Assembly: GCA_017964785.1 (NCBI GenBank)
Contig: JAGCRH010000018.1
Span: 1-36,698 of the forward strand
DNA length: 36,698 nt
Source of the DNA: Prevotella sp.
Lineage (GTDB): Bacteria > Bacteroidota > Bacteroidia > Bacteroidales > Bacteroidaceae
Direction of reading: 5' to 3'
Position numbers and translations under genes: made by a program. Below, one piece after another: positions 1 through 36,698 of the stretch; position 1 is the stretch's first letter; each line of letters starts with the position of its first letter. A model generated the notes under the pieces. It was not told the DNA's origin. It saw only the letters and a list, made by a program, of their open reading frames with translations, and searched no databases.

Positions 1-84
1 ATAATAATTTAATAAATTAATATAATTTGTACCATAAATACTCTATCCCCCTATTAACCCTGAAAACCAAGACTTTAAATTTTT

Positions 85-128
85 AAAAACCTAAATGTAC
101 ATAGTGAGTAAGTGAGTAAGTGAGTAAC
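85..128. repeat. Left copy of 44-bp inverted repeat with three 8-bp units
   Basis: The 44 bases are the exact reverse complement of 12876-12919, and similarity continues imperfectly for about a dozen bases on the outer side (72-84 versus 12920-12931). The unit GTGAGTAA is repeated three times at 104-127. The right copy sits directly behind the primase-helicase stop codon. Here no primase or P5-like gene is recognisable next to the repeat, so this may be an element end or the scar of a lost copy. It is not coding: the short minus-strand frame through it is low complexity. Confidence 0.9.
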
Positions 129-279
129 CTCAAGGTACAAAATCCATAAAAGTATTGATTCCCGGCACATTTCTTTCTGCCTGAAGTGGTTGACTCCGAA
201 CTCTGAAACAATTGTCGTTTTTACTAATATCTTTGACCTTTTTACTGTATTAGCCGTGGGGACAGAACCTTGTGCACAC

Positions 280-296
280 AAAAGAGTCAGCGACTC
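280..296 (-). terminator. Possible terminator of the BACON lipoprotein gene
   Basis: On the minus strand GAGTC, a GCT loop and GACTC are followed by TTTT. A second hairpin (295-318, arms of 8 with one wobble pair) lies just upstream. The stem is only 5 bp, so this is a weak call. The rest of 129-342 holds no convincing gene; a GTGGGGACAG REP-like half site lies at 256-265. Confidence 0.35.
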
Positions 297-342
297 AATT
301 CCTTGCAGAAGGGATTGAATATTGTAAACGGACGGAAGTTGC

Positions 343-2052
343 TCATCCCTTAGCTTTCCGTTTCATCTCTTTGGCATCGAGCATCCATACGCCTTTTGTG
401 CCAACCACCAGGAGCTTGTCGCTTGCAGGCAGATGATAACACTTGATAACCGGATTGTGGTATACATCATTGAAGGAATGTATGGTGGCGAAGATGGGTT
501 TGCCGCTGGTCATGTCGAAGAGATGGAGCCAGCCGTAGTACTGACCAAGTTTGCACACCTGCCAGACGTAATCGCGGTCGGTGACCAACTCGTCCCATGC
601 ACACTTTGAGCCGCGTGCCTCCTCCTCGCAGACCTCTGAATAGCCTATCGGGTCGAGGCTCACCACACATTGGCTGCCAGGGGCAGTGCAGACGAAGTAC
701 TTATTGGCGCGGGGCGACATCTGGAGGTCCATCACCTTGCCTCCGGCGTAGTACTTGTCGGAGTTGAACTTGTTCGCAATCTGCAGCAACACTGGTGTGC
801 GGTGCTGGCGGTTGACGTAGCGCGTATCTATGTACTGCGTGTATCTGTCGGTAGTGTAGATGCGCGAGTAATCGAAATTGTGGTAGATGTGGTCGAAATT
901 GACTTCATGCCATTCGTAACCGCTGAGGGTGATGCGGTCGTCATCGGCACTGTCTATCCATCGCCACTCACAGGCGTTGCCATCCGATGACCTCAGGCGG
1001 AGCACGCCCAGTCCGTCGCTCGTGAACTCTACCTCGTCAGGAAAGTCTGTAGGCTGCTGCGGGTGCGCCAAAGGTGAGGTCTCGATGTCGACGGTCTTAA
1101 CGATATGGCCTGCATCGGAATCGATCACGCATAGCTGTGCAGCACTGACGATGACGGGACTACCGCTGTAGGGCAGCACGTAGAGTTTTCCGTTATAGGG
1201 GTTGAAGCTGAGGTAACGTGGTCCCCAGGGTATGTCCACGCTCTTTATTTCCTCCAAGTTATCAGTAGAGAGCTGCACAATGCGGTTTCTGCCATTTTTC
1301 CATTTGTCCGCCGTCACGGAGACCCAGATGCTCTTCTTGTCCGGCGAGACCACGGAGTAGGACACACTCTCGCCCTCTTCAGCATTGACCAGGATATTCC
1401 GATGGTCGTAATAGGTGAAGTTGAGGCGGTCCTTGGTGACAATCTTGTCGGTGTTCGACACAATCTCCAGGTCGCAGTTGATGTTCCAGCCTATTGTGCC
1501 TATGGCTAAGCGGTAACGGCAACTGTCCATGTCGTATTTAGCTACTGACTGTGTTGAGATGCCCTCACCGTTTTCGTCAGTCATCCAGCACGTCCGCAGG
1601 GTAGCAGGCGTATTGAACACTATCTCTATTGAGTCATGTTCACCGGCAGCCCGGTTGCCGATGATGACGCGGCTGCTCACCACGCGGGCCGTGTCGGCCT
1701 TATGCGTCTGGTGGAAAGACAGGTATTTTGTCTTCAAGCCTGCGGTGAAGCGGATCATGGCATTGCGGTCGCGCAGTGTCGTGTTTTTCTGACAACTGAC
1801 GGTCACCTTCGTGGTACCTGTACCCTCGCTGGGCGTCACTTCGAGCCAGTCGACAGGCGACTGAGCCTTCCAGGCTTCGTCCGTGGTGATCTGCATGATG
1901 TTCTTACCGCCGCGGTAGTCGTTAGTGATGACTTGCGGACTCAAGATCATCTCCGAACTTACCGGCCCGGGCTGAGGGTCATCAGACCCAGAGCAGCTGA
2001 CTGTCATGAGTAGTATCCCTGCTAAAAGGGCAAACAATGAGAGTTTTTTCAT
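343..2052 (-). CDS. Lipoprotein with N-terminal BACON domain and beta-propeller-like C-terminus
   Basis: 569 aa. A lipoprotein signal (MKKLSLFALLAGILLMTVSC) ends at a lipobox with Cys20, followed by an acidic SGSDD stretch, as in Bacteroidetes surface lipoproteins. Residues about 36-118 read as a BACON domain: a Trp near the start, then WLEVTPSEGTG, a beta-strand, an N-T-T-x-R-x-x-x-I motif and a final strand. Residues about 220-569 contain repeated blades of the type 'SPDKKSIWVSV', 'SFNPYNGKLYVLP' and 'VVGTKGVWMLDA', which suggests a YVTN or WD40-like propeller. The role is probably binding of glycans or mucin at the cell surface, inferred from the BACON family; no catalytic motif is seen. 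It is transcribed alone, divergently from the next lipoprotein, from the promoter at 2087-2116. Confidence 0.85.
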   Translation of the reverse strand: MKKLSLFALLAGILLMTVSCSGSDDPQPGPVSSEMILSPQVITNDYRGGKNIMQITTDEAWKAQSPVDWLEVTPSEGTGTTKVTVSCQKNTTLRDRNAMIRFTAGLKTKYLSFHQTHKADTARVVSSRVIIGNRAAGEHDSIEIVFNTPATLRTCWMTDENGEGISTQSVAKYDMDSCRYRLAIGTIGWNINCDLEIVSNTDKIVTKDRLNFTYYDHRNILVNAEEGESVSYSVVSPDKKSIWVSVTADKWKNGRNRIVQLSTDNLEEIKSVDIPWGPRYLSFNPYNGKLYVLPYSGSPVIVSAAQLCVIDSDAGHIVKTVDIETSPLAHPQQPTDFPDEVEFTSDGLGVLRLRSSDGNACEWRWIDSADDDRITLSGYEWHEVNFDHIYHNFDYSRIYTTDRYTQYIDTRYVNRQHRTPVLLQIANKFNSDKYYAGGKVMDLQMSPRANKYFVCTAPGSQCVVSLDPIGYSEVCEEEARGSKCAWDELVTDRDYVWQVCKLGQYYGWLHLFDMTSGKPIFATIHSFNDVYHNPVIKCYHLPASDKLLVVGTKGVWMLDAKEMKRKAKG

Positions 2053-2086
2053 GTCTGTTATAATCGATTGATGTTTTTTTTGCCTG

Positions 2087-2116
2087 CAAAGGTACGAAAT
2101 CTTTTCCTTACCACAA
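2087..2116 (-). promoter_or_regulatory. Promoter of the BACON lipoprotein gene
   Basis: On the minus strand TTG (2116-2114), a 19-base spacer and TACCTTTG (2094-2087) match the Bacteroidetes -33/-7 consensus. It lies 35 bases before the start codon. Confidence 0.75.
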
Positions 2117-2147
2117 TGGTGTTAGTGATATTTAACGCATAGAGTTG

Positions 2148-2178
2148 TTGTGGTTGTCGTAAAAAAACTGTATCTTTG
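2148..2178 (+). promoter_or_regulatory. Upstream plus-strand promoter before a REP-like hairpin
   Basis: TTG, 20 bases and TATCTTTG match the Bacteroidetes consensus. The predicted transcript starts almost at the REP-like hairpin (2189-2214) and would run into the lipoprotein gene at 2339, which also has its own nearer -7 element. Confidence 0.55.
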
Positions 2179-2188
2179 CAAACGCATG

Positions 2189-2214
2189 CACAAGGGGACA
2201 GGTTCCCCCTTGTG
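2189..2214. repeat. REP-like palindrome, GGGGACAG family
   Basis: Perfect 9-bp arms CACAAGGGG (2189-2197) and CCCCTTGTG (2206-2214) enclose the loop ACAGGTTC. The GGGGACAG core recurs at 3394 and 11445, with a half site near 256. Confidence 0.8.
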
Positions 2215-2299
2215 TATGACACCTTGCGGGTTTAAGATATTTTAACTCACCCAGTTTTCAAATAATCTCCAAAAATTAGTTTATTTCGAATATATTTAG

Positions 2300-2307
2300 T
2301 ATCTTTG
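2300..2307 (+). promoter_or_regulatory. -7 element before the unknown lipoprotein gene
   Basis: TATCTTTG matches the Bacteroidetes -7 box, 31 bases before the ATG at 2339. No clear TTTG lies at the expected distance upstream. Confidence 0.55.
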
Positions 2308-2338
2308 CAGCATCATTAATCAAATCATTATAAGAACT

Positions 2339-3283
2339 ATGAGTAAAAAAAATCTATTTCTGTATGCGTTGTCACTAATACTGACATGTAATCTCATCTT
2401 GTCGTGTTCCAAAAATGACGATCCTGTTGACCTAGAAGAGCAGGAAGTGCCTGAGGTAATAATTGATGACCTCACGCAATTCAAGGAATGTCTTTATATT
2501 CCAGACATGGATGGCAAACCTACTGAACAATTAAAAATAGGTAAAGCCACCCATCCAGATAGTCCTAAGGACTACTATGTAGGTGTGCAGAGTTTTGAAC
2601 ATGCGAAAAAACTATTCCTCTCAATCATGGCTCTTGATTTTGACCGTGCTGAAGATGGAAACAATATCATTCTCGACTTGAAAGACGAAAAAGGAAGAGG
2701 GCAAGGATTCGTCTATTTTACTGAAGCAAGCGAACAGCAGCAGGAAAAAGGAATCCTCGCCGAAGTTACATTCTCTCCCGACCTTCATATTGACGGCATC
2801 GACCGTTTCGTGTTTGTAAGAGAAATACAAACTTTTAGGGGAGATAGACTCCTTAAAGAGTACAAAATAAGAGATGCAAGCCACGGAAACCCCACAGGCC
2901 TATGTGTCATCGAAGAATGGGGAGGGGGAGGCATTATTATTGTACCTTCTAACAGTTATTCAAAATTCAGTGCTAGTATCGCCAATACACGAGAGTGGAA
3001 TATGCGCCAAATCGCTCGTTCAATTCAATTAGAAAATCTCAGAGAAGATGTGAACAGGTTACTAGACAAAATGGAACTTGGACTCCTTGACGATGACTAT
3101 TGGATAGCCGAATATGATAATTATTTGATTATGAATGTCAAATACACTTATAATTTTATAACGTTCCAGAAGAAGGCTATGACAAGCTGGAATAGTAGTA
3201 AGAGAAAAGATTATTTTGGAAAAAATTTCCTCTCTTATTGGTGGTCTAATGATGAGCAGTTCCATCAATTAGTATTCGAATAA
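2339..3283 (+). CDS. Unknown secreted lipoprotein
   Basis: 314 aa, family not recognised. A clear lipoprotein signal peptide ends in L-I-L-S-C (Cys23) and is followed by SKNDDPVDLEEQE, an acidic tether typical of surface-exposed Bacteroidetes lipoproteins. The mature part is mixed alpha/beta: a run of beta-strands at about residues 50-190 and a Gly-rich strand 'EEWGGGGIIIVPS' near 192-204. A mostly helical C-terminus contains 'WNMRQIARSIQLENLREDVNRLLDKM'. No catalytic motif is evident. The gene is a single unit with its own promoter and a strong terminator at 3308-3342. Codon use is more AT-rich than in the housekeeping genes further right, which fits an accessory gene. Confidence 0.75.
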   Translation: MSKKNLFLYALSLILTCNLILSCSKNDDPVDLEEQEVPEVIIDDLTQFKECLYIPDMDGKPTEQLKIGKATHPDSPKDYYVGVQSFEHAKKLFLSIMALDFDRAEDGNNIILDLKDEKGRGQGFVYFTEASEQQQEKGILAEVTFSPDLHIDGIDRFVFVREIQTFRGDRLLKEYKIRDASHGNPTGLCVIEEWGGGGIIIVPSNSYSKFSASIANTREWNMRQIARSIQLENLREDVNRLLDKMELGLLDDDYWIAEYDNYLIMNVKYTYNFITFQKKAMTSWNSSKRKDYFGKNFLSYWWSNDEQFHQLVFE

Positions 3284-3307
3284 TATTCACCCCGGAAGTA
3301 CACTTTT

Positions 3308-3342
3308 TCCGCAAAAACGCTTCGTTTTTGCGGAATTTTTTT
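3308..3342 (+). terminator. Rho-independent terminator of the 2339-3283 gene
   Basis: Perfect 12-bp arms TCCGCAAAAACG (3308-3319) and CGTTTTTGCGGA (3323-3334) with a CTT loop are followed by a T-run. Confidence 0.9.
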
Positions 3343-3349
3343 ATCTTTG
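3342..3349 (+). promoter_or_regulatory. -7 element before the dockerin-FISUMP gene
   Basis: TATCTTTG starts on the last base of the terminator T-run of the preceding gene. A transcript from here would have a leader of about 110 bases holding the REP-like hairpin at 3394-3447. Confidence 0.55.
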
Positions 3350-3393
3350 CGCCATACAATCGGGCTTGTGAGCCATACATTTGGGTTAGCCGT

Positions 3394-3447
3394 GGGGACA
3401 GGCATCTGAGTTATGGTATACGTTACCCCCAAGCAGTATCTGTCCCC
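3394..3447. repeat. REP-like palindrome in the leader of the dockerin-FISUMP gene
   Basis: GGGGACAG (3394-3401) pairs with CTGTCCCC (3440-3447) around a 38-base interior. The hairpin lies between promoter and start codon and could affect translation; that effect is inferred. Confidence 0.7.
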
Positions 3448-3468
3448 ATGACTACAGCGGATAGAGAA

Positions 3469-4242
3469 ATGAAGAAAATACTTTTAATTATCGCCTCCGT
3501 AGCCGTCAGCCTGACGGCAGGGGCGCAGTCAACATCGAAGTACGATGTCAATGGCGACGGAAGTGTGAATGCCGCCGACATAGTGGCTATTGTCAATTAC
3601 ATCATGGGCAGAACCGAAGAAGCCAAGGCACCTGCCGGTGCCGTAGCTGTGGATCTGGGTTTACCTTCCGGCACAAAATGGGCCAACATGAACGTGGGTG
3701 CCGAGAAGCCCGAGGACTATGGTCTGTATTTTGCCTGGGGCGAGACCAAGGGCTACACGTCTGACACCTCCGACGGCCGCTTTTTCGATTGGGCCAACTA
3801 TAAGTTGTGCAACGGCAGTGGTAAAACTCTGACGAAATATTGCACCGATGCCAGTTATGGCACCGTTGACAATAAGACCACCCTCGACTTGGACGACGAT
3901 GCTGCCTACGTGAACTGGGGCAAACAGTGGCGCATGCCCACAATCGATGAAATTCGGGAAATGCTGGACAACACCACGGCAGAATGGACTACCGTAAATG
4001 GTGTCTATGGGTGTAAGTTCACCGCTTCTAACGGGAATTTTATTTTCCTCCCCGCCGCAGGTTCCCGCCGCGACTATATGGTCCGTTATCAGGGCTCTTG
4101 GGGCGACTACTGGTCGGCATCGCTCGACACGTCGTACTCTCGCGACGCGGATGGCTTCGTATTTGGCTCTGATAGCCAGAGCACGTATGGCACCAGTATA
4201 CGTTACGATGGGTATACAGTTCGCCCTGTGCTCAGAAATTAG
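3469..4242 (+). CDS. Secreted protein: dockerin-like repeat plus FISUMP-like domain
   Basis: 257 aa from the ATG at 3469. The frame is open back to 3328, but that part crosses the promoter and REP hairpin, and only this start gives a signal peptide (MKKILLIIASVAVSLTAGAQ). Residues about 24-46 form one dockerin-type calcium repeat (DVNGDGSVNAADIVAIVNYI). From about residue 60 to the end comes a FISUMP-type domain (Fibrobacter major paralogous domain family), seen as DLGLPSGTKWANMNVGA, FAWGETK, W-R-M-P-T-x-x-E and a final 'DGYTVRPVLR'. These domains occur in large numbers on the surface of gut and rumen Bacteroidetes and their function is unknown. It is one of three neighbouring genes with the same GD-N-DG-VN-AD motif; no cohesin partner is seen here. 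Confidence 0.85.
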   Translation: MKKILLIIASVAVSLTAGAQSTSKYDVNGDGSVNAADIVAIVNYIMGRTEEAKAPAGAVAVDLGLPSGTKWANMNVGAEKPEDYGLYFAWGETKGYTSDTSDGRFFDWANYKLCNGSGKTLTKYCTDASYGTVDNKTTLDLDDDAAYVNWGKQWRMPTIDEIREMLDNTTAEWTTVNGVYGCKFTASNGNFIFLPAAGSRRDYMVRYQGSWGDYWSASLDTSYSRDADGFVFGSDSQSTYGTSIRYDGYTVRPVLRN

Positions 4243-4309
4243 TACATCCATCCCCACAACACAGCGGGATCTGGAACCTCTGTACTCTTAAAAATAGAAG
4301 GCGATTTAT

Positions 4310-4340
4310 TTTGCATTTTGCCCACTTATTCGTATCTTTG
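4310..4340 (+). promoter_or_regulatory. Promoter of the BspA-dockerin gene
   Basis: TTTG (4310-4313), 19 bases and TATCTTTG (4333-4340) match the Bacteroidetes consensus exactly. The predicted transcription start lies at about 4347, so the ATG at 4349 is unlikely and the ATG at 4370 is preferred. Confidence 0.8.
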
Positions 4341-4369
4341 CAACGTGAATGAATAATAGTGAAGTAGAT

Positions 4370-5761
4370 ATGACGACAAAACGAATTTTACTTTTTAGAT
4401 CTTTACTGGTGCTTATTTTAGCAATATTTGCTATTGAAACCATAATGGCACAGGAGGCTTATGCACTTCTCAGCGACGACAATACAAAACTGACATTTTA
4501 TTATGACAATCAAATGGAGAACCGTAATGGCATGAGTGTTAGTGGTACGTTTAATACACCGACTTCTCGTGGTTGGCATAGTCAGCGCTATGACATTCTA
4601 AAAGTTGAATTTGACACTTCTTTCAATGCTTGCCATTCAATTACAAGTACACGATACTGGTTTTGCGAATGCAAAAACCTCATAGAGATTGTTGGAATTG
4701 AATTCCTTCATACTGAGAACGTAACAGATATGCGAGGCATGTTTCAAGATTGTTATAATCTGACCAGCCTTGATGTTAGTGGTTTCAATACAGAAAAAGT
4801 TGAGACGATGTATAATATGTTTGGCTGCTGCCGAAAATTAGAAAGTGTTGATGTCAGCGGATTTAATACCTCTAATGTTAAAAACATGTATCGCATGTTC
4901 TCTACATGCGAGAACCTAAAAGATATTAATCTCAGCAATTTCAACACAGAGAATGTAACTAACATGTCTGGCCTTTTCATGTATTGCAAAACTCTTGCAA
5001 ATTTGGACCTCAGTGGTTTTATTACATCTAAAGTTACCACGATGGAAGAGATGTTTAGGGGTTGCGCAAACCTACAAAAAATCACCTTTGGCAATTTCAA
5101 CACAGCAAGCGTAACAAAATTCAATTATATGTTTGAACTCTGTGAAAGTTTGACAAACATCGATCTTACTAGTTTCAATACAGAAAATGCAACCACTATG
5201 ATGAACATGTTTCGTAGTTGTAGTTCACTTGAAGAACTTGATGTTTCAGGATTTAAAACTCCTAATGTTCAGTCGATGGAGATGATGTTTCACAATTGCT
5301 CGAAACTTAGCAGTATTGATTTGAGCAGTTTCAATACAGCAGCGGTGATAAACATGTCAGGGATGTTTAACTTCTGTACAGAACTGACAACAATTTACGC
5401 TGGCGACGAATGGAGTACACAAAACGAACAATATGGAAATACCATGTTCGATGACTGTAAGAAACTGGTAGGAGGGAAAGGGACAATATATGATGCCAGT
5501 CATATACGCCTTGATTACGCCCGTATTGACGGTGGGGCGGATGCACCAGGATACTTCACTAAGAAGGAACCCGTGCAGAAGTGGACCGAGGGCGACCTGA
5601 ACCACGACGGGGAAGTGAATTCTGCCGATGTAGTTGCGCTTGTCGCCCTGATGATGTATCCCGGCTCGGATGATCTGAACGAGGGTGACCTAAACCACGA
5701 CGGCGTGGTGAATGCTGCCGATGTGGTAAGGCTGACGAATATGATTTTAACTCAAAAGTAG
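4370..5761 (+). CDS. BspA-like (DUF285) repeat surface protein with double dockerin-like C-terminus
   Basis: 463 aa from the ATG at 4370. An earlier ATG at 4349 is too close to the promoter and only adds seven polar residues before the signal sequence. The signal peptide covers residues 1-28 (...ETIMAQ). Residues about 90-365 carry roughly ten repeats of about 24 aa of the form 'LDVSGFNTEKVETMYNMFGC', the DUF285 or BspA-like leucine-rich surface repeat, with conserved 'V-T-x-M-x-x-M-F-x-x-C' ends. The C-terminus holds two calcium-loop repeats (GDLNHDGEVNSADVVALV and GDLNHDGVVNAADVVRLT), which is the full two-repeat dockerin layout. It probably acts in adhesion or protein-protein contact on the cell surface. 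It converges on the lipocalin-like gene at 5803. Confidence 0.88.
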   Translation: MTTKRILLFRSLLVLILAIFAIETIMAQEAYALLSDDNTKLTFYYDNQMENRNGMSVSGTFNTPTSRGWHSQRYDILKVEFDTSFNACHSITSTRYWFCECKNLIEIVGIEFLHTENVTDMRGMFQDCYNLTSLDVSGFNTEKVETMYNMFGCCRKLESVDVSGFNTSNVKNMYRMFSTCENLKDINLSNFNTENVTNMSGLFMYCKTLANLDLSGFITSKVTTMEEMFRGCANLQKITFGNFNTASVTKFNYMFELCESLTNIDLTSFNTENATTMMNMFRSCSSLEELDVSGFKTPNVQSMEMMFHNCSKLSSIDLSSFNTAAVINMSGMFNFCTELTTIYAGDEWSTQNEQYGNTMFDDCKKLVGGKGTIYDASHIRLDYARIDGGADAPGYFTKKEPVQKWTEGDLNHDGEVNSADVVALVALMMYPGSDDLNEGDLNHDGVVNAADVVRLTNMILTQK

Positions 5762-5762
5762 G

Positions 5763-5802
5763 GTCATACAAATGAATTACCTATTTCAATTAATGACTTT
5801 TT
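5763..5802 (+). terminator. Probable terminator between convergent genes
   Basis: GTCAT (5763-5767) and ATGAC (5793-5797), with inner AATT arms, form an interrupted stem followed by a run of six T. The stem is imperfect. Confidence 0.4.
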
Positions 5803-6348
5803 TCAAATTTCTTTATTAAAAGTCCGATACGGTGTACCCGCTTTTATCTGCGAAACATTAGCTTCATTTATCTTTTTATTTATATCCTCATTATTTCTAC
5901 ATTCACCAACTATCCACCATTCCATTACTCCATTATCTAACTCATAAACATAAATCTCGGTAAGATCCTGTGACAAAATCAAGAAATCACCTTGGGTCTT
6001 ATATGTATAGGTATAGGCATCATTTGTATTCTTGAAATCACATTTCCCGTCAGTTCTGAAAGTATAACTGCCAGAATAGTCCTTGCCATTTTTGATACGT
6101 GTATAATTCCATTTGCCAATCAGAGAGTTGGGATCTGTCGCTTCATCATTCGTACTTCCCTTTTTCATAATGATATCAACGAGGGCAACTACATCGGCAG
6201 CATTCACCTCGCCATCCTCATTGATGTCACCTTTCTCGAATGTCGTATCTCCCCCACGCGTCGGAGCCAGATTGTTCACTTGTGCCTTTGCACTAATTCC
6301 TGTCAGCATCAATAATGCGGCCAGTTTAATGAAAAGTCTTGAATTCAT
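5803..6348 (-). CDS. Secreted protein: dockerin-like repeat plus lipocalin-like domain
   Basis: 181 aa. The signal peptide covers residues 1-22 (MNSRLFIKLAALLMLTGISAKA, then Q). Residues about 39-61 form one dockerin-type repeat (GDINEDGEVNAADVVALVDI), nearly identical to those in the two preceding plus-strand genes. Residues about 77-165 start 'LIGKWNYTRIKNG' and continue with short beta-strands (GSYTFRTDGKCDF, DFLILSQDLTEIYVYEL, MEWWIVGEC), as in the lipocalin-like domains of Bacteroidetes secreted proteins. Ligand and function are unknown. It is transcribed alone from 6426-6455, towards the BspA-dockerin gene. The shared repeat suggests the three proteins use one common tethering or secretion device; this is inferred. 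Confidence 0.82.
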   Translation of the reverse strand: MNSRLFIKLAALLMLTGISAKAQVNNLAPTRGGDTTFEKGDINEDGEVNAADVVALVDIIMKKGSTNDEATDPNSLIGKWNYTRIKNGKDYSGSYTFRTDGKCDFKNTNDAYTYTYKTQGDFLILSQDLTEIYVYELDNGVMEWWIVGECRNNEDINKKINEANVSQIKAGTPYRTFNKEI

Positions 6349-6425
6349 ACGATTATTTGTTTGTCGTTAATATTACTACCGAAAGTGCACTATCCAAAAA
6401 GTTGCGTTTCTTGCGAAACACAGTG

Positions 6426-6455
6426 CAAATATACGAAAAGTTTCTCAATCCCCAA
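6426..6455 (-). promoter_or_regulatory. Promoter of the dockerin-lipocalin gene
   Basis: On the minus strand TTG (6455-6453), 19 bases and TATATTTG (6433-6426). A small hairpin GTTTC-TTGC-GAAAC lies just downstream, at the start of the leader. Confidence 0.65.
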
Positions 6456-6700
6456 TGTTTTTGGCAAAAAAGTTGGGGAAAACTTGCAAATATAGAAGAA
6501 AGTGCTTATTGTTGCAGCGTATGAGCACAGAGGGACGGGCTCGCACTGCGGGCCCCTTTGATGCATTTTAGTAAGATACGAACTATTTTTGAAAAACCCA
6601 AATATTTGGTGGTTTTTGTTGTGAATAACATTAAAGAAAGTTAAAGAGAAATCTGTTGTCGAGGAAATTCGGGGTTTCGTCGATAAAGTAAAAAATACCA
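6456..6700. other. AT-rich intergenic stretch without a gene
   Basis: No gene is seen. It holds another minus-strand TATATTTG (6487-6494) and a degenerate GC-rich palindrome near 6530-6556 that starts like a REP element (CAGAGGGACGGG). Confidence 0.5.
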
Positions 6701-6732
6701 TTTGGCGGTTACAAAAGAATTGTATACCTTCG
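6701..6732 (+). promoter_or_regulatory. Promoter of the ORF6N gene
   Basis: TTTG (6701-6704), 20 bases and TACCTTCG (6725-6732), one base off the usual TACCTTTG. Confidence 0.6.
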
Positions 6733-6805
6733 CACCGTCAAAAATGTCAACCTTAACACGGGAGACTATGACAAGACATATAAAAACAAATTAGCAATAG
6801 CAGCA

Positions 6806-7240
6806 ATGGCGAAGAAATGCAAGAAGAAAGACGAGGAGGTAGTCGCAAATTGCGACCACCTTGATGAACCGGTCACAAATTGTGACCAGTCCAAAGAACT
6901 GGTCGCAAATCACGACCAGTTAGACGATGTGGTGGAGATTTCCTCTGCAGAAGATATAGATATCGCAAAGTTGATAGTCGTTGTAAGAGGTCAACAAGTG
7001 CTGATAGACAGGGACATAGCGATGCTATACAAGGTGGAAACCAGAACTCTAAATCAGAAGGTAAAAAGAAACGTTGCTCGTTTCCCAGAAAGGTTCAGAT
7101 TCCAATTAACAAAGCAGGAATTGCAAGAACTTATCACAAATTGTGATAGGTTCGAGACTATGAAACATGTTCCATCACCTCCCTACGCTTTTACAGAACA
7201 GGGAACATCGCCAGAGACGATATTACAGTTATTAAAATAG
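6806..7240 (+). CDS. ORF6N-domain DNA-binding protein, C-terminally truncated
   Basis: 144 aa. Residues about 50-130 are an ORF6N domain, a phage-type DNA-binding module: 'KLIVVVRGQQVLIDRDIAML', then 'RTLNQKVKRNVARFPERFRF', 'LTKQELQELITNCDRFET' and 'PPYAFTEQG'. Family members usually continue after FTEQG with a hydrophobic helix and a further 60 or more residues. Here the frame ends 11 codons later (TSPETILQLLK), so the protein is probably truncated by a deletion or frameshift. The N-terminal 48 residues contain three 10-aa repeats built on N-C/H-D-Q. Their DNA, together with the 'ITNCD' codons, forms four 15-17-bp palindromes (see findings). It could be an autoregulating regulator of a phage or mobile remnant. 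Confidence 0.75.
   Translation: MAKKCKKKDEEVVANCDHLDEPVTNCDQSKELVANHDQLDDVVEISSAEDIDIAKLIVVVRGQQVLIDRDIAMLYKVETRTLNQKVKRNVARFPERFRFQLTKQELQELITNCDRFETMKHVPSPPYAFTEQGTSPETILQLLK
6842..6917. repeat. Three palindromes with 30-bp spacing inside the ORF6N gene
   Basis: GTCGCAAATTGCGAC (6842-6856), GGTCACAAATTGTGACC (6871-6887) and the less perfect GGTCGCAAATCACGACC (6901-6917) have centres exactly 30 bases apart. A fourth, TATCACAAATTGTGATA, is at 7132-7148. They look like operator sites for a dimeric DNA-binding protein; the function is inferred. Confidence 0.8.
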
Positions 7241-7302
7241 GCATGTTAAACTTAAAAAACTATGGAGGATCGCCAATGAAGAAATAAAAAAGTAGAGAAA
7301 AA

Positions 7303-7334
7303 TTTGGATTTGTTGAAGATTTAGACTATCTTTG
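7303..7334 (+). promoter_or_regulatory. Promoter of the structured leader and 428-aa protein
   Basis: TTTG (7303-7306), 20 bases and TATCTTTG (7327-7334). The leader to the ATG at 7610 is about 270 bases. It begins with AGTTCTTTGAGG (7345-7356), which resembles the boxA-like AGTTCTTTGAGA in the probable rRNA leader at 36559. Confidence 0.75.
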
Positions 7335-7367
7335 CAGTCCAGATAGTTCTTTGAGGAAAAAGGAGCC

Positions 7368-7400
7368 ATGTCGTTCGCTAACACGAACTCTAGCAGGTAA
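7368..7400 (+). CDS. Possible 10-codon leader peptide
   Basis: ATG to TAA encodes MSFANTNSSR. A good Shine-Dalgarno sequence AAGGAG lies 3 bases before the ATG. The last codons overlap the 5' arm (7388-7395) of the long-range stem, so translation would open or close that stem. This resembles attenuation leaders; the function is inferred. Confidence 0.4.
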   Translation: MSFANTNSSR

Positions 7401-7506
7401 GTATAGTTATCCAAAAAATAAGATACATGCAACGAATGGCCGCTGACTCACGTGAATACGTGAGGGTAGCGGTGTGTGCATGTATTATAGGTTTTTTATG
7501 CTAGAG
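7388..7506 (+). ncRNA. Highly structured leader RNA with nested stems
   Basis: Four nested perfect helices can be read: P1 CTCTAGCA/TGCTAGAG (7388-7395 with 7499-7506), P2 ATACATGCA/TGCATGTAT (7423-7431 with 7477-7485), P3 CCGCT/AGCGG (7440-7444 with 7468-7472) and P4 CTCACGT/ACGTGAG (7447-7453 with 7458-7464) closed by a GAAT tetraloop. The RNA starts from the promoter at 7303-7334 and precedes the 428-aa gene. It may be a cis-regulatory leader or an independent small RNA. It matches no known class that I recognise, and no reverse transcriptase is nearby to make it a retron. Confidence 0.55.
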
Positions 7507-7609
7507 GCCTAGTGTTACTATCGTTACCCTTTTTTCTCAACTTTTTCTTTCAAGGGCTTATTATGAGAAACAAAATATGAATTAAAAACTATTTAATCAA
7601 CAAAACAAA

Positions 7610-8896
7610 ATGAATTTCAGTATAAGAATATCGAAAATTTTCGAGAGCAGGGTGATCTATGAACTTCTCAAAGAAGACAATCCTGCAGTATATCTTCTAT
7701 TCGTGTTGTGTAACAGACTTGCCCTTGATGGTGCCATCAATCATGGTAAGGAGTTTTTGGAGGATTTGAAAAATGGAAAACTCCCAGAGATACCTGACTA
7801 TAATGTGAAACAGGTGACGAAACATGAAAACTACACCAGGACTGGTAAGATGGAGTATGACATGACACTAATGGCTAAGGATAATGAAAAAATCGGGGAA
7901 CTGCTGTATAAACTGTTTAAGGATGTATGGGATCTCACCACAAAAGACCTTTACTTTGATAATGATGGCAAGTTACTGGTCTTGATAGATCAGATTAAGT
8001 CAATAGATTCCGCTATCCAAGACGCCCCTGCATCGCTCTATGAGAACAACCTCCCCAACATCATGAAACGCATAGACTGGACTGAGGTAGAAGAAGAGTA
8101 CCAGAAAGAGAAGAAGCGGAACTGCGTGACAATGGATTGGCTCCAGGAGAAACAGGAGGATGTACTCAAAGATGCATTGGAGTTGGATATCATGCACCAT
8201 GCCGATGAGCCATCGACACAGTATATTGAGAGTGTGGACTATGATTACCACAGGAGTTTCCTGCCTCATTCATACACCCCGCCAACTTTTTATAAAGAGG
8301 CATACGCTAAGATTATGAAATTGGCCAAAAGGGTAAAGGGGCTCTTTATCCCCAATCTGGGGGAATATGGGAAACATTTCGCACCGATATTTTATAAGTT
8401 CCGCCCAGAACAGAAACATGCTATCTTCAAGGTCATCAAGAAAATGGAACTCATTCACAAGGATATGGTGAAGGAGAATGAGGAACTGGGGCAGTATATA
8501 AATATCGAAAATGAAGAAACAAATTGTGATGATAAAAACTTTGCTTTTAAGAAGAATATGAAAGAACTACTATATAAGCAGTGGTTCAGCAAAGTAAAGA
8601 CTGATAAGAGATATGACAAGAAATGGATTGATGCGTTTGTAGAAGACCTGATGAATTCTGAATGGCACCATATCATAGAAGAAGAGTGGCAAAAATCTGA
8701 TAAGCGACTCTCACTAAAAGCCAATATCATCGGATGTCTGAAAGTTGCTGGTGTGATAGATGGCAGTAATTTAAGCATTGCTTCGGCTATCGTGAAAGAC
8801 AGTGATATTGATATCAAAACCTTCGCCAGTTATATAGGTCGGGGTGCTAAAAGACCATTCTGTGAATGGATCGTTGAATACCCAAAATTCGACTGA
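7610..8896 (+). CDS. Unknown 428-aa protein of an accessory module
   Basis: Family not recognised. There is no signal peptide or membrane segment; the protein is rich in Lys, Glu and Asp and looks mainly helical, so it should be cytoplasmic. The N-terminus has a hydrophobic helix (IYELLKEDNPAVYLLFVLCN). The middle (about 150-200) is a charged coil. The C-terminal 90 residues stand out as a compact domain: 'WIDAFVEDLMNSEWHHIIEEEW', then 'LKANIIGCLKVAGVIDG', then 'DIKTFASYIGRGAKRPFCEWI'. The long structured leader and iteron-like repeats overlapping its stop codon recall plasmid or phage replication genes, but no known Rep motif is seen. AT-rich codon use differs from the housekeeping genes. 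Confidence 0.6.
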   Translation: MNFSIRISKIFESRVIYELLKEDNPAVYLLFVLCNRLALDGAINHGKEFLEDLKNGKLPEIPDYNVKQVTKHENYTRTGKMEYDMTLMAKDNEKIGELLYKLFKDVWDLTTKDLYFDNDGKLLVLIDQIKSIDSAIQDAPASLYENNLPNIMKRIDWTEVEEEYQKEKKRNCVTMDWLQEKQEDVLKDALELDIMHHADEPSTQYIESVDYDYHRSFLPHSYTPPTFYKEAYAKIMKLAKRVKGLFIPNLGEYGKHFAPIFYKFRPEQKHAIFKVIKKMELIHKDMVKENEELGQYINIENEETNCDDKNFAFKKNMKELLYKQWFSKVKTDKRYDKKWIDAFVEDLMNSEWHHIIEEEWQKSDKRLSLKANIIGCLKVAGVIDGSNLSIASAIVKDSDIDIKTFASYIGRGAKRPFCEWIVEYPKFD

Positions 8897-8919
8897 AACG
8901 TTCGACTGGCGTTCGACTG
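8888..8919. repeat. Three iteron-like direct repeats
   Basis: TTCGACTG occurs at 8888, 8901 and 8912; the last two are preceded by G. The first copy contains the stop codon of the 428-aa gene. A similar GTTCGACTCGAC sits in the loop of the terminator at 8997, and an inverted relative (AGTCGAATAATCGAAC) lies at 9035-9050. Confidence 0.7.
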
Positions 8920-8984
8920 GAATTTAAATTTTAGTTTAACAAATTTTTAACCAGTCTTTTTTATCTCTGACTTTCAGAGAGTTA

Positions 8985-9028
8985 AGGCAGGCTATCGTTC
9001 GACTCGACAGCCTGCCTATTTTTTTTTG
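8985..9028 (+). terminator. Terminator after the 428-aa gene
   Basis: Perfect 9-bp arms AGGCAGGCT (8985-8993) and AGCCTGCCT (9009-9017) are followed by a long T-run. The 15-base loop contains the iteron-like GTTCGACTCGAC. A small extra hairpin TCTCTGA-CTT-TCAGAGA lies at 8964-8980. Confidence 0.85.
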
Positions 9029-9112
9029 TTTCTCAGTCGAATAATCGAACTCTACTTTTGCACCAGAAAATTTGAAACTGCAATGGCAGTGAAGATTTCT
9101 GGCAAGTTGAGT

Positions 9113-9212
9113 CTTGCGGCGATCCTTGAGACTTTGTCTCGAACATCGGCTTCGCCTCAACAATGTCTGAAAGTGAACTTTCGCATTGTATTCGGCTTGC
9201 GGCGATCCTTGA
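9113..9212. repeat. Pair of 17-bp direct repeats
   Basis: CTTGCGGCGATCCTTGA occurs at 9113-9129 and identically at 9196-9212, 83 bases apart. Confidence 0.85.
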
Positions 9213-9433
9213 AATATTGACACAACGAGAATATTTGTTTTCATAATTGAGTTGAATTTTTGAATGAATGGAGTGAGGACCTTTGCTCACTTCGACTCAG
9301 TTTTGTATTTGCATGTCATAGACCGAGGCGGTCAGCGGACTGCCACAACCTGCCCTGCTGCGACAGCACGGCAGTTTTTCACGCGAACATTATTAATATT
9401 ATAAAAGAATAAGGAAGTGAATTAAGGAAGAAC

Positions 9434-9462
9434 CACAGATTTCACAGATTAACACAGATTTA
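9434..9462. repeat. Short tandem repeat, CACAGATTT-like, 9-10 bp period
   Basis: Three units (CACAGATTT, CACAGATTAA, CACAGATTT) lie directly before the ATG at 9465, one of several short tandem repeats at gene edges in this window. Confidence 0.75.
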
Positions 9463-9464
9463 TT

Positions 9465-9758
9465 ATGGAAAAAACAGTTAGAATTTTGAACCAGTCGGCA
9501 CTGATGACCCGTCAGTACATCGACAAAAAGACAGGTGAGCAGAAGATTATAAACTCTGTATCCCTGAAATTGACGGATGGCATAGACACCTTCCTCGGTG
9601 AGATTACAGGGGAGCGGGCTGTCAACTGCCCCAAGTTCGATCCAACGCGCCAGTACAGAGTGCAGTGCTCTATGGCGGTTCGTGAGTGGAATTCACAACA
9701 GACCGGCGAGGCTATGCAGGCCACGACGATCTACGTTGACAAGATTTCAATGGCATGA
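9465..9758 (+). CDS. Small protein, first gene of the primase-helicase operon
   Basis: 97 aa, family not recognised with certainty. The sequence alternates beta-strand-like segments (VRILNQSALMTRQYI, INSVSLKLTDGIDTFLGEI, YRVQCSMAVREW, AMQATTIYVDKI), consistent with a small beta-barrel. Its place at the head of a primase-polymerase/helicase operon makes a single-strand DNA-binding accessory role plausible, but this is inferred from context. The stop codon overlaps the next start codon (ATGA at 9755-9758), indicating translational coupling. Confidence 0.6.
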   Translation: MEKTVRILNQSALMTRQYIDKKTGEQKIINSVSLKLTDGIDTFLGEITGERAVNCPKFDPTRQYRVQCSMAVREWNSQQTGEAMQATTIYVDKISMA

Positions 9759-10294
9759 CCTTAGAGTATCTTGAACTTATGGAAGAAGCGAAAGAAGTGA
9801 AAAGCGGAGAAGTGAAAAGTGAAAAGTTCGCTACCGCTCGGAAGAAGTGTGTGAGGTCGTTCAAGTCGAACACTCGTGTTTTTGATGATGATTCCATCGA
9901 GGTGACACCACAGGAGAAGGGTGAACCCTCACAGATTGACGTTAAAAGAGTGGGACGTTCGAAGCGCTACACCACCAACGGGAAAACCCCGTTGACTTGT
10001 CTTGAACTGAAATGTCCTGACGACGTGCCTGACAAGGCAGCCTATTTCCAAAAGGAACTGGCAAAACTCACGAAGGACATACAGATCGAGGAACCTACTC
10101 TGCCGAAAGGCGAGTTTCTAATCAACGGCGACAGGCTCAAAGTCTGTTTCGTTAAAAAGGAGGACAAGGTGACTGCCTGGCTCACATTCGAGGCTAAAGG
10201 ATTGTTGGAAATAAGGAGAGAGTTGTACAGTCTGACAAGCGAAATCGATAAATGTTTTGTAATCAATCAAGATTCGATTTGCCCACAGCAATAG
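9755..10294 (+). CDS. Unknown protein, second gene of the primase-helicase operon
   Basis: 179 aa, family not recognised. The N-terminal 70 residues are charged and probably disordered, with a heptanucleotide repeat (GTGAAAA at 9797, 9812 and 9819) coding 'EVKSGEVKSEK'. The C-terminal 100 residues look folded, with strands 'PKGEFLINGDRLKVCFVKK', 'DKVTAWLTFEAKGLLEI' and a closing helix. It is coupled to the gene before by a 4-base overlap and overlaps the primase gene by 43 bases, so all three are probably one operon. A role in DNA replication or binding is inferred from context only. Confidence 0.6.
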   Translation: MTLEYLELMEEAKEVKSGEVKSEKFATARKKCVRSFKSNTRVFDDDSIEVTPQEKGEPSQIDVKRVGRSKRYTTNGKTPLTCLELKCPDDVPDKAAYFQKELAKLTKDIQIEEPTLPKGEFLINGDRLKVCFVKKEDKVTAWLTFEAKGLLEIRRELYSLTSEIDKCFVINQDSICPQQ

Positions 10295-12876
10295 TGACTG
10301 CAGAAATCTTCAATAATTTGGTGGACAGTGCACAGACCAAATGGCTTACGACGGAACATCGTAAACTGCGGGAGGCACTGCCCGCCATTTTGGAAGGAAA
10401 TGCAGAGTTGCTTAGTCAATGGGCGCAAGACGAGAATTTCATTAAGTTCTGCCAAGGGCAGGAAGCAAGTAGAAAGAAAGGGTCTGGGGGAAAGACAAAA
10501 GGCGAGTTGTTTCAGGCTTTGCCTCTTGAAAAGAAATTACAGACCTATTGTGACAACCTGAAAAAGTCGCTACCATTTGTGATCTTTATTGCAACCTACG
10601 TTGAAACCGCTTCTGCAAGCGGGAAACTGGGGTGTTGGAGAAAACAGGCGGCATGTCAATTAAATGGGTTGTGTGTGATAGACTTTGACCACATTGAGGG
10701 TGATTGTAGGGTTGTTTGGGAAGATGCCTACAACAAATTGTCTGATGAAGACAAGGCAAGAATCCTTTTAGTCTACGTAACCCCTTCAGGTCATGGTCTG
10801 AAAGTAGTCTTTATGGCTGATGTCAATGTAGGAAACCTCATTGACAACCAAAAGACTTTCTCTGCTAAGTTGGGGCTAAACCCAGATGAAGCATGTAAAG
10901 ACGCTTCAAGAGGAGCGTTTTTAACTACGCGACAGGACATTCTTATTCTAAACGAAAAATTGTTTACTTATGAAAATGAAGACTTTGGTAAAAAGTTTAA
11001 TGACCAGTATCATGCTGGTAAGTCTCAGCCTACTCTTGACTTTGCTGAGAGCAACGATGGTAACCCTCGTTTATCTGCCGTACAAGGTACTGGAGAAAAC
11101 CAACAACCAGTATCAGGAGGTGATGGAGAGAACGTGCGGAATACTGAGTTTCTGACCTACAACGGCGTTCCTTACACCAAGATTATTGAGGCTTGGATGG
11201 AAGGGGTGAACCTTGAAAACAACCGCCATAATACCCTTGTGGAATTAGCCAGTCACCTCAGATATCTGATAGGTAAGAATGCCAAGAAGATTGAAGAGGT
11301 GGTGATGCAGTTGCAATGGGTGAAGGAACTTGCGGCAGAGGGAGAAAATGTCAGTTCTACCATTGGTTCGGTGATTGAGTTCAAGTATCGGGAGAATATG
11401 CCGAAGAGATTGAAGGAGGCACTGGTAAAGGCTGGCGTCACACAGGGGACAGGCACCTCTGTGACATCTGCGACATCACAGATGAGCCAGTCCCCATGTG
11501 ACGCTGAGGACATCTACGCACAACTGCCGCTGGATAAGTGGGCGGAAGAGTTGCAGGAAATGGCTCACTATTACCCATGTATGAAGGAGTTATATCTGAA
11601 TGCACATCCTCACAAACTCCCTGCCATTCTGTTTAGTAGTGCCGCTTTGTTTGGTACGCTGATGACTCGGGCCTATTACCATTTCTGGTATGACCCCGAA
11701 ATCATTCGCCGCCTAAACTACTGCATCTTTATCATCGGTGATCCCGGTGCGGGAAAGAATGTGATTGAGAAATTCTATTTCAAAATTGCAGACCCGATGA
11801 TTCAGGCCGATCAAGGTCTGATTGATGCGGTGAACCGCTACAAAGAGGGGCGTACCGAGAGGACTACATCTTCCAAAGCCCAAAAGGCTGATGCCTTAAA
11901 GCGGCCTATTGTGGGTATCCGTGTGCATCCTGCACGTACTGCTACTGGTGAGTTTATTCGCCACATGCAAGCGGCTGTAGAGGATGTGCAAGGTAGAAGC
12001 CTAAACCTCCACATGTTCTCTTTTGATAGTGAACTTGACAATGTCACCAAGAATAACAAAGGTGGCGATTGGAAAGACAGGGAAATCCTTGAATTGAAAT
12101 CGTTCCACAATGAACAGGATGGTCAGATGTATGCCAATCAGGATAGTTTGACGGGAATGTTCAATGTGTTCTGGAACTTCATCTATACGGGAACCCCCTA
12201 TGCCCTGCATAGAAAGGTGAACCAAAGGAACTTCGGTACTGGTATGAGCACCCGCTTGGCTGTAATACCTCTCCCTGATAAGGGCTTGGCCCAGCGAAAG
12301 CAAGAGGTAGACCCCAGCGCCAACGAGACTTTGAGGACTTGGGCTTACAGGTTGGATAAGGTGGAAGGAGAAATCCCCCTCGAACCTTTGAATGATGAGA
12401 CTTATGATTGGCAGTCTGCTCACATGGAGATTGCAGAGTTTAATCACGACAAGGCAGACCGAACACTCCTGAAACGTATTCCTTACTACGGCATCGGTGT
12501 TTCACTACCTTACATCATGATGCGTCATTGGGATGAGTGGCAGGAATCCAAGACACTGACAATGGACGATATTGACAAACGGCTTTGCCGACTGGCAATG
12601 GAAATCCAGTACAAGTGCCAGCAGTTCTTCTTCGGTGAGATGGCTTTCAACTATTTCGCTGATCAGAACAAGGAGTTTGTGGTACGCCGCAGGTCTACCC
12701 GCTACGATGAGTGTTTCCGCAAATTGCCTGACGAATTCAAATCTAAGCAGTTTCAGGAAATTTTTGGGTGTTCTCAGCAAGCAGCCTCTCGTGCTATTAT
12801 GAGATTTCAAGACGATGGCATCATTGAGAAAGTATCTTATGGTACCTATAAAAAACTGATGCTTCAACTGCCTTAG
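10252..12876 (+). CDS. Primase-polymerase/helicase fusion (BT4734-like or VirE_N plus DUF3987)
   Basis: 874 aa. The N-terminal half reads as a BT4734-type archaeo-eukaryotic primase domain: hydrophobic strand with D144-F-D146 (CVIDFDH), SGH motif with His181 (TPSGHGLKVVF) and a third acidic site at D212-D217 (DEACKDASR). Residues about 425-800 are a DUF3987-type P-loop ATPase: Walker A GDPGAGKN (496-503) and Walker B-like FSFDSELD (589-596). The C-terminus (about 810-874) resembles a winged helix (SKQFQEIFGCSQQAASRAIM). The protein probably primes and unwinds DNA for a mobile or phage-derived replicon. The start at 10252 lies inside the previous gene and no later Met precedes the primase motifs. 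A REP-like palindrome is read in frame at residues 396-417, between the two domains. Confidence 0.85.
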   Translation: MFCNQSRFDLPTAIVTAEIFNNLVDSAQTKWLTTEHRKLREALPAILEGNAELLSQWAQDENFIKFCQGQEASRKKGSGGKTKGELFQALPLEKKLQTYCDNLKKSLPFVIFIATYVETASASGKLGCWRKQAACQLNGLCVIDFDHIEGDCRVVWEDAYNKLSDEDKARILLVYVTPSGHGLKVVFMADVNVGNLIDNQKTFSAKLGLNPDEACKDASRGAFLTTRQDILILNEKLFTYENEDFGKKFNDQYHAGKSQPTLDFAESNDGNPRLSAVQGTGENQQPVSGGDGENVRNTEFLTYNGVPYTKIIEAWMEGVNLENNRHNTLVELASHLRYLIGKNAKKIEEVVMQLQWVKELAAEGENVSSTIGSVIEFKYRENMPKRLKEALVKAGVTQGTGTSVTSATSQMSQSPCDAEDIYAQLPLDKWAEELQEMAHYYPCMKELYLNAHPHKLPAILFSSAALFGTLMTRAYYHFWYDPEIIRRLNYCIFIIGDPGAGKNVIEKFYFKIADPMIQADQGLIDAVNRYKEGRTERTTSSKAQKADALKRPIVGIRVHPARTATGEFIRHMQAAVEDVQGRSLNLHMFSFDSELDNVTKNNKGGDWKDREILELKSFHNEQDGQMYANQDSLTGMFNVFWNFIYTGTPYALHRKVNQRNFGTGMSTRLAVIPLPDKGLAQRKQEVDPSANETLRTWAYRLDKVEGEIPLEPLNDETYDWQSAHMEIAEFNHDKADRTLLKRIPYYGIGVSLPYIMMRHWDEWQESKTLTMDDIDKRLCRLAMEIQYKCQQFFFGEMAFNYFADQNKEFVVRRRSTRYDECFRKLPDEFKSKQFQEIFGCSQQAASRAIMRFQDDGIIEKVSYGTYKKLMLQLP
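11437..11502. repeat. REP-like palindrome inside the primase-helicase gene
   Basis: GTCACACAGGGGAC (11437-11450) pairs with GTCCCCATGTGAC (11490-11502) apart from one unpaired base. An inner stem pairs TCTGTGA (11458-11464) with TCACAGA (11476-11482). The 66-bp length keeps the frame and codes a Thr/Ser/Gln-rich linker. Confidence 0.8.
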
Positions 12877-12919
12877 TTACTCACTTACTCACTTACTCAC
12901 TATGTACATTTAGGTTTTT
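12876..12919. repeat. Right copy of 44-bp inverted repeat
   Basis: Exact reverse complement of 85-128, with TTACTCAC three times at 12877-12900. It begins on the last base of the primase stop codon and fills the gap before the P5-like gene at 12933. Confidence 0.9.
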
Positions 12920-12932
12920 CAAATTTAAAATT

Positions 12933-13367
12933 ATGTTACCAAGAGGAATTAGAAATCACAACCCACTAAACATCCGCCGCACGGCAAAGGATGTGTGGAA
13001 AGGTCTCGCAGAACATCAGCAGGATGCTGCTTTCTGCCAGTTTAAATCATTGGAGTTTGGTTGGCGCGCAGCGTTCTACCTACTCACCCGTACTTATTAC
13101 CACAAATATCGGCTCTATACCATCCGGGGAATCATCTCCAAATGGGCGCCGCCTACTGAGAATAAGACGGAGGCATACATTGCCAACGTGTCTGCCCTCA
13201 CCGGCATCCTGCCGGATGAGCCCCTCGGCATCCCATCGGATCAACCCTCGCGGTGGATGATGGTAGGTACCGCTATGGCCATCCAAGAGAATGGTACCGA
13301 GTCGTTAGACTACTTCGCGATGATGCGAGGTTGGGAACTCGCCCGCTCTGATGTTGGTAAAACATAA
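12933..13367 (+). CDS. Phage structural protein P5-like, putative peptidoglycan-active protein
   Basis: 144 aa. It has the conserved 'RGIRNHNPLNIRR' start, 'W-K-G-L' and 'F-C-Q-F-K-S-L-E-F-G-W-R-A'. Then come 'YTIRGIISKWAPPTENKTEAYI' and 'VSALTGI'. This pattern is found in phage virion-associated or lysozyme-like proteins that Bacteroidales genomes often label structural protein P5. No signal peptide is present, so release would need lysis or another route. It lies 56 bases behind the primase-helicase and ends at a strong terminator, so it closes the operon. Together with the replication genes it suggests a phage-derived module; no capsid, tail or integrase gene is present. Confidence 0.75.
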   Translation: MLPRGIRNHNPLNIRRTAKDVWKGLAEHQQDAAFCQFKSLEFGWRAAFYLLTRTYYHKYRLYTIRGIISKWAPPTENKTEAYIANVSALTGILPDEPLGIPSDQPSRWMMVGTAMAIQENGTESLDYFAMMRGWELARSDVGKT

Positions 13368-13372
13368 TAATT

Positions 13373-13404
13373 AAGCCCGCCGATTGGATTGGCGGGCTTT
13401 TTTG
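13373..13404 (+). terminator. Terminator closing the primase-P5 operon
   Basis: Perfect 9-bp arms AAGCCCGCC (13373-13381) and GGCGGGCTT (13391-13399) are followed by TTTTT. It abuts the stop codon of mrp on the other strand. Confidence 0.9.
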
Positions 13405-14523
13405 TTATTTCATGCCGACGATGTGGGTGGGCGGCTGTTCTTTGTTGCGGCGGTTGACGACGGTGACGACGGCCTGGGCCAGGTTGATGAAGGCAAGGCC
13501 TGTGGCAGTATCGCTGCTCAGCGCGGCAGGCGTACCTGCATCGCCACTGTCGCAGATGCTCTGCACGAGGGGGATCTGGGCGAGCAGGGGGACATTCATC
13601 TCCTGAGCAAGCGCCTTACAACCCTCGCGTCCGAAAATATAGTAACGGTTCTCGGGCAGTTCGGCGGGGGTGAACCACGCCATATTCTCTATCAGGCCGA
13701 GGATGGGGACGTTGACCTTCTCGTTGCGGTACATGTCGATGCCTTTGCGGGCATCGGCGAGGGCCACCTGCTGCGGGGTCGAGACGATGACGGCTCCCGT
13801 GATAGGGAGCGTCTGGAGGAGCGTCAGGTGGATGTCGCTGGTGCCTGGCGGGGTGTCAAGAATAAAATAGTCGAGTTCGCCCCAGTCGGCATCGGCGATG
13901 AGTTGTTTGAGGGCACTCGTGGCCATGCCACCGCGCCAGAGGGTGGCAGTGGTGGGACTGACGAAGAAGCCGATGCTCAGGAGTTTCACACCGTATTTCT
14001 CGATGGGACAGATAAGGTCGCGCCCGTCTTTCTTCACGGCGTAAGGGCGCTCGTCCTCGACATCGAACATCTTGGGCATCGAGGGCCCGAAGATATCAGT
14101 ATCGAGCAGCCCCACCTTATAGCCTAAGCGGGCCAGGGCGATGGCGAGGTTGGCAGAGACAGTGCTCTTGCCGACGCCGCCCTTGCCGCTGCTCACGGCG
14201 ATGATATTCTTCACGCCGGGGAGGAGATCCTCGACCTGCGGGCGGGGGGCTGATTTGAACTCGGTAATAATCTCGACGTCGACATCCTGACCGCAATGGT
14301 ATTTAATCGCCGCCTCAGCAGCCTTGACTGTTGATTTCAGGAAGGGGTCAGTATCACGCGGGAACTCCAGCACGACTTTCACGTGCCAGGGTTCTCCCTC
14401 TTTGGCGGGAGCGGCCACGGTGGGCGTGTCGGCCACCATCCCGCTCTCCACGAGACTCTTCTTCGTGCCGGCATACGTCACCGTGGCCAGCGCATCCATG
14501 ATCAGTTGTGGATAGAGGGTCAT
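13405..14523 (-). CDS. mrp: Mrp/NBP35-family iron-sulfur carrier ATPase
   Basis: 372 aa. A short N-terminal DUF59/MIP18-like domain (about 1-95) is followed by the P-loop ATPase with the deviant Walker A 'SGKGGVGKST' (112-121), 'LLDTDIFGPSMPKMF', 'FILDTPPGTSD' and 'STPQQVALADARKG'. Mrp/ApbC proteins bind and deliver Fe-S clusters to target enzymes in the cytoplasm. The C-terminal CxxC that holds the bridging cluster in many homologues is absent: the region reads 'IENMAWFTPAELPENRYYIFG'. It is the last gene of the operon from ilvE, one base behind the LRR gene. Confidence 0.93.
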   Translation of the reverse strand: MTLYPQLIMDALATVTYAGTKKSLVESGMVADTPTVAAPAKEGEPWHVKVVLEFPRDTDPFLKSTVKAAEAAIKYHCGQDVDVEIITEFKSAPRPQVEDLLPGVKNIIAVSSGKGGVGKSTVSANLAIALARLGYKVGLLDTDIFGPSMPKMFDVEDERPYAVKKDGRDLICPIEKYGVKLLSIGFFVSPTTATLWRGGMATSALKQLIADADWGELDYFILDTPPGTSDIHLTLLQTLPITGAVIVSTPQQVALADARKGIDMYRNEKVNVPILGLIENMAWFTPAELPENRYYIFGREGCKALAQEMNVPLLAQIPLVQSICDSGDAGTPAALSSDTATGLAFINLAQAVVTVVNRRNKEQPPTHIVGMK

Positions 14524-14524
14524 G

Positions 14525-16249
14525 TTATTCTTTCTCCTTCAAGACATAAACCTTCACCCAGTCCTTGTTGGCCATGTAGAGGGTCTTGCTGTTCTTCGGC
14601 AACCAGAAGGAGCAACTGACCACATCCTTGAAGGTGCTCCGGGAGATGGCTGGCGGGGTGGGAGAGTTGAGGATGACATCGCGCAGGCTCGGACACTTGG
14701 CGAAGGCCGCACCGCCGATCTTCTTCAGGGCAACGGGGAGTTCCACCTTGGCGAGCATCGTGCACTCCAGGAAGGCGTCGCTGCCGATGGAGGACACGGC
14801 GATGGGTATCTTGATGCTCTGCAGGGAAGCGCACTTCTCGAAGGCATCGTCGCCGATGGCTGTCAGGGCGGCGGGCAGGTCGATGCCAGGCAGTGAGGTG
14901 CACTCCTGAAAGGCCTTCGTGCCGATCTTCTTCACCGAGGCGGGCAGCGAGATGCTGCGCAGGGCGTTGCAACGGTAGAAGGTCTTGCTGTCGATCTCCG
15001 ACACTATGCCGTTGATGGCGACGCTGTCGAGGGTGGCGCAGCCCTCGAAGGCGCTGCTGCCGATGGTCTTGACCATATTGGGGATGATGACCTCGCGGAG
15101 GCTACTGCACTCCTTGAAGGCCTCGGAGCCGATCTTCGTCAGTGAGGCGGGGAATTCTATCTCCGCAAGGGTCTGGCACTTCTCAAAGGCGCTGTTGCCG
15201 ATTTCCTTGACGGTGGAGGGCAGGGAGAGGGCGGTGAGCGTGGTACAGCCGAGGAAAGTGTTGGAGTTGATCTCGTCGAGGGTGCCCTGGATGGTGACAG
15301 TGGTCATCGAGGTGCAGTTCTTGAAGACACCGCTGCCGAGTTTCGAGAGTTTGTCGAAGGTGACACCCACGAGGCTCTTACAGTCCTCGAAGGCATTGCT
15401 GCCAATCTTTTGGACATAACTCATCTCGACGGAGCCGAGGGCGGTGCAGTCCTCAAAGGCGGAGTTGCCGATCTCCTCGCAGTCTTCGGGCAAGTCGAGG
15501 GTGGGGATGCTCTTGCAGTCACGGAAGGCATCGTTGCCGATGGATTTCACGCTCTCCGGCAGTAACACGGTGACGAGACTCTCGCAGCCCTTGAAGGTGG
15601 CATTGGCGATCTTCTTGATCTTACCGATGATCTCGATGGTGGTGAGGGCCTTACAGCCGTTGAAGGCCTGGTCGCCGAGTTCGGTCACATTCTCGGGGAT
15701 CTCGATGGCGCTGAGGGCCTTGCAGTCCTCGAAAGCCTCGTTGCCGATGGTGGTGACACCCCGTGGGATGGTGATGGTGGCCAGTGACTCACAGCCCTGG
15801 AAGGCCTGATCGCCGATGGCGGTGACGCTCTCAGGGATGTTGACTTCCGGCAGCGAGGCGCAACCGTTGAAACAATTCTTGCTGATGGCGGTGATGCCAT
15901 GTGGCAGGGTGACTTTCAGCAGTTGCTTGGCGCCGCTGAAGAGTCCGTTGGGGAGTGTCATGGTGGCTCCCTTACCATCGGTAAAGACGGCTTCGGAGAG
16001 GTCGACGCTGGTGACGACACACTCACCCTTCTTCTCGTTGGCCTTCGAACGGTTCACGATCTGTTGGAGCAGTTTGATGTCGGCGCTGTTGAGCGGGCCG
16101 CTGACTTTCAACTCAGAGATTTTAAACATCTCTTCTTTCTGGATTTGCTTCGAGAGCGTTCCGACGGAATCCACCGTCACGTTCTTTGAAATCTGTGCGG
16201 AGGCAAACAGAGGTAGTGCTGCCAGCGCGATGGAAAGTAGTCTTTTCAT
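14525..16249 (-). CDS. Secreted BspA-type leucine-rich repeat protein (LRR_5)
   Basis: 574 aa. The signal peptide covers residues 1-18 (MKRLLSIALAALPLFASA, then Q). From about residue 95 to 560 it consists of some 20 LRR_5 repeats of 22-24 aa with the pattern 'I-G-x-x-A-F-x-x-C-x-x-L-x-x-I-x-I-P-x-x-V-x-x'. These BspA-like repeats in Treponema, Tannerella and Prevotella mediate adhesion and protein binding at the cell surface. It ends in a normal helix or strand, with no sorting domain visible. Unusually, it sits inside a housekeeping operon, 7 bases behind trmB and one base before mrp, so it should be made constitutively. Confidence 0.9.
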   Translation of the reverse strand: MKRLLSIALAALPLFASAQISKNVTVDSVGTLSKQIQKEEMFKISELKVSGPLNSADIKLLQQIVNRSKANEKKGECVVTSVDLSEAVFTDGKGATMTLPNGLFSGAKQLLKVTLPHGITAISKNCFNGCASLPEVNIPESVTAIGDQAFQGCESLATITIPRGVTTIGNEAFEDCKALSAIEIPENVTELGDQAFNGCKALTTIEIIGKIKKIANATFKGCESLVTVLLPESVKSIGNDAFRDCKSIPTLDLPEDCEEIGNSAFEDCTALGSVEMSYVQKIGSNAFEDCKSLVGVTFDKLSKLGSGVFKNCTSMTTVTIQGTLDEINSNTFLGCTTLTALSLPSTVKEIGNSAFEKCQTLAEIEFPASLTKIGSEAFKECSSLREVIIPNMVKTIGSSAFEGCATLDSVAINGIVSEIDSKTFYRCNALRSISLPASVKKIGTKAFQECTSLPGIDLPAALTAIGDDAFEKCASLQSIKIPIAVSSIGSDAFLECTMLAKVELPVALKKIGGAAFAKCPSLRDVILNSPTPPAISRSTFKDVVSCSFWLPKNSKTLYMANKDWVKVYVLKEKE

Positions 16250-16256
16250 ATCGTTA

Positions 16257-17018
16257 TTATTTTGCTTTGTCGAGGCTGCTGCGCTTCGTGCGGTGGTAGG
16301 AGCGGTAGTCGTCGAGTTCGATCTCGATGTCGGGCTCTGTCAGAGCACCGTCGCGAGGCAGTTGCCATTTCATGTACTTGATGTTCAGGCCCCGGGCAAT
16401 CCACATGGATTCGTAGTAGGTCTGAATCGTGAGGAGTTCAGGGCTGATTTCGCCTGAGTGATACAGATCCTCGGTTCTGAAGAGCAGGGGTAGGCGGTTC
16501 TTCTCTACCATATAGGAGGTATAGGTAAAGAGGAAGTTCGAGTCGGTCTTCAGGTGGATGATGCCACCGTCGATGAGAAAATGGCGGTAGCGTGCCATGA
16601 AGAAAGTTGAGGTGAGACGCTTGCGAGGGTTCTTCATCTGCGGGTCGCTGAAGGTGAGCCAGATCTCCTGTACCTCGTCCTCGGCGAAGAAACGCTCGAT
16701 GATCTCGATGTTCGTGCGGAGGAAGGCCACGTTTTTCAGGCCTTCGTGGAGAGCCTGGGTGGCTCCTGTCCACATGCGGGCTCCCTTGATGTCGACGCCG
16801 ATGAAGTTGAGGTCGGGGTAGAGTTTGGCGAGTTCCACGGTGTATTCACCCTTGCCGCAGCCCAGTTCGAGCACGATGGGGTTTTGGTTGTGGAAATACT
16901 GCTCGTGCCAGTGTCCCTGCATCTCAAAGGGCACGTGTTCCACTACCGAATATGGGTACTGGAACACGTTCTCGTAGGTCTCCATGTCGGCGAACTTCGC
17001 CAGTTTGCCTTTGCCCAT
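16257..17018 (-). CDS. trmB: tRNA (guanine-N7-)-methyltransferase
   Basis: 253 aa. TrmB methylates G46 in the variable loop of tRNAs with S-adenosylmethionine. The SAM site is seen as '[12 protein letters not shown]' (about 49-60) and the acidic loop as '[11 protein letters not shown]'. The family motif reads '[15 protein letters not shown]' (123-137, Asp125), the Bacteroidetes form of PDPWPKKRH. The C-terminus '[14 protein letters not shown]' is a basic tail for RNA contact. Length is usual for the phylum. It lies in the ilvE-mrp operon, 6 bases behind DUF975. Confidence 0.95.
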
Positions 17019-17024
17019 GCGCTA

Positions 17025-17654
17025 TTAAAACTCTGACAATTCCGGTTTCTCTGCCTTCAGATCTTCATAGGCGTGCGCCAAGGCTGTTTGCATATAGGGA
17101 TACAAGAGGAGGAATCCGATACCGAGCGTCAAAGTGGACAGGATCATCCAGCCAAGGAAACTGAGGAACAGCCAGACGAGTTCTCCCTTGTGACCGTCTG
17201 TCATCTTCCAACTCTTCTTGATGGCGTCGAGGGCATCAATCTCCGGATCGTCCTTCATGATGAAGTCTGTCATAACGAAACCTGCAGCGAGGATGATGCC
17301 AGGGACAATCAGCAGCAAGAAGCCGATGCAGATGAGGAGTCCCATGCAGAATTCAGCCAGGAAGACACGAACGAAATCCTTGTAGCCGTCGAAGAGATGT
17401 CCATAGCCGATATCCTCATTGCGGATGAGTCTGAGGAAATAGTTGGCGAAACCCCAACTCAATGGCAGACAGGCGAGCGTCCAGATAGCATTGGTGCCGT
17501 AACTCATGGTCATATTATTCCCCATAGGGGTGGTGATGGTCCAACTGACACCTACACTGAGAAGTAAGTAAATGAGCGAAGCAATGATAGCCTTACTCCA
17601 CTTGCCCTCCAAACAGGCGAGAGCCTTGTTCTTGTAATATTGATTGGTTCCCAT
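17025..17654 (-). CDS. DUF975-family integral membrane protein
   Basis: 209 aa. The protein starts 'YYKNKALACLEGKWSKAIIASLIYLLL', typical of DUF975, and has four to five membrane segments (about 21-38, 50-72, 100-130, 160-195). Between them lies the conserved 'DAIKKSWKMTDGHKGELVWLFLSFLGW'. It ends in an acidic cytoplasmic tail. Function in the family is unknown; homologues may act in membrane or envelope homeostasis. It is in the operon between ilvE (16 bases) and trmB (6 bases). Confidence 0.85.
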   Translation of the reverse strand: MGTNQYYKNKALACLEGKWSKAIIASLIYLLLSVGVSWTITTPMGNNMTMSYGTNAIWTLACLPLSWGFANYFLRLIRNEDIGYGHLFDGYKDFVRVFLAEFCMGLLICIGFLLLIVPGIILAAGFVMTDFIMKDDPEIDALDAIKKSWKMTDGHKGELVWLFLSFLGWMILSTLTLGIGFLLLYPYMQTALAHAYEDLKAEKPELSEF

Positions 17655-17670
17655 AATTATTCACTATTAA

Positions 17671-18687
17671 CTACTCAATGACGACGGTGGTCCAACCGTG
17701 CTTGTCCTCAATTTCGCCGTACTGGATGCCGCGGAGGGTATCGAAGAGTTTCTTCGACATCGGGCCGGGCTTCTCACCGAAGGAGTAACGCTTGCCGGTG
17801 TCGAGGTCGTCGATGTAAGAGATGGGGCTGATGACGGCTGCTGTGCCACAAGCACCTGCCTCCTCGAAGGTCTCAAGCTCCTCTTCAGGAATCGGACGGC
17901 GCTCCACCTTCATGCCGAGGTCTTCTGCCACCTGCATCAGGCTCTTGTTGGTGATGGAGGGCAGGATAGAGGTAGACTTCGGGGTGATGTAGGTGTTGTT
18001 CTTGATGCCGAAGAAGTTGGCGGCACCGCACTCGTCCATGTATTTCTTCTCCTTGGCGTCGAGGTAGAACTCGCAGGCGTAGCCCTTCTCGTGGGCCAGG
18101 TTGTTGGCGAAGAGGGAGGCAGCGTAGTTACCACCCACCTTATACTTACCAGTGCCGAGGGGAGCCGAGCGGTCGTAGTCGCGGATGATCACGTAGGGAT
18201 TGGCAGCGAAGCCTCCCTTGAAGTACGGGCCTACGGGGGTGACGAAGATCAGGAAACAATACTCCTTGGCGGGATGCACACCCACCTGGGCACTCGTTCC
18301 GATGAGCAGCGGACGGATATAGAGCGTGGCACCGCTCTCGTAGGTGGGGATCCACTCCTGGTTCAGGCGAACCACCTTCTTCACCATCTCCGTGAACAAC
18401 TCGGTGCTGACCTCGGGCATCATGATACCGCGGCAGGTGGATTGCAGACGGGCTGCATTCTCGTCGACACGGAAGATGCGCACCTTACCGTCGGGACAAC
18501 GATAGGCTTTCAGACCCTCGAAAGCCTCCTGACCATAATGCAGACATGTAGCAGCCATGTGCAGGTTCAGATACTCGTCGGAGCAGACCTCGATCTCGCC
18601 CCATTTACCATCACGGTAGTAACAACGTACGTTGTAGTCGGTCTTCATGTAGCCGAATGACAGACTACCCCAGTCTAAATTCTTCAT
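17671..18687 (-). CDS. ilvE: Branched-chain amino acid aminotransferase
   Basis: 338 aa. IlvE transfers the amino group between glutamate and the keto acids of leucine, isoleucine and valine, with pyridoxal phosphate. The substrate region 'YGQEAFEGLKAYR' is at about 51-63 and 'TLYIRPLLIGT' at 121-131. The PLP lysine is Lys183 in 'GTGKYKVGGNYAASL', as in the larger class with human BCAT. 'DECGAANFFGI' and 'EAGACGTAAVISPI' complete the family pattern. It is the first gene of the five-gene minus-strand operon and has a good promoter at 18721-18751. Confidence 0.95.
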   Translation of the reverse strand: MKNLDWGSLSFGYMKTDYNVRCYYRDGKWGEIEVCSDEYLNLHMAATCLHYGQEAFEGLKAYRCPDGKVRIFRVDENAARLQSTCRGIMMPEVSTELFTEMVKKVVRLNQEWIPTYESGATLYIRPLLIGTSAQVGVHPAKEYCFLIFVTPVGPYFKGGFAANPYVIIRDYDRSAPLGTGKYKVGGNYAASLFANNLAHEKGYACEFYLDAKEKKYMDECGAANFFGIKNNTYITPKSTSILPSITNKSLMQVAEDLGMKVERRPIPEEELETFEEAGACGTAAVISPISYIDDLDTGKRYSFGEKPGPMSKKLFDTLRGIQYGEIEDKHGWTTVVIE

Positions 18688-18720
18688 ATTCCTTTTGTGT
18701 TAAAGTTTCAATTCTGCTTG

Positions 18721-18751
18721 CAAAAGTAATCAAATTATTGATTATGAACAA
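18721..18751 (-). promoter_or_regulatory. Promoter of the ilvE-mrp operon
   Basis: On the minus strand TTG (18751-18749), 20 bases and TACTTTTG (18728-18721), 33 bases before the ilvE start. Confidence 0.7.
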
Positions 18752-18789
18752 CATTTTTGCCTGAAAAGTGCCGTTTTCCCTCACTTTTC

Positions 18790-18820
18790 TTGTCAGTTTG
18801 CAAGGAAATGACTACCTTTG
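18790..18820 (+). promoter_or_regulatory. Promoter of the outer-membrane protein gene
   Basis: TTG (18790-18792), 20 bases and TACCTTTG (18813-18820). This lies inside the upstream extension of the open frame, so the start at 18855 is the real one. Confidence 0.75.
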
Positions 18821-18854
18821 CGGCAGATTTTTAACATTATTAATACAGGAAACA

Positions 18855-19598
18855 ATGAAAAAACTTCTTTTAATGGCATTCCTGGCAGTTGGTATGACAG
18901 CCAATGCTGAGGAGAAAAACGAAAATGTGATGCTGAACGATGCCAACATGGTGACGTTTGCTGCCAATGATGACAATAATGGCGGTGGCGTGAAGTTGGG
19001 TCAGGGTGCAGACGAGGATGACAACTGGACGATGCACTTCGCTGTGGGTGTCGATATTCCCGTCAGCACCGGTGGCCTGGATTTCGCCCCGTTCCGTTCT
19101 TGGGATATCAACGTGACGCTTTTGCAGTATGACTGGACACCGAAGAAGTCAAAGACCACACTTTCTGCCGGTCTGGGATTCGAGTGGCGTAACTACACGC
19201 TGAGCGGACATGACAATATGTTTGTGAAGGCTAACGACCTGGTTGGTGTCGTTCATCGTGACGGTGAGATGTCAGAACTCTCTTCCCGCGTTCATACGGT
19301 GGGTCTTGCCATGCCTCTGCTCATCAAGCAGCGCTTTGGCAAGAACTTCGCCATCTCGGTGGGCGCCCAGTTGAACTGGAACTACTATGCCCGTCTGAAC
19401 AACTACTATGAGGTGGGTGATCACGAGATCGACGACCTGACGAAGAAGATTGGTCAGCGCCCCATCACCGTCGACATCCTCGGCATCGTACACGTGGCCA
19501 AGGGTCTCGGCATCTATTGCAAGTACTCGCCGATGAGCGTGTTTAAGAAGGACAAGGGTCCTGACTTCAAGTCACTCTCCGTTGGCTTCTACTTCTAA
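18855..19598 (+). CDS. Outer-membrane beta-barrel-like protein
   Basis: 247 aa from ATG 18855. The frame is open from 18768, but that start precedes the promoter, and only 18855 begins with a signal peptide (MKKLLLMAFLAVGMTANA). Amphipathic strands alternate through the mature part (WTMHFAVGVDIPV, WDINVTLLQYDW, TTLSAGLGFEWRNYTL, FAISVGAQLNWNYYARL). The chain ends 'KSLSVGFYF', the terminal aromatic signature of outer-membrane barrels. An Asp/Asn-Gly-rich stretch lies at 29-60. Substrate is unknown. Its last 27 bases overlap the end of xseB on the opposite strand. Confidence 0.8.
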   Translation: MKKLLLMAFLAVGMTANAEEKNENVMLNDANMVTFAANDDNNGGGVKLGQGADEDDNWTMHFAVGVDIPVSTGGLDFAPFRSWDINVTLLQYDWTPKKSKTTLSAGLGFEWRNYTLSGHDNMFVKANDLVGVVHRDGEMSELSSRVHTVGLAMPLLIKQRFGKNFAISVGAQLNWNYYARLNNYYEVGDHEIDDLTKKIGQRPITVDILGIVHVAKGLGIYCKYSPMSVFKKDKGPDFKSLSVGFYF

Positions 19599-19772
19599 TT
19601 GACGGATTTCCGCTTCTGTCTTGGACAGTTTGTCCTTGCAGAATTTGATTAATCGCTGTGCTTCTTTCAGTTGCACAGCGATTTCGTCTATGCTGTACTC
19701 GTCGTTTTCCATCTTGCGGACGATGGTTTGGAGTTGTGCGAAGGCGGCTTCGTATTTCTGTTCTTCTTTCAT
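19572..19772 (-). CDS. xseB: Exodeoxyribonuclease VII small subunit
   Basis: 66 aa, the usual XseB size. It has the family pattern 'KYEAAFAQLQTIVRKMENDEYSIDEIAVQLKEAQRLIKFCKDKL', a helical hairpin that binds the C-terminal helix of XseA. ExoVII degrades single-stranded DNA in both directions and acts in repair and tolerance to trapped topoisomerase. It follows xseA by 12 bases and overlaps the end of the convergent outer-membrane protein gene by 27 bases. Confidence 0.93.
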   Translation of the reverse strand: MKEEQKYEAAFAQLQTIVRKMENDEYSIDEIAVQLKEAQRLIKFCKDKLSKTEAEIRQLEVEANGE

Positions 19773-19786
19773 GGGGATGGGTATTT

Positions 19787-19822
19787 ATGGGTTGAATGGG
19801 TTTGATGGGTCGGATGGGAGGA
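19787..19822. repeat. 9-bp tandem repeat at the xseA 3' end
   Basis: Four units ATGGGTTGA, ATGGGTTTG, ATGGGTCGG and ATGGGAGGA code the XseA tail 'SDPSNPFNP'. The reverse complement matches the repeat family at 26313-26357. Confidence 0.8.
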
Positions 19823-20044
19823 CGGTGGAACGGACGGTGCCGTTGGCGAGGCGGGTCTCGATCTCGTCGCCGGGGCGGAGCGCAGAGGCATCGCGCAGGG
19901 CCTTGCCGTCTTTGAGGGTGATGCTGTAGCCGCGCCGAAGCAAAAGGGCGGGGTCGAGGCTCTTGGCCTTTTCCTCGATGAGTTGCAGGCGGTGCTTCTC
20001 GGTCATCAGGCGGCGGTCGAGGAGGATGGGGAGGCGATTCGCTA

Positions 20045-20072
20045 AATTGATAATGGATAATTGATAATTGAT
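20045..20072. repeat. 7-bp tandem repeat in xseA, four units
   Basis: ATTGATA, ATGGATA, ATTGATA and ATTGATA code 'INYQLSII' on the minus strand, in the coiled-coil region. Confidence 0.85.
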
Positions 20073-20178
20073 AATTTTCTGGTGCGCAGAGTGGGCGAGG
20101 CGACTGTTGAGGGCGTCGAGGCGGGCTTCGTGGCGGGTTCTGACGGCGGTGAAGATGCGGGGGAGGGTCTCGGAGAGC

Positions 20179-20206
20179 GTGATAAGTGATGAGTGATAAG
20201 TGATCA
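20179..20206. repeat. 7-bp tandem repeat in xseA, four units
   Basis: GTGATAA, GTGATGA, GTGATAA and GTGATCA code 'LITYHSSLIT' on the minus strand, in the coiled-coil region. Confidence 0.85.
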
Positions 20207-20483
20207 GTTTTTGCTGGGCAGCATGGGCGAGGCGGTCCTGGGCATCGTTGATGGCATCGAGGACGGTTTTCAGGTGGTCGATGAGGAAGGCGGCAGCGGC
20301 AGTGGGGGTCTTTACCCGGGTGTGACTCACCATGTCGAGGATGCTCTCGTCGCGGTCGTGGCCGATGCCGGTGATGATGGGGATGGGGAAGTTGGCGACA
20401 TTCTCAGCAAGGGCGAGGGTGTCGAAGCCGCTCATGTCGCTGGTCGCCCCGCCGCCCCGGATGATTACTACGCAGTCGAAATT

Positions 20484-20504
20484 AGAGGTGAGAGGTGAGA
20501 GGTG
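20484..20504. repeat. 7-bp tandem repeat at the xseA frame break, three units
   Basis: AGAGGTG is repeated exactly three times. Seven is not a multiple of three, so each gain or loss shifts the frame. The other three 7-bp arrays near xseA have four units. Confidence 0.9.
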
Positions 20505-20992
20505 AGAGAATAGAATTTTTCCAAGGCGGCGATGATGCTTTGTTCCACGCCTTCGCCCTGCATCGTGGCGGGGAAGAGGCGCGTCTCGAAACGGAAACCG
20601 TAGGGATTATCGGCCAGTTGGTTGCAGAAGTCGCCGTAGCCGGCGGCGGTCTCGGACGAGATGACGGCGATGCGCTGGCAGAAGAGCGGCAGATGGAGTT
20701 CTTTCTGCAAGTCGAAGACACCCTCGGCCTTCAACTGTCGGATGATTTCCTGGCGCTTGCGGGCCATGTCGCCGAGGGTGTAGGTGGGGTCGATGTCGGT
20801 GACGATCCACGAGAAACCGAAGGCCTCGTGGAATTGGGCGTAGACCTTCAGCAGTACCTTCATGCCGGCGTGGAGCCGCTGGCCGGTGATGCGCTCGAAC
20901 CCGGGGCGGATGAGCATCCACTTCGAGGCCCAGCACTTGGCCGAGGCTCGGGCGAGGGGGGTGGATGATCGACCCGACAGCCCCGACGATGA

Positions 20993-21082
20993 ACCGAAAG
21001 CCCCTGAGCCCCCGAAAGCCCCTGAGCCCCCGATGGTCCTTGAGGCTCCGACGGCCCCTGAGCCCCCGAAAGCCCCTGCATC
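20993..21082. repeat. 18-bp tandem repeat, five units, in the xseA OB-fold region
   Basis: Units of 18 bp (consensus CCCGAAAGCCCCTGAGCC) keep the frame and code a GGSGAF-type linker between 'YMELVQYEE' and 'ARASAKCWASKW', which are adjacent in normal XseA. Confidence 0.85.
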
Positions 21083-21263
21083 TGGCATCGCCGAGGGGCT
21101 TTCTTCGTACTGCACCAGTTCCATGTAGCAGTGCCCGTGGCTCTCGCGGCACTCCGACAACTCCGCCTCTACCCAATACTCATTGGGTATCTCGCACTCG
21201 ATGACCTCGCGCACGAGGCGGTTGAGTTCCAGGAGGGTTATATGCTGCTCGCTTTTCATTTCT

Positions 21264-21291
21264 CTCACCTCTTACCTCTCACCACTCACCT
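21264..21291. repeat. 7-bp tandem repeat between the protease gene and xseA
   Basis: CTCACCT, CTTACCT, CTCACCA and CTCACCT: four units lie immediately upstream of the xseA ATG and overlap the last bases of the protease gene, so they may alter the xseA ribosome-binding region. Confidence 0.85.
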
Positions 21292-22813
21292 CTACTTTCC
21301 CAATCATATACGCCCGCCAGAAGTTCGGGGTGCCGTAGCCGTGGATATTGTCCGGCTCATCGTGCTGGCTGGCGGTCTGTCGCACCAGGGCGATGATGTC
21401 GAGGGCGGTCTTCTCGGGCAGCGCCTGCCAGAGACAGGCCACGAGCCCCGCCACGATCGGTGTCGAGAACGACGTTCCCATATCCCTGACGATGGTGCCG
21501 CGCCCGGAGATGAGCACCGCCGGCGAGCCGAGGGCCATCACGTCGGGTTTTACTCTTCCGTCCTGCGTCGGGCCGACGCCGCTGAACGGCGCGTTCTCCT
21601 TCTGGCGGTTCAGGGCGCCCACGGTCAGGATGTTGTTCGCATCGCCGGGCACCTCGATTTTCTTCCACGGCCCCATGCCACTATTACCGGCGGAACTGAC
21701 GAGGATGATGCCTTTCTGTGCCAGCATCGAGGCGGCGCGCGAGATGAGCGCCGTGCGCCCGTCGAGGTCGCGCTGGCGGTAGTCGTTGTCGGTGCCGTCG
21801 TAGTTGCTGTAGCCGAGGCTGCTGCTGATGATGTCCACGCCTGCCGAGTCGGCGAATTCCGCCGCCATCGTCCAGTAGTCCTCCTCCACGGGCTGCTCCG
21901 AATGCTGGTCCTCGCTGCGCAACAGCCAGTAGCGGGCCTCGGGGGCGGTGCCTACGAGTATTTGCGGCTCGTTGGTGGCCATCGTCGAGAGCACCTTTGT
22001 GCCGTGGTCGGTCTCGCGGCAGAGGATCTCGGGGATTGGCTCTTCCGACCGGAGCGCGCGGAAGTCAGGTGTCTGTCCCCGCGGTCCGTATCCCCGTGCT
22101 TCGGGGCTCCACACGAAGTTCTTCCCCCCCACGATGTTCGCCCGTTGCAGGGCGGGTATCTCGTTGGCGTTCTGGAAGCCGCCGTCGATCACGGCGATGG
22201 TCATGCCTTTGCCCCGGCAGCCGATGTCGTGCAGGCGGTGCCCGCTGAGCATCTCTATCTGCTCGCGGCCGTTGCCGTAGAGGTCGCCGCGGATGCTGTC
22301 CCATTGGTTCCAGCCCTCGTGCACCTTGATCTTCGGGCCGCGCCGCTCGATCGAGTCGGGCGACTGCCACACCTGCCGGGCCTCGCTGACGAACGGGAGT
22401 TCCGCCAGGCAGCGCAGCAGCAGTGTGTCGGTGGAGCGCACGAGCACGGTGTTCTGCCAGCGTGAGGTGCCGACAAACTGCCAGTCGGGCTTCCCGCGGC
22501 GGCGAATCGGAGGATTCGCCTGGCGCTCCATCTCTTTCAGGTATTTGGCCGAGACGGGCAGGTCGGTGGAGTCGAGGCTGAGCCCCTGCCGGCGGCGACG
22601 CTCGATGCTCTTGTGCGAGAGCCAACGGCCGGGGTGTTCGAGCGAGTAGGCGGTGCCCTGCTTGTCGCGCAGGGTATAGCGCCAGATGTACTGCTTCGGG
22701 CCCGGATATTTCACCTTGCTCGCCGCCTGTGCCGCCGAGTCCTGTGCCGCCGTGCCACCCAGGAGCGCCACGGCGAGGCAAATCAGAAGCCTTATAGTTA
22801 CCAGTTTCTTCAT
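21272..22813 (-). CDS. Secreted subtilisin-like serine protease (family S8)
   Basis: 513 aa from ATG 22813. The frame is open to 23095, but that part crosses the promoter at 22822-22853 and the neighbouring gene. The signal peptide is about residues 1-29. An N-terminal domain with 'RWLSHKSIERRRRQGLSLDSTDLPVS'-type sequence (65-88) is typical of Bacteroidetes S8 proteases. The catalytic triad reads Asp210 (IAVIDGGF), His270 (TDHGTKVL) and Ser448 (GTSFSTPIVAGL), with oxyanion Asn377 (SSAGNSG). No type IX sorting domain follows; the chain ends soon after 'HGYGTPNFWRAY'. It is probably active in the periplasm or outside the cell. The last bases overlap the 7-bp array before xseA. Confidence 0.92.
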   Translation of the reverse strand: MKKLVTIRLLICLAVALLGGTAAQDSAAQAASKVKYPGPKQYIWRYTLRDKQGTAYSLEHPGRWLSHKSIERRRRQGLSLDSTDLPVSAKYLKEMERQANPPIRRRGKPDWQFVGTSRWQNTVLVRSTDTLLLRCLAELPFVSEARQVWQSPDSIERRGPKIKVHEGWNQWDSIRGDLYGNGREQIEMLSGHRLHDIGCRGKGMTIAVIDGGFQNANEIPALQRANIVGGKNFVWSPEARGYGPRGQTPDFRALRSEEPIPEILCRETDHGTKVLSTMATNEPQILVGTAPEARYWLLRSEDQHSEQPVEEDYWTMAAEFADSAGVDIISSSLGYSNYDGTDNDYRQRDLDGRTALISRAASMLAQKGIILVSSAGNSGMGPWKKIEVPGDANNILTVGALNRQKENAPFSGVGPTQDGRVKPDVMALGSPAVLISGRGTIVRDMGTSFSTPIVAGLVACLWQALPEKTALDIIALVRQTASQHDEPDNIHGYGTPNFWRAYMIGKVEVSGER

Positions 22814-22821
22814 TCCGTCTG

Positions 22822-22853
22822 CAAAGATAGTGCAAATCGAGCGAAACACCAAA
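22822..22853 (-). promoter_or_regulatory. Promoter of the subtilisin-like protease gene
   Basis: On the minus strand TTTG (22853-22850), 20 bases and TATCTTTG (22829-22822), nine bases before the start codon. The leader is therefore very short or absent. Confidence 0.75.
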
Positions 22854-22881
22854 TTAATTTGCGTTTTCTGATTCCGCCGTG

Positions 22882-23136
22882 TTATTCTTTCGGTTCTTTC
22901 AGGTGCTCTTCGATCCTGCGGATCTTGTCGGAGATGCTGACGATCTGCATGAGCACTGCCCAGCCGACAATGGAGGCACCTACGCCGCCCACGAAGGTCG
23001 CCACGGCCTGCGGGAAGGCCATGTCCACGTTTGACTCCCAGATTCCCTTGCTCACGAGAGTGGTGAAGAGGATGCCGCCGATCAGCCCCGCCCATGCGAC
23101 GACCAGCAGCAACTGTTCAATCTTTGTCCGTTTCAT
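22882..23136 (-). CDS. Small membrane protein with two transmembrane helices
   Basis: 84 aa. Two hydrophobic segments (about 8-28 and 42-66, the second Gly-rich: 'AVATFVGGVGASIVGWAVLMQIV') are followed by a short charged coil, 'SISDKIRRIEEHLKEPKE'. Family not recognised. The Gly-rich helix and the coil suggest oligomerisation in the inner membrane; this is inferred. It follows the small lipoprotein gene by 21 bases and probably shares its transcript. Confidence 0.65.
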   Translation of the reverse strand: MKRTKIEQLLLVVAWAGLIGGILFTTLVSKGIWESNVDMAFPQAVATFVGGVGASIVGWAVLMQIVSISDKIRRIEEHLKEPKE

Positions 23137-23157
23137 ATCGTTTGATGTTTTAGTGAA

Positions 23158-23634
23158 TTATTCGCTCTTTGCCGGTCTTGTGCTGAATGAAACATCGGGG
23201 ACGGGCTCATCGGTTTGCGGCTTGTTCTGGATTTGCCAGCCGTCTCCGTTTGGCGACGGCTTGAAGTCGATGATGGTGGGCCTGCCGTCCGCGTCGTAGG
23301 AGTAGCGGTTTCGGATGTACTGCGGGTTGGCGGTGATGAACTTCTCGTACTCGTCGAAGCGCGTGAAGGCCTTCGCGCTGCGATTGCCGTCGGCATCGGT
23401 GGCATAGACCTTGCCGCCGTCGGCTATCTTCACCAGGGCCTCGAATTGGTGGCGCTCGAAGTAGGCCTGCTGGGCCGAGTCCATGGGCTCCTCGGCGGTC
23501 ATTTCCGCCGTGGCCTCCATCGCCGGCGCCTGGGCCTCCTCGGCGGCCTCGGCCTGTGAATTGCTCTTGTTTCCTCCGCAGGCTGCCAGTGTCATTGCAG
23601 CCACTGCAATCAATGATAGATAAATCTTCTTCAT
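23158..23634 (-). CDS. Small Ala/Glu-rich lipoprotein
   Basis: 158 aa from ATG 23634; the open frame reaches 23730, but the part before 23634 crosses the promoter. The lipoprotein signal MKKIYLSLIAVAAMTLAAC has Cys19. Residues 20-60 are a flexible Ala/Glu-rich tether (QAEAAEEAQAPAMEATAEMT). The rest (about 65-158) looks folded with short strands: 'GKVYATDADGNRSAKAFTRFDEYEKFI', then 'YSYDADGRPTIIDFKPSPNGDGWQI'. Family not recognised. It is divergent from the MATE exporter gene. Confidence 0.75.
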   Translation of the reverse strand: MKKIYLSLIAVAAMTLAACGGNKSNSQAEAAEEAQAPAMEATAEMTAEEPMDSAQQAYFERHQFEALVKIADGGKVYATDADGNRSAKAFTRFDEYEKFITANPQYIRNRYSYDADGRPTIIDFKPSPNGDGWQIQNKPQTDEPVPDVSFSTRPAKSE

Positions 23635-23673
23635 AAGTTGTTGGTTTGAGTGAATTAATTCGTTTGTCGGCGA

Positions 23674-23681
23674 CAAAGATA
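23674..23681 (-). promoter_or_regulatory. -7 element of the small lipoprotein gene
   Basis: TATCTTTG on the minus strand, 40 bases before the start codon. No clear -33 TTTG is seen. Confidence 0.55.
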
Positions 23682-23745
23682 CGAAATATTTCCGAAAGTC
23701 GCGCGATTTCCTCGCGGAAATTTTCGCCATGTCGGAAAATATTCG

Positions 23746-23753
23746 TACCTTTG
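23746..23753 (+). promoter_or_regulatory. -7 element of the MATE exporter gene
   Basis: TACCTTTG, 30 bases before the ATG at 23783. It excludes the earlier in-frame start at 23729. Confidence 0.6.
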
Positions 23754-23782
23754 CAGCGTTATATTATATAGATAAGGTAAGG

Positions 23783-25150
23783 ATGGACAATAAGCAAGCC
23801 GCTCTCGCGCTGGGCCAGAAGCCCGTAGGACAACTGCTGTGGCAGTATGCCCTGCCTGCCATCGTGGCCATGACGGCGTCGAGCCTCTACAATATCATCG
23901 ACCGCGCGATGATCGGCCAGGTGGTCGGTCCCGAGGCGATTGCGGGCCTGGGCATCACGTTCCCCTTCATGAACCTGAGCGCGGCCTTCGGCGCCTGCGT
24001 CGGCGTGGGCTCGTCCACCTGCATTTCTGTGAAACTGGGCCAGAAGGACTACGCCACGGCCGAGCATCTGCTGGGCAACACGGTGACGCTGAACCTCCTG
24101 ATCGGCTTCGTCTTCATGGTCATCTGCCTGCTGCTGCTCGACCCCATCCTGCTGTTCTTCGGCGCGTCGGAGGTGACGCTGCCCTACGCCCGCGAGTTCA
24201 TGGTGGTGATCCTGCTCGGCAATATGGTGACGCACATGTACTTCGGCATGAACGCCGTGCTGCGCGCCGCCGGCAAGCCCCGCCACGCCATGTGGGCCAC
24301 GCTCTTCACCGTCGCCTGCAACATCGTGCTCGTCGTCCTCTTCGTCTGGTGGTTCCGATGGGGCATCCGCGGCGCGGCGCTCGCCACCGTCACCTCGCAG
24401 TCGCTCGCCCTCTGCTGGCAGATGTGGATATTCTCCGACAAGCGCGAGCTGCTGCACCTGCGCCGGGGCATCTACCGCCTGAAGTCGCAGCTCGTCAGGA
24501 ACATCATCTCCATCGGCATCTCGCCCTTCCTGATGCAGACCACGAGCTGCGTCATCGTCATCTTCATGAACAACCAGTTTGTGCGCTACGGCGGCGACAT
24601 GGCCGTGGGCGCCTATTCGATAGCCAACTCGATGGTCATGGTTTTCTTCATGTTCGTCATGGGCATGATCCAGGGCATGCAGCCCATCGTCGGCTACAAC
24701 TACGGCGCGGAGAAGTTCGACCGCATGTTCCGCTGCCTGTGGATCACCATCGCCTGCGCCACCATCATCCTGCTCGTAGGCTGGGGACTGTCGATGGCCT
24801 TCCCGCGGCAGATCGCACGCATCTTCACCACCGACGAGACGCTGCTCGAGCTCTCGGCGCACGGACTCGTGATCGACATGCTCGTGTTCTTCGTCGTCGG
24901 CTCGCAGGCGGTGATAACGAATTTCTTCCAGTGCATCGGCAAGGTGAAGGTCTCGATCTTCCTCTCGCTGTCGCGGCAGCTCTTCCTGCTGCTGCCGATG
25001 GCCTACGTCTTCCCGCTGTTCTGGGACCTCGACGGCGTGTGGTACTCCATGCCCGCCAGCGACTTCGGCTCGTTTGCAATGACTATCCCGATACTGATGT
25101 GGTATATGAAGAGGCTTAGGCGTTTGAAATCGAAAATCAGTAAATCGTAA
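23783..25150 (+). CDS. MATE-family multidrug or sodium antiporter
   Basis: 455 aa from ATG 23783. About 12 membrane helices in two similar halves start with the family pattern 'PVGQLLWQYALPAIVAMTASSLYNIIDRAMIGQVVGPEAIAGLGI'. The second half starts 'RNIISIGISPFLMQTTSCVIVIFMNNQF' and contains 'GMIQGMQPIVGYNYGA', a motif of MATE proteins. It exports cationic compounds in exchange for Na+ or H+ through the inner membrane; the substrate is unknown. It heads a tight plus-strand gene series, 3 bases before the cytidylate-kinase-like gene. The region is notably GC-rich. Confidence 0.93.
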   Translation: MDNKQAALALGQKPVGQLLWQYALPAIVAMTASSLYNIIDRAMIGQVVGPEAIAGLGITFPFMNLSAAFGACVGVGSSTCISVKLGQKDYATAEHLLGNTVTLNLLIGFVFMVICLLLLDPILLFFGASEVTLPYAREFMVVILLGNMVTHMYFGMNAVLRAAGKPRHAMWATLFTVACNIVLVVLFVWWFRWGIRGAALATVTSQSLALCWQMWIFSDKRELLHLRRGIYRLKSQLVRNIISIGISPFLMQTTSCVIVIFMNNQFVRYGGDMAVGAYSIANSMVMVFFMFVMGMIQGMQPIVGYNYGAEKFDRMFRCLWITIACATIILLVGWGLSMAFPRQIARIFTTDETLLELSAHGLVIDMLVFFVVGSQAVITNFFQCIGKVKVSIFLSLSRQLFLLLPMAYVFPLFWDLDGVWYSMPASDFGSFAMTIPILMWYMKRLRRLKSKISKS

Positions 25151-25153
25151 ATC

Positions 25154-25771
25154 ATGATGAAGCATATTATTATCAACGTAGGCAGACAACTCGGAAGCGG
25201 CGGACACGACATCGGCCGGATGCTCGCGCTCGACTTCCAGGCGAAGTATTACGACCGCGAGATCCTCAACCTCGCAGCCAAGGAGAGCGGACTCTCCGAG
25301 AAGATCTTCGAGCAGAACGACGAGAAGAAAGGTTTTTTCCGCGGACTGCTCAACCTGGGCATGCCCCATCTCGGCAGCGGGGGCGACAAGCCCGGACTCA
25401 CCCAGGAGAGCCTCTTTCAGTTCCAGAGCGAGGCCATCCAGAAGGCCGCCAAGGAAGGCTCGTGCGTGTTCGTGGGCCGATGCGCCGACTATGTGCTGCG
25501 CGACTTCAAGAACGTGGTGAACATCTTCATCACCGCCTCGATGGGCTACCGCATCGAGCAGATCATGAACAAGCAGCACCTCGACTACGATGCCGCCCAG
25601 AAGTTCATCGAGCAGAAGGAGTCGGACCGCGCTTCCTACTATAATTACTATACCGGCAAGAAGTGGGGCGCCGCCGAGAGTTACGACCTCTGCATCGACT
25701 CCAGCATCCTCGGCTTCGTTGAGACTGAGAAACTCATCGCCGAATTCATCCGCAAAAAGTTCAAAATATAG
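25154..25771 (+). CDS. Cytidylate-kinase-like family protein
   Basis: 205 aa (MM start; either Met possible). The N-terminus 'HIIINVGRQLGSGGHDIGRMLA' is the P-loop of the cytidylate-kinase-like family (Cytidylate_kin2). It is followed by 'YYDREILNLAAKESGLSEKIFE', a variable loop with 'LGSGGDKP', 'EGSCVFVGRCADYVLRD' and 'NVVNIFITASMGYRIEQIM', then 'ESDRASYYNYYTGKKWGAAESYDLCIDSS'. These match the known Bacteroidetes paralogues of Cmk; the true substrate is not established. It lies 3 bases behind the MATE gene, and the stop codon merges into a 10-bp tandem repeat. Confidence 0.85.
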   Translation: MMKHIIINVGRQLGSGGHDIGRMLALDFQAKYYDREILNLAAKESGLSEKIFEQNDEKKGFFRGLLNLGMPHLGSGGDKPGLTQESLFQFQSEAIQKAAKEGSCVFVGRCADYVLRDFKNVVNIFITASMGYRIEQIMNKQHLDYDAAQKFIEQKESDRASYYNYYTGKKWGAAESYDLCIDSSILGFVETEKLIAEFIRKKFKI

Positions 25772-25810
25772 GATAGCCTAGGTCTGCCTAGGATAGCCTA
25801 GGAGATCCTA
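25771..25810. repeat. 10-bp tandem repeat between genes, four units
   Basis: GGATAGCCTA, GGTCTGCCTA, GGATAGCCTA and GGAGATCCTA, then a partial GAAAATCC. Each junction creates the palindrome CCTAGG or close to it. It fills the gap between the kinase-like gene and the phosphodiesterase. Confidence 0.88.
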
Positions 25811-25825
25811 GAAAATCCCCCGCCA

Positions 25826-26329
25826 ATTAAGAAAATCGGAATCCTCAGCGACACCCACGCCTTCTGGGACGAGAAGTACCTCCATTACTTCGAGCCCTGC
25901 GACGAGATCTGGCACGCCGGCGACATCGGCAGTGTCGAGGTCGCCGAGCGCCTTGCCGCCTTCCGTCCTTTCCGCGCCGTCTATGGCAATTGCGATGGCG
26001 GCGACCTGCGCCTGATGTATCGTGAACTGAACCGCTTCAAGGTCGAGGATGTCGACGTGCTCATCAAGCATATCGGCGGCTATCCCGGCAACTACGACTT
26101 CTCCGTCCGTTCGACGCTCTTCGCCAATCCGCCGCAACTCTTCGTCGCCGGCCATTCGCACATCCTGAGAGTCAAATACGACAGGACCCTCGGCCTGCTG
26201 CACATCAACCCCGGTGCCGCCGGCATCCAGGGCTGGCACAAGGATCGCACCCTCGTCCGCCTCACCATCGACGGCCGCGAGTTCAAGGACCTCGAAGTCA
26301 TCACCCTCGGCTCCCATTCAACCCATTAA
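25826..26329 (+). CDS. YfcE/MJ0936-type metallophosphoesterase, apparent ATT start
   Basis: 167 aa if it starts at ATT 25826. The frame opens at 25802 and contains no ATG, GTG or TTG before the first catalytic motif. Homologues start MKKIGILSDTH, and here the same sequence begins with an isoleucine codon. Metal-binding motifs are complete: Asp9 and His11 (SDTH), Asp33 (AGD), Asn55 (GNCD), His82 (KHIGGYPGNY) and His110/His112 (GHSH), then 'INPGAAG'. The enzyme should hydrolyse phosphodiesters with two metal ions. If ATT is not used, only a truncated protein from ATG 26015 would remain, lacking three metal-binding motifs. The stop codon lies inside the 9-bp repeat. Confidence 0.8.
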   Translation: MKKIGILSDTHAFWDEKYLHYFEPCDEIWHAGDIGSVEVAERLAAFRPFRAVYGNCDGGDLRLMYRELNRFKVEDVDVLIKHIGGYPGNYDFSVRSTLFANPPQLFVAGHSHILRVKYDRTLGLLHINPGAAGIQGWHKDRTLVRLTIDGREFKDLEVITLGSHSTH

Positions 26330-26357
26330 TCCCATCATCCCCATTCGACCCATAAAA
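26313..26357. repeat. 9-bp tandem repeat before rfbB, five units
   Basis: CCCATTCAA, CCCATTAAT, CCCATCATC, CCCATTCGA and CCCATAAAA. It provides the stop codon of the phosphodiesterase and ends 12 bases before the rfbB start. The reverse complement occurs at 19787-19822. Confidence 0.88.
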
Positions 26358-26369
26358 AACAAAAGAAAT

Positions 26370-27506
26370 ATGAAAAGAACAATCGTTATTACTGGTGGCG
26401 CAGGCTTCATTGGAAGTCACGTGGTGCGCCTGTTCGTGAACAAGTATCCCGAGTATCACATCATCAACCTCGACAAGTTGACCTATGCCGGCAATCTCGC
26501 CAATCTGAAGGACATCGAGAACAAACCCAACTACGAATTCGTGAAGATGGACATCTGCGACTTCGATGCCTTCTACAAACTGATGCAGGACAAGAAGGTC
26601 GACGGCATCATCCACCTCGCTGCTGAGTCGCACGTGGACCGCTCGATCAAGGATCCCTTCACCTTCGCCAAGACGAACGTCATGGGAACATTGTCGCTGT
26701 TGCAGGCCGCGAAACTCTATTGGGAGTCTCTCCCTGAGAAGTACGAGGGCAAGCGCTTCTATCACATCTCGACCGACGAGGTGTATGGCGCACTGGAACT
26801 GACGCATCCCGAGGGCATCGAGCCGCCGTTCACCACGACGGCATCGAGCGCCGAGCATCATCTGGCCTATGGCGACAAGTTCTTCCTCGAAACCACGAAG
26901 TACAATCCCCACTCACCGTACTCCGCTGCCAAGGCATCGAGCGATCACTTTGTCCGTGCCTACCACGACACCTATGGTATGCCCGTCGTCGTGACCAACT
27001 GCTCGAACAACTACGGCCCGTATCAGTTCCCCGAGAAACTGATCCCGCTGTTCATCAACAACATCCGCCACCGCAAGCCGTTGCCTGTCTACGGCAAGGG
27101 TGAGAACGTGCGCGACTGGCTGTATGTCGAGGATCATGCCCGTGCCATCGACGTGATTTTCCACGAGGGCAAGATCGCTGACACCTATAACATCGGCGGT
27201 TTCAACGAGTGGAAGAACATCGACATCATCAAGGTGGTCATCAAGACCGTCGACCGTCTGTTGGGTCGCAAAGAGGGTGAGGATATGGATCTCATCACCT
27301 TCGTCGCCGACCGCGCAGGCCATGACCTGCGCTACGCCATCGACTCGTCGAAACTCCAAAAGGAACTCGGTTGGGAGCCTTCGCTCCAGTTCGAGGAAGG
27401 CATCGAGAAGACCGTCCGTTGGTATCTCGACAATCAGGAATGGCTCGACAACGTGACTTCCGGCGATTACCAGAAATATTACGATAACATGTACGCCAAC
27501 CGTTAA
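26370..27506 (+). CDS. rfbB: dTDP-glucose 4,6-dehydratase
   Basis: 378 aa from ATG 26370; upstream in-frame codons belong to the repeat and the previous gene. RfbB converts dTDP-glucose to dTDP-4-keto-6-deoxyglucose with bound NAD. The Rossmann motif is 'TGGAGFIGSHV' (8-18) and the active site Thr135-Asp136-Glu137 (STDEVYG), with Tyr184-Lys188 (YSAAK). 'NCSNNYGPYQFPEKLIPL' and 'GKGENVRDWLYVEDH' are diagnostic. It feeds dTDP-sugar pathways; the fdtA/fdtB-like genes at 30096-32526 use its product. Confidence 0.96.
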   Translation: MKRTIVITGGAGFIGSHVVRLFVNKYPEYHIINLDKLTYAGNLANLKDIENKPNYEFVKMDICDFDAFYKLMQDKKVDGIIHLAAESHVDRSIKDPFTFAKTNVMGTLSLLQAAKLYWESLPEKYEGKRFYHISTDEVYGALELTHPEGIEPPFTTTASSAEHHLAYGDKFFLETTKYNPHSPYSAAKASSDHFVRAYHDTYGMPVVVTNCSNNYGPYQFPEKLIPLFINNIRHRKPLPVYGKGENVRDWLYVEDHARAIDVIFHEGKIADTYNIGGFNEWKNIDIIKVVIKTVDRLLGRKEGEDMDLITFVADRAGHDLRYAIDSSKLQKELGWEPSLQFEEGIEKTVRWYLDNQEWLDNVTSGDYQKYYDNMYANR

Positions 27507-27510
27507 GTAT

Positions 27511-27529
27511 GTTGCCGTGCCACGGCAAC
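27511..27529. repeat. Perfect palindrome behind rfbB
   Basis: GTTGCCGTG, C, CACGGCAAC: 9-bp arms, 5 bases after the rfbB stop. No T-run follows, so it is not a standard terminator; it may stabilise the rfbB end in the polycistronic RNA. Confidence 0.75.
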
Positions 27530-27537
27530 CTTATGAT

Positions 27538-27840
27538 ATGGATGCACTGACCCGTTCCCTCCACTCCTTCCTGGTGCGCATCGGCCTGAACCCGATGAGC
27601 ATCAACCCTCAGACGGAGCACTATTTAGAGCATCTGCTCTTCCTGCTCCCGCCCGAGGACGAGGAGGCCGTCACCCATTACTACGGTTTGTTCGGCTGTG
27701 AGCGCGAGTCTCTTCAAGATATCGCCAAGGAACTGGGCCTCTCTCAGGAAGATGCGATGACGCGCATCGACCAGTGCATCCGCCGCCTCGCCGTCACCCC
27801 CGAGTGGCAAATGATCAGACAAACTCAAAAGAAAAAATGA
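27538..27840 (+). CDS. Sigma-70 region 4-like helix-turn-helix protein
   Basis: 100 aa from ATG 27538. A GTG at 27517 inside the palindrome is possible but less likely. The C-terminal half reads '[47 protein letters not shown]', the pattern of sigma region 4 with its helix-turn-helix. No region 2 is present, so it cannot be a complete sigma factor. It may bind -33 elements or act as a small regulator; this is inferred. Its stop codon overlaps the purT start (ATGA), so translation is coupled. Confidence 0.7.
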
Positions 27841-29042
27841 AGAAGATATTGCTTTTAGGCTCAGGAGAACTCGGTAAGGAGTTCGTGATAGCCGCCATGC
27901 GTGCAGGCCAGTATGTGATTGCCTGCGACCGTTACGACAACGCACCGGCCATGCAGGTGGCCGATGAGCGCGAAGTGTTTTCCATGCTCGACGGCGATGC
28001 CCTCGAGGCCGTCGTCAAGAAGCATCAGCCCGACATCATTGTGCCCGAGATTGAAGCCATCCGCACGGAGCGCCTCTTTAAGTTCGAGGAACAGGGCATC
28101 CAGGTGGTGCCTTCTGCCCGTGCTGTGAACTTTACGATGAACCGTCGTGCCATCCGCGACCTCGCCGCCAAGGAACTCGGTCTCCGCACGGCGAAGTATT
28201 TTTATGCCAAGACCTTCGACGAGTTCAAGGCTGCTGCCGACGAGATTGGTTTCCCCTGCGTCGTGAAGCCCCTGATGTCGTCGAGCGGTCACGGCCAGAG
28301 TTATGTTCACAACGACGGCGAACTGGAACAAGCATTCCGCGAGGCGATGGAAGGCAGTCGCGGTGATGTAAAGGAAGTGATTATTGAGGAGTTCATTGAC
28401 TTCGACTCCGAGTTTACGCTGCTCACCGTCACCCAGCAACACGGCTGGCCCACACTCTTCTGCCCGCCCATCGGCCATGTGCAGAAGTCGGGCGACTATC
28501 GCGAGTCATGGCAGCCATATAAGATCAGCGACGAGGCTCTGAAACAGGCCCAGATGATGGCCGATAAGGTGACGAAGGCTCTGACAGGTGCCGGCATCTG
28601 GGGCGTGGAATTCTTCCTGACCAAACAGGGTGAGGTGATCTTCTCTGAACTCTCTCCCCGTCCGCACGACACAGGCATGGTGACCCTCGGACATACCATC
28701 AACCTCTCGGAGTTCGAACTCCATTTCCGCGCCGTGATGGGACTGCCCATCCCCGCCATCCATCTGGAGCATGCCGGTGCTTCGGCTGTCATTCTTTCGC
28801 CGAAGGAGGCTAAAACACCCGTTGACCGTTCCCTGCTCGACTATAACTTCGACGAGGCTTTGAAGGAAGACCGCACCCGTATCCGCATCTTCGGCAAGCC
28901 CGAGGCCCACAAGGGCCGTCGCATGGGCGTCGTCCTCTGCTACGGCGAGGTCGGTGACGACACCACCGTCCTCCGCGACAAAGCCAAGCGCCTCGCCAAG
29001 ACCGTCCTCGGCACTGACCCCTATACAAAGTTCGAGCATTGA
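27837..29042 (+). CDS. purT: Formate-dependent phosphoribosylglycinamide formyltransferase
   Basis: 401 aa from ATG 27837 in the ATGA overlap. The frame is open from 27774, but that lies within the preceding gene. PurT makes formyl-GAR from GAR, formate and ATP, the third step of purine synthesis. It is an ATP-grasp enzyme: '[39 protein letters not shown]' at the start, then '[25 protein letters not shown]', '[16 protein letters not shown]', and '[29 protein letters not shown]'. Length fits the family. It is set between sugar genes in the same strand and spacing, so it is probably cotranscribed with them. Confidence 0.96.
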
Positions 29043-29045
29043 TAA

Positions 29046-30092
29046 ATGAGAATAGCGACATTTCAATCCCTGCGGTTCGTTTTTATCATGCTGATTGTAT
29101 TTTCGCACATCATCGGCAAGAGTTTCGACTATGGCGGGGAGTGTGGAGTGTCGTTCTTTTTTATGCTTAGCGGTTTTGTATTGTCTTTTGCCTATGGCGA
29201 CAGTGTAAGGGTAGGGCAGTTCAGTACACGCAGATTCTTCTTGCGGCAGTTGTCGAAGTTCTATCCTTTACATTTACTGATGTTGGTAGTCTTCGTTGTG
29301 CTTGATGCCAGACTGGGTGTTATATACGACTGGCAGCACTTGTTGCCCAACGTGCTGTTGTTGCAGAGTTGGATCCCTAACGAAGCGTATTATTTCGTGG
29401 CCAATGGCTCATCGTGGTTTCTGTGCGATGTGCTGTTCTTCTACCTCTTGTTCAGCCTGGCCTTTCGCTGGCTTCGCCGACTTTCTTTCAATAGGCTGTT
29501 GTTATTGTCAGCAGTGGTGTTGATGGTATATCTGTCATTGGCTTTCCTCATTCCTATTGAGATGGTCAATAGCATCCTTTATGCTGCCCCATGGACACGC
29601 TTGATTGATTTCTGTATAGGCATTCTGCTTTGCCAGATGTATCAGTCATCGGTAGGAGAACATTATCGTGTTTACATCAATCAACAGAGCGTATCTGCTG
29701 CGACTTTTTATGAAATGATGTCGGTCCTGTGGCTGGTGGCTTCTTTTTTCTTGTATGAACAACTAACCCCTCGGTTGCGCTGTGTTGCCCTGTTCTGGTT
29801 GTTCATCCCCCCGATCATCCTCTATTATGCGCTATCCGATCAGAAAGGAGGCCATGTGACGTGTTTGTTGCATCATCCCATTTTACAATGGTTGGGAGGT
29901 ATCAGTCTTGAAATCTATCTGGTTCACATGCTCGTCCTCCGTGTAGTTAATAGTTTGATGTTGTCGGCAGGTGTCGAGAATGTGGTGATGACGACTACTG
30001 TCAGTCTTATGTTGATTGTGCTTTGTGCATGGCTGATGAAAAGTTTTTTTGTGGACAAGATATACGCTTTCTTAATAAAATACGTTATATAG
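29046..30092 (+). CDS. Acyltransferase family 3 membrane protein (OafA-like)
   Basis: 348 aa. About ten membrane helices; the N-terminus has the family's histidine (IVFSHIIGKS) and the 'GGECGVSFFFMLSGFVLSFAYG' motif, followed by an 'R-x-F-F-L-R' element. Members acetylate or otherwise acylate sugars of lipopolysaccharide and capsule at the inner membrane. It follows purT by 3 bases and precedes the fdtA-like gene by 3 bases, so it probably decorates the glycan containing the sugar made by the next genes. More AT-rich than its neighbours. Confidence 0.85.
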   Translation: MRIATFQSLRFVFIMLIVFSHIIGKSFDYGGECGVSFFFMLSGFVLSFAYGDSVRVGQFSTRRFFLRQLSKFYPLHLLMLVVFVVLDARLGVIYDWQHLLPNVLLLQSWIPNEAYYFVANGSSWFLCDVLFFYLLFSLAFRWLRRLSFNRLLLLSAVVLMVYLSLAFLIPIEMVNSILYAAPWTRLIDFCIGILLCQMYQSSVGEHYRVYINQQSVSAATFYEMMSVLWLVASFFLYEQLTPRLRCVALFWLFIPPIILYYALSDQKGGHVTCLLHHPILQWLGGISLEIYLVHMLVLRVVNSLMLSAGVENVVMTTTVSLMLIVLCAWLMKSFFVDKIYAFLIKYVI

Positions 30093-30095
30093 TAT

Positions 30096-30500
30096 ATGGA
30101 AAGATATAAGATCATTGATTTACCGAAGATTGTGGACCCGCGGGGGAACCTGACTGTGGCGGAGCAGATGAAGAATGTGCCGTTCGATATAGCACGCGTC
30201 TACTGGACCTATGATGTGCCGTCGGGGGAACGTCGTGGCGGTCATGCCCATCGTACTTGCGAGGAGATTGTCATCGCTGTTAGTGGCTCCTTTGATGTCA
30301 CCGTTGATGATGGTCAGGGAGGTAAAGAGATATTTCATCTGAACCATCCCTATCAGGGGCTTTACATCGGTACAGGGGTGTGGCGTACGCTCGAAGATTT
30401 CTCCTCCGGTGCCGTCTGTCTCGTCCTGGCCTCCGAACTCTTCGACGAGGACGAGTACATCTATGAATATGATGATTTCTTGGAGTGGGTGAAGCGGTGA
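30096..30500 (+). CDS. Sugar 3,4-ketoisomerase of FdtA/QdtA type
   Basis: 134 aa cupin. The sequence 'YKIIDLPKIVDPRGNLTVAEQMKNVPFDIARVYWTYDVPSGERRGGHAHRTCEEIVIAVSG' is characteristic; His50 and His52 correspond to the catalytic histidines of FdtA. The family moves the keto group of dTDP-4-keto-6-deoxyglucose (the RfbB product) to C3, giving the fucose-type (FdtA) or glucose-type (QdtA) 3-ketosugar; sequence alone does not tell me which. Its stop codon overlaps the GTG start of the next gene. Confidence 0.88.
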   Translation: MERYKIIDLPKIVDPRGNLTVAEQMKNVPFDIARVYWTYDVPSGERRGGHAHRTCEEIVIAVSGSFDVTVDDGQGGKEIFHLNHPYQGLYIGTGVWRTLEDFSSGAVCLVLASELFDEDEYIYEYDDFLEWVKR

Positions 30501-31438
30501 TTGACATCATACGATACACGGCAGATAGGGCTGACGAATGGAACCGGTTCGTGGCACAGTCGAAGAATGGCACGTTCCTCTTCGATCGCGGCTATATGGA
30601 CTACCACGCCGACCGCTTCGAGGACTGCTCGCTGATGTTCTTCCGCGACGGCAGACTCTTTGCTTTGCTGCCGGCGAATAGGGATGGTGACATACTTTAC
30701 TCGCACCGCGGGCTGACATATGGCGGCTTGGTGATGGATGCGAAGACGACGACGGCCGCCGTGCGCGACCTCTTTCGCGAACTCTGTGACTATCTGCGCG
30801 CCGAGTGTCTGCGCCGCGTGGTGTATAAGCCTGTGGCCTGGCCGTACGCCGTATTACCCTCCGCTGAGGATCAGTACGCGTTGGTGAACGTCTGCCGCGC
30901 AAAAATCATTCAACGCGACGTGGCGAGCGTCGTGGTTCTCGCCGACCGTCTGCCGCTGTCAACTCTCCGCAAAAGGGGCATCGCGAAGGCCCGCCGTGCC
31001 GGTGTCACTATCGCCGAGAGCGGGGATTTCGAGACTTACTGGTCGTTACTCGAAGACAGATTACGTGACCGTCATAGTGCACGACCGATTCACTCGCTCG
31101 GTGAGATGACGTTGCTTCGCGAGCGATTTCCTGAGCATATCCGCCTCTTTGCAGCCTTCCTCGACGGACAAATGGTGGGCGGAACGGTGCTCTACATCAC
31201 TGCGACGACGGCGAAGACGCAGTATATTGCTGCTGATGATGCGGGCCTCGCCTGCGGGGCACTCGACTTGTTGTTCGCTGAGTTACTCGACCGCTTCGAC
31301 GCCGAGGGTCGACGGTTCTTTGACTTCGGCACATCGAACATGCCTGGCAGCGACGACCTCCACGACTCGCTTGTCTTCCAAAAGGAGGGCTTTGGTGCAC
31401 GGGCCGTCTGTTATGATACTTATGAGTGGGAACTATGA
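30497..31438 (+). CDS. GNAT/FemAB-like N-acyltransferase, putative sugar N-acetyltransferase
   Basis: 313 aa from GTG 30497, which overlaps the fdtA-like stop (GTGA); a GTG at 30485 is also open. The protein resembles the FemAB-like GNAT group: 'WNRFVAQSKNGTFLFDRGYMDYHADRF' at the start, 'LFALLPANRDGDILYSHRGLTYGGLV', then 'LRKRGIAKARRAGVTIAESGDFETYWSLLEDRL' and 'HIRLFAAFLDGQMVGGTVLY'. It probably acetylates the 3-amino group made by the aminotransferase that follows, in place of the hexapeptide enzyme FdtC/QdtC. This is inferred from gene order. Its stop overlaps the next start (ATGA). Confidence 0.75.
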   Translation: MIDIIRYTADRADEWNRFVAQSKNGTFLFDRGYMDYHADRFEDCSLMFFRDGRLFALLPANRDGDILYSHRGLTYGGLVMDAKTTTAAVRDLFRELCDYLRAECLRRVVYKPVAWPYAVLPSAEDQYALVNVCRAKIIQRDVASVVVLADRLPLSTLRKRGIAKARRAGVTIAESGDFETYWSLLEDRLRDRHSARPIHSLGEMTLLRERFPEHIRLFAAFLDGQMVGGTVLYITATTAKTQYIAADDAGLACGALDLLFAELLDRFDAEGRRFFDFGTSNMPGSDDLHDSLVFQKEGFGARAVCYDTYEWEL

Positions 31439-32526
31439 TAAAGTATTTGGACCTGAAACGTATCAATGCGCCCTATGAACATGCTGCCGACGAAGTGCTC
31501 TGCTCAGGGTGGTATCTGCGGGGCGAGACTACACGCCACTTCGAGCAGCACTATGCCGAATATATAGGAACGAAGCATTGCATCGGCTGTGCCAATGGTC
31601 TTGATGCCCTGACGCTTATCTTACGCGCCTATAAGGAACTGGGCATCATCCATGAGGGAGACGAGGTCATCGTGCCTGCTAATACATATATCGCCTCCAT
31701 CCTCGCCGTCACTGAGAACCGACTTACGCCTGTCCTTGTTGAGCCAGATATCAATACACTGCAAATTGATGATACACTCATCGAACAGGCCATCACGCTG
31801 CGCACTCGTGCCATAATGATTGTCCACCTCTATGGACGCTGTGCCTATACAGATCGCATCGGTGAGATCTGCCAGCGGCACGGCATGAAATTGATTGAGG
31901 ACAATGCACAGGCCCACGGCTGCATGTTCGCAACACAATTACACACCGGTGCTTTGGGCGATGCTGCGGGACACAGTTTCTATCCCACGAAAAATCTTGG
32001 CGCCTTTGGTGATGCTGGTGCCGTGACGACCGACGATGATGAACTGGCGGAGGTCGTCCGCGCGTTGGGTAATTATGGTTCGGCCGAGAAGTATATCTTC
32101 GAGCGCATAGGCCGAAACTCGCGCATCGATGAACTGCAGGCCGCGATTCTCGACGCGAAACTCGCGCACCTCGATGCTGACAACGCCCGCCGCAAGGCCA
32201 TCGCCACTACATATATCAATCAGGTGAAGAATCCACTCATCCGCCTGCCGCGCCCGAGCGATGGACGTGACTCAGTGTGGCACATCTTTCCCGTACTTTG
32301 TTCGCGTCGCGACGAACTGCAGCAGTATCTCCGCGACCACGGTGTAGAGACGCAGATTCATTATCCCATCCCGCCCCACAAACAGAAGTGCTATGCCGAT
32401 TGGAATAGCCTCTCCCTACCCATTACCGAACAGATACATGCGCAGGAACTCTCCATACCCTGCCATCCTGCCATGACACTAAAAGAGGCCAGCATCGTCG
32501 CCGACCTTCTCAATCTGTTCCAATAA
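31435..32526 (+). CDS. DegT/DnrJ/EryC1-type sugar aminotransferase (FdtB/QdtB-like)
   Basis: 363 aa from ATG 31435; the frame is open from 31426, but the ATGA overlap is preferred. This PLP aminotransferase has 'LDLKRINAPYEHAADEVLCSGWYLRG', 'CIGCANGLDALTLILRA', 'NAQAHGC' and the PLP lysine Lys186 in 'SFYPTKNLGAFGDAGAV', then 'NSRIDELQAAIL' and 'HYPIPPHKQ'. With the FdtA-like isomerase it should turn the 3-keto sugar into dTDP-3-amino-3,6-dideoxyhexose for O-antigen, capsule or protein glycans. It is the last gene of the series and is followed by the 42-bp palindromic array. Confidence 0.9.
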   Translation: MIKYLDLKRINAPYEHAADEVLCSGWYLRGETTRHFEQHYAEYIGTKHCIGCANGLDALTLILRAYKELGIIHEGDEVIVPANTYIASILAVTENRLTPVLVEPDINTLQIDDTLIEQAITLRTRAIMIVHLYGRCAYTDRIGEICQRHGMKLIEDNAQAHGCMFATQLHTGALGDAAGHSFYPTKNLGAFGDAGAVTTDDDELAEVVRALGNYGSAEKYIFERIGRNSRIDELQAAILDAKLAHLDADNARRKAIATTYINQVKNPLIRLPRPSDGRDSVWHIFPVLCSRRDELQQYLRDHGVETQIHYPIPPHKQKCYADWNSLSLPITEQIHAQELSIPCHPAMTLKEASIVADLLNLFQ

Positions 32527-32531
32527 TCCAT

Positions 32532-32706
32532 TGCCGGAACAGGCTTTTTTCATCCAATCCTTCGTTTCGGCATCGCCGAAACGGCTCTTTTTGTCCATTT
32601 TCCCGTTCCGGCATCGCCGAATCGCGACTTTCACCGTGATTTTAATATTTCGGTGCCGCCGAAACGTAATTTTTAATGTGGTTTTCGCATTCCGGTGTCA
32701 CCGGAA
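32532..32706. repeat. Tandem array of palindromes, 41-42-bp period
   Basis: Four palindromes have centres at about 32573, 32614, 32656 and 32698, plus a half unit at 32532-32539. The best ones are CGTTTCGGC-ATC-GCCGAAACG (32563-32583), TTTCGG-TGCCG-CCGAAA (32648-32664) and TTCCGG-TGTCA-CCGGAA (32690-32706). The spacers of about 22 bases are T-rich. The array lies between two convergent gene sets, where it could end transcription from both sides. It codes a degenerate 14-aa repeat in one frame, which is probably incidental. Confidence 0.85.
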
Positions 32707-32746
32707 CCGCGCTGGCGAAGGTCTCGGGTCGTCTCTGTAATTCGAC

Positions 32747-33349
32747 TCATACAACTAACTCCGGCAGCAGGAGGATAGTTGCGCTGCGGGCGGCCTGCGC
32801 GCCCATCACCAGCACCTGCGCGATGTCGGCGGTCTTCGACGGGCCGCTGATGAACACGCCGTAGCCGTCGTATTCCTTGTCGAACTCAATTCGTTTGTAC
32901 GCCTCGTGCATGTTGTTCACGATCTGCGACTTTGGCAGCAGGATCACAAGGTTCTTTGAAATGAACATCACGGCCTTCTCCTTCATCCTCTGCGGAATCC
33001 AGACGCAGGCGTTCTCGGCCACGCCGAACATGCCACGGATGATGCCTACGTCGGTACCATTCAGGTCGCGGGCGCGGCCCACCATGTCGGGGTTGCGTGT
33101 GGCGATTGTCACTTCGGGCAGGTTTGAGGCTATCTCCTTGGCATTGGGGTACATCTCGCGGACGAGGGCGTTGATGTCCTGGCCTTCTTTCACTTCTATC
33201 ACGTGGCCGCCCACGCTCTCGGTCATCTTGATAAACTGCACCAGCGGGTCATTGTAGGTGATGGCTGCGATGTCGCTCAGGTCGGGCATATCGTACTTCT
33301 CCCGCACGTTCGCCCTATACCTTTTTAATAAATCTTCCTTGTTGCTCAT
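32747..33349 (-). CDS. lutC: Lactate utilisation protein LutC
   Basis: 200 aa LUD-domain protein (also named LldG or YkgG). The recognisable parts are 'VTIATRNPDMVGRARDLNGTDVGIIRGMFGVAENACVWI', 'VMFISKNLVILLPKSQIVNNMHEAYKRI' and 'YGVFISGPSKTADIAQVLVMGAQAARSATILLL'. With LutA and LutB it forms a complex oxidising L-lactate to pyruvate in the cytoplasm. It overlaps lutB by 4 bases (ATGA). Confidence 0.94.
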   Translation of the reverse strand: MSNKEDLLKRYRANVREKYDMPDLSDIAAITYNDPLVQFIKMTESVGGHVIEVKEGQDINALVREMYPNAKEIASNLPEVTIATRNPDMVGRARDLNGTDVGIIRGMFGVAENACVWIPQRMKEKAVMFISKNLVILLPKSQIVNNMHEAYKRIEFDKEYDGYGVFISGPSKTADIAQVLVMGAQAARSATILLLPELVV

Positions 33350-34713
33350 TTCTCTAAGTCTTTAATCAGTTTGTGGAATGGTTTCTTTGGGAATTCCATC
33401 ATCTTGTGACCCTCGGCCCAGGGGTCCAAACCGCAATTCATGAGTGGCGAGGGGATGATGTTCGCCCAGTGGACCAGTGCTGTACCGAGGTTGTAGATGC
33501 CCTCGCTGCCGTAGACTATGCTCATGCCCTTACACATCAGTTTCTTCTGCGGGTTAGCCGTGCCAAAGTCATCGAGTTGCTGGCGCCATTGATATATTTG
33601 GTCGCCGAGGTTCACCTTGACGGGACAGACGGTCTGGCATGACAGGCAGAGCGTGCAAGCAGAGACGTTGCCGGAGTGAGCCTGTTTGTCGCGCAGCATG
33701 CCGAGGTTGATGCCGATGGGACCGGGGATGAAGTAACTATACGAGTAGCCGCCGCTGCGCCGATAGACGGGACAGGTGTTCATGCATGAACCGCAGCGGA
33801 TGCATTTCAGCGCCTCCCAATGCTCAGGATTGCCGATCCATTCGCTTCGTCCGTTATCCACGAGCACGATATGCATGGGGTGTGCCGTCGGACGGGCCTT
33901 GCGGAAGTGGGAGGTAAAAGTTGTTGTCGGTTGCCCTGTTCCCGCGCGGCAGAGCATGCGCTGGAATACGGCCAAGCAGTCGTAATTGGGGATAATCTTT
34001 TCTAAGCCGATGGCGGCGATGTGTAACTTCGGACAACTCGTGCTCATGTCGGCGTTACCCTCGTTGGTGCAGACCACAATGTCGCCTGTCTCAGCAATAC
34101 CGAAATTTCCGCCCGTCATCCCAGCATCTGCCGTCAGGAACTCGTTGCGGAGGCTCAGTCGTGCCACGTAAGTCAGATAGGTAGGATCGTGGTTGCCCTT
34201 CTCGCTGCCGAGTTTCTCCTCGAATAGTTCGCCCACGTCATCGTGGTTCAGGTGGATGGCTGGCATCACGATGTGACTGGGCTTCTGACCTTTCAACTGG
34301 ATGATGCGCTCGCCGAGGTCGGTTTCTACAACCTCAATGCCGTGGGCTTCGAGATAGGGATTCATCTCGCATTCCTCCGTTAGCATTGACTTCGACTTCA
34401 CCATCTTCTTCACATTGTGGTTTTTCAGGATGCCGTAGACGATTTCATTGAACTCGTTGGCATCCTTTGCCCAGTGAACGATACAGCCGTTCTTCTCGGC
34501 ATTGGTGGCAAATTGGTCGAGGTATTCGTCGAGGTGGGTGATGGTGTGGCGCTTGATAGCGCTTGCTTTCTCACGCAACTGCTCCCACTCGTCGAGCCCG
34601 TATGCCATATTGTCACGCTTCGATCTGACGGCCCAGAACGTGGCGTCGTGCCACTTGGCATAGGTCTGGTTCTTCAAGAACTCTTTCGCTGCTTTACTAT
34701 GTCCTGTACTCAT
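33346..34713 (-). CDS. lutB: Lactate utilisation iron-sulfur protein LutB
   Basis: 455 aa. An N-terminal LUD domain (about 60-290) contains 'KMVKSKSMLTEECEMNPYLEAHGIEVVETDLGERIIQL' and 'DAGMTGGNFGIAETGDIVVCTNEGN'. Two 4Fe-4S motifs follow: 'CIRCGSCMNTCPVYRR' and 'CTLCLSCQTVCPVKVNLGDQIY'. It passes electrons from lactate oxidation towards quinones. It overlaps both lutA and lutC by 4 bases, so the operon is tightly coupled. Confidence 0.95.
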   Translation of the reverse strand: MSTGHSKAAKEFLKNQTYAKWHDATFWAVRSKRDNMAYGLDEWEQLREKASAIKRHTITHLDEYLDQFATNAEKNGCIVHWAKDANEFNEIVYGILKNHNVKKMVKSKSMLTEECEMNPYLEAHGIEVVETDLGERIIQLKGQKPSHIVMPAIHLNHDDVGELFEEKLGSEKGNHDPTYLTYVARLSLRNEFLTADAGMTGGNFGIAETGDIVVCTNEGNADMSTSCPKLHIAAIGLEKIIPNYDCLAVFQRMLCRAGTGQPTTTFTSHFRKARPTAHPMHIVLVDNGRSEWIGNPEHWEALKCIRCGSCMNTCPVYRRSGGYSYSYFIPGPIGINLGMLRDKQAHSGNVSACTLCLSCQTVCPVKVNLGDQIYQWRQQLDDFGTANPQKKLMCKGMSIVYGSEGIYNLGTALVHWANIIPSPLMNCGLDPWAEGHKMMEFPKKPFHKLIKDLEK

Positions 34714-35447
34714 AATCCTGCTGCTAAAATCTCTACGACATGTTTAAACTCCACATTCAGGCCTTGCTTCTTGGCAATGCCCGCCATATGCATCAGACAA
34801 GAACAGTCGGGGCCGGTGATAAACCGCGCACCAGTTTTCATATGCCGCTGAATCTTGTCCAATCCCATCTGAGCACTCACGGCGGTCTCCTCGACGGAGA
34901 ACATGCCGCCGAAACCGCAACACTCATCGAGGCGTTCAGGCTCTAACACCTGGATACCCTCCACTAAGTTTAACAAGTCCTTGATTTTGTTGAATGGTGT
35001 CACATGCTCCTCGCTGGACGAACTCAGCCCCAACTCTCTCACACCGTGACAGGAGTTGTGCAGGCTCACCTTGTGGGGAAATGTGCCGAGCGGATGGTCA
35101 ACTTTCACCACATCGTGCAGGAACTCCACCACGTCCATGATCTTACCGGAGGTTACGCACTCATGCTTGCCTTCCAACAGACGGGGATAGTTGATCTTGA
35201 TGAATGCCGTACAACTCACAGAGGGGGCTACTACATAATCAAACTCCTTGAACTTATCTTCAAACTTCTCTGCCAAGGGGATGGCTTGCTTCTCAAAGCC
35301 GGCATTAGCCATCGGCTGTCCGCAGCATGTCTGGTTTATCGGATAGGTCACGTCGAGCCCCAGATGTTTAAGCAATTTGTAGGTGGCTACACCCACCTGG
35401 GGATATACCACGTCTACATAACAAGGAATAAATAGTCCAATCTTCAT
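34710..35447 (-). CDS. lutA: Lactate utilisation protein LutA (CCG-domain)
   Basis: 245 aa. Two cysteine-rich CCG domains: 'NQTCCGQPMANAGF' near residues 38-51 and 'ERLDECCGFGGMFSVEE' near 171-187, with 'SLHNSCHGVRELGL' between them. This is the first gene of the lutABC operon. It binds Fe-S clusters and forms the lactate dehydrogenase complex with LutB and LutC. The only promoter-like element seen is at 35494-35501. Confidence 0.95.
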   Translation of the reverse strand: MKIGLFIPCYVDVVYPQVGVATYKLLKHLGLDVTYPINQTCCGQPMANAGFEKQAIPLAEKFEDKFKEFDYVVAPSVSCTAFIKINYPRLLEGKHECVTSGKIMDVVEFLHDVVKVDHPLGTFPHKVSLHNSCHGVRELGLSSSSEEHVTPFNKIKDLLNLVEGIQVLEPERLDECCGFGGMFSVEETAVSAQMGLDKIQRHMKTGARFITGPDCSCLMHMAGIAKKQGLNVEFKHVVEILAAGL

Positions 35448-35493
35448 TGCTTTGTTCGTATATTATTATTGCTTTTTTAGTTATTCATGGGTA

Positions 35494-35501
35494 CAAATAT
35501 A
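35494..35501 (-). promoter_or_regulatory. -7 element of the lutABC operon
   Basis: TATATTTG on the minus strand, 46 bases before the lutA start; no -33 TTTG at the usual distance. The 55 bases beyond are strongly AT-rich. Confidence 0.5.
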
Positions 35502-35575
35502 GTGAAAATAATCCAAAAATAATAATAATATAGTATTTTGTGCCGTGTTTTTATGTTTTATTAAAACTAAATGCT

Positions 35576-35583
35576 TACCTTTG
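35576..35583 (+). promoter_or_regulatory. -7 element of the Bax inhibitor-1 gene
   Basis: TACCTTTG, 49 bases before the ATG at 35633. The -33 region is only approximate. Confidence 0.55.
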
Positions 35584-35632
35584 TGGCACATTATTTGTAG
35601 ATAACTCAGTGTAAAACCAAATATTAGTAAAA

Positions 35633-36361
35633 ATGGATTATAACAAAGAACTGAATTTTGGATCGACGATGACACGGGATCGTGAACTCTCGATGTCGGA
35701 GGCCTTTCCTATCTTAATGCGAAAAGTGTATGTATGGATGTCACTCGCACTGGCCATTACGGGCATCACGGCCTATGGCGTTGCCAATAGTCCTGGTGTC
35801 ATGTCGGCTATCTATAGCAATCAGATTGTCTTCTGGGGATTGATCATCGCCGAGTTGGCTCTGGTGTTTGTCATCAGTGGTGCCATCAACCGTCTTTCCT
35901 TAACGACGGCCACCCTGCTGTTTGTGCTCTATTCTGTCATCAATGGTGTGGTACTTTCGTCCATCTTCTTGATCTACACGATGACATCCATCGCCAGTGT
36001 GTTCTTTATCACTGCGGGTACGTTTGCTGTCATGGCATTCATCGGCTATACCACGAAGACCGACCTGACATCAATGGGTAAGATCCTGATGATGGTTATC
36101 ATCGGTCTGATCATCGCGTCTTTGGTCAATGTGTTCTTGGTAAAGAGTTCTGGCTTCGACCTGATTATCAGTTATGTTGGTGTGCTGATCTTTGTGGGTC
36201 TGACGGCTTACGACTCTCAGAAAATCAAGAATATGTTGCAGATGGCACCTGATGCTGGCGAGGCCGCCCAAAAACTCGCCTTGGTGGGTGCACTCTCGCT
36301 TTACCTTGACTTCATCAACCTCTTCATTTATCTGCTCCGCATCTTGGGTCGGAGAGAGTAA
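35633..36361 (+). CDS. Bax inhibitor-1/YccA family membrane protein
   Basis: 242 aa with seven membrane helices. After a polar N-terminus comes 'AFPILMRKVYVWMSLALAITGITAYGV'. Later motifs are 'VLYSVINGVVLSSIFLIYT', 'FFITAGTFAVMAFIGYTTKTDLTSMGKIL', 'VGVLIFVGLTAYDSQKIKNM' and 'ALSLYLDFINLFIYLLRILGRRE'; the paired Asp residues in the last two are the family's pH-sensitive calcium-leak site. Proteins of this family conduct calcium or regulate membrane proteases. The gene has its own promoter and terminator. Confidence 0.94.
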   Translation: MDYNKELNFGSTMTRDRELSMSEAFPILMRKVYVWMSLALAITGITAYGVANSPGVMSAIYSNQIVFWGLIIAELALVFVISGAINRLSLTTATLLFVLYSVINGVVLSSIFLIYTMTSIASVFFITAGTFAVMAFIGYTTKTDLTSMGKILMMVIIGLIIASLVNVFLVKSSGFDLIISYVGVLIFVGLTAYDSQKIKNMLQMAPDAGEAAQKLALVGALSLYLDFINLFIYLLRILGRRE

Positions 36362-36386
36362 TTTTGAAGGTAAAAAGTAGATAATG

Positions 36387-36421
36387 ACCTATGCCTTATA
36401 TATTATTAATAAGGTATAGGT
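36387..36421 (+). terminator. Terminator of the Bax inhibitor-1 gene
   Basis: 13-bp arms ACCTATGCCTTAT (36387-36399) and ATAAGGTATAGGT (36409-36421), paired with one wobble, are followed by a T-rich stretch. Confidence 0.75.
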
Positions 36422-36481
36422 TGTTATTTTGTCAATAAAGTCGAAAATTTTCGTTAAACAATTAAAAAAGTTGGTTTAAAA

Positions 36482-36513
36482 TTTGGATGGTATTGAAATA
36501 GTTCGTACCTTTG
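36482..36513 (+). promoter_or_regulatory. Strong promoter, probably of an rRNA operon
   Basis: TTTG (36482-36485), 20 bases and TACCTTTG (36506-36513) match the consensus exactly, with an AT-rich, UP-element-like stretch before it. Confidence 0.8.
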
Positions 36514-36523
36514 CATCCGCTTT

Positions 36524-36698
36524 CGCCCATTTTTGTGGGCGTTTAGTGTGAAAGAGAGAGTTCTTTGAGAGATTTACATAGACAGAAGTAGTACAAGAAG
36601 CGAGCGCCTTTATATTATATTAATGTATATTGGTGCTTGGGTAGAAAGAAGACAGACCGTTTCAATTTCTAACTTGATTTAAGGATAGTCGTTCTGAG
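36524..36698 (+). other. Probable 5' leader of an rRNA operon
   Basis: The leader begins with a hairpin CGCCCA-TTTTTG-TGGGCG (36524-36541). AGTTCTTTGAGAGATTT (36559-36575) then resembles the boxA antitermination site of rRNA leaders. No reading frame of note is present. The 16S rRNA gene start (GAGTTTGAT) is not reached; it is expected just after the window. Confidence 0.6.

Follow-up and report, generated by a model that had tools for sequence, protein, structure and literature searches.

The xseA gene of this Prevotella sp. raises the question of whether exonuclease VII is switched on and off by a short tandem repeat, or whether the break in its reading frame has another origin. The window, meaning the whole stretch of DNA analysed (36,698 nt), is one entire contig (C105) of a draft genome of 2.88 Mb in 147 contigs that is 81.4% complete. 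In the window xseA lies on the minus strand, as do the upstream S8 peptidase gene and xseB (19572..19772), which encodes the exonuclease VII small subunit, is intact, and directly follows xseA. The 5' part of xseA (frame 1, 20468..21259) probably starts at the ATG at 21257-21259 and encodes the OB-fold and the beginning of the Exonuc_VII_L domain. The 3' part (frame 2, 19785..20510) is open from the array region to its own stop and encodes the remainder of that domain. The two parts meet in AGAGGTGAGAGGTGAGAGGTGAGAG, a perfect AGAGGTG array of 25 bp (20484-20508, minus strand, coding strand CTCTCAC; 3.6 units, 100% matches). This array, referred to as site A, sits just before the XseA motif FDCVVIIRGGG and is one unit below the usual element.

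The first-pass annotation had described xseA as two frames joined at a three-copy 7-bp array, and this description is confirmed. Frame 1 (ORF 21268..20468) runs through the site A array and, as had been claimed, stops at 20468-20470, and FDCVVIIRGGG is in a different frame. The Pfam domain is cut at the same place, frame 1 covering profile positions 1-69 and frame 2 positions 72-314. The identity of the protein is supported by the OB-fold (PF13742), by PF02601 in two pieces, by PF02609 in the neighbouring gene, and by the match of a relative's XseA to 8txr_A (E 1e-24). Further stops are absent from both parts. The 14-mer AGAGGTGAGAGGTG, with at most two mismatches, has five matches in the window (two in the site A array and three in a second array at 21262-21293), compared with a mean of 0.20 in 100 shuffles.

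Three more heptad arrays lie in or beside xseA, all on the minus strand, and the earlier statement that each has about four units agrees with the measured values of 4.6, 4.3 and 4.6. An imperfect AGAGGTG-type array (21262..21293, 4.6 units) spans the end of the S8 peptidase gene and lies directly upstream of the likely xseA start codon. A GTGATAA array (site B, 20179..20208, 4.3 units) and an AATTGAT array (site C, 20045..20076, 4.6 units) are in frame within the gene. A sister genome (G237), 97% identical in the N-terminal part of hisS, has none of these xseA arrays and serves as a reference for length. Relative to it, the upstream array adds 29 bp and site A adds 20 bp, which is one heptad from a multiple of three, so that the frame arithmetic of the first-pass annotation holds. 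At sites B and C native bases have given way to the arrays with zero net change in length, and the 7-nt DNA repeats thereby become repeats of seven residues in the protein. This period could suit helical coiled-coil regions, a structural idea suggested by the spacing.

Several other repeats were observed in the window. An 18-bp tandem array of 4.7 copies, CCGAAAGCCCCTGAGCCC (20994-21078), encodes an in-frame Gly/Ser/Ala-rich stretch in the OB-fold part of XseA, and the array is absent from G013, G018 and G020. Two 8-bp arrays of 3.1 copies each (103-127 and 12877-12901) carry one unit in opposite orientations (AGTGAGTA and TTACTCAC). AGAGGTG-type arrays are followed by AAATG at 21262-21293, where it includes the likely xseA start codon, and at four other loci (L106, L109, L111 and L152); the AGGTGA inside these units resembles a Shine-Dalgarno motif.

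The related genomes contain arrays at the same sites. A search of named genomes with the C-terminal part of XseA was restricted to the best 80 of 191 relatives, and judged by their titles nearly all of these belong to Prevotella or Prevotellaceae; most are metagenome-assembled, and many titles give a ruminant gut site. The frame comparison covers 111 loci including the window's own, of which 78 are distinct and have both flanking motifs (the remainder being 19 duplicates, five without the upstream motif and nine without the downstream motif). One frame is maintained across site A in 77 of these 78, and the sole exception is the genome of the window. Heptad arrays recur in the xseA genes of relatives at site A (four loci), site B (nine) and site C (five). 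In all 13 inspected loci with arrays at B or C, the array falls within a frame that stays open from the VVIIRGG motif to beyond the array. Site A of one relative (L171) is occupied by a diverged CTCTCAC array, which is in frame and measures 57 nt, compared with 50 nt here. The proposed check of the array in related genomes thus yielded same-site arrays with an intact frame, but no relative that is 'off' at site A. The array-bearing genomes that keep a single frame there are other species, and the comparison is one between species. In a wider search of the genus an XseA match was found in 280 of 299 genomes, and among the matches listed none has a stop inside the match. A second genome of the same species was sought in genome contigs by exact matching that let the length of the array vary, with zero matches; this collection may omit the records closest to the genome of the window.

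The most informative comparison is within the draft genome itself, in which three genes are split alike. In addition to xseA these are hisS (array at C92:898-922; gene name from TIGR00442) and a queA-family gene (array at C107:2126-2150; named from a reading of the protein), and each carries a perfect 25-bp AGAGGTG array and is one heptad from an open frame. Net lengths relative to G237 are +20 bp in xseA, -1 bp in hisS and +35 bp in the queA-family gene, each one heptad from a multiple of three and all in the same direction. The hisS gene appears as two partial TIGR00442 matches, both below the family cut-off. No other hisS was found in the 81% complete draft, in which the remaining TIGR00442 matches, on C8, score 36-38 bits. 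HisS is essential and this is the sole copy found, and therefore the gene cannot be 'off' in the sequenced cells. However, because of the incompleteness of the genome, a second copy could sit in the missing part.

In relatives these two genes are intact at the corresponding positions. The hisS frame is kept in 26 of 26 relatives with both motifs (30 loci, including the window's own genome and three without the upstream motif), and in one of these genomes (G307) the same type of array occurs at the same place, in frame, with 60 nt compared to 53 nt here. The queA-family frame is kept in 28 of 28 relatives with both motifs (30 loci, including the own one and L279, which lacks the motif pair). 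None of these 28 has an AGAGGTG array at the site; a different 7-bp repeat is in frame in the queA-family gene of G184 (L299). As a separate observation, the CTCTCAC array type has an identical hisS position and orientation in the window's genome (G000, L244) and in G307 (L260) and is absent from the sister G237. Independent insertion at one site, transfer, and loss in G237 are the alternatives for this distribution.

These observations bear directly on the proposed switch. As in contingency loci, site A is a tandem repeat within the reading frame, with a 7-bp unit that is not a multiple of three. For xseA alone, an off state would be compatible with life. However, this second trait of contingency loci is not found for the deficit as a whole, since the same deficit splits the only hisS found. 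Because an essential gene of the same draft is broken by the same repeat in the same way, the break in xseA is more likely an artefact than a switch, and the phase variation of xseA that had been suggested is not supported, given this and the single frame in 77 of 77 relatives with both motifs.

Arrays in the genome as a whole were classified by reading frame, with equal thresholds for both outcomes. The 96 arrays comprise 26 in frame, seven labelled as split, four at gene boundaries with a stop, and 59 unassigned. Four of the seven labelled splits (L097, L112, L134 and L135) are adjacent gene pairs when viewed by eye, which leaves xseA, hisS and the queA-family gene; the last was placed in the class OTHER under the first thresholds, where it was found by eye, and is SPLIT under the equal ones. 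The array at 21262 in the window and those at L102, L105 and L108 were likewise rejected as splits, being gene boundaries with a stop. The broken genes account for three of three short perfect arrays and none of the 26 others (Fisher p = 2.7e-4), and 26 of 29 in frame compares with an expected one third (p = 4.5e-10). In a two-contig genome (G281), five of 47 arrays are in frame, and inspection by eye showed no array that splits a gene. Three candidates there (L316, L345 and L346) proved to be adjacent genes, and three further rows were recognised by eye as gene boundaries. With 59 of 96 arrays in the own genome and 36 of 47 in G281 unassigned, a gene of weak coding signal could be split and escape notice. 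From the in-frame counts in both genomes, arrays within genes are mostly kept in frame and are not generally switches.

The site A array belongs to a family dispersed through the genome. Its 18-mer has 32 overlapping genome matches, and a reversed control has none. Sampling of 67 stretches around pattern matches, together with the window, gave 102 period-7 arrays, of which 99 were kept for analysis of phase. A unit RANRRKT fits 83 of these 99 at 90% or more, a share that is not in itself evidence, because matches to that same pattern (at least 21 bp) or to the AGAGGTG 18-mer had guided the choice of stretches; 66 of the 83 are 28-36 bp long. Of the AGAGGTG-type arrays in the sampled part of the genome (n=34), 28 span 28-34 bp and none is longer, with a common start phase in 21 and a common end phase in 26. 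Longer arrays of the family exist, for example one of 46 bp in the own genome and one of 59 bp in G281. From the length and phase counts of the sampled arrays, those of the own genome are mostly short elements of narrow length and not hypervariable tracts. The earlier view that four units is the normal count is borne out by these lengths and by the in-frame site A array of L171, which is longer than that of the window by exactly 7 nt.

The arrays fit a class of dispersed four-unit heptamer repeats, with many sites, a degenerate unit and a narrow copy number near four. The commonest units (AGAGGTG, GATAAGT, GATAATT and GAAAAGT) are without GGG, and variants GAGGGGT and GAAGGGT occur. The degenerate heptad pattern is present in 29 of 32 genomes tested, with 0 to 294 matches; a reversed version of it fits these arrays too and does not serve as an independent control. 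Outside the arrays, L099, L102, L139 and L140 in the own genome and L326, L334, L335 and L347 in G281 are bordered by AGGTACRAAAA variants on the left side and by variants of AAATTTGCTG on the right (TTTTGTACCT in L326). Together these flanks suggest a larger repeated element, palindromic in part, in which the array is embedded.

By analogy with hisS, the three-unit count and the 'off' state of xseA are probably the product of assembly collapse, with the usual 4.6 units in living cells. Assembly error had been mentioned as an alternative in the first-pass annotation, and the splits in hisS and the queA-family gene make it the best fit. The xseA gene of this lineage would have acquired the dispersed AGAGGTG element at a length-tolerant place before FDCVVIIRGGG, as in some relatives, and in living cells the element would most likely have its usual 4.6 units and keep the frame. 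We infer that the loss arose in assembly, not in cells, and that the assembly was built from short reads. In a de Bruijn graph of small k, a perfect period-7 array would close into a loop, and an exit from this loop one turn early would remove exactly one unit. Repeat collapse in de Bruijn assembly is documented (PMC6868369). In a simulation of the shortest de Bruijn path, perfect arrays of 32, 39 and 46 bp are all reduced to 25 bp, the length of the three gene-splitting arrays, at k of 19, 21, 23 and 25. A single interruption largely prevents this, such that only 12, 8, 4 and 0 of 32 positions, respectively, still allow collapse.

The surroundings of the short arrays are consistent with such a process. 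Perfect stretches of exactly 25 bp number 11 in 15 genomes. At six of the eight in other genomes a neighbouring unit matches 5-6 of its seven bases, and at the own three the neighbouring unit matches 2-4 bases on the left and 1-3 on the right. A slightly different fourth unit beside the stretches in relatives would protect them from collapse, and five of these eight lie in genes with a single frame throughout. Among 20 contig ends viewed (a non-random sample), that of C38 falls within a perfect array and that of C107 two bases past one, which would fit breaks at small k.

Several observations count against collapse. A perfect 32-bp AGAGGTG array (L123) survives in frame, and eight of the 21 perfect arrays classified in the own genome measure 28-33 bp. 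Perfect arrays shorter than 28 bp make up 13 of 21 here and four of eight in G281, with no clear difference, and for this reason the case for collapse is built on the three genes, not on the arrays at large. Beside an array of G307 (L355), just 4 of 7 bases of the neighbouring unit match, which does not exceed the left side of the queA-family array, yet that gene is in frame. Perfect arrays would also slip more in vivo. Finally, an imperfect three-unit array (L129) demonstrates that three-unit forms occur, and it also counts in favour of the next explanation.

Under this next explanation, slipped-strand variation is real, three or four units are present in the population, xseA switches, and the assembly took the three-unit allele. 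The array is perfect, its unit length shifts the frame, the deficit relative to a relative is exactly one unit, and frame 2 has stayed open as far as its own stop, which would make any loss of xseA recent. Nevertheless this reading is unlikely, given that the same three-unit form occurs in hisS, a gene found once and one that most cells cannot have in an off state, that the 77 relatives with a single frame at site A include four with arrays and one with a diverged array, and that none of the 34 AGAGGTG-type arrays in the genome exceeds 34 bp. To our knowledge, XseA also falls outside the surface and restriction functions that contingency loci usually encode. A fixed recent deletion of one unit, which would make xseA and the queA-family gene young pseudogenes in this strain, is somewhat less probable again. 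It draws on the same facts as a real deletion of any kind, and exonuclease VII is not essential in E. coli, but it requires three separate deletions of a like nature, one of them in hisS, and is at odds with the intact xseB alongside and with the lack of further stops in either part of xseA. It is very improbable that the three-unit genes are real and translated by ribosomal frameshifting in the array; the direction of shift is common to all three, but the arrays are entered in differing frames (LSPLTSHL in hisS, SLTSHLSPL in xseA and the queA-family gene) and a classical slippery heptamer was not seen by eye.

With assembly collapse as the preferred reading of the broken frames, the arrays themselves may be compared with known repeats. 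Rickettsia palindromic elements are likewise small, dispersed and tolerated in frame within conserved genes, but they are palindromic and longer than the ~32-bp direct heptad arrays described here. Among the literature matches listed, no paper concerns such repeats in Prevotella. The most similar repeats in the literature are the heptamers of Xanthomonas and Nostoc (GGGAATC and GGGGA(C/T)T), for which 186 and 183 repeat patterns are reported in two Xanthomonas genomes (PMC4692102); unit and in-gene placement differ. They share dispersed, degenerate 7-nt units with a preference for four units, and are often near start or stop codons. However, they are G-quadruplex formers with G-runs in 2 to 26 copies, unlike the commonest Prevotella units, which lack GGG and also occur in frame in conserved genes. 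TAACTGA heptamer repeats are known from Beggiatoaceae, Cyanobacteria and some Bacteroidetes, with contigs noted as ending partway through repeats (PMC4679880). They differ in having another unit and a mostly intergenic position, and in-frame use in essential genes is not described in the available part of that source. The heptanucleotide tracts of Haemophilus influenzae hmw1A and hmw2A are also 7-nt tandem units, whose copy number can alter gene expression, but they are promoter tracts, and two strains have, for instance, 13, 16 and 38 copies (PMC2651432), in contrast to the three to four copies here, which lie inside the coding sequence of a gene for DNA repair.

A tentative and rather doubtful proposal for the origin of this family is that heptad elements of ruminant Prevotella, ~32 bp long (4.6 units, with the AGAGGTG type starting and ending mostly in a fixed phase), spread by copying. 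They may have landed repeatedly at the same places of conserved and even essential genes (xseA and hisS), sometimes replacing native bases without a change in length, and in some populations could flicker between three and four units. For draft genomes more generally, frameshifts of this kind can pass for pseudogenes or phase variation, and a cheap check is to look in the same assembly for an essential gene that the same repeat has broken in like manner. Should in-frame copying of heptad elements into genes prove real, these elements would supply abundant rumen bacteria with new protein segments by a route that has been little described.
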